From positions 1 through 29,480 of the IMG/VR virus record IMGVR_UViG_3300035182_000304: a DNA stretch of 29,480 nt. One strand, written 5' to 3'. Positions 1 to 29,480 of the stretch are shown here, in pieces. The stretch comes from a virus. The notes under the pieces are model-generated. The model made no database searches, was not told the origin of the DNA, and saw only the letters and a list, made by a program, of their open reading frames with translations. Positions within the stretch are counted from its first letter, which is position 1, and every line of letters starts with the position of its first letter. The translations under genes were made by a program, and so were the position numbers.

Positions 1-1185
1 TACGATCCTCTCTTCTACGCTCAGGAAGGCCTCATCGCCCTCCGCAAAGCTCTCGGCATGGCCGGTCGCGTCTATCGTGGATACGACAAGGCTCCCCAGC
101 AGAAGGGCTCGACCATCATGGTCAACGTGCCTGGCACGTTCTCCGCGACCGACGTCAACACCAGCACTGGTGGTACGACACAGGACGTCGCCGCGAACCA
201 GACCAGCATCGTGCTGAACAAGTGGAAGGAAGTCAAGTTCGGTCTCACCGACAAGGAACTGACCTTCACTACCGACGTGATCATCCAGGATCACATCATG
301 CCTGCTGCCTACGCGATCGCCGATCAGATCGACCGCGACCTCAACACGCTCGTCACGGACATCCCCTACATCTACGGGATTGCCGGAACGAACAGCACAG
401 CCAGCGTGGCTGACATCTTGGCTGTACGCAAGATCCTCTTCGACAACAGGGTGCCTCTCAACGACGGCATGTTGCACTGGGAACTCGACTCCCAGACCGA
501 AGCAGATCTCCTCGGCCTGCAGGCCTTCTCGCAGTTCCAGGGTGCTGGTCAGGCTGGTGCTGATCTCCAGATGTCCGGTAGCCTCGGCCGCAAGTACCAG
601 TTCGAGTTCTTCGCCAACCAGAACACTCCCACTGTCGCGGGTGGTGGTGATGCGGACGTCGCTGGCGTCGCTTCGGCAGCGACCAAGGGTGCTCTGACGA
701 TGAACGTCACGAGCGTCGGCACCACGGCTGTGATCAAGAAGGGGGACTGCTTCACAATCGCTGGCCACTCCCACCAGTACGTCGTGACTGCTGACCTGAC
801 TGCTTCCGGTGGCACCCTCACGGGTCTCGCCTTCACTTCCAGCGATTCCACGACTGCCGCCACTCCTGGCGCTGCGGGTGGCTTGGAAGTGGCCACTACG
901 GGTTCTGAAGTCGTGACTTTCCTCACGGCTGCTGCGCCTGCTTCCAAGGTGAACTCCCTTGCTTTCCATCGCAATGCCTTCTGCTTGGCCATGGCTCCCC
1001 TGAGCGACATGGGGAATCAGCTCGGCGCTCGCATCGAGAGCATCACCGACCCCGTCACGGGTCTCTCCATTCGTGCTCGGGTCTTCTACATGCCTGACAA
1101 CAGCACGGTGAAGGTCGCTCTGGACTGCCTCTACGGCATGAAGACTCTGGACGGCTCTCGGGCTGTTCGTGGTCGTCGCGTTTAG
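1..1185 (+). CDS. Major capsid protein, P22 coat-like (5' end missing)
   Basis: This is the C-terminal part of the shell protein of the phage head. The frame is open from base 1, and residues before the Met at 58 (YDPLFYAQEGLIALRKALG) read like the start of a coat protein, so the true start lies left of the window. A hallmark of the P22 coat family (gp5, HK97 fold) is the stretch near the C-terminus, SLAFHRNAFCLAMAPL, followed by ITDPVTGLSIRARVFY and a DCLYGMKTLDG ending. Between them lies a beta-rich insertion (about bases 620-900, with KKGDCFTIAGHSHQYVV) in the place of the P22 I-domain. Third-position C/G bias is strong, as expected for a very highly expressed gene. The downstream neighbours are connector genes, which fits. 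I am confident of the capsid role and fairly confident of the P22 subfamily. Confidence 0.88.
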   Translation, partial: YDPLFYAQEGLIALRKALGMAGRVYRGYDKAPQQKGSTIMVNVPGTFSATDVNTSTGGTTQDVAANQTSIVLNKWKEVKFGLTDKELTFTTDVIIQDHIMPAAYAIADQIDRDLNTLVTDIPYIYGIAGTNSTASVADILAVRKILFDNRVPLNDGMLHWELDSQTEADLLGLQAFSQFQGAGQAGADLQMSGSLGRKYQFEFFANQNTPTVAGGGDADVAGVASAATKGALTMNVTSVGTTAVIKKGDCFTIAGHSHQYVVTADLTASGGTLTGLAFTSSDSTTAATPGAAGGLEVATTGSEVVTFLTAAAPASKVNSLAFHRNAFCLAMAPLSDMGNQLGARIESITDPVTGLSIRARVFYMPDNSTVKVALDCLYGMKTLDGSRAVRGRRV

Positions 1186-1201
1186 GCCTAGTCTGGACGA
1201 C

Positions 1202-1249
1202 AGCCGGGGTGAGCAACTGCGAGCCTCCAGCTCACCCCGGCTCTTTCTT
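1202..1249 (+). terminator. Intrinsic terminator or attenuator after the capsid gene
   Basis: A perfect 13-bp inverted repeat, AGCCGGGGTGAGC (1202-1214) and GCTCACCCCGGCT (1230-1242), encloses a 15-nt loop and is followed by the pyrimidine run CTTTCTTC. It starts 17 bases after the capsid stop. Because the next head gene follows at 1273 on the same strand, it probably lets capsid mRNA end in excess of downstream messages or protects its 3' end. The U-tract is short and interrupted, so termination may be partial. Confidence 0.7.
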
Positions 1250-1272
1250 CGCGAGGCTAAAAGGAGAGATCC

Positions 1273-1650
1273 ATGTCCGATGTACTCACGGTCAAGATCG
1301 TCTCGGCGAAGCATCCCCAGGGCTGGGTTCTTCTCAACCTGTCCGACTACGACGCGCACCCCGAGATGTACGAACTCTACGTCAATTCCGTTCAGGATGC
1401 CCAAGAAGGTTCCGGGAACGATTCGGCTGACGCTGGGCAGGGGAACACCCCCTCCGAGTCTTCTAGCCCTAATTCCGGCTCACCGCTGAGCCTTCCTGAG
1501 AAGCTGGACACCTGGAAGAAGGCTGACCTCGCCGAGTACGCTCTCGAGCAGTTCGAGATCACACTCGACCCCGAGGAACTCACGCAGATCATGATGGTCA
1601 CTGCCATCAAGGACGCTTTCAAGGCCAAGTTCCCTGAAGCTGCGGTTTAG
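1273..1650 (+). CDS. Small head-region protein with C-terminal HeH/SAP-like motif
   Basis: A 125-aa protein with a good ribosome site (AAAGGAGAG about 8 bases before ATG). Residues 1-45 form a compact region, 46-75 is a Ser/Gly/Asn-rich low-complexity linker, and 76-120 (LDTWKKADLAEYALEQFEI then an Asp/Glu loop and a second helix) resembles the HeH/SAP/LEM-like helix-extended-helix motif. Many phages encode that motif directly after the capsid gene. The exact role is not known; by position it may be a head accessory or connector-associated protein. It is followed with a 2-base gap by the next gene, implying translational coupling. Confidence 0.7.
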   Translation: MSDVLTVKIVSAKHPQGWVLLNLSDYDAHPEMYELYVNSVQDAQEGSGNDSADAGQGNTPSESSSPNSGSPLSLPEKLDTWKKADLAEYALEQFEITLDPEELTQIMMVTAIKDAFKAKFPEAAV

Positions 1651-1652
1651 TA

Positions 1653-2138
1653 ATGGCCTTCAACGCGACCCCATCCGATCCCCTGGCAAACTCCTACTGT
1701 GACGTCGCATTCGCAGACGAATACTGGGGACAGCGCCTCTATGGGACGACTTGGTTAGCGGCGGACGTCCCTACGAAGCAGCAAGCACTCATCCAAGCGA
1801 CGATGGCCCTCGACAACTATGACTACGTGGGTGTCAAGGGCGTGCAAGGTCAAGCACTAAGGTGGCCTCGCTACGGTGGCAAGGATCAGGACGGTTATCC
1901 GCTCCCTCTAGATGTCGTTCCCAACCGAATGAAGCAGGCGACTGCTGAACTTGCGGGATCTCTCCTGTCGGAAGATCGCACGTCCGATAACGGCATGACA
2001 AACCTCAAAGAGTTGAAGGTGGGTCCTATCCAAATCACCTTCGACGAGAACCAGCGCCTGAACAATCTCACTCCGTTCGTGCGCCAGATGATCAATCCAT
2101 TCCTGAAGACCGTCTACGCTAAGGTGGTCCGCTCATGA
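1653..2138 (+). CDS. Head-tail connector protein (DnaT-like family)
   Basis: A 161-aa protein matching the phage family often labelled DnaT-like ssDNA-binding protein. It shows YCDVAFADEYWGQRL near the start, KQQALIQATMALDNYDY, then QALRWPRYGGKDQDGYPL, and VPNRMKQATAELAGSLL. In siphoviruses, proteins with this A..AL..A...LD / W.R pattern sit right after the capsid gene and act as head-tail adaptors; nothing here suggests replication. There is no clear Shine-Dalgarno sequence and the start lies 2 bases after the previous stop, so translation is probably coupled. It overlaps the next gene by 4 bases (ATGA). Confidence 0.75.
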   Translation: MAFNATPSDPLANSYCDVAFADEYWGQRLYGTTWLAADVPTKQQALIQATMALDNYDYVGVKGVQGQALRWPRYGGKDQDGYPLPLDVVPNRMKQATAELAGSLLSEDRTSDNGMTNLKELKVGPIQITFDENQRLNNLTPFVRQMINPFLKTVYAKVVRS

Positions 2139-2506
2139 GTATGGCAGAGATGGTCCGAAAGCAAGCCTCAGCAGCAATCGTCAAGTACGGCGAGAAGATG
2201 ATGTTGGCCACTGTCGTAGGTACCACGAAGGATACTACCTCCGGCACGGTCACCGAGGTCTACGATCCACAAGTCGTCTGCCACGGTGTCCGCAATTCTA
2301 CGCAGCAAAAAGCGCTGGGTTTCAAGTTCGGTGAGGGGAACGTCCGCACTGGTGACATCGAGATCAGTCTTGCAGCTGAAGATGGAGTGAATCCGATCAT
2401 TGGCAGCAAAATCTTTTTCGATGGTGTAAGCCACCAGATCATTGCTAACCAACCCTCAGTATTCCAAGGCCTAACAGTACTGAATTCCCTTCTGGTGCGA
2501 ATGTGA
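2135..2506 (+). CDS. Putative neck / head-closure protein
   Basis: A 123-aa protein with no motif I can name securely. It has a short helical start and then predicted beta strands (for example MMLATVVGTTKDT, KIFFDGVSHQIIAN), the shape expected of small head-closure or stopper proteins. Its place between the connector and an HK97 gp10-like protein supports a neck role, but this is positional inference. The start overlaps the previous stop as ATGA. The stop overlaps the next start within ATGTGA (2501-2506). Confidence 0.6.
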   Translation: MSMAEMVRKQASAAIVKYGEKMMLATVVGTTKDTTSGTVTEVYDPQVVCHGVRNSTQQKALGFKFGEGNVRTGDIEISLAAEDGVNPIIGSKIFFDGVSHQIIANQPSVFQGLTVLNSLLVRM

Positions 2507-2934
2507 AGAGTCAGTTCTCCGATCAGGTTCGAGCTTTCACGATCAAGTGCGGCATCGTGACAGATCAGGCTGTTCGTAAAATTGTCTTCGATCTTTTCGC
2601 AAGAGTGATTCGCAAGACTCCAGTTGACACTGGCATGTTGCGTGCAAATTGGCAGATTGGGATTGACTCCAGACCTAGCGGCACTCTCGCTAACACTGGT
2701 GGTAAGCAGGTCCCCGCAGTATCTGAGATCAAGGCTGGTGGTCATGTCTACGTAGTCAACAACCTGCCCTATGCTCCAACAGTCGAGCTGGGTCTTTATC
2801 GGAACTTCTTCAAGGTCCCGACAGCCAAGGTCACCGCAGAAGGCTTCAGCACTCAGGCACCTGCAGGTATGGCTAGGATCTCCGTTGCTGAAATCGTGGA
2901 GCACATGAACGCGATTCTGGGAGGGCTGAAATGA
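2503..2934 (+). CDS. HK97 gp10-like neck / tail-completion protein
   Basis: A 143-aa protein starting at GTG (2503) inside the previous gene's last codons. It has the typical HK97 gp10 features: a helical start ending in RVIRKTPVDTGMLRANW (the (S/T)PVDTG.LR.SW motif), then YVVNNLPYAPTVELG with the conserved N..(P/V)YA...E.G element. A C-terminal helix follows. This family sits at the head-tail junction and helps complete the neck or tail. No Met start is available without losing the first helix. It overlaps the next gene by 4 bases (ATGA). Confidence 0.82.
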   Translation: MKSQFSDQVRAFTIKCGIVTDQAVRKIVFDLFARVIRKTPVDTGMLRANWQIGIDSRPSGTLANTGGKQVPAVSEIKAGGHVYVVNNLPYAPTVELGLYRNFFKVPTAKVTAEGFSTQAPAGMARISVAEIVEHMNAILGGLK

Positions 2935-3338
2935 GCTACGTCCAGATCCAAGCTGCGCTTGAGAAGTTTCTGGAGACACTTCCAGACATGCCAAGTCTCC
3001 AGACCGAGAACCAGAACTACGATCCCGTTCATGACGCACCGTACCTGCGTTCCATCTTCCTCCCAGCAGAGCCTGTGGCTGCTGCATTAGGGACCGATGC
3101 GGCTAACCGATGTTTCGGATTATACCAGATCGCGATCCATTACCCTGCTGGGAAAGGTCGCGGTCCAGCCCTTGCAATTGCAGACCAGCTTGTTGCTCTA
3201 TTCAAGCGTGGACTTATACTGACCGAGGATGGCTCCGAGGTAAAGATAGTCCGAGCATGGCCAGAATCCAGCAAGCAAGGTCACGAGTGGTTTATTCTCC
3301 CCGTAACGATTCGCTGGCAATCAGACCAGCCTAACTAA
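2931..3338 (+). CDS. Tail terminator protein (DUF4128 / gpU-like)
   Basis: A 135-aa protein with the layout of DUF4128 tail terminators: an N-terminal helix (YVQIQAALEKFLETLP), a Y-rich extended region ending in YLRSIFLPAEPV, then GLYQIAIHYPAGKGRGPALAIADQLVALF and a final beta strand WFILPVTIRW. The pattern of I.V..P.G.G...A...AD.L...F is characteristic. This protein caps the tail tube at its head-proximal end and fixes its length together with the tape measure. It lies exactly where terminators occur, just before the tube gene. The ATGA overlap with the previous gene suggests coupled translation. Confidence 0.78.
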   Translation: MSYVQIQAALEKFLETLPDMPSLQTENQNYDPVHDAPYLRSIFLPAEPVAAALGTDAANRCFGLYQIAIHYPAGKGRGPALAIADQLVALFKRGLILTEDGSEVKIVRAWPESSKQGHEWFILPVTIRWQSDQPN

Positions 3339-3349
3339 AGGAGGCCACC

Positions 3350-4498
3350 ATGCCTTCCAATGCTCAGGGCTCCCGAGTTTCGCTGCTCTACGCGATCGAG
3401 TCCATCTTCGGCACTTCTCCCGCAGGACCTGGCGTCTACCGTCCTCTCCGCTCCACTGGCAACAGCATTGAACTCTCCAAGTCTACCTTCCAGTCCTCTG
3501 AGCTGCGCTCCGACCGTCAGATCGCAGACTTCCGCCACGGCGCAAAGCGAGTCGATGGTGACGTCGATGTGGAGCTCATGCCCTACGACTTCGATGCTCT
3601 CCTGGAAGCTGCCCTAGGCGGCACATGGACTGGCGTCGTCACCAGCACCGCGACCACGCTCCAGATCACCGCAGCCACTGGAACTATCACCAGGCCTTCG
3701 GGGTCTTTCATCACTGACGGATTCCTGGCTGGGATGATGATCAAGCTCGGCGGGTTCACCGCTCCAGGCAACAACAACTACTTCATCCTGAACGCGGTCA
3801 ACGCGCTCACCATGACTGTGACCTCGTTCACTGGTATGGTGGACGAAGCAGCTTCTGCTGGCAGGACCTGCACCCAGGGCGACACGCTCAAGGCTGGTAC
3901 TACACGGCGTGGCATCTCGATCGAAGTTGGCCACACCGACATCAGTCAGTATCGTCTTTACAAGGGCTGCGTCATCGACAAGTTCAGTGCCAGCCTTAAA
4001 CCAGGAGCTCCTTGCACTGGCAAGCTCAGCTTCATCGGTTTGGACATGGTCCTCGGCGGTGCTTCCGTGGATGCTACCCCTCTCGCGAGCTTCGGTGGTT
4101 CTCCGTTCGACACCTTCAACGGCTCGATCAAGGAAGGTGGCAGCAACATCGCCATCATCACCGCGCTGGACTTCAGCCTGGACAACAACGCCAAGGCTGC
4201 GGAGACGCTCTTCGCTGCTACGGCTGCAGACGTGAACTTCGGCCGAAGCAACGTCACTGGTACGATCACCGCCTACCTCCAGGACGCTGCTCTTTACAAC
4301 AAGTTCATCAACGAGACGCTCACCAGCATTGAGTTCACGATGGGTACCACTCGCACCCATAAGTACAAGATGAGTTCCGTCAAGTACGGCGCTGCGAAGG
4401 CTCCCACCCAGAACGAAGGTCCCATCACGATCCAGTTGCCGTTCCAGGCCATCTACAACTCCACGGACGCCAGCCAGGTCGTACTCACCCGAGCCTAG
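3350..4498 (+). CDS. Major tail tube protein
   Basis: A 382-aa protein preceded by a strong ribosome site (AAAGGAGG, spacer 5). The N-terminus, with GSRVSLLYAIESIFGTSP and later STFQSSELRSDRQIADFRHG followed by VDGDVDVELMPYDFDALLEAALGG, is characteristic of the phage tail tube family seen in many lambda-like siphophages (Phage_tube_2 type). The middle part (about residues 100-180, Thr/Ala-rich, with TGTITRPSGSF and DTLKAG) looks like an added beta domain. The C-terminus (TRTHKYKMSSVKYGAAK) matches the family end. C-ending codons dominate, as in the capsid gene, fitting high expression. It polymerises into the hexameric tube around the tape measure. Confidence 0.85.
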   Translation: MPSNAQGSRVSLLYAIESIFGTSPAGPGVYRPLRSTGNSIELSKSTFQSSELRSDRQIADFRHGAKRVDGDVDVELMPYDFDALLEAALGGTWTGVVTSTATTLQITAATGTITRPSGSFITDGFLAGMMIKLGGFTAPGNNNYFILNAVNALTMTVTSFTGMVDEAASAGRTCTQGDTLKAGTTRRGISIEVGHTDISQYRLYKGCVIDKFSASLKPGAPCTGKLSFIGLDMVLGGASVDATPLASFGGSPFDTFNGSIKEGGSNIAIITALDFSLDNNAKAAETLFAATAADVNFGRSNVTGTITAYLQDAALYNKFINETLTSIEFTMGTTRTHKYKMSSVKYGAAKAPTQNEGPITIQLPFQAIYNSTDASQVVLTRA

Positions 4499-4509
4499 TC
4501 CCAGGCTCG
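4490..4509 (+). other. Small hairpin at the tail tube stop codon
   Basis: CGAGCCT (4490-4496) pairs with AGGCTCG (4503-4509) around a 6-nt loop, spanning the tube stop codon. There is no U-tract, so it is not an intrinsic terminator. A role in mRNA 3'-end stability or processing of this abundant message is possible but unproven. Confidence 0.3.
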
Positions 4510-4541
4510 ATCCTCACAACAACTGCAAACGGAGGCTCCCA

Positions 4542-4937
4542 ATGCAGAAAGCTCTTTTCGATCTCAAGTCCCTCATGCCGTCTCAGTCCTCGGAGATTGA
4601 GCTGCGCCATCCAGTTACCAAGGAAGGCCTGGGGATGTACGTCACTATCAGTGGCAAGGACTCCGAGTCTTGGCAGGCTGCTCAGCGCACTCGGATGAAT
4701 TCCCGTCTGAACGAGGCCAAGAAGACCGGAGCCACCACTCCGACGGCCGAGCAGATCGAGGCTGAGAACATGACCATGCTGTGTCGTGCCATCCTCGGCT
4801 GGCGCTCGCTGGTCCTCGGCGGAGAGGAGTTGCTCTACACTCCTGACAACGTCCGTATGCTTCTCACGGACTATCCCTGGGTGAAGGACCAGATCGATGA
4901 GGAGATCAGCGATCGGGGAAATTTCATCAAGAGCTGA
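4542..4937 (+). CDS. Tail assembly chaperone, gpG-like
   Basis: A 131-aa protein with a clear ribosome site (GGAGG 7 bases upstream). It lies between tube and tape measure genes, the fixed position of lambda G. It has a short beta-rich start (SEIELRHPVTKEGLGMYVTISGKD), a central helix, and a C-terminal region AENMTMLCRAILGWRSLVLGG...LLTDYPWVKDQIDEEI that matches the bacteriophage tail chaperone pattern (W.....GG....n...ll..YPwi..qi). It binds and solubilises the tape measure during tail assembly and is absent from the virion. Near its 3' end it carries GGGAAAT (4916-4922), which can direct some ribosomes into the -1 frame to give a longer GT-like fusion. Confidence 0.85.
   Translation: MQKALFDLKSLMPSQSSEIELRHPVTKEGLGMYVTISGKDSESWQAAQRTRMNSRLNEAKKTGATTPTAEQIEAENMTMLCRAILGWRSLVLGGEELLYTPDNVRMLLTDYPWVKDQIDEEISDRGNFIKS
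4916..4922 (+). promoter_or_regulatory. Programmed -1 ribosomal frameshift site GGGAAAT
   Basis: In the reading frame of the chaperone gene the heptamer is G GGA AAT, a canonical X XXY YYZ slippery sequence that differs only in the last base from lambda's GGGAAAG. A slip places both tRNAs on GGG AAA, and reading then continues from 4922 in a frame open to 5323. Possible stimulatory structures follow. One is a 4-bp stem GAGC/GCTC (4931-4942) starting 8 nt downstream. The other is a larger stem, CCAGGA/TCCTGG (4942-4947 / 4970-4975), with an inner ACTG/CAGT pair. The site is in the expected place in the G/T gene pair. Confidence 0.88.
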
Positions 4938-5323
4938 GGCTCCAGGAACTCACTGTAGAATATGCAGTCTCCTGGTTCAAACTCGAGGAAAGGGACAACA
5001 ATGGCATCACTCAACGACAGCACTTGGAGCAAGCTCGCAAGTCTGGCATTGTTGTTCCTGACCTCGACGACGCTCCTCAGCTCCCCTACGCAACTCAGCA
5101 CATATGGGGTTGGTTTGCAGAACTGCACTCATCTCGTACTGGTTCTGGGTTTGCTCCGAACCCGCTCACTTACGAGGCGATCTATGCGTGGTCTCAGCTC
5201 ACCAAGAACTTCCCTACGCCATACGAAATCTCAGTAATAAAAGCAATCGATACTGCCTATCTCAGTACTTTCGTCAAGAAGAAGCAGGTGACCGATGCAA
5301 GACATAGCGACCCTGAGCATTGA
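4922..5323 (+). CDS. Frameshift extension of the tail chaperone (gpT part of GT)
   Basis: This frame has no convincing start of its own. The first near-start codon in the body (5024) is a TTG in mid-helix without a ribosome site, whereas the frame is continuously open back through 4922. Read after a -1 slip at 4916-4922 it adds 133 residues (beginning FHQELRLQELTVEYAVSWFK) to 127 from the upstream frame, about 260 aa in all, close to lambda gpGT. The added part, with HIWGWFAELHSSR, NPLTYEAIYAWSQLT and IKAIDTAYLSTF, has the W..Y..L / I.aW..L / D..yL pattern of T-type tail chaperones. It presumably bridges tape measure and tube subunits. It overlaps the tape measure start by 29 bases. Confidence 0.82.
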   Translation, partial: FHQELRLQELTVEYAVSWFKLEERDNNGITQRQHLEQARKSGIVVPDLDDAPQLPYATQHIWGWFAELHSSRTGSGFAPNPLTYEAIYAWSQLTKNFPTPYEISVIKAIDTAYLSTFVKKKQVTDARHSDPEH

Positions 5324-8300
5324 CGTAGACAGTACCCAAGTCCGCAAATCAACCGGGGACCTTGGTAGCTTGGCTGATTCAGCTAAAGCTACGGAGTCCT
5401 CGGTATTCTCATTGGAAAAGGCTTTCGTAGCTCTCGCTGCTGCTCTCGCTGCGGCAAAAATCGTCGATATGGCCAAGGATGCAACCCTCCTGGCTGCTCG
5501 ATATGAAACCCTCGGAACCGTGATGACGGTGATGGGGAACAATGTTGGACTTACCTCTGGGCAGATGACTACCCTCCAGCTCGAGTTGGAGAAGACAGGT
5601 ATCTCCTCGATCAAGGCTCGCGAATCGCTGAACATGCTCGCCGCTGCTCATGTCGGGATGGCTGACGCTGCTAAGCTGGCTCGTGTTGCTCAGGATGCGG
5701 CTGTCATTGCTGGGGTGAATTCCTCAGAAGCCTTTGAGACTCTCACCAAGTCTGTGCAAACTGGTATGGCAATCCAAGCTCACCACTTAGGCGTAATGGT
5801 GAACTACGAAAGTGCATACAAGAAGATGAAGGACACAGTTGGTGCCTATAATCGCGATCTAACCGATGCTGAGAGGACTCAAGCTCGGATGAACGAAGTG
5901 CTTTCTCAAGGCACAAAACTAGCAGGAGCCTATGAAGCGGCTATGGGTACGGCTGGCAAACAGTTGACATCTATGGTTCGCTATGTCGAAAATCTGGAGG
6001 TCTCCGTCGGCGGACTCTTCGGGCCTGCTTTCACCTCGGCGATCCAAGGTGCTACAGATAGCCTCAAGCGAGCTCAAGACGGCATGAAGGCGATGCAAGA
6101 ATCTGGAGATGCGGCAATCCTAGGGTCCAAGATCAAGAGTGCTTTTGACGGAGCTGTCAGCTCTATTGTAGCAGTTACCAAATACCTCTACGACCATCGC
6201 GAGGCGATCCTAGCGATCGGTATCGCCTGGGCTAGCATTTCCATTGGGACTAAGGTCTTTGAGATGGTGACGGCGATCACCACCTGGATCGCAGCCCAGC
6301 GTGCTGCAGCAGCCGCGAGCATCCAGGCTAGGTTGGCTAAGGAAGCCGACGCGGTCATCAATGCCAAGAATGCCATATCACTTGTGACTCTGACAGCTGC
6401 TGAGGAAGGTGTCATCCGAGCAGAGATCGAGGCCACTGCTGCGATTCGAGCAAAGACAATGGCTGCGAATACAGGAACCGTGGCACTGGAGGCTATGACC
6501 GTTGCTGGAGACGCAGCAAAGGTGACCTTCTCGAGCTTCGCTGGGATCTTCTCTGTCATTGTCACCGTGGTTTCCATGGCTGCGATGGCTATGTTTGCTT
6601 TCAGGCAGTCTGCGACTAAGTCTGCCGACGATGCTATGAAAGCAGGTCAGGACTATAAGAAAGAGCTTGATGAACAACTTGAAGCTCAGAAACGCTTCTG
6701 GGAGCTGAAGTCCAAAGGCAAGAAAACAAGCGATGCCATCGCTGAGACTGTGGAATCTGTAGACCGGACACCTCAGATCGTAGCGCTTACGAAGGCCTAC
6801 GGAGAACTCCAGTCACAACAGCTGAAAATCGCCGAAAGTCGTGAGGTCCTTGAAAAGAAGCGCCTTGATTTTCACTTAGGTAGTGGGCCTGAGATGGAGA
6901 TCCGGGCCTACGATGAGTTAACGACCAAGATGGAGAAGGTCCTGAAGCTCCGCTCAGATATCGTAGAGAAGGCTAATCTTGCTCGTGGTGGAGCTCAGGG
7001 CATTGAAGCTCAGCGAATCGCTGACGCTGCGGTTAAAGGTGGAGAGACCCCGGAGGAAAAGGACAAGAGCATGTACGCCAGTGAACTGCTGCGTATCGAA
7101 CTCGAGCTGGTCAAGGCTGGAAAGGAGAAGACCCTCCAGTCCAAGGCGGAGTCTGAGATCAATGCTCTAATCGTGGAGCAGAAGCAGAATGCCCTCCGCT
7201 GGGATAAAGAAGCCAAGAAGAAGGATGGTAAGCTCAATGCCGATCAAGCACAGGATCTCAAGGACAAGGATGAGGCTGCGAAGCTCGTTCGCCGCATCGA
7301 GATTGAGAAGGAACTCGCGGATGAAGTGACTGCGATTGACGCCAGTACTCAAGCGAAACTTCGCATGGCTGATCGCGAGACTTGGTCTGCCAAACTCAAG
7401 TTGTGGGATGAGTCCTTCCGCAAGATGAATGAGGACCGGAAGAAAGCTGGCCTCGCTGAGTTCGACTCCGCCAAGAAGGCCAGTTACATCCAGGACAATA
7501 CTGTGCGGGAGATTCCTCAGGAGATCAGTCGCCTGAATACAGAGCTGCGTAAACTCGAAGAGGAAAAGGGCAGAGCTCTGACCTTCAAGGAGCAGATCGC
7601 CGCTCTCGATGAGCTGAGCGCGAAGATCGATGCCTCGCAAGCAGCCACAAAGAAGCTGAAAGACGAGCTCAAGAAGAAGGACGACAAGCAGGGAGACTTC
7701 TTTGGTGGTATGAAGGAAGGCATGGTGGAGCTTGGGAACTCCATGTCAGACCTGTTCACCGAAGGCAAGAAAATGGCTACTGACTTTGCGAACAAAGCGA
7801 CTGATGCCCTGACTCGATTCGCAATGGGTGGTAAGAACGTATTCAAGGACTTGCTCAAGTACATCATGGAGGAGATCGTTCGATTCCTGATGGCCAAAGC
7901 AGTCACAATGTTCATCTCAGCCTTCATGGGAGGAGGCGGTAAGGCTGATACGGGGACTGGTATGATGCCCTACCAGGTGGGGACCCTCAGCGGCGCTGGA
8001 GGCTATACTGGCAAGTTGGCTTCTGGTGGTCCTGTATTCCCAGGCGGTAGCTACCTCGTAGGCGAGAATGGACCCGAGCGGTTCAACCCATCTACTCCTG
8101 GGTACATCATCCCGAACGATCAACTGTATGGAGGCGGGAACACCCAGAACCACGTCCAGGTCAGCGTCACCGTTCACAAGGATGGCACTACATCTACGAG
8201 TTCGAGTGATGACAACTCTATGGCAAACAAGATTGCTGGTGATGTTGTTGCGATTGTTGACCGAAGAATAAGTGAGCACATGCGTTCTGGCGGGAAGCTC

Positions 8301-8324
8301 AATCCCACGACGCGGAGGGCCTAA
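5295..8324 (+). CDS. Tape measure protein
   Basis: A 1009-aa protein that spans the tail lumen, sets tail length and probably helps DNA entry. The N-terminal 230 residues match the lambda-like tape measure start (STQVRKSTGDLGSLADSAKA, then Ala-rich helices and KLARVAQDAAVIAGVNSSEA, with YESAYKKM and DLTDAERTQARMNEVL). Two hydrophobic stretches follow near residues 297-325 and 412-435, and then a long charged coiled-coil region (about 440-840) rich in K/E. The C-terminus has a helical hydrophobic segment (FKDLLKYIMEEIVRFLMAKA), a Gly-rich stretch and the LVGENGPERF motif typical of lambda gpH-like proteins. Its start lies inside the 3' end of the frameshift extension. Confidence 0.93.
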   Translation: MQDIATLSIDVDSTQVRKSTGDLGSLADSAKATESSVFSLEKAFVALAAALAAAKIVDMAKDATLLAARYETLGTVMTVMGNNVGLTSGQMTTLQLELEKTGISSIKARESLNMLAAAHVGMADAAKLARVAQDAAVIAGVNSSEAFETLTKSVQTGMAIQAHHLGVMVNYESAYKKMKDTVGAYNRDLTDAERTQARMNEVLSQGTKLAGAYEAAMGTAGKQLTSMVRYVENLEVSVGGLFGPAFTSAIQGATDSLKRAQDGMKAMQESGDAAILGSKIKSAFDGAVSSIVAVTKYLYDHREAILAIGIAWASISIGTKVFEMVTAITTWIAAQRAAAAASIQARLAKEADAVINAKNAISLVTLTAAEEGVIRAEIEATAAIRAKTMAANTGTVALEAMTVAGDAAKVTFSSFAGIFSVIVTVVSMAAMAMFAFRQSATKSADDAMKAGQDYKKELDEQLEAQKRFWELKSKGKKTSDAIAETVESVDRTPQIVALTKAYGELQSQQLKIAESREVLEKKRLDFHLGSGPEMEIRAYDELTTKMEKVLKLRSDIVEKANLARGGAQGIEAQRIADAAVKGGETPEEKDKSMYASELLRIELELVKAGKEKTLQSKAESEINALIVEQKQNALRWDKEAKKKDGKLNADQAQDLKDKDEAAKLVRRIEIEKELADEVTAIDASTQAKLRMADRETWSAKLKLWDESFRKMNEDRKKAGLAEFDSAKKASYIQDNTVREIPQEISRLNTELRKLEEEKGRALTFKEQIAALDELSAKIDASQAATKKLKDELKKKDDKQGDFFGGMKEGMVELGNSMSDLFTEGKKMATDFANKATDALTRFAMGGKNVFKDLLKYIMEEIVRFLMAKAVTMFISAFMGGGGKADTGTGMMPYQVGTLSGAGGYTGKLASGGPVFPGGSYLVGENGPERFNPSTPGYIIPNDQLYGGGNTQNHVQVSVTVHKDGTTSTSSSDDNSMANKIAGDVVAIVDRRISEHMRSGGKLNPTTRRA

Positions 8325-8668
8325 TGACCGCCACAACTCTGACCATTGCGCCAAGCTACTCGACCAACTTGACCGAGACCCCAGATTTGTTTCGTGCGAT
8401 AGATGGTGATGGCTACAAGAAGCGTCGAGCTAAGGGGCTCAACCCGATCCTCCAGTCTTGGGCGCTGGCCTACAGCGACCGCACAGACACACAAAGGGAC
8501 ACGATCCTCGCATTCTTTCGTGCGACCAAAGGAGTGGACTACTTTCTGTGGACTCCTCCGGGTGCGACCGAATTCCAGCGTAAGTTCCTGGCTGTCGATT
8601 GGAAGGACAACATCACGGATGCAGGTAGGCACAACATCTCCGTCACCATAGAGGAGACCCTCGGATGA
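8324..8668 (+). CDS. Minor tail protein, gpM-like
   Basis: A 114-aa protein of the lambda gpM type: N-terminal PSYSTNLTETP, then RRAKGLNPILQSWALAYSDRTDTQRDTILAFF, G.DYFLWTPPG and a C-terminal DNITDAGRHNISVTIEE strand. The tail-tip order after the tape measure (M, L, K, I, J) is preserved here. It starts at the A shared with the tape measure stop (TAATG) and overlaps the next gene by 4 bases (ATGA), so translation is coupled. It takes part in building the tail-tip complex. Confidence 0.85.
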   Translation: MTATTLTIAPSYSTNLTETPDLFRAIDGDGYKKRRAKGLNPILQSWALAYSDRTDTQRDTILAFFRATKGVDYFLWTPPGATEFQRKFLAVDWKDNITDAGRHNISVTIEETLG

Positions 8669-9348
8669 GCACAATCAAGGGAACAATACCTTCCTCCGAC
8701 TTAGCTCTGCTCGCGGGTTCGGGTCTGCTGATCTTCTGGGTCATCGACACAACGGCGATGGGCGGAAACGTAATGAGGCTCTATAACGGGAAGAATGAAC
8801 TGGGCAATGACGTCGTCTGGCAAGGCAACACTTACAATGCCTTTCCTATCGCTGGGCAAGGGTTCGATTTCAAAGGTGACGGGCCTCAAGCTAGACCCAA
8901 ACTTACTGTTGGAGACTTGGACGGATCCATTGGAGCTCTCGTCCGCCTCTTGGGTGGTATCGAAGGTGCTGTTGTGACGAGGAAGCGCACTTTCGTCAAG
9001 TATGTGGACGCTGTGAATTTTGCTGCTGGAAATGCCTCAGCGAACCCCACGATTGCTTTCGCCGACCAAATCTACCGAATCGAGCAGAAAGAACAGGAGG
9101 TCCCCGGACAGTTCCTGACCTTTACCCTTGCTAGTCCTCTGGATCGCGAGGGAGTCAAGGTTCCCAGGCGGCAGTTCCGACAGAACCTATGCGCTTGGGC
9201 TTACAAAGGCCCAGACTGTGGCTACGTCGGAGCTCTCGCTACCTGCGACAAGGGTCTGAACACAACGAACGGCTGTGCAGCGCACTTCGGAGCTACGGCT
9301 GTTCTGCCAGCTGGGCTCTTCCCTTCAGTGGGGTTGGTTGATGCTTAA
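8665..9348 (+). CDS. Minor tail protein, gpL-like with four cysteines
   Basis: A 227-aa protein of the lambda gpL family. The N-terminal half is beta-rich, with QGNTYNAFPIAGQGFDFKGDG and RPKLTVGDLDGSIGALV. The C-terminal part carries DREGVKVPRRQFRQNLC and four cysteines at about residues 176, 185, 194 and 204. In lambda gpL, four cysteines of this region bind an iron-sulfur cluster in the tail tip; that this protein does the same is inferred from the conserved spacing. It forms part of the tail hub. The 3' end overlaps the K-like gene by 8 bases. Confidence 0.87.
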   Translation: MSTIKGTIPSSDLALLAGSGLLIFWVIDTTAMGGNVMRLYNGKNELGNDVVWQGNTYNAFPIAGQGFDFKGDGPQARPKLTVGDLDGSIGALVRLLGGIEGAVVTRKRTFVKYVDAVNFAAGNASANPTIAFADQIYRIEQKEQEVPGQFLTFTLASPLDREGVKVPRRQFRQNLCAWAYKGPDCGYVGALATCDKGLNTTNGCAAHFGATAVLPAGLFPSVGLVDA

Positions 9349-10045
9349 CGAACGCTTGCGGAAGGAGATCCGCGCACACGCTGAATTAACGAACAAGAAG
9401 GAGTGCTGTGGCCTCCTCGTTCGGGTCGGAGAAGATCTCCTTTACTATCCATGCGGGAATCTTGCTTTGCGAGACTCTGAGTTCATCATGGATCCCAAGG
9501 ATGCGATGTTGGCGGAGGAAGCTGGAGAGATCGTCGCTGTTGTCCACAGTCACCCCTACACGCCACCGGAACCGACCCAGCCTGACCTGGTCTCTATGGA
9601 AGCTTCCGGACTTCCTTGGGTCATTGTGAATTGGCCTACTCTCGAGATCCGAGAACACACTCCGGTAGGCTACGTCGCTCCGCTCATCGGTCGCGTCTTC
9701 TCGCACCACATACTGGACTGCTTCACTCTCATTCGGGACTACTACAAGCAGACCCTCGATATCGATATGAAGGACTACGATCGCGAGGAGCGATGGTGGG
9801 AGCGCGGCCAGGACATCTACGTCCAGAACTACGAGGATGCTGGATTTGTGCGAGTTGACGAACCGCAGAAGCATGACGTCCTACTCATGCAGATCCACTC
9901 CCTAGTACCAAACCATGCAGCGATCTTCCTTGGGGACGGGACGATCCTCCAACATTTGCAAGGCAGACTCTCAGGAATCTATCCTTGGGGTGGTTATTGG
10001 CAGCGCAGCACCACACATGTACTACGCCACAGGAGTCGGCTATGA
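9341..10045 (+). CDS. Tail tip peptidase, gpK-like (JAMM plus NlpC/P60)
   Basis: A 234-aa protein with two catalytic domains, as in lambda gpK. Residues 1-110 are a JAB/JAMM metalloprotease-like domain with Glu21 and the full H-x-H-x10-D signature (HSHPYTPPEPTQPD, His69/His71/Asp82). Residues 120-225 are an NlpC/P60 cysteine peptidase: DC at 126-127, His192 in NHAAIFLGDG, and His205 as likely third residue. Such proteins cleave tail or peptidoglycan substrates during assembly or entry. The frame is open upstream to 9275, but only ATG 9341 excludes sequence encoding the gpL C-terminus and fits the family length. It overlaps gene I-like by 4 bases (ATGA). Confidence 0.88.
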   Translation: MLNERLRKEIRAHAELTNKKECCGLLVRVGEDLLYYPCGNLALRDSEFIMDPKDAMLAEEAGEIVAVVHSHPYTPPEPTQPDLVSMEASGLPWVIVNWPTLEIREHTPVGYVAPLIGRVFSHHILDCFTLIRDYYKQTLDIDMKDYDREERWWERGQDIYVQNYEDAGFVRVDEPQKHDVLLMQIHSLVPNHAAIFLGDGTILQHLQGRLSGIYPWGGYWQRSTTHVLRHRSRL

Positions 10046-10782
10046 ATGCGACAACGTTCGAAGGCTCATACATGATGTATGGAAGAAGCCTTCATAACCA
10101 GAAAACCAGAGTGTTGCTTTATGGACATCTGCGAAAGAAGTTTGGAAAGCTGCACGAGCTCTCCATCAGTAGCCCAGCAGAAGCTGTCAGAGCTTTGTCT
10201 CGCCGCTTCCCTGGGTTCTTCAAGGCGGTTCGCTTCCACCAACCTGGGTTCGCTGTGTTCATCGGCAGAGATAATATTGAGGAACGCTGCCTGACAATGT
10301 GCAACGGTGGTGAGGATATTAAGATCGTCCCACTGACTTCTGGTGCAGGCAACGCTAATTGGATGCAGGTCATTGTAGGTGCTGTCTTAATTGCAGCTGG
10401 TGTCGTGATCGGCTACACGACTGGCTGGTCTGGCGTTGGACTCACCGTAGCCAAGGGATTCATCACTGCTGGCGCAGCCATGATCATCGGTGGTGTTGCA
10501 AACATGCTCTTCGCTCCTTCACCTCCGGACGCTCCACAAGAATCCGACGGCCACAAACCCAGCTACTTGTTCAATGGGCCTGTGAACACCTATGCTCAGG
10601 GACACTGCGTACCTGTGCTTCTTGGTGGTCCGCTCCGCGTTGGAAGCTGTGTAATCTCTGCATCTCTTGTTGCGGAGGAGTGGAATGAGGGTGGCGGTTC
10701 TGATCCGAACGATAGCACGACTAGTGATTCTGGTATTGATGATGGTTTTGGTATTCACCGTTGGCGTGTGAAGACGACTTAG
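10042..10782 (+). CDS. Tail assembly protein, gpI-like
   Basis: A 246-aa protein. Residues 20-90 (TRVLLYGHLRKKFGKLHELSI, then ALSRRFPGFFKAV) look like the beta-grasp, ubiquitin-like N-terminal domain of lambda gpI. Residues 110-160 form a Gly/Ala/Val-rich hydrophobic stretch (MQVIVGAVLIAAGVVIGY and later AAMIIGGVANMLFAPSPP) typical of the family. The C-terminus has FNGPVNTYAQGHCVPVLLGG and ends in an acidic Ser/Asp/Gly-rich tail. The start ATG at 10042 overlaps the K-like stop as ATGA; an in-frame extension to 9985 is not supported by a ribosome site. K and I form a JAMM plus ubiquitin-like pair known from lambdoid tails. Confidence 0.85.
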   Translation: MNATTFEGSYMMYGRSLHNQKTRVLLYGHLRKKFGKLHELSISSPAEAVRALSRRFPGFFKAVRFHQPGFAVFIGRDNIEERCLTMCNGGEDIKIVPLTSGAGNANWMQVIVGAVLIAAGVVIGYTTGWSGVGLTVAKGFITAGAAMIIGGVANMLFAPSPPDAPQESDGHKPSYLFNGPVNTYAQGHCVPVLLGGPLRVGSCVISASLVAEEWNEGGGSDPNDSTTSDSGIDDGFGIHRWRVKTT

Positions 10783-10790
10783 GAGCTGGG

Positions 10791-13313
10791 ATGTTTCGGA
10801 TCGCTGGTTCTGGTGGTGGTGGTGGCAAGAGTGGTGGTGGTGCTCAACACACGCCAGTCGAAGATCCCGATTCCCTTAACGTCAAGTCCAGAGCTCGTGT
10901 TCTAGAGGTTATCTCTGAGGGACCAATTCAGGGTCTCGTAGACGGACTAAAGTCTGTATATCTCGACGACACTGTTCTCCAGAATGGAGACGGAAGCTTC
11001 AATTTTAAAGACGTTACTCTTCTCTCGACGACCGGGACACCTACACAGGGCTACATCACAGGGTTCCCTTCCGCCGAGGCTGAGGTTGGGGTCGATCAGG
11101 AAGTTCGTCTAGATACACCAGTGATAAGGTCCTTTGCAGACTCGACGGTTGATGCGATCAGAGTGACGCTGAATTTCCCACAAATGGAAAAAGTCAATTC
11201 CAGCAATGGAGACATTCACGGGACGACCGTTCAGATGGCGATCGACGTCCAGGCTAATGGTGGCGGCTACCAGAACAAGGTTCTGGATACCATTACTGGG
11301 AAAGCGACCTCTGCTTACGAGCGTAGCTACCGCATTGAGCTTCCCAAACCTGGTCCTTGGGACATAAAGGTCCGACGAGTTACAGCGGACAATCACTCCG
11401 CGACGCTCATGAACCAATCGCGCTGGAAGTCCTACACCAAGATCACCGATAAGAAGCTCTCCTTTCCTAACTCTGCGATCATCGCTCTCCAGATGAATGC
11501 CGAGGTTTTCTCTTCCATCCCAACGCGTGGCTACGAAGCTTGTGGACTCATCTGTCGCGTGCCGACCTCTTACACAGCTCCTGTCTACAATCCAACGACA
11601 AAACTCTGGTCGGATCCCGTTAATACTGGAACCTGGGATGGATCTTTCAAGCTCAGTTGGACGAACAACCCCGCCTACTTGCTGATGGAGTTGCTCACCA
11701 ATCCTCGCTGGGGAATGGGTGAGTATGTTAAGGACACTGACCTCGACAAGTGGGCTATTGAGGCTATTGGTAGATATTGCGACGGGATGGTTCCCGACGG
11801 CAAGGGTGGAACTGAGCCTCGTTTCAGGCTGGCGCTGTATCTGCAGACTCAGGAAGACGCTTACAAGGTGGTCCAGAACATCTGCTCAACCTTCCGTGCA
11901 ATGAGTTTCTGGGGTGGGGACCGAATGTTCTTGGCCCAGGACTCACCTGCTACAAGCATTGCCGCTCTGTATACCAATGCAAATGTCCTCGACGGAGTCT
12001 TCACTTACTCCTCAGCGCCACTGTCTTCCAAGCACTCCGTCGCCACCGTGAGTTGGAACAACCCAGCAAACAACTACAAAACCGAGCGAGAGTACGTAGA
12101 GCGGAAGGCTTCAGTTGACCGCTACGGGATTCGGCAAACCGACATCGCTGCGATGGGGTGTATCTGGCAAGGACAGGCCCACCGTCAAGGGGATTGGGCT
12201 CTTTACAGCGAATGGGCAGAAGGGGAGACAGCCACCTGGCGGACGGACCTCGAAGGCCTTTGTGCGGGACCCTTCGAGGTGATTAACTTATGCGATACAA
12301 ACCGTACCGGTTTGCGCATCGGTGGACGTATCGTAGCGGCGACAGCGACCCAAGTTACGATCGACTCGGCTGTAGCGATTGACTCCACCGAAAACCCTCT
12401 ATTGTCCGTGATGCTTTCCGACGGGACGATCGCTACGAAGGGTATCACGAACGCCACAGGATCCTACACAGTCCTGAATTTAGCATCAGCTCTAACCTCA
12501 GTTCCGGTATCCGATAGTCCTTGGGCACTATCCACCGACTCACTCGTTCCGCTCACAATGCGAATTCTCAGCATAGTAGAGATAGATCCCAATACTTATG
12601 AGCACATTGCGGTTATCCATGACCCCAATAAATACAGTGCCGTTGAGCTTGGGATAGAGTTGGAATCCAAACCCACCTCACTGAACGATAGCAACCTAAC
12701 ACCTACCGCTCCGACTGCGCTTTTGGTCACCGAGAACTTGTACAATTCTGGCTTCGATCTGAAGACGAATATTCACGTCGAATGGACTGGAAGCCTAATT
12801 GACAAAACCTACTCCGTCGAATATCGCAAGGACTCCGGCAACTGGACTGTGCTTCCTGAGGTATCCGCTCATAGAGCAGACATCGCAGACGTAATACCTG
12901 GTAGCTTGTACGAAATCCGAGTCGCCGCTTTGAACTTATTGAAGAGATCCCCTTATAGCGCCGTCAGTTCATACATAGTGCTGGGCAAGACCATGCCTCC
13001 AGCCGACGTCACAGGTTTCACGATCGACTACAAGGCATTCGGTGTGACGCTGAAATGGAATCCCAACCCGGACCTAGACCTCGATGGTTACGAGATCAGG
13101 AATGGATCTGTATGGGACTCCGCCACGTTCCTGAACTACGGATCTTCGACGAGCTTCACGATTCCCCTCACCGCCAGTGGGTCTTCACAGTTCTTGATAA
13201 AGGCGAAGGACACCTCTGGGAACTACTCGATTACTGCAGCTTCGGCAAACGTCACCATCACACCAACTACACCAGCTACCTTGACGATGACGGTTTCTGC
13301 CATTAAGCCTTGA
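10791..13313 (+). CDS. Central tail-tip protein J (host specificity)
   Basis: An 840-aa protein. ATG 10791 is chosen because TAGGAGCTGGG precedes it at good spacing; the frame is open back to a TTG at 10761. The Gly-rich start and the stretch LNVKSRARVLEVISEGPIQGL with VYLDDTVLQNGDG are hallmarks of lambda J and its relatives. Further J features are NPAYLLMELLTNPRWGMGEYV, SFWGGDRMFLAQDSP and WNNPANNYKTEREYVE. The C-terminal third (about residues 630-830) holds two fibronectin-III-like domains (IHVEWTGSLIDKTYSVEYRK and VTLKWNPNPDLDLDGYEI). The protein forms the hub of the tail tip and, with the next gene product, probably contacts the host receptor. Confidence 0.93.
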   Translation: MFRIAGSGGGGGKSGGGAQHTPVEDPDSLNVKSRARVLEVISEGPIQGLVDGLKSVYLDDTVLQNGDGSFNFKDVTLLSTTGTPTQGYITGFPSAEAEVGVDQEVRLDTPVIRSFADSTVDAIRVTLNFPQMEKVNSSNGDIHGTTVQMAIDVQANGGGYQNKVLDTITGKATSAYERSYRIELPKPGPWDIKVRRVTADNHSATLMNQSRWKSYTKITDKKLSFPNSAIIALQMNAEVFSSIPTRGYEACGLICRVPTSYTAPVYNPTTKLWSDPVNTGTWDGSFKLSWTNNPAYLLMELLTNPRWGMGEYVKDTDLDKWAIEAIGRYCDGMVPDGKGGTEPRFRLALYLQTQEDAYKVVQNICSTFRAMSFWGGDRMFLAQDSPATSIAALYTNANVLDGVFTYSSAPLSSKHSVATVSWNNPANNYKTEREYVERKASVDRYGIRQTDIAAMGCIWQGQAHRQGDWALYSEWAEGETATWRTDLEGLCAGPFEVINLCDTNRTGLRIGGRIVAATATQVTIDSAVAIDSTENPLLSVMLSDGTIATKGITNATGSYTVLNLASALTSVPVSDSPWALSTDSLVPLTMRILSIVEIDPNTYEHIAVIHDPNKYSAVELGIELESKPTSLNDSNLTPTAPTALLVTENLYNSGFDLKTNIHVEWTGSLIDKTYSVEYRKDSGNWTVLPEVSAHRADIADVIPGSLYEIRVAALNLLKRSPYSAVSSYIVLGKTMPPADVTGFTIDYKAFGVTLKWNPNPDLDLDGYEIRNGSVWDSATFLNYGSSTSFTIPLTASGSSQFLIKAKDTSGNYSITAASANVTITPTTPATLTMTVSAIKP

Positions 13314-13323
13314 GGAGACCCTT

Positions 13324-16300
13324 GTGCCCTATCGCTTGCCCTACCAAGACGATTCCTCTGTATTGCAGAACAATAGCGGGACTCCTCGGGTCGTGAACCC
13401 GAAGTGGCTCACGTTCAACTGGACACACAACGACACGAATCCCGCTGGCTCACTCAAGAGTTTCAGGCTGGTGGTCTACAAGGGAACCGATCCGAACCTG
13501 TCCTCGAACTATATCGTCGAGCCCATTATGATCCCCGCCACCGAGACCTCGGCTGTGGTCCCTGTTTTGGTCGCGGATCAGGTCACGGTCTTTGGCGCGA
13601 TTCAGGCAGTATATGTCAACGGCAACGAGTCCTCTTGGCGCACCATCAGCGGGACAATCGTGGTCGATCCCGATACGGTCTCCCTCAAGGACGCAGCAGG
13701 GGTCACGGCGATCCAGGCCAGTGTGAACGACATTGTCTCGGACGATGTGCTGGACACCAGCGAGAAGGCTCATTTTAACCTCGTATACACGACGGTCACA
13801 CAGGAACAGACCAGCGTGGACGCTCAGGCCACGAACTTCAGTGGCATAGTTGCCGTCACCACGGCCAAGACCTCCTACGATAACGCCGTCACAAATCTGA
13901 CCGCATATGTCAACGCTCTGAGCCCTGCATTCACGGACTTCACCTTGAACACACCACTCGGGGTCGGTGGTGGTGCCACAATGCGAACCAAGTTCGCCCT
14001 CGTGTTCAGCACCCGAGAGGCTCTGCTCAAAGCAGTTGCTGACGCCCAGAAAGCTCTGGCGGATGCGGCTCAGAGTGGTGTCATCGTCCCAAATCCAAAC
14101 TTCGATCAGGACATGAACTCCACTTGGCCCAACATGACGCAGATAGCTGCGGCTTCAGCTCCCGCAGGGTGCCCAACGCCGTTCTGTGGTCGAGCGCAAG
14201 CGCGGGATCAAATTGCCGGGCCTCGATTCCCTGTTACACCTGGGGCGCAAATTTATTACGAAGCATGGATTGACACGACACAAACCACCCATACGGCATC
14301 ATTTGGTCTGTATTTCCGAGATGCCGCTAACAATCTTTTCATGGGAGTCTATGGCGCAACCGCACCCGCTGGGTCAGCGTGGGCGAAGCGAAGTGCAACT
14401 TTAACGGTCCCGGCGGGAGCGGTGTCGGCTCATTGCTTCTGCCAGATAGAAGCAACCTCGTCCTTCGGTAGCGCCTACTTCACCGGACTACGGGTGAGTG
14501 AGGGCATCCCAGCGCAGACCGGCGTCAACACGATCAATGATCCCGACACCCTGACCACGGGCGAGAAGCCGCAGATCATCCTGGACTACAACGCGGTCAC
14601 GGGTGAGAACGCGGACCTCGTGAACAAGGCTGGAACCTATGGCGTGAGCCATGGGACCTATGACACGGCCTATTCCGCGCTGCTGTCCTACCTGTCCACG
14701 CTCACCAGCCCCACAGCCTGGAACTCCCTGAGTGGCACCACGGCGCTCGGAACTGGCAATCGCGTGGCCCTTTGGAACCCGAAGTGGACCGCCGTGAAGA
14801 ACGCCGCCGCCGATCTGCGGAACGCCATCGCGGTGGGCACGGCGCAGAACGCGATCAGCACGGCGGCGACGGATGCCACGAACAAGGCCAATGCCGCGCA
14901 ACTCGCTTCCCAGCCGCATCAGGTGGCATGGGCCTATGCGTCGAAGCCTGCGCTGCCAGATCCTGCTTACCCAGCTGGTTACTACGCGATCACCACGGAC
15001 GCTCGCACAGTGCAGGTAAGCGCGGCTGGCACGGCGTGGACGGACGTGCTGGTGGCGACAACAGGGCTCTTCGGGCAGTTGTTTGCGAACCAGCTAACGG
15101 TCGCTAACTTCGACAATCTGATTCCCAACCCTAACAGCGATCAGGCCCCTCCTGCGGGTGGATGGCCACCCGGATCTTTTGAGAGTGCTGGTTTATTGGT
15201 AAATCCCTCATATGCACACACTGGGAATAGTTGCCGGGTTGTCAGTGATTACACCGGCAACACGGTTACAAAAGGAATCCAAGTAACTCCAGTTATTCCT
15301 TGTGCAGTGGGTGACCAGTTCCTCGGTCAGTTCTGGGCGTTTTCCGGTTCAGCAACGGGCGCAGCAGGTCTCTATATTTCATGGCGCAACGCTTCATATT
15401 CGGAGGTTGCTTCAACTTTCTTAACGACGCCCCTTACGGGGGTCTATGCGAAGAGTAGTTTTATCGCCCAGGCTCCATCCGGGCTCGGTGTTATCGGTTT
15501 CTCGGTCTCTATAGCAGGCTACAGCATTCGTAACCAAGACGTGTTCTTTGACGATCTATATTTCCGACGAATGGCGGATGCAAACCTCATCGTGGACGGC
15601 ACGCTCCAGGCTCTCGTGGCGCGGGTGCCGTTGCTCTACTCGCTGGACATGCGGAGCGGTTCGGACGCGAGCGGATACCAGGCGGGAACGGCCAACTCGG
15701 CACCCATTGGGTACAGGATCAGCGCGGGTGGTTTTACTTCGACCGCAATCGGTGGCACAACATTCACCGCGCAGGTAGAGCTTGGCTATGGCGTCAATTT
15801 TGGGGGTTATCAAGTTGGACCACTAACTGCTCGTGCCATGAGCGCCATTGGTGACAACGGCCAAACAGGAACCTCGTTCCGGTGCTGGTATCGCGGGAGC
15901 AACGACCCTGGCACCCTTCAGGGGGCTCCGAATATCGCGCGCTTCTATGTTCAATCGGCATGGCAGAATACGAGTACTGGCCGCTTCATGCTGAATTTCT
16001 TTCTTCGCCCAGCCGCCTATACAGACAACTTTGATGGGATGCGTTACGCCAAGATTGAGTTCTGGCGAGGGAATACATCATCAGCCACAAAGATAATGAC
16101 CAGCTATTGCAACCTTCCAGATCGCCTTTACTACAGCACTACAGATAGCGACCCAGGCAATGCTTCAGCAGCAAGCGTATACTTTGAAAATGACACAACC
16201 TCCGGAATCCTTTCTGGGAATGACCCAAGATTCTTCTTATTCATAACTATCTACAATGCTGCGGGACCATCTGCTTCGGCCTGGTTCGTTCCCCCATCAG

Positions 16301-16794
16301 CATTAGAAACGGATTGGACTCAGCAAACTTCTTCACCATTCTCTGGTGGTTCGTCTGGTGGTGGGGGTGGGGGTGGAATCAATGGCGGTGGCACTTGCCC
16401 AGCTCCCGACGTGCCTTTGCTCATGGCCGACGGCACCGAGAAGCCAGCTGGACAGATCCGCGTCGGCGACCGTGTCGTAGCCTGGGATGAGGCGGCTGGG
16501 TGCGAGTGCATAGAGGAAGTCACCTTCGTTGAGCGCGGTGAGAATACGGTCGCCAGACTCTATCTGGACAATGGGCAGGATGGTCGCTTCGCTATGAATC
16601 ACCGGTTCCTCACCCACCACGGCGAATGGACCGAACTTCAGCACTTGCACGCTGGCGAAAAATTGCATGGCGCATCCGTTGTCTGCGTCCAGCCGCTCGG
16701 CTTCGCAGAAGTAGTGAAGATCACCGTCAACCGCGTCCACACCTACATCACGCTCGGCGTGGTATCTCACAATGTGAAGGCCCTCATCACCTAA
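13324..16794 (+). CDS. Modular tail fibre with C-terminal Hint domain
   Basis: A 1156-aa protein starting at GTG 13324 after TGAGGAG. Visible modules in order: a fibronectin-like N-terminus (20-115); an alpha-helical module (135-248); a beta module opening with VPNPNFDQ (about 255-395); a second helical module (402-515); a second beta module opening with IPNPNSDQ (about 600-755), resembling carbohydrate-binding folds; a 200-residue distal beta domain; a Gly linker (1007-1024); and a Hint domain (1025-1156). The Hint part has the nucleophile Cys1025, PLLMADGTEKPAGQIRVGDRV, MNHRFLTHHGEW (block B-like) and HTYITLGVVSHN with His1149-Asn1150, then six residues. No endonuclease is inserted and the residue after Asn is Val, so cleavage rather than splicing is expected. 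It probably binds the host surface. Confidence 0.85.
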   Translation: MPYRLPYQDDSSVLQNNSGTPRVVNPKWLTFNWTHNDTNPAGSLKSFRLVVYKGTDPNLSSNYIVEPIMIPATETSAVVPVLVADQVTVFGAIQAVYVNGNESSWRTISGTIVVDPDTVSLKDAAGVTAIQASVNDIVSDDVLDTSEKAHFNLVYTTVTQEQTSVDAQATNFSGIVAVTTAKTSYDNAVTNLTAYVNALSPAFTDFTLNTPLGVGGGATMRTKFALVFSTREALLKAVADAQKALADAAQSGVIVPNPNFDQDMNSTWPNMTQIAAASAPAGCPTPFCGRAQARDQIAGPRFPVTPGAQIYYEAWIDTTQTTHTASFGLYFRDAANNLFMGVYGATAPAGSAWAKRSATLTVPAGAVSAHCFCQIEATSSFGSAYFTGLRVSEGIPAQTGVNTINDPDTLTTGEKPQIILDYNAVTGENADLVNKAGTYGVSHGTYDTAYSALLSYLSTLTSPTAWNSLSGTTALGTGNRVALWNPKWTAVKNAAADLRNAIAVGTAQNAISTAATDATNKANAAQLASQPHQVAWAYASKPALPDPAYPAGYYAITTDARTVQVSAAGTAWTDVLVATTGLFGQLFANQLTVANFDNLIPNPNSDQAPPAGGWPPGSFESAGLLVNPSYAHTGNSCRVVSDYTGNTVTKGIQVTPVIPCAVGDQFLGQFWAFSGSATGAAGLYISWRNASYSEVASTFLTTPLTGVYAKSSFIAQAPSGLGVIGFSVSIAGYSIRNQDVFFDDLYFRRMADANLIVDGTLQALVARVPLLYSLDMRSGSDASGYQAGTANSAPIGYRISAGGFTSTAIGGTTFTAQVELGYGVNFGGYQVGPLTARAMSAIGDNGQTGTSFRCWYRGSNDPGTLQGAPNIARFYVQSAWQNTSTGRFMLNFFLRPAAYTDNFDGMRYAKIEFWRGNTSSATKIMTSYCNLPDRLYYSTTDSDPGNASAASVYFENDTTSGILSGNDPRFFLFITIYNAAGPSASAWFVPPSALETDWTQQTSSPFSGGSSGGGGGGGINGGGTCPAPDVPLLMADGTEKPAGQIRVGDRVVAWDEAAGCECIEEVTFVERGENTVARLYLDNGQDGRFAMNHRFLTHHGEWTELQHLHAGEKLHGASVVCVQPLGFAEVVKITVNRVHTYITLGVVSHNVKALIT

Positions 16795-16805
16795 TAGGAG
16801 CCACC

Positions 16806-17252
16806 ATGGCCGACACCCTTCAAACCCTCGCCCTTCTCAACGGAAAGGAGGCCGCGCTCATCCAGGCCAAGAACCTGGTGGATCAGTGCGCCGCTTCCAT
16901 CGCGCAGCTCCAGGCGGCCAATTACGCGGAGAAAGCGCCCATCGTCGCATCTCTCCAGGGCGTGCCCACCATCGGCATCAAGTCTCAACTCACCGTTGAG
17001 GCTGAAGCTGAGCGGTTGGTGGGCATCAGCGCCATGATCGACGCGATCAAGGCCAACCCAGCAATTGACCCCACGGCTACCCAGGCGGCCTGGGTCGCGG
17101 CAGTCGCGGCCTTCACCACGAACACCCCCATCGAGAACCCCGTGGGAGTGGTCACGGCCATCATGCGGATCATCAATGCGCCGGACTGGGCATCGTTCAC
17201 GGCCATCATCTTGGCCGGGGCCAAGGCTGATCTTATCGCGGCGGTGTCGTGA
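16806..17252 (+). CDS. Hypothetical protein downstream of the tail fibre
   Basis: A 148-aa protein with no recognised domain. The start ATG 16806 has GGAG 5 bases upstream; an in-frame extension into the fibre gene is discarded. Residues 1-60 are predicted helix (LNGKEAALIQAKNLVDQCAASIAQLQAANYAEKA) and may form a coiled coil. The rest is Ala/Ile/Thr-rich, helical and mildly hydrophobic. The base composition is GC-rich like the Hint-coding end of the fibre, unlike the AT-richer distal fibre region before it. It could be a fibre-associated or chaperone-like protein by position only. Its stop overlaps the next start (TGATG). Confidence 0.65.
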   Translation: MADTLQTLALLNGKEAALIQAKNLVDQCAASIAQLQAANYAEKAPIVASLQGVPTIGIKSQLTVEAEAERLVGISAMIDAIKANPAIDPTATQAAWVAAVAAFTTNTPIENPVGVVTAIMRIINAPDWASFTAIILAGAKADLIAAVS

Positions 17253-17686
17253 TGGAACTCCTCCTCATCAGGAACCCCACCGAGCAAGGTACCACGCTTG
17301 GCAAGCTAACCGTAGATGGCGCTTTTGAATGCTTCACGCTTGAGGACGAAGTTCGCGTGGACAATCCCGCTACGCCCCAGAACGAAGGAGCCAAGGTCTA
17401 CGGGAAAACCGCAATCCCAGCAGGCCGCTACAAGATCACCATCACTTTCAGTCCGAAGTTCCAGAAGGAAATGTTGCTGGTTAACGAGGTCCCTGGGTTT
17501 ACCGGCATCCGCATCCACTCAGGTAATGACGCGGAGGACACACTCGGCTGTATTCTTGTGGGCCAAGTAACTGACTCTGACACGCGAATCCACGGTGGCT
17601 CTATCGCTCTCCCGGCTCTATTCAAGAAAGTCTCTGCTATCCTCAACAAAGGCGAAGAAGTCTGGCTGACAATCAGGAACGGCTAG
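17252..17686 (+). CDS. DUF5675 family protein, possible lysis enzyme
   Basis: A 144-aa protein matching DUF5675, a family common in phage lysis regions and of unproven function. Conserved elements are FTLEDEVR (28-35), KVYGKTAIPAGRYKI (49-62), VPGFTGIRIHSGN (80-92) and EDTLGCILVG (95-104). His89 and Cys100 in the order H-x-G-N ... G-C resemble the active-site arrangement of L,D-transpeptidases, so a peptidoglycan-directed activity is plausible (inference). The ATG at 17252 overlaps the previous stop; a GTG one codon earlier is also possible. No other muralytic gene is visible in the lysis region, which makes this the best enzyme candidate there. Confidence 0.78.
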   Translation: MELLLIRNPTEQGTTLGKLTVDGAFECFTLEDEVRVDNPATPQNEGAKVYGKTAIPAGRYKITITFSPKFQKEMLLVNEVPGFTGIRIHSGNDAEDTLGCILVGQVTDSDTRIHGGSIALPALFKKVSAILNKGEEVWLTIRNG

Positions 17687-17705
17687 CATAGCAAAAGGAG
17701 AAGAA

Positions 17706-18008
17706 GTGAAACCCGACCAGATACCTAAACCTAGCGGAAGTAACAAGGTCTCGATGGAGTCCGCGCACAATCCCACCAGACCAGATTCGTGCCAGTACTA
17801 CGAGCGAAGGAAGACAATCTCCCAGTCCAAGCTCCGTCCTTATATCGACATCGCCAAGATCATGGTGTTGATCGCTATGGCCCACCTCATCCTCAAATTG
17901 GTAGCGAACTTTGGCGAAGTAATCAAGGAAGTCAAACGCCAGACTGACGTTATCATTGATATCCATGATCATATCCATAACAACGATAAATCAACCAACG
18001 GGAAATGA
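17706..18008 (+). CDS. Small single-pass membrane protein of the lysis region
   Basis: A 100-aa protein starting at GTG 17706, 5 bases after AAAAGGAG. The first 48 residues are polar and basic. A hydrophobic segment (about residues 48-68, IAKIMVLIAMAHLILKL) follows, then a charged tail that could coil (EVIKEVKRQTDVIIDIHDHI). No signal peptidase site or lipobox is seen. Its position between DUF5675 and the holin suggests a lysis accessory such as a holin partner, antiholin or inner-membrane spanin, but none of these can be shown from sequence. The next gene starts 1 base after its stop. Confidence 0.65.
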   Translation: MKPDQIPKPSGSNKVSMESAHNPTRPDSCQYYERRKTISQSKLRPYIDIAKIMVLIAMAHLILKLVANFGEVIKEVKRQTDVIIDIHDHIHNNDKSTNGK

Positions 18009-18009
18009 C

Positions 18010-18228
18010 ATGGAATCTGTCTTGACCTTCCTCGGGAACCCTACCGTCAATACGCTTATACTCGCTATAGCGGTTTACTTTCTTAAAGACTTCGCTCTTG
18101 CTGTCAAAGATCTTAAGAAGGAGATCGAGATGCATAAGCTCCAAGTGGCTCGTGAATACGCCACCAAAGAGGAGGTCTCTGAGACTATCGAACGACACGA
18201 GAAGCTTCTCCACCACAACCAAATTTAG
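18010..18228 (+). CDS. Small membrane protein with coiled-coil tail
   Basis: A 72-aa protein. ATG 18010 is preferred over in-frame starts inside the previous gene because it begins right after that gene's stop and gives the N-terminal topology expected. Residues 9-32 are hydrophobic (NPTVNTLILAIAVYFLKDFA), and residues 33-72 form a highly charged helix (LKKEIEMHKLQVAREYATKEEV). This N-TM plus coiled-coil layout resembles small phage holin-like or i-spanin-like proteins; no o-spanin partner was found. Function is inferred from position only. Confidence 0.65.
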   Translation: MESVLTFLGNPTVNTLILAIAVYFLKDFALAVKDLKKEIEMHKLQVAREYATKEEVSETIERHEKLLHHNQI

Positions 18229-18242
18229 CCAAGGAGGCTAGC

Positions 18243-18659
18243 ATGAATCTCACGGATATCACTGGTATTGGCTCTGTAGCTGATCTAATCAAGGGAACCA
18301 TCGACAAGATCTGGCCTGACAAGACTCAGGCCGAGAAGGATCAGATGGCTGCTGCAATGGCTATTCTCCAAGGCCAGATTGCAATGAATCAAGGGCAACT
18401 GGACATCAACAAGGCCGAAGCTGCTAACCCCAACTTCTTTATCAGCGGTTGGCGTCCGTTTGTAGGTTGGGTGTGCGGTTCCGCCTGTGCCTGGAACTGG
18501 GTTGGTCTTCCCATCTGCAATTTCCTGGCGGCTGCTTTCCACAAAGAACTGAAAGTCAGTCCAGCCGATCTGACTCAGATGCTGCCACTCCTCCTAGGCA
18601 TGCTGGGTATGGGTGCCCTACGGACCTATGAAAAGTCCAAGGGGGTCGCCGCCAGCTGA
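18243..18659 (+). CDS. Holin, GTA 3TM type
   Basis: A 138-aa protein with an excellent ribosome site (AAGGAGG). The N-terminal 60 residues are amphipathic and helical (AEKDQMAAAMAILQGQIAMNQ), followed by the family signature NPNFFISGWRPFVGWVCGSA (62-81) and hydrophobic segments at about 72-99 and 111-127. This matches the GTA_holin_3TM family, whose members end with a short charged tail as here. It would form holes in the inner membrane to trigger lysis. It is the last gene of the plus-strand unit, followed 30 bases later by a strong terminator. Confidence 0.85.
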   Translation: MNLTDITGIGSVADLIKGTIDKIWPDKTQAEKDQMAAAMAILQGQIAMNQGQLDINKAEAANPNFFISGWRPFVGWVCGSACAWNWVGLPICNFLAAAFHKELKVSPADLTQMLPLLLGMLGMGALRTYEKSKGVAAS

Positions 18660-18688
18660 CCAACCTCCGAGGGGTCCATCCCTAACGC

Positions 18689-18714
18689 AAAAGCGCCCCG
18701 TAATGGGGCGCTTT
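18689..18714. terminator. Bidirectional intrinsic terminator between convergent units
   Basis: A perfect 10-bp stem, AAAGCGCCCC (18690-18699) and GGGGCGCTTT (18705-18714), has a 5-nt loop. On the plus strand it ends in TTT and on the minus strand in TTTT, so it can stop transcription from both sides. It lies between the last late gene (stop 18659) and the last minus-strand gene (stop at 18813). That is exactly where the converging units need insulation. Confidence 0.88.
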
Positions 18715-18771
18715 GACGTGCTGACGATGTGGAAGGGGTCCAGGTGAGGGAACCCTGCGGCTGAGGGTCCC

Positions 18772-18790
18772 GGAGGCCTTCTTGGGCCAA
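18772..18790. repeat. 19-bp dispersed repeat, left copy
   Basis: GGAGGCCTTCTTGGGCCAA recurs at 28713-28731 with one mismatch (T to A at position 12), 18 of 19 identical. Both copies lie in non-coding gaps: this one between the convergent terminator and the last minus-strand gene, the other upstream of the 89-aa gene. The core GGCC-N6-GGCC is an inverted repeat. An imperfect hairpin with one bulge (18748-18771) directly precedes this copy. The role is unknown; a protein-binding site or RNA hairpin is possible. Confidence 0.6.
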
Positions 18791-18812
18791 TTCCGACCAA
18801 AATAAATATGAT

Positions 18813-19016
18813 TCAGTTCCGTGCTCTCGGGATCATAGACTCCCTGATCTTCTCGCGTTCAGCCTTCCTGCGGATTGTGAGGTAGGCTTTCTTCCCCTCA
18901 GGAGTGATCTCCCACGATCCGAACTGGTCGCGACGGCACCATCCCAGTTGCTCGAGTTCGTCGAGCGATTTGTCTGTGGTTCCAGTCCCTGGTACGATCG
19001 AGATGGTCATTGACAT
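18813..19016 (-). CDS. Small winged-helix-like protein
   Basis: A 67-aa basic protein. AGGAG lies 6 bases before ATG 19016; ATG two codons later is the alternative. The pattern SLDELEQLGWCRRDQFGSWEITPEGKKAYL looks like the recognition part of a winged-helix domain (helix, then beta wing ending in W.(I/L)TPEG...L), which often binds DNA. The C-terminus is very basic. The start overlaps the end of the upstream membrane-protein gene by 10 bases. It is the last gene of the minus-strand unit. A regulatory role is plausible but unproven. Confidence 0.65.
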   Translation of the reverse strand: MSMTISIVPGTGTTDKSLDELEQLGWCRRDQFGSWEITPEGKKAYLTIRRKAEREKIRESMIPRARN

Positions 19017-19195
19017 TTTTTACTCCTGAAAGGAGGCTTGTCGTGGCTGTCTCGGGGTGAGGCAGGCGATTGCACGGCAGGCGATGGGTTGGCTAAGATG
19101 TAGAAGAAACAGGATAGTAGAGATAGAAACAAGATCCAGCTGATGGTCAGGCTAAGGTAGTAGAGCCTCAGTGTGACTTGATTGTGGGTAGCCAT
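19007..19195 (-). CDS. Small single-pass membrane protein
   Basis: A 62-aa protein with one clear transmembrane segment (about residues 10-36, YYLSLTISWILFLSLLSCFF). A short polar N-terminus precedes it and a Pro/Ser/Lys-rich tail follows. The start shares a base with the stop of the upstream nuclease gene (TAATG), and the 3' end overlaps the next gene by 10 bases, which supports real coupled translation. No family recognised. Small early membrane proteins of phages often act in superinfection exclusion or host takeover; nothing here proves that. Confidence 0.6.
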   Translation of the reverse strand: MATHNQVTLRLYYLSLTISWILFLSLLSCFFYILANPSPAVQSPASPRDSHDKPPFRSKKCQ

Positions 19196-19608
19196 TAGGA
19201 CCTCAGCAGGTTTAAGATCAAGTTTCGGTCTGCTTTGGGGTTATAGGTCGTGAAGATTGCCTTCCCCGGTAGAATGCCTTGTTGGCAATTCCGGAGTTCT
19301 CTGGCATTGATTCCATCAAAAACGTAAAGTGCTTGGTCGGTGCGGAGGAAGATAAATGCTCGAGCTCCAGTCCTGGCCTCCCTGACTAGCCAGTTGACCT
19401 GGGCTGGTCGGAGCTTCTTCAAACCCTTGCTGACGTCGGGGTGCATAATCGAGGGAGCATACTTATCCTCGATCCAGCCAGTCAGACCCTTCGCGTTGTA
19501 GTAGATGTCCGGGACTCCAGGAGAACTAGCCCTGGATTCGATCCTCGTGAATTCCACGTCCGGGGTCAGCAAATCCATAATGTAGGTGTTTGCTCTAGCC
19601 TCACTCAT
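19195..19608 (-). CDS. PD-(D/E)XK nuclease, VRR-NUC-like
   Basis: A 137-aa nuclease. The active-site pattern is complete: Glu24 in RIESRASS, PGVPDIYYNAKG (Asp34), GWIEDKY (Glu47-x-Lys49) and LRPAQVNWL (Gln70), in the order and spacing of VRR-NUC and other small phage PD-(D/E)XK enzymes. It would cut DNA in a metal-dependent way, probably branched or flap structures during replication or recombination. VRR-NUC proteins are often found beside SNF2-type helicases in phages, as here. The 5' end overlaps the upstream gene by 8 bases and the 3' end touches the membrane-protein gene (TAATG). Confidence 0.82.
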   Translation of the reverse strand: MSEARANTYIMDLLTPDVEFTRIESRASSPGVPDIYYNAKGLTGWIEDKYAPSIMHPDVSKGLKKLRPAQVNWLVREARTGARAFIFLRTDQALYVFDGINARELRNCQQGILPGKAIFTTYNPKADRNLILNLLRS

Positions 19609-19843
19609 CTTCGGGCTCCACTCGGTGAACCCTCTCGTGTAGTGAGGATCTGGGGTTGCACTTGCAGTCGAAGTACAGGACTTCCTCTTTGTCGATGTGA
19701 GTTCCAGAGCCTAAGATGACCAGAGGCCTGGAGCACCTGCTACAGAGCGGGTGTTCCATGTTGAAAGGCCAGACTCCTTGTATGATTGTGCCTGGGAGTA
19801 GGTTCTGACCCTCGTACTTAATGAGAGGTTGAGGCCCTGTCAT
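19601..19843 (-). CDS. Small zinc-ribbon-like protein
   Basis: An 80-aa protein with two Cys pairs: C34-x2-C37 in HPLCSRCSRPLVILG and C60-x-C62 in YFDCKCNPR. That is the spacing of a small zinc ribbon. It lacks a recognisable catalytic domain. Its start overlaps the upstream stop by 4 bases (ATGA in the minus strand) and its end overlaps the nuclease gene by 8, so it belongs to the helicase-nuclease operon. It may bind nucleic acid or act as an adaptor; this is inference. Confidence 0.65.
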   Translation of the reverse strand: MTGPQPLIKYEGQNLLPGTIIQGVWPFNMEHPLCSRCSRPLVILGSGTHIDKEEVLYFDCKCNPRSSLHERVHRVEPEDE

Positions 19844-20076
19844 TTGGAGAACCTCTTGGTTAATACGAAGGTATCGACCATCAGAGCAGCCTCAGCCTCC
19901 TTCGCTGTGGCGTATGGGCCATACCACTCCCAAGGTTTGGCAGGTGCGACGAGGTCTGGGAAGATCCAATATTCAATCTTCGCAAGAGCCTTCCTGCCTC
20001 GTACACGCTTTTGGATGCGGCCATGTAGCTGGGACTCAAAGTCGTTGGGACCTATTTGCTTGAAGTCGTTGGCCAT
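19840..20076 (-). CDS. Hypothetical small basic protein
   Basis: A 78-aa protein with no family recognised. ATG 20076 is chosen because GGAG lies 8 bases upstream; a TTG two codons earlier is in frame but weaker. The N-terminal half is basic (QLHGRIQKRVRGRKALAKIEYWIFPDLVAP). The second half, PWEWYGPYATAKEAEAALMVDTFVLTK, has the look of a short SPOR- or WGR-like alpha/beta unit (aromatic strand, then A-rich helix). It overlaps the downstream gene by 4 bases. Confidence 0.6.
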   Translation of the reverse strand: MANDFKQIGPNDFESQLHGRIQKRVRGRKALAKIEYWIFPDLVAPAKPWEWYGPYATAKEAEAALMVDTFVLTKRFSK

Positions 20077-20132
20077 GGCCAAACTCCGCTGATGATCAGG
20101 TAGGTTAGGTGGGTGAACTTGTAGCGTTTCAT
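20052..20132 (-). CDS. Possible 26-aa peptide between helicase and small basic gene
   Basis: An ATG at 20132 overlaps the SNF2 helicase stop as ATGA and opens a 26-codon frame (MKRYKFTHLTYLIISGVWPW...) with a basic start and hydrophobic middle. It runs 25 bases into the next gene in another frame. The coupling geometry matches other gene junctions here, and a hydrophobic micropeptide is possible, but the length allows a chance occurrence. Confidence 0.25.
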   Translation of the reverse strand: MKRYKFTHLTYLIISGVWPWPTTSSK

Positions 20133-21841
20133 TGGCTCTCCATGAAGAAGGACTTGGGGTCCTGGTTGATGATGTCGGCTATTGACTTCTTCTTCTGCAG
20201 ACTGGTAATGATCTTGCGGTCGTTTGTTTTGATCGCTTCCAGGTCGGTGATCGTCAGGTGATCCTGCATTCCGATTCGGTGAGCGCGATCCTCGGCCTGG
20301 AGCCTCTTCAGCAGGGAGTAGTCATTGCTGTAGAAGATCTCTTCGGAAGCTGCGGTCAAAGTTAAGCCTGTACCTGCTGTAGAAGGGTTCCCGATGAACC
20401 ACTGGATTCGCTTGTCGTTCTGAAAGCGATCTACAGCCTCGGCTCGCATGTCATCGCTGATGCCACCGTAGTAAGCGACCGCCTTTGCGCCGAGTCGCTC
20501 CCGCAACATCATCAGGTCTGCTCGGAACCTAGACCAGATGATGACCTTCCCGCTAGCGACTTCGAGATTTTCGAGTAGAGCCTCCAGACGAGGATTACGT
20601 TCTGAGATGGGAGTGAGCCTACCCTTGTCGTCGTCCCCAGGGAACCAGTTGCAAGCGATCTGCTGGAGCCTCATCAGCCTTGTGACTGCGAGGTCGGCTG
20701 TCAGCTCGCGGTCCCCTAGCATAGTGAAGAACTCGCGGTTCAGCTCGTCGTAGAGCTTCCTCTGAGCTGGGGTGAGCTCGAAGGGATAGCGCTTGTAGAC
20801 CTTCTCAGGCAGATCGAGGCAGTCCTTCTTGAGATTGCGGGAGGAGTAACCGTCCACCTTCTTAATGAGCTTCTCGACGTTCTTGAAACCAACGACCTGC
20901 TTGCGTTCGAACCCTCCCATGATGCAGAACTCGTTGCGGAATCCAGTGAGGGTATCGTGTCCAATGATGTTGGGATCCAGAAACCGGAACTGGGAGTAGT
21001 AGTCCTCTGGACCTTTCTCGATCGGGGTTCCTGACATGATTCGCCGATACAGAGCGTGCGAGCCCACTTTCCAGAGGAAACGGGTGCGCTTGGCCTTGGA
21101 GCCTTTGATCCAGTGGCTCTCATCCACTACCATCATAGTCTTGCGGCTCTTGACGAGGAAATGGATGAAGTCCTGAGCTCGCTCGGAGGTGAAGCCGTCT
21201 ACGTTGAAGGTAGCAATCAAAAGCTTATCTTTGGGCCACTTGGTCAGTTCCTCGGCCAATTCCTTGAACTTCTTCTCCGATAGCGAGGAGGAATAGTAGC
21301 GAGCTATGTATTCTTTGGGTCCTAGGGGAAGGTGCGCAGGGATCTCGTTGTCTACCCAGTTCCGATGGACTCCATTTGGAGCAACGACGACCAATGCGTC
21401 GATCTTGTGCTTACGGAATAAATATGCCGCCGAATCCAGAGCGACCTTAGTCTTGCCGCATCCTTGCTCATCGAGCAACCCCCAAACCACCTTATCGCGA
21501 GACAAGAGAAAGACTCGCCTTTGGTGGATACGAGGCTCGGTCTTGTAGACGAAGTCGTCAGTGAGAGAGAGGAGATTGATGCCTTCCCTCTTCGCAGCTG
21601 AATTCTCAGCAGCCTCGGCACTCTTCTTCGAGTAAGCATCTCGGATCTCCTGGGCTGCAGAATCCCAGAAAGCATCTGGGAATGTCTCTGATAGGAACTC
21701 GACGTTCGCAGAGCTAGGATTGGCGAAGAGGACACGACCTTCCCACTTCTTGCGTCCGGGGATCGCGGTCAGAAGGGCATAGGTGTCACCCCTAAGATCA
21801 GCAGTAACCTTGAGGTTCTTGCCATGAACAGTGATTTCCAT
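20129..21841 (-). CDS. SNF2-type SF2 DNA helicase
   Basis: A 570-aa superfamily 2 helicase/translocase. ATG 21841 has AAGGAG 9 bases upstream; the frame is open farther (to 21940) without such a site. Motifs: Walker A DEQGCGKT (124-131), Ia-like VVVAPNGVHRNW (151-162), Walker B DESH (240-243), III SGTPIEKGPEDYYSQFRFLDP (270-290), IV-like KVIIWSRFR (432-440), V STAGTGLTLTAA (487-498) and VI LQAEDRAHRIGM (514-525), all typical of SNF2/Rad54-like proteins. The first 100 residues are a variable N-terminal domain. In phages these enzymes are usually linked to replication or recombination and often accompany a VRR-NUC nuclease, as here. Confidence 0.92.
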   Translation of the reverse strand: MEITVHGKNLKVTADLRGDTYALLTAIPGRKKWEGRVLFANPSSANVEFLSETFPDAFWDSAAQEIRDAYSKKSAEAAENSAAKREGINLLSLTDDFVYKTEPRIHQRRVFLLSRDKVVWGLLDEQGCGKTKVALDSAAYLFRKHKIDALVVVAPNGVHRNWVDNEIPAHLPLGPKEYIARYYSSSLSEKKFKELAEELTKWPKDKLLIATFNVDGFTSERAQDFIHFLVKSRKTMMVVDESHWIKGSKAKRTRFLWKVGSHALYRRIMSGTPIEKGPEDYYSQFRFLDPNIIGHDTLTGFRNEFCIMGGFERKQVVGFKNVEKLIKKVDGYSSRNLKKDCLDLPEKVYKRYPFELTPAQRKLYDELNREFFTMLGDRELTADLAVTRLMRLQQIACNWFPGDDDKGRLTPISERNPRLEALLENLEVASGKVIIWSRFRADLMMLRERLGAKAVAYYGGISDDMRAEAVDRFQNDKRIQWFIGNPSTAGTGLTLTAASEEIFYSNDYSLLKRLQAEDRAHRIGMQDHLTITDLEAIKTNDRKIITSLQKKKSIADIINQDPKSFFMESQ

Positions 21842-21945
21842 TCTGATTTTCTCCTTCCAGGGAGTCTTACCATTATGTCCGGAAAGACTGAGTTTGGGTG
21901 GGAATGGTAGACCCATGATCGTCACAGGCCCACCACCCAAATGGT

Positions 21946-22332
21946 CTAAGATTTAGTCCTGGAGATGATCTGAGAGGTTATGTCCATCAACGCGAGAAGC
22001 TGGAGAATGTCCTCCGCGCTAGGCTGGGTATTCTTCCGTAGCTCCTCGATCATGATGCGACAGAAGCAGAGCTTCATCCCCTCACCCATGTTAGTTAGAG
22101 CTTCGGCGAGTGTTCCAACGGTGTCAACTTCTGCAATCGTCTCGAGGTCCACGAAGGTATCGAAGTTCGTGACGATGGTCTTGTGCTTGTGGGGCATGAG
22201 TTTGCCCTCGAAGAAGGTGATGGTGAGCAGCTTGCGTCCAATCTCCATCTGGGTCGGGTCGCCTTCAGGTGCGACGAAGATAGGCTTTCCGTCAATGACG
22301 GCGACGCAAGGGGGAGGGAGGAGTTTTGCCAT
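21946..22332 (-). CDS. Hypothetical protein between the two helicases
   Basis: A 128-aa protein with a good ribosome site (TAGGAG, spacer 7). Residues 1-65 are beta-rich (CVAVIDGKPIFVAPEGD, then KLLTITFFEGKLMPHKHKTIVTNFD). Residues 66-125 are predicted helices (GTLAEALTNMGEGMKLCFCRIMIEEL and EDILQLLALMDITSQII). No family recognised. Its place between SF1 and SNF2 helicase genes in one operon suggests a role in DNA metabolism, without direct evidence. Confidence 0.65.
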   Translation of the reverse strand: MAKLLPPPCVAVIDGKPIFVAPEGDPTQMEIGRKLLTITFFEGKLMPHKHKTIVTNFDTFVDLETIAEVDTVGTLAEALTNMGEGMKLCFCRIMIEELRKNTQPSAEDILQLLALMDITSQIISRTKS

Positions 22333-22400
22333 TGTAGGCTCCTAGAGAGTTACTTTGTGGGTTTTGCTTGCGGTGGGGTAGGTGACGAACATAGATGCAC

Positions 22401-24029
22401 CTACACGATGTCAATGAGTTCGCGCTTAGCGCGGGTGGCAGCGACGTAGAGTAGATTGTTCTCCTGCTCGATCTGCCAAGGCTTCCTGGCCCACTTTGAG
22501 GGCATGTAGAGCTCGCGGTTCAAGATGTAGACTCGATCCCACTCACGCCCCTTGGATTTGTGGACGGTAGAAAGCAAGACCCCACGAGGCTTCTCGCCAT
22601 CCTTGGTGTCGCCGAATAGAGCGTTGATGAAGTCGTAGAGAGACTCAACCTTGTTGTGACCCTCCTCCGTCTGCTTGTCGATGAGGACGCGCAGCGTAGC
22701 GACCTTGTCTTCCACAGCAGCTACCATCTCCTCGCGACCCTTGGCGAGCCACTTGGTAGTCTCTGCGGCCTGGTAGGACTCCAGCTTCTTGACTAGCGCA
22801 GGCAGGGTCTTGACCTTCCAGCGTTTCGCGAGCTTCACGAGGCCTTGGCCGATCTCCTTTCCCTCGACAAAGCAAGGGATTCCCTTGCGAAGAAGGGTGT
22901 AGGCGAACTCGACGAGAGGCTTGGTATTGCGGCAGAGTACAGCATCTCCGATCGTTAGACCTTCAGCCCACAGATCGGTGAAGTGCGGAGGGAAGAGCCC
23001 AGGCTCGAAGTTCGTGCTTACGAAGCGGTGTAGGCCGTCTGGCGCTTCAGGAAGGGCGATCAGATCTGGTACCCACTGGTTGGCGAACTTGACCACAGCC
23101 TTAGGGCAGCGATACGTTTCGTTCAAGGGGAGGATCTGGGACCCGAGCTGACGACGCAGTAGTTCCATAGCATCAGAGTCGGCTCCGGTGAACCCGTAGA
23201 TCGCCTGGGCTGGATCTCCGACAGCTACGAGACGCCCAGTAACAGGCTTCAGCATGGCCAGAGCCAAGGCACGGCGAGCTGCGTTCGTGTCCTGAGCCTC
23301 GTCGATCAGGACCCAGTCCTTAGGCCAGATCTTGGCCTTGTGGACAAGGGGAGCAAGGATCATGTCGTCGAAGTCGATGACCTCCCTGTCCTGAGCGATG
23401 CTGCGCTTGAGAATGCAAATGCAGAGGCTGATAGCCTCGCTGAGCGCGGAGGTTTCCTCGACACCCTCGTCGGCCAAATCGTCAGCAAGACCGAAGTGGT
23501 CGACCATGTCCTCCCAGGCTCGCCGGTCGTCCATCGGGGTGATAAGCCCAAATGCTGACTGCTTCGCGAGGCTGACAGCCTTGCAGACGAAATTCTTGTA
23601 GAGCTCGCAAGCTGATGCCTTTGCTCGAAGCTTGGTGGCTAGCTGAATTGTCTCGGACTGGAGAGCTTTGGTCTCGCACTCGTCTCGTAGAGCAACCACG
23701 AGGTTCTCGATCTTCTTGCCGTTGATCTGGACGTCCTTGGCGACACGCTTCCAGGCGCTGTAACCCGCGCTGTGCATCGTTCCGGCTGAGGCCTTCTTCC
23801 AGTCGATCCCTTCCTTCTTCAGCTTCTCCTGTAGTTCTGTGGCGATCGCTTTGTTGTAGGCACCCAGGAAAACCTCTCCTTTGTTGGCTGCGACGATGGC
23901 CTTGACCAGCGCCATGAGAGTGAAGGTCTTCCCGCATCCAGCTCGGGCAACCAGGTTTAGCGAGCCTTTCTGGTCGAGCGCCCAATTGATGACGGCCTGC
24001 TGCTTATCGCTGAGTTTAATGCTAGACAT
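22401..24029 (-). CDS. UvrD/Rep-type SF1 DNA helicase
   Basis: A 542-aa superfamily 1A helicase. Motifs in order: Q-motif-like LSDKQQAVINWAL (6-18), Walker A ARAGCGKTFTL (28-38), motif II VLIDEAQDTNAARR, motif III AVGDPAQAIYGFTGAD, motif IV LNETYRCPKAVVKFAN, motif V STVHKSKGREWDRVYIL and motif VI LLYVAATRAKREL. It is shorter than cellular UvrD (about 720 aa), as is usual for phage versions with reduced 1B/2B subdomains. It would unwind DNA 3' to 5' in replication or recombination. The ribosome site is AAGGG before ATG 24029. A 9-bp stem hairpin (24053-24078) lies in its leader. Confidence 0.92.
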   Translation of the reverse strand: MSSIKLSDKQQAVINWALDQKGSLNLVARAGCGKTFTLMALVKAIVAANKGEVFLGAYNKAIATELQEKLKKEGIDWKKASAGTMHSAGYSAWKRVAKDVQINGKKIENLVVALRDECETKALQSETIQLATKLRAKASACELYKNFVCKAVSLAKQSAFGLITPMDDRRAWEDMVDHFGLADDLADEGVEETSALSEAISLCICILKRSIAQDREVIDFDDMILAPLVHKAKIWPKDWVLIDEAQDTNAARRALALAMLKPVTGRLVAVGDPAQAIYGFTGADSDAMELLRRQLGSQILPLNETYRCPKAVVKFANQWVPDLIALPEAPDGLHRFVSTNFEPGLFPPHFTDLWAEGLTIGDAVLCRNTKPLVEFAYTLLRKGIPCFVEGKEIGQGLVKLAKRWKVKTLPALVKKLESYQAAETTKWLAKGREEMVAAVEDKVATLRVLIDKQTEEGHNKVESLYDFINALFGDTKDGEKPRGVLLSTVHKSKGREWDRVYILNRELYMPSKWARKPWQIEQENNLLYVAATRAKRELIDIV

Positions 24030-24052
24030 GATGTTTCCCTTTCTCGGGAGGA

Positions 24053-24078
24053 GGGGAGCCTAGTTGCCCAGGCTCCCC
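24053..24078 (-). other. Hairpin in the SF1 helicase leader
   Basis: GGGGAGCCT (24053-24061) pairs perfectly with AGGCTCCCC (24070-24078) around an 8-nt loop. It sits in the 63-base gap between the 634-aa gene and the helicase gene. No U-tract follows on either strand, so it is not an ordinary terminator. A role as RNA-processing or stability element, or in lowering helicase expression, is possible. Confidence 0.45.
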
Positions 24079-24092
24079 GTTGTTATGGTTTA

Positions 24093-25997
24093 CTACTTCT
24101 TGCCAGTCCTCTTGGCGATCCTCTCTTCCAAAGCATCGGATGCGGCTTGTGCCTTGGCGGTCTGCTTTGGCACCTGGTAGGCTTTCTTGGCCTCCGGGTT
24201 CTTTTGGGCAGGGGTGGGTGCCTCAGGTTCTTCCGGAGCCACCTTGGTGCCTTTCTTGCTAACCGGGGAGGTTTTCTGGACACTGGGTGAGAGGTCGAGG
24301 TCCAGGATCGCCTCCTCCTCGGAGCTGATCTTACCCTTGTCTTCCGGGAGAGGATCAGCGATGGCAAAGTCTTTGACGGACTTGAGCTGCTTGGTTGCGG
24401 AAGGAGCGTCAGAGAGGATCTCTTTTCCACCAGGAGCCACGAGCTTGACCCAACCGCGCTCGAAGTCCCAGTGCAGATCCTGGTAGCGACCGCCAGCCAA
24501 GATGTATTCCTCGTAGGTCATGCCATCCTTCAAGATTTCCCAGGAGGTATAACCGACAGCAGTGTCGCGCCTCGGGTTGGCCGAGATGAGCTTGAAGATA
24601 GTGTGGCCGAGGAACATCTTCTTGCCACCACCAATTTTGGAGGTGACAGGCTCAGCCTTGGTGACCTTCCCCGACTTCCGGAGTTCGACCCAGCCGCGAT
24701 CCAGATCCCACTTGAGGTCCTGGGTCCTACCTCCCTTGGTGATGTAGTCCTCGAAGAGCATGCCGTCAGTGATCTTGTTCCAGGACTCGAACCCTCCGGT
24801 GCCGGGACGGCGAGGGTTCTCGCCGAGGAGCCGATGGATCGTGTGGCCTTCGAAGGCGAGGCGACGTCCAGGAGCGCCAGCAACCTTGATCCCCTTTACC
24901 GCCTCGATCTCAGCGGCAGCACCCTTATTGGTCAGCGTGATGTAGAAGTACGGTCCGTCACCAGTACTATCGTCTTCCATCTTGATCATGTCGTTCTGGG
25001 CGAGGCGAGTGCAGACCCGGACTGCCTGTTTTGTGGGGATCCGGAGTGCCTTGGCTACGGCGTCACTGGAGGTCTGAGCATCGTCGCCGTTCTTGGCGAT
25101 GTCTTCCTTGATGAACTGGAAGGCGCGAGCCACGATGGCCTCATCATCGTTCTTTTCGTCGCTTTGGGTCACAGGAGCCTCGTGGACTTCCTCGGTAGGA
25201 GGCGGGGTCGCCTTGGACTTCTCCTTGGTGCTCTTGGTCTCGCTGGGTGCCACGGTGGCCTTTGTGACGACCGGGGTCTCCTCCGCCTTGGGCAGCGGCA
25301 TTGGGCGAGTCTTGCCAGATTCGATCCGAGCCTTCTGCTCGGCATCCTTCCGATTGTTCTCCTGCATCTTCTTCAACTCACCCTTGGTGATGAACGCAGG
25401 CTCTTCGAGGTTCTCTCCGCGACCGCATTCCTTCGCTAGCTTGTGGAAGGTGGAGTAGGTCCAGTCGTGCTCTCGGCCGAAGTCCACGATGGACTGCTCA
25501 GCCAGTTCGCGGGTCTTGAACTTCTTCACTGTTTCCTTGGGGTTGCAGGTGTTCCAGATCTTCACCAGGCCGTCGTCGCTGACCTTGGTCACAGCCCAGG
25601 GGAGCGTCTGCGTCGGGAAGGGCACTAGGTTTGCGTTCGGAACGATAGGAGCAGGCTGGAGAATACTCTCAGGCTCGGGGTTCGGGACTGGCTTCGTGTG
25701 GCAGTCCTTGCAGACCGGGACCTCGTAGTCTGTGTTGCTGGGGTTGCAGGAGAGAATGTAGAGCTCTTTGCCATCCACTCGGTTCTTGCTAACCTTCTGT
25801 CGGATCTCCTCGATCGGAGCTTTCACCAGGATGGTATCGTGAGCCATGGGCTGTGAACAGCGAGTGCAGAGTACGATGTTGAAGAGCAGGAAGTTGTTGT
25901 TGTCGTCGAGCTTCGTGAAGTTGCTCTTGGTTCCTCTCTTCACGGAAGCGATCTTGGTGAACTCAACGGTCTTGTCTGATTTTGCTTTGATGGCCAT
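24093..25997 (-). CDS. Large protein with zinc, winged-helix-like and tandem repeat domains
   Basis: A 634-aa protein, not recognised as a whole. ATG 25997 has AAGGAGG at 8 bases; an upstream in-frame extension (to 26162) overlaps another gene and is rejected. Visible parts: a Cys cluster (C44-x2-C47, C84, C96-x2-C99) likely to bind zinc; a linker and helical region to 225; a low-complexity K/T/P/E segment (225-285); a winged-helix-like region (286-365: DAVAKALRIPTKQAVRVC, then a wing YFYITLTNKG); and two related 60-residue repeats (379-438 and 460-519). The repeats share GHTI..L...NPRR, (F/Y)(E/T)SW..(I/L).DGM..E(D/E)YI..GGR.QDL.WD..RGWV. A K/P/E-rich tail (530-634) follows. It is probably a DNA-binding or regulatory protein. 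Confidence 0.75.
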   Translation of the reverse strand: MAIKAKSDKTVEFTKIASVKRGTKSNFTKLDDNNNFLLFNIVLCTRCSQPMAHDTILVKAPIEEIRQKVSKNRVDGKELYILSCNPSNTDYEVPVCKDCHTKPVPNPEPESILQPAPIVPNANLVPFPTQTLPWAVTKVSDDGLVKIWNTCNPKETVKKFKTRELAEQSIVDFGREHDWTYSTFHKLAKECGRGENLEEPAFITKGELKKMQENNRKDAEQKARIESGKTRPMPLPKAEETPVVTKATVAPSETKSTKEKSKATPPPTEEVHEAPVTQSDEKNDDEAIVARAFQFIKEDIAKNGDDAQTSSDAVAKALRIPTKQAVRVCTRLAQNDMIKMEDDSTGDGPYFYITLTNKGAAAEIEAVKGIKVAGAPGRRLAFEGHTIHRLLGENPRRPGTGGFESWNKITDGMLFEDYITKGGRTQDLKWDLDRGWVELRKSGKVTKAEPVTSKIGGGKKMFLGHTIFKLISANPRRDTAVGYTSWEILKDGMTYEEYILAGGRYQDLHWDFERGWVKLVAPGGKEILSDAPSATKQLKSVKDFAIADPLPEDKGKISSEEEAILDLDLSPSVQKTSPVSKKGTKVAPEEPEAPTPAQKNPEAKKAYQVPKQTAKAQAASDALEERIAKRTGKK

Positions 25998-26029
25998 CTT
26001 GGGCCTCCTTGTGGTGGGTGGGAATGGGT

Positions 26030-26146
26030 CTAGCGGTTGATGAAGAGGTCTGTGACTGCTCCGACCGCGTCGGGCAGGCCTTGCAGGATTCCGAACAGTA
26101 TGGCGGCGAAGACTGCGCCGAGTAGAACCTTGTCTCGCTTTCTCAC
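26030..26146 (-). CDS. Very small membrane protein (38 aa)
   Basis: This 38-aa reading frame starts at GTG 26146, overlapping the upstream stop as GTGA, with GAGGAGG 7 bases upstream inside the preceding gene. The peptide has a basic start (VRKRDKVLLGAVFAAILFGI), one hydrophobic segment (about 7-21) and ends in DLFINR. The strong ribosome site, coupled overlap and membrane-like composition argue that it is real. Function unknown. It fills most of the gap before the 634-aa gene. Confidence 0.6.
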   Translation of the reverse strand: MRKRDKVLLGAVFAAILFGILQGLPDAVGAVTDLFINR

Positions 26147-26667
26147 TTGGGGACCTCCTCATTCATCTTGTCATACCAATCCAGTTCAAAACTGAGAGTG
26201 CGAAGTTCGTTGCGAAGAGCCTTGGCGTAGTGTGCCGAAGCGACGGTGGTGAAAGAATCACTGGTGCAGTCTGTCTCGATCCACATGAAATTATCACCTT
26301 CGAGCAGAGACTTGCGAAGCATCTCGACTACACTTCGCAGAGCCTCGATGCCGTTGATGTTTTTCTCGTAGTGCTTGTTAAAGCAGCTTGCTAGAGCCTT
26401 GAAAGCGTCAGCCTTCATGAGATCTTCTCCCCTCCACCGGAGAGCTTCGTAGCCGGATCCTGAGACCATCCTAGCCACGAACCCGTCTTGGAGACTCTTA
26501 GCTTCGTCTGTGTAGTAGTTCACCTTCTTGGCCACACCTTTCAGTATGGAATTCATGCTCTCCTTGCGTTGGCAGGTAGGACAGAGCTTGCGTTCCTGCC
26601 AAACCCCGCAGTGTCCGCAGGACTGGTTGGTCGGTGCCGTAGGATTCTTTGCTCGCTTGATGGCCAT
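26143..26667 (-). CDS. Hypothetical protein with N-terminal zinc ribbon
   Basis: A 174-aa protein. Residues 17-32 form a Cys4 zinc ribbon (C17-x2-C20-x8-C29-x2-C32, in QSCGHCGVWQERKLCPTC). The rest is mostly helical, with NYYTDEAKSLQDGFVARMV and a C-terminal SAHYAKALRNELRTLSFELDWYDKM. AAGGA lies 9 bases before ATG 26667. It may bind nucleic acid or a host protein through the ribbon; no family is recognised. The stop overlaps the start of the 38-aa gene. Confidence 0.68.
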   Translation of the reverse strand: MAIKRAKNPTAPTNQSCGHCGVWQERKLCPTCQRKESMNSILKGVAKKVNYYTDEAKSLQDGFVARMVSGSGYEALRWRGEDLMKADAFKALASCFNKHYEKNINGIEALRSVVEMLRKSLLEGDNFMWIETDCTSDSFTTVASAHYAKALRNELRTLSFELDWYDKMNEEVPK

Positions 26668-26694
26668 GATGTAATTCCTTTCTGGGTTTGTTGG

Positions 26695-26949
26695 TTAGAA
26701 ACAACGGTAGGTGAGAGCTTGAGTCACTTTATTGAGGAGGTAGTCTGGGACTCCACTTGCGAAGCAGAGGTCCTCGATCGTATCAATGATGCATTCCCGG
26801 GCCTTCTCGTAGGGTAGGTCGGCTACGTCACAGTCGTTAGCGCGAGCTTGGGCATCGCCTAGAAGCTTGTTGACCCAGGACTCGGTCTCGTCAGAGGGTT
26901 GGCAGATCGGACAAGGGGCTGCTTTTGGGCATTCGTGGTCGAGTGGCAT
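26695..26949 (-). CDS. Small Cys-rich hypothetical protein
   Basis: An 84-aa protein. ATG 26949 is preferred because TAGGAG lies upstream at good spacing; the frame also opens at an ATG at 26967 that overlaps the upstream gene. The N-terminus HECPKAAPCPICQP holds three Cys (7, 13, 16), suggesting a metal site, possibly completed by a His or another Cys. The remainder is helical (ESWVNKLLGDAQARAND, then KARECIIDTIEDLC). No family recognised. Confidence 0.6.
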   Translation of the reverse strand: MPLDHECPKAAPCPICQPSDETESWVNKLLGDAQARANDCDVADLPYEKARECIIDTIEDLCFASGVPDYLLNKVTQALTYRCF

Positions 26950-26957
26950 CTTGGCTC

Positions 26958-27218
26958 CTACATGCAAGAGGGATAGAGGAAGACGAGCTTTGCGAGTTTC
27001 ACCTTCTGGTTGTGGGTCAAGGCTCGGAACTCCTTGAGCTCATCCTCGGGAGCATCTCCGTACTCTTCGATGCGATCGCAATCCAGGACAGCTTCGATTG
27101 TTTCTATCCTTGACATCTTGCCACAATTGGCATTTAGGCAGTCCATTCCGATCGCGTTCCAGGTCTGTTCGAGAGCGCGACGCATCCCAGGGGTGAGTGT
27201 GTAGATCTTGGTAGCCAT
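26958..27218 (-). CDS. Small hypothetical protein
   Basis: An 86-aa protein with a strong ribosome site (AAAGGAG, spacer 7). It begins MATKIYTLTPGMRRALEQTW, then a helical core with DRIEEYGDAPEDELKEF and KVKLAKLVFLYPS. It has Cys at two places (MDCLNANC) that could bind metal or be incidental. No family recognised. It is one of a run of compact minus-strand genes that look like early-gene cargo. Confidence 0.62.
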   Translation of the reverse strand: MATKIYTLTPGMRRALEQTWNAIGMDCLNANCGKMSRIETIEAVLDCDRIEEYGDAPEDELKEFRALTHNQKVKLAKLVFLYPSCM

Positions 27219-27219
27219 T

Positions 27220-27417
27220 CTAGGCTCCTTTCTGAGTTGTGGTGGTGGAGAGCATTGCCAATGCTGTTTCTGTTGCGTCCTGCTTGTCCGTTGTGTAGTA
27301 TTCCCCAGGTTTGTAGCCGTCGAGCCGGACTGTGTACTCGCTCCAGTCTCGGTCCCAGTAGATCTTGACGGTGTGTCCAGCTTCAGACTTCTCGTAGATC
27401 TTGCGCTTGGTGCCCAT
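27220..27417 (-). CDS. Small hypothetical protein
   Basis: A 65-aa protein beginning at the base shared with the upstream stop (TAATG at 27419-27415), so translation is likely coupled. The pattern HTVKIYWDRDWSEYTVRLDGYKPGEYYT suggests a small beta-sheet followed by a short helix (DKQDATETALAML). This strand-strand-helix shape occurs in many phage early proteins and gives no function. No family recognised. Confidence 0.6.
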   Translation of the reverse strand: MGTKRKIYEKSEAGHTVKIYWDRDWSEYTVRLDGYKPGEYYTTDKQDATETALAMLSTTTTQKGA

Positions 27418-27737
27418 TAGCGTGCCATCCTCATGAAAGCGGACTCGACTTCGTAGGGGATCCGGGACTTGTGCTCGATGTAGTTGTCGTAGAGGTGAAG
27501 GACGTACTGGCTGTTGACTTGTCCGTGGTAGATCTGGTCTGTTCTCTCTCCTAGGTAGGTGCAGACCCCAACTTCACCAGGACGAGGTAGGCACTTGGTG
27601 ATCCCTCGTGACATGTCCCACATGATGATTCCGGATTCAGACTCGGTCTCGAACTCGGCGAACTTGATCTGCTGGCCATTCGCAGCGTAGTGTCGGCCAG
27701 TATTGAACTCCCGGACTTCCCCGAAGGTGACGGCCAT
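27417..27737 (-). CDS. Hypothetical protein
   Basis: A 106-aa protein. ATG 27737 shares a base with the upstream stop (TAATG); longer in-frame versions (to 27878) overlap the upstream gene and lack a ribosome site. The sequence is beta-rich and Tyr/Glu-rich (FGEVREFNTGRHYAANGQQIKFAEFE, TDQIYHGQVNSQYVLHLYDNYIEH), suggesting a small single-domain fold. No family recognised. Confidence 0.6.
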   Translation of the reverse strand: MAVTFGEVREFNTGRHYAANGQQIKFAEFETESESGIIMWDMSRGITKCLPRPGEVGVCTYLGERTDQIYHGQVNSQYVLHLYDNYIEHKSRIPYEVESAFMRMAR

Positions 27738-27850
27738 TAGCGCACCGCCTTTCGCGCTACTGCGTAGCTCGTGGCTTGGACGGTGACAAACTCCTGGGCA
27801 GCCACCGAGAACACGAGGTAGGTGTAGAGGACGACGGTCTTGATCTTCAT
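27737..27850 (-). CDS. Small secreted or membrane-anchored peptide (37 aa)
   Basis: A 37-aa reading frame starting at ATG 27850 with AAGGAG 7-8 bases upstream. It has a signal-peptide-like N-terminus (MKIKTVVLYTYLVFSVAAQEF) and a short polar tail, and ends in a TAATG junction with the next gene. An in-frame extension to ATG 28183 would give 148 aa but has no ribosome site at its start. The internal AAGGAG makes the short version more likely. It is the first gene after the promoter at 28207-28235. Confidence 0.52.
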   Translation of the reverse strand: MKIKTVVLYTYLVFSVAAQEFVTVQATSYAVARKAVR

Positions 27851-28206
27851 TGTGAACTCCTTGTGCCTTTGTCGGCACGGTGTGGGTTTGTGGCCTGAAT
27901 CGTCAGTGCTGGTCGGCCAGGATCCAGCATACAGGACCCGAAGGTCCTGTTTCATCTTGTCAACCCCATATGTAGATGGTCGTGGTTGTTTGATTGTATT
28001 ATCGCTATTGGGATTTTCCCTATGACCTGATTGCAATTCCATGACACCCGGGAGCCCTGTGCTATTGTCTAAGATCATTGGCGGAAGGTCGTGCTGGTTG
28101 GTTGCCCATTCCCGTGCTGCAGGCTTTCCCCACTTCCCCTTGGGGAACCCCAGTGTGATCTCATTTTGATTGGAAAACCTCATAAAAAACCGTAAGTATG
28201 TTACGA
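27851..28206 (-). other. Non-coding leader of the small-gene cluster
   Basis: About 350 bases lie between the predicted transcription start (near 28200) and the first well-supported start codon (27850). The stretch holds the tetraloop hairpin at 27931-27950, an inverted repeat TTCCCC/GGGGAA (28135-28148), and an AT-rich right end. The only frame through it is the unlikely 148-aa extension of the 37-aa gene. It may be a regulatory 5' leader or contain a small RNA; an origin of replication is also possible given the AT-rich side. Confidence 0.45.
27931..27950 (-). other. UUCG-tetraloop hairpin in the leader
   Basis: On the minus strand, ACAGGACC and GGTCCTGT form a perfect 8-bp stem closed by TTCG, giving the unusually stable C(UUCG)G tetraloop in RNA. 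No U-tract follows on the minus strand, so it is not a classical terminator there. On the plus strand it is followed by TTTCATCTTG, which gives weak terminator potential in that direction. As part of the leader RNA it may act in stability or regulation. Confidence 0.55.
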
Positions 28207-28235
28207 GTTATAATGCAATCAAGCCAGGCGCTCAA
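28207..28235 (-). promoter_or_regulatory. Sigma70-type promoter for the minus-strand gene cluster
   Basis: Read on the minus strand, TTGAGC (28235-28230) and TATAAC (28212-28207) are separated by exactly 17 bases: 4/6 and 5/6 matches to the consensus -35 and -10. An A/T run (TTATTTTTTATTTG) lies directly upstream and could serve as an UP element. The start of transcription would be near 28200. It faces the small-gene cluster and lies in the largest gap of the minus-strand region. Confidence 0.65.
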
Positions 28236-28253
28236 ATAAAAAATAAGGCTCGA

Positions 28254-28284
28254 CAAATGAGGAAGGGCCTGCGTCTGCAGACCC
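28254..28284 (-). terminator. Putative terminator after the 89-aa gene
   Basis: On the minus strand, GGGTCTGC and GCAGGCCC pair over 8 bp (one G-U pair) around an AGAC loop (28284-28265), followed by TTCCTCATTTG. It lies 24 bases beyond the 89-aa gene stop and just upstream of the promoter at 28207-28235. This arrangement would separate two transcription units. The U-tract is imperfect, so efficiency is uncertain. Confidence 0.5.
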
Positions 28285-28308
28285 CTCTCATGTGTATGCA
28301 CGGTCCTC

Positions 28309-28578
28309 CTAGTCGGCAAGAGGCTCCAAGATCGCCTTGATCCACGACTTACGGCAACCCTCGCCAGTCCTGTGAATCTTCCAACCATCCTTAGCATCCT
28401 TCTGAGCTTCGATGACGACGCAACCCAGAGGGCGAGTTGTGTCGAGCAAGATGTGGTTGATATCCTTGCGTACGCTTTCGAAGCGGAGCTGGGTCAGAAC
28501 GTTGTCAGGACTGACGTACTTGGACGTCTTCTCGCCTGTGATCTTGCGCACTGTCAGTGAAAGTTTGTCTTCGGACAT
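28309..28578 (-). CDS. Hypothetical protein (89 aa)
   Basis: An 89-aa protein preceded by GGAGAAG 5-9 bases before ATG 28578. It is mixed alpha/beta and charged (MSEDKLSLTVRKITGEKTSKYV, then LLDTTRPLGCVVIEAQKDAKDGWKI in two parts, ending KSWIKAILEPLAD). No family recognised. It stands alone between two structured non-coding gaps, downstream of the polymerase gene, and may belong to the replication unit. Confidence 0.6.
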   Translation of the reverse strand: MSEDKLSLTVRKITGEKTSKYVSPDNVLTQLRFESVRKDINHILLDTTRPLGCVVIEAQKDAKDGWKIHRTGEGCRKSWIKAILEPLAD

Positions 28579-28686
28579 GGTTCTTCTCCATTGATGGTGA
28601 GGCGGGAAATGCGGATGGTCTTGAAACCTGAAATCGAATCCTTGGCACCTGGCAGGGCGTTCTAGAGGCCCATCTGGGGAAACCTA

Positions 28687-28759
28687 GGCGAGGGTGGCGG
28701 GTGGTTGCTCGGGGAGGCCTTCTAGGGCCAAAAGCGGCTCAAGGATCGTCACCCTCGCC
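28687..28759. repeat. Long-range inverted repeat in the gap before the 89-aa gene
   Basis: GGCGAGGGTG (28687-28696) and CACCCTCGCC (28750-28759) are perfect 10-bp inverted arms separated by 53 bases. The right copy of the 19-bp dispersed repeat lies inside the loop. The 198-base gap 28579-28776 contains no convincing gene. The arms could form a stem in RNA or bind a protein. A late terminator for the polymerase gene is possible, but no U-tract follows. Confidence 0.5.
28713..28731. repeat. 19-bp dispersed repeat, right copy
   Basis: GGAGGCCTTCTAGGGCCAA matches the copy at 18772-18790 at 18 of 19 positions. It lies inside the loop of the 28687-28759 inverted repeat, in the gap between the polymerase and the 89-aa gene. 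The two copies flank the minus-strand cluster in the same orientation, 9.9 kb apart. Confidence 0.6.
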
Positions 28760-28776
28760 ATTACTACATTCCAACG

Positions 28777-29480
28777 CTAGCCCTCGTCAGCCCTGGATCT
28801 GGAGGCTGAAAACTGGGGCAAATCTAGGCTCTTAAATTTGTCGATGTAGAAACGACGGAAGCCTGCTTGGATGCGTCCCTTGAAGACGTACCAATCGCCT
28901 GGGTTTGCGGTGTCGTAGAGCTTCTGACCCATAGTCTCGAAGTGCTTCCGCTCGACGACGGCTATGATCGTTCCAGTGTCATCCTCGACTTCTAGCTGGA
29001 GGTACTGGGTCTTGCCTGACATCTTGCGACCGTTCCGCCTCGCCAGTGCTTTGGGTTCGTTGTGGTCGCGAAGCGTCTTGTCCTTGATCTTGCAGAGCAG
29101 GACTGCATCTAGGTTGCTCTCACCCGTAAGCTCGGCGACAGGATAGATGCGGGTGAAGATATTGTATGCGTTTGGGTCCTTCAAGATGTGTCCCCACTTC
29201 TCCGCTCCCTCGAAGATTGTATCGAAAGGGGTACGTCCTGTCTCGAGAAGCTTGGCTTGACCTGCGGTGAGGGGGAGCCCCAACGCACGCCGTTGTATGA
29301 TGTCCTTGGCTTTGGCAGCACCGATTCCGACGACCCCGAGCAGTCCACCCACGAGAGCGCCATTCTGGACGGACCAGTTCTCCTGGGAGGTCTCTGCGTC
29401 GTAGACCTTGATCGTATGTCCGGCAATCTTATACTCACGCAGCATCTGAATCGCTGACTCGTTCTCCTTCGCATTACCAA
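28777..29480 (-). CDS. dnaE: DNA polymerase III alpha-like polymerase, C-terminal part
   Basis: The frame is open from the window's right edge (codons before the Met at 29445 read GNAKENESAIQ without a stop), so this is the 3' end of a larger gene. The first part, IKVYDAETSQENWSV followed by GLLGVVGIGAAKAKDIIQRR, is the helix-hairpin-helix region typical of DnaE polymerases. Next is KLLETGRTPFDTIFEG. The C-terminal part, GKTQYLQLEVEDDTGTIIAVV with GDWYVFKGRI, is the OB-fold ssDNA-binding domain found after the fingers in phage and bacterial DnaE. Catalytic Asp residues lie outside the window. Together with the two helicases it forms the replication set of this phage. Naming as DnaE-type is inferred from this C-terminal part only. 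Confidence 0.75.
   Translation of the reverse strand, partial: GNAKENESAIQMLREYKIAGHTIKVYDAETSQENWSVQNGALVGGLLGVVGIGAAKAKDIIQRRALGLPLTAGQAKLLETGRTPFDTIFEGAEKWGHILKDPNAYNIFTRIYPVAELTGESNLDAVLLCKIKDKTLRDHNEPKALARRNGRKMSGKTQYLQLEVEDDTGTIIAVVERKHFETMGQKLYDTANPGDWYVFKGRIQAGFRRFYIDKFKSLDLPQFSASRSRADEG

Follow-up and report, generated by a model that had tools for sequence, protein, structure and literature searches.

A putatively autoprocessing Hint domain with A-type BIL features at the C-terminus of a phage tail-tip fibre

The fibre gene at 13324-16794 of the window, by which we mean the whole 29,480-nucleotide stretch of viral DNA analysed here, encodes a 1156 aa protein that ends in a complete Hint domain (residues 1025-1150). 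On balance, we consider it probable that this domain is catalytically competent, of the A-type BIL kind, and forms the autoprocessing C-terminus of a tail-tip fibre. The most likely outcome would be release of the Hint, leaving a fibre that ends in a Gly-rich linker; splicing and lysine-directed ligation are the alternatives. Autoprocessing is supported by the fold, the intact catalytic residues, purifying selection, the near-constant C-terminal position of the domain and module exchange at the linker. It is weakened by three points: conserved active-site residues could in principle serve metal binding or the fold, the subgroup to which the window belongs carries Ala instead of Thr at position B:7 and Lys at F:4, and the near relatives sampled stem from few related metagenome series.

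The fibre gene and identification of its Hint domain

The fibre open reading frame starts with GTG, stops with TAA and lies on the + strand, as do all features given below. Directly upstream of it, at 10761..13313, is a gene for an 850 aa gpJ-like central tail-tip protein, which matched phrog_31 (central tail fiber J) at 1.2e-248 and the lambda_TipJ model at 1.4e-131. Because these two genes are adjacent, assignment of the 13324-16794 product to a fibre at the tail tip, a tail fibre already in the preliminary description, is well supported. Within the stalk, residues 253-394 (14080..14505) were the sole part to match a PHROG (phrog_26466, of unknown function, 3.5e-9). A variable tip domain follows at approximately residues 764-999 (15613..16320), upstream of a Gly/Ser-rich linker of 18 residues (1007-1024, 16342..16395) with the sequence SGGSSGGGGGGGINGGGT. 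The 126-residue Hint domain (16396..16773) is then followed by a C-flank, VKALIT (residues 1151-1156, 16774..16791), with Val at +1 and a conserved Lys at +2 (Lys1152). The next gene, at 16806..17252, encodes a 148 aa protein of unknown family, with no PHROG or Pfam match, and it also follows the Hint in near relatives. In the relative L017/L018, the J, fibre and Hint parts are fused in a single protein of 1863 aa.

Scanned as a single sequence, the Hint domain gave sub-threshold matches only in Pfam, NCBIfam and PHROG; the Pfam scores were 5.6e-4 for Hint and 3.1e-4 for PT-HINT, both below the curated cut-offs, and profiles were therefore needed to identify it. A profile built from ten relatives and compared with solved structures matched 8w20 (1.2e-8), the BIL 2lwy (1e-7), inteins and Hedgehog. 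With a 44-sequence profile, the best PDB match reached 5.8e-15, followed by the BIL2 structure 6y75 (1.8e-13), an intein (8.9e-13) and the Clostridium BIL 2lwy (9e-12). The AlphaFold2 model of the domain had a mean pLDDT of 95.1 and a pTM of 0.87, and superposed on the DnaB and RecA mini-inteins, BIL2, BIL 2lwy and Hedgehog 1at0 with Z scores of 18-20 and an rmsd of 1.4-1.9 A over 124-130 residues. When the tip was modelled together with the Hint, quality was low (pLDDT 47), and this model was left out of the analysis. Residues 1025-1150 thus form a complete Hint domain, with a similarity far beyond chance. The preliminary description had read the domain, its sequence blocks, Cys1025 and the 18-residue linker from the translation, where all are present, and the profile comparison and structure prediction that it proposed gave Hint relatives and not a non-Hint fold.

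Catalytic positions, proposed processing and comparison with known systems

Active-site positions are named here after PMC4031507; F:4 was placed from the 8w20 alignment, as domain residue 108 (1132), seven before the His of F:13. The window's Hint has Cys1 at 1025, Ala B:7 at 1090, His B:10 at 1093, Lys F:4 at 1132, His F:13 at 1139 and the His-Asn pair (G:6, G:7) at 1149-1150. We aligned 44 phage domains, whose identity to the window's Hint goes down to 23%, many lying between 23 and 40%, with a mean column identity of 35%. Cys1, His B:10, His G:6 and Asn G:7 were invariant in all 44, so that all have the block A nucleophile and block B His of the HINT superfamily, and His F:13 was kept in 42. 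Position B:7 was more variable (Thr in 21, Ser in 9, Ala in 14). The Ala noticed there in the preliminary description is real (AMNH) and was found in every one of the 13 domains sampled from the window's subgroup and in one outlier, L080, the other 30 of the 44 having Thr or Ser. F:4, usually Asp in inteins, was Lys or Arg in 37 of 44. No covariation between F:4 and the +1 residue was seen in the pattern-scan set described below.

Both B:7 and F:4 influence the N-terminal step (PMC4031507), and both helpers are changed in the window's subgroup (Thr to Ala, Asp to Lys), while His F:13, His G:6 and Asn G:7, which make up the C-terminal cleavage set, are all present. From these residues, the window's Hint is likely to be competent for C-terminal cleavage; N-terminal thioester formation, for which the core of the site is complete, is also possible but may be slow or conditional, or may depend on its setting (assembly, for instance), since two helpers of that step are altered.

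The processing that we propose would run as follows. The Hint domain would fold first, and the Thr1024-Cys1025 bond would then be converted, with assistance from His1093, to a thioester on Cys1025. Asn1150 would cyclise with the help of His1139 and His1149, releasing the VKALIT tail. Hydrolysis, or attack by a thiol or an amine, would resolve the thioester, and the fibre would part from the Hint domain. The Gly-rich linker would then form the end of the mature fibre, either bare or carrying a short VK tail, and the Hint would act as a C-terminal module that removes itself from a fibre with a variable receptor-binding tip.

Among known systems, the window's Hint matches the A-type BIL pattern by its features. 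The C-terminal His-Asn was present in 44 of the 44 domains, Cys, Ser or Thr at +1 in none of them, and the location is variable: the domain lies after a Gly-rich linker and a fast-changing tip, and ends several dissimilar tail proteins. Its likeness to the A-type BIL of Clostridium thermocellum (2lwy) extends to the fold (Z 18.1, 1.4 A over 124 residues), Cys1, the block-B His, the terminal His-Asn, the lack of a +1 Cys, Ser or Thr, and a place within a modular protein that is variable and not an active site. The phage Hints differ in ending tail proteins with a C-flank of 4-15 aa, in having Lys or Arg at F:4 and in a conserved Lys at +1 or +2. The A-type is defined by its activity too, namely C-terminal cleavage, N-terminal cleavage, low-level splicing or several of these. 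For BILs of this type, which have His-Asn but lack a +1 nucleophile, cleavage and also splicing have been reported (PMC4031507; PMC7664689).

Also close is BIL2 (6y75, 6tmm), from the BUBL1 polyubiquitin locus of Tetrahymena thermophila, with a Foldseek value of 5e-9, a Z score of 19.5 and second place among the matches to the 44-member profile. It differs in its eukaryotic locus, in being flanked on both sides by ubiquitin-like domains, in having its acceptor Lys in the next domain and in its activation by Zn. The cis-splicing mini-inteins Ssp DnaB (1mi8) and Mtu RecA (2in0) share the fold (Z 19-20), Cys1, His B:10 and His-Asn. Class 1 inteins, however, depend on a nucleophile at +1 and are typically inserted at conserved positions in proteins that are themselves conserved, whereas here Val is at +1, a 6-aa tail replaces a C-extein beginning with Cys, Ser or Thr, and the domain lies after a Gly-rich linker; this class was rejected. 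Hedgehog Hog (1at0) is likewise a C-terminal Hint behind a binding part, with Cys1 thioester chemistry (Z 18.0), but it has a sterol-recognition region and no C-terminal His-Asn step; it was rejected, as only six residues and no sterol-recognition region follow the window's Hint. Pretoxin HINT (PF07591) and the HINT protein 8w20, the best single PDB match of the profile, autoprocess near protein C-termini and are followed by a further domain; PF07591 was rejected on its score (21.5 bits against a cut-off of 27.7) and since no toxin domain follows. B-type BILs, which lack the block G His-Asn, were rejected because it is present here, and class 3 inteins, which have no Cys1 or Ser1 and use a block F Cys nucleophile, because Cys1 is present and F:4 is Lys.

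Relatives, selection and exchange of fibre tips

Near relatives, 64-98% identical in the Hint domain, were found on IMG/VR contigs. Distant relatives (approximately 25-55%) came from other phage contigs and from tail-gene regions of the Sphingomonas desiccabilis and Stakelama pacifica genomes; class and phylum sweeps of genomes yielded no further strong member of the tail clade beyond these two species. A tblastn search against 50,697 GenBank phages recovered mostly inteins in terminases and portals, with MT835519 as the single, weak, full-length tail-clade relative. From this one match, we take the tail clade to be nearly absent from deposited phages and mostly uncultured. The Hint stands at the extreme C-terminus in nearly all relatives, often after a Gly- or Pro-rich stretch, and in 40 of the 44 phage domains the protein ends 4-15 aa past His-Asn. 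The proteins that it ends are dissimilar: a phrog_31 J fusion, phrog_5616 fibres, phrog_1101/4271, phrog_376, phrog_2048, phrog_29329 and others. In the tree, the tail-protein Hints formed one supported clade (100/99), separate from the other sampled Hints, including those bearing a nucleophile; likeness to the characterised A-type BIL 2lwy is one of profile similarity and fold superposition.

Between the window and L002-L006, dS in the Hint was 0.06-0.37 and dN/dS 0.07-0.30: the domain is under purifying selection. For the 144 residues before the linker, the same comparison gave dS above 1.6, and in the variable tip domain synonymous sites are close to saturated even relative to contigs with an almost identical Hint. 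DNA similarity to relatives stops near 15915, restarts inside the linker (approximately 16354-16396) and continues through the next gene. The dS contrast and the break in similarity argue for separate histories of the fibre tip on one side, and of the Hint with its downstream gene on the other. We infer that fibre tips are swapped at the Gly linker, which would serve as the recombination joint for exchange of the receptor-binding tip, the Hint staying linked to the gene after it. When a gene for a ligation partner was sought, the downstream gene proved to be kept among near relatives only, other clades having different neighbours. The Hint was present in 19 of 19 contigs sharing the window's tip domain, 18 of them complete, each with Cys1 and His-Asn; no Hint-less allele was found among these 19, unlike what is seen for an intein.

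Residues after His-Asn and the fate of the fibre end

The preliminary description held that nothing substantial follows His-Asn. Only VKALIT does so, with Val at +1, but the short tail is not random: its aliphatic residue and the Lys after it, a detail missing from that description, are conserved. Lys was found at +2 in 37 of the 44 phage domains, almost always preceded by an aliphatic residue, and at +1 in five. Past the Lys, the tail is hypervariable even between very near relatives (KALIT, KTLT, KPENP, KAPPI, KPAP). The conserved Lys could be an isopeptide acceptor, an aid to Asn cyclisation or a part of the fold.

These observations bear on splicing in the manner of A-type BILs, which we hold to be possible, if unlikely, for this fibre. 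Asn1150 would cyclise, the freed amino terminus of VKALIT would attack the Cys1025 thioester and the Hint would leave, so that the fibre would end in the Gly-rich linker joined to VKALIT, with the conserved aliphatic-Lys end as its new C-terminus. Splicing by aminolysis, in which no side chain acts as nucleophile, is reported for such BILs (PMC4031507), and conservation in the phage tails ends at +1/+2, with hypervariable sequence beyond even where the Hint DNA is approximately 90% identical or more. However, the published A-type BILs yield mostly cleavage products, a C-extein of 4-15 aa is an unusual splicing substrate, and conservation at +1/+2 could serve the fold or the cleavage step alone. 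The earlier wording that the domain acts "instead of splicing" was nevertheless unjustified, because it matches the A-type BIL pattern and published members splice as well as cleave (PMC4031507).

An uncleaved Hint could also be used without catalysis, as a C-terminal cap, a trimer clamp or a binding domain. The loss of Thr B:7 and Asp F:4 in the window's subgroup would fit this use, as would the place of the Hint, which is that usually taken by the receptor-binding domains of tail fibres. We judge it unlikely: most positions vary among the phage domains, yet the catalytic residues at both ends never change, even in the many members that are 23-40% identical, and a cap needs neither a Cys at its first position nor an exact His-Asn near the last residue.

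Ligation through the Lys is in our view quite unlikely. Here, the thioester would be attacked by the Lys at +1/+2, or by one belonging to a different virion protein or to a protein of the host surface, to form an isopeptide bond, and the fibre end would be re-wired or anchored covalently. In seeded searches, Lys was found at +1/+2 in 32 of 40 Hints without a +1 nucleophile, two of which look mis-parsed, against 1 of 15 with one. Because the seeds shared the Lys motif, IMG/VR was scanned with a pattern blind to the residues beyond Asn (HTY[FY]ANGxLVHN), which gave 28 non-redundant matches. Lys was again at +1/+2 in 14 of the 16 Hints without a +1 nucleophile and in none of the 12 with a +1 Cys (Fisher 6e-6, kinship ignored), and at +3 in 1 of 28. 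Moreover, within the supported tail clade it shifts between +1 and +2, with L083/L095/L102 and L157 set against the rest, but is kept. Tetrahymena BIL2, whose structure 6y75 is among the closest, is reported to use the side chain of a Lys for splicing or ligation, with an isopeptide bond as the product (PMC8616854). Against this, the sequences are related: a tree test of whether Lys depends on nucleophile loss offered three independent contrasts on supported branches, with a sign test that was not significant, so shared descent may explain the contrast. The acceptor Lys of BIL2 sits in a neighbouring domain rather than at +2, and the phage Lys is a candidate acceptor only, which may instead aid Asn cyclisation or the fold. 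The broader proposal that the phage Hints lacking a +1 nucleophile are a class of their own, directed to lysine, their tail fibres being isopeptide-linked or re-tethered via the Gly-rich C-terminus as a covalent maturation or attachment step, is equally doubtful; no such step is described for phage tails in the literature searched.

Finally, a decaying intein that lost its C-extein by truncation is very unlikely indeed, although ordinary inteins do occur in this phage group (the L017 contig has a second ORF with an intein-like Hint), because Cys1, the block-B His and His-Asn are invariant, the domain is under purifying selection and several tail proteins that are otherwise dissimilar share this module at their ends; the conserved tail motif, the usual low-complexity linker before the domain, the 19 same-tip contigs all with a Hint, and a clade apart from the sampled nucleophile-bearing Hints also speak against it.

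Hint domains in phage proteins are already annotated in UniProt (for example among the Foldseek matches), and BIL chemistry is known. A literature search, in which subscription journals were thinly covered and which is thus weak evidence of absence, returned no account of a Hint domain in or at the end of a tail or tail-tip fibre; as far as this search tells, the tail clade is newly observed here, as are the Lys/Arg at F:4 and the Lys after Asn in its members. If the autoprocessing that we favour takes place, some phage tail tips would be matured at their host-facing end by intein-type chemistry, a step absent from the literature searched, and a phage adhesin would carry a C-terminal thioester without added enzymes. 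The Lys pattern narrows an old question, how a Hint could ligate without a side-chain nucleophile at +1, to one point mutation and a mass measurement.

Genes flanking the Hint domain

The J part (gpJ-like central tail-tip protein, 10761-13313) and the fibre part (13324-16794), which is closed by the Hint, are separate genes in the window, whereas they form one 1863-aa gene in relatives L017 and L018. Two genes are apparently also present in L003, L004, L006 and L013. Directly after the Hint gene comes a 148-aa gene (16806-17252) without PHROG or Pfam match, which stays together with the Hint in near relatives; it is a candidate partner.

Position of the Hint relative to the protein end

Three members of the tail clade, the supported group of phage tail-protein Hints lacking a +1 nucleophile (L081, L083 and L084), carry 74-364 residues downstream of His-Asn, so that the Hint is internal in these proteins. 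They are well suited to tell splicing from cleavage. Among sequences from alphaproteobacterial genomes (L174, L176, L178, L180, L182 and L188), the protein C-terminus lies a few residues from His-Asn-Lys, the ends being HNK, HNKG, HNKIQ, HNKGLW, HNKCVQC and HNKTVKY.

Contigs with two Hints

One phage contig, IMG/VR 3300035181_000792 (L017; L028/L107), bears a tail Hint and an intein-like Hint in separate ORFs. A long insert interrupts the latter, and the flanks of its ORF are similar to the terminases in which relatives L024-L051 reside. Two Hint proteins (L163 and L164) are likewise found on a 198-kb large-phage contig (L080): one, of 226 aa, has a stem made of a Cys-rich repeat (CNGDCGCDANCGCDANLCGCDAF); the other is a 1457-aa open frame with a Hint that terminates in SHNISN.

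Minus-strand block of the window

A 689-aa ORF (24093-26162) and two smaller ones (26143-26667 and 27737-28183), all on the minus strand, are without family matches. The block that holds them also has helicases of SNF2-like and UvrD-like type, as well as a partial match to DNA polymerase.
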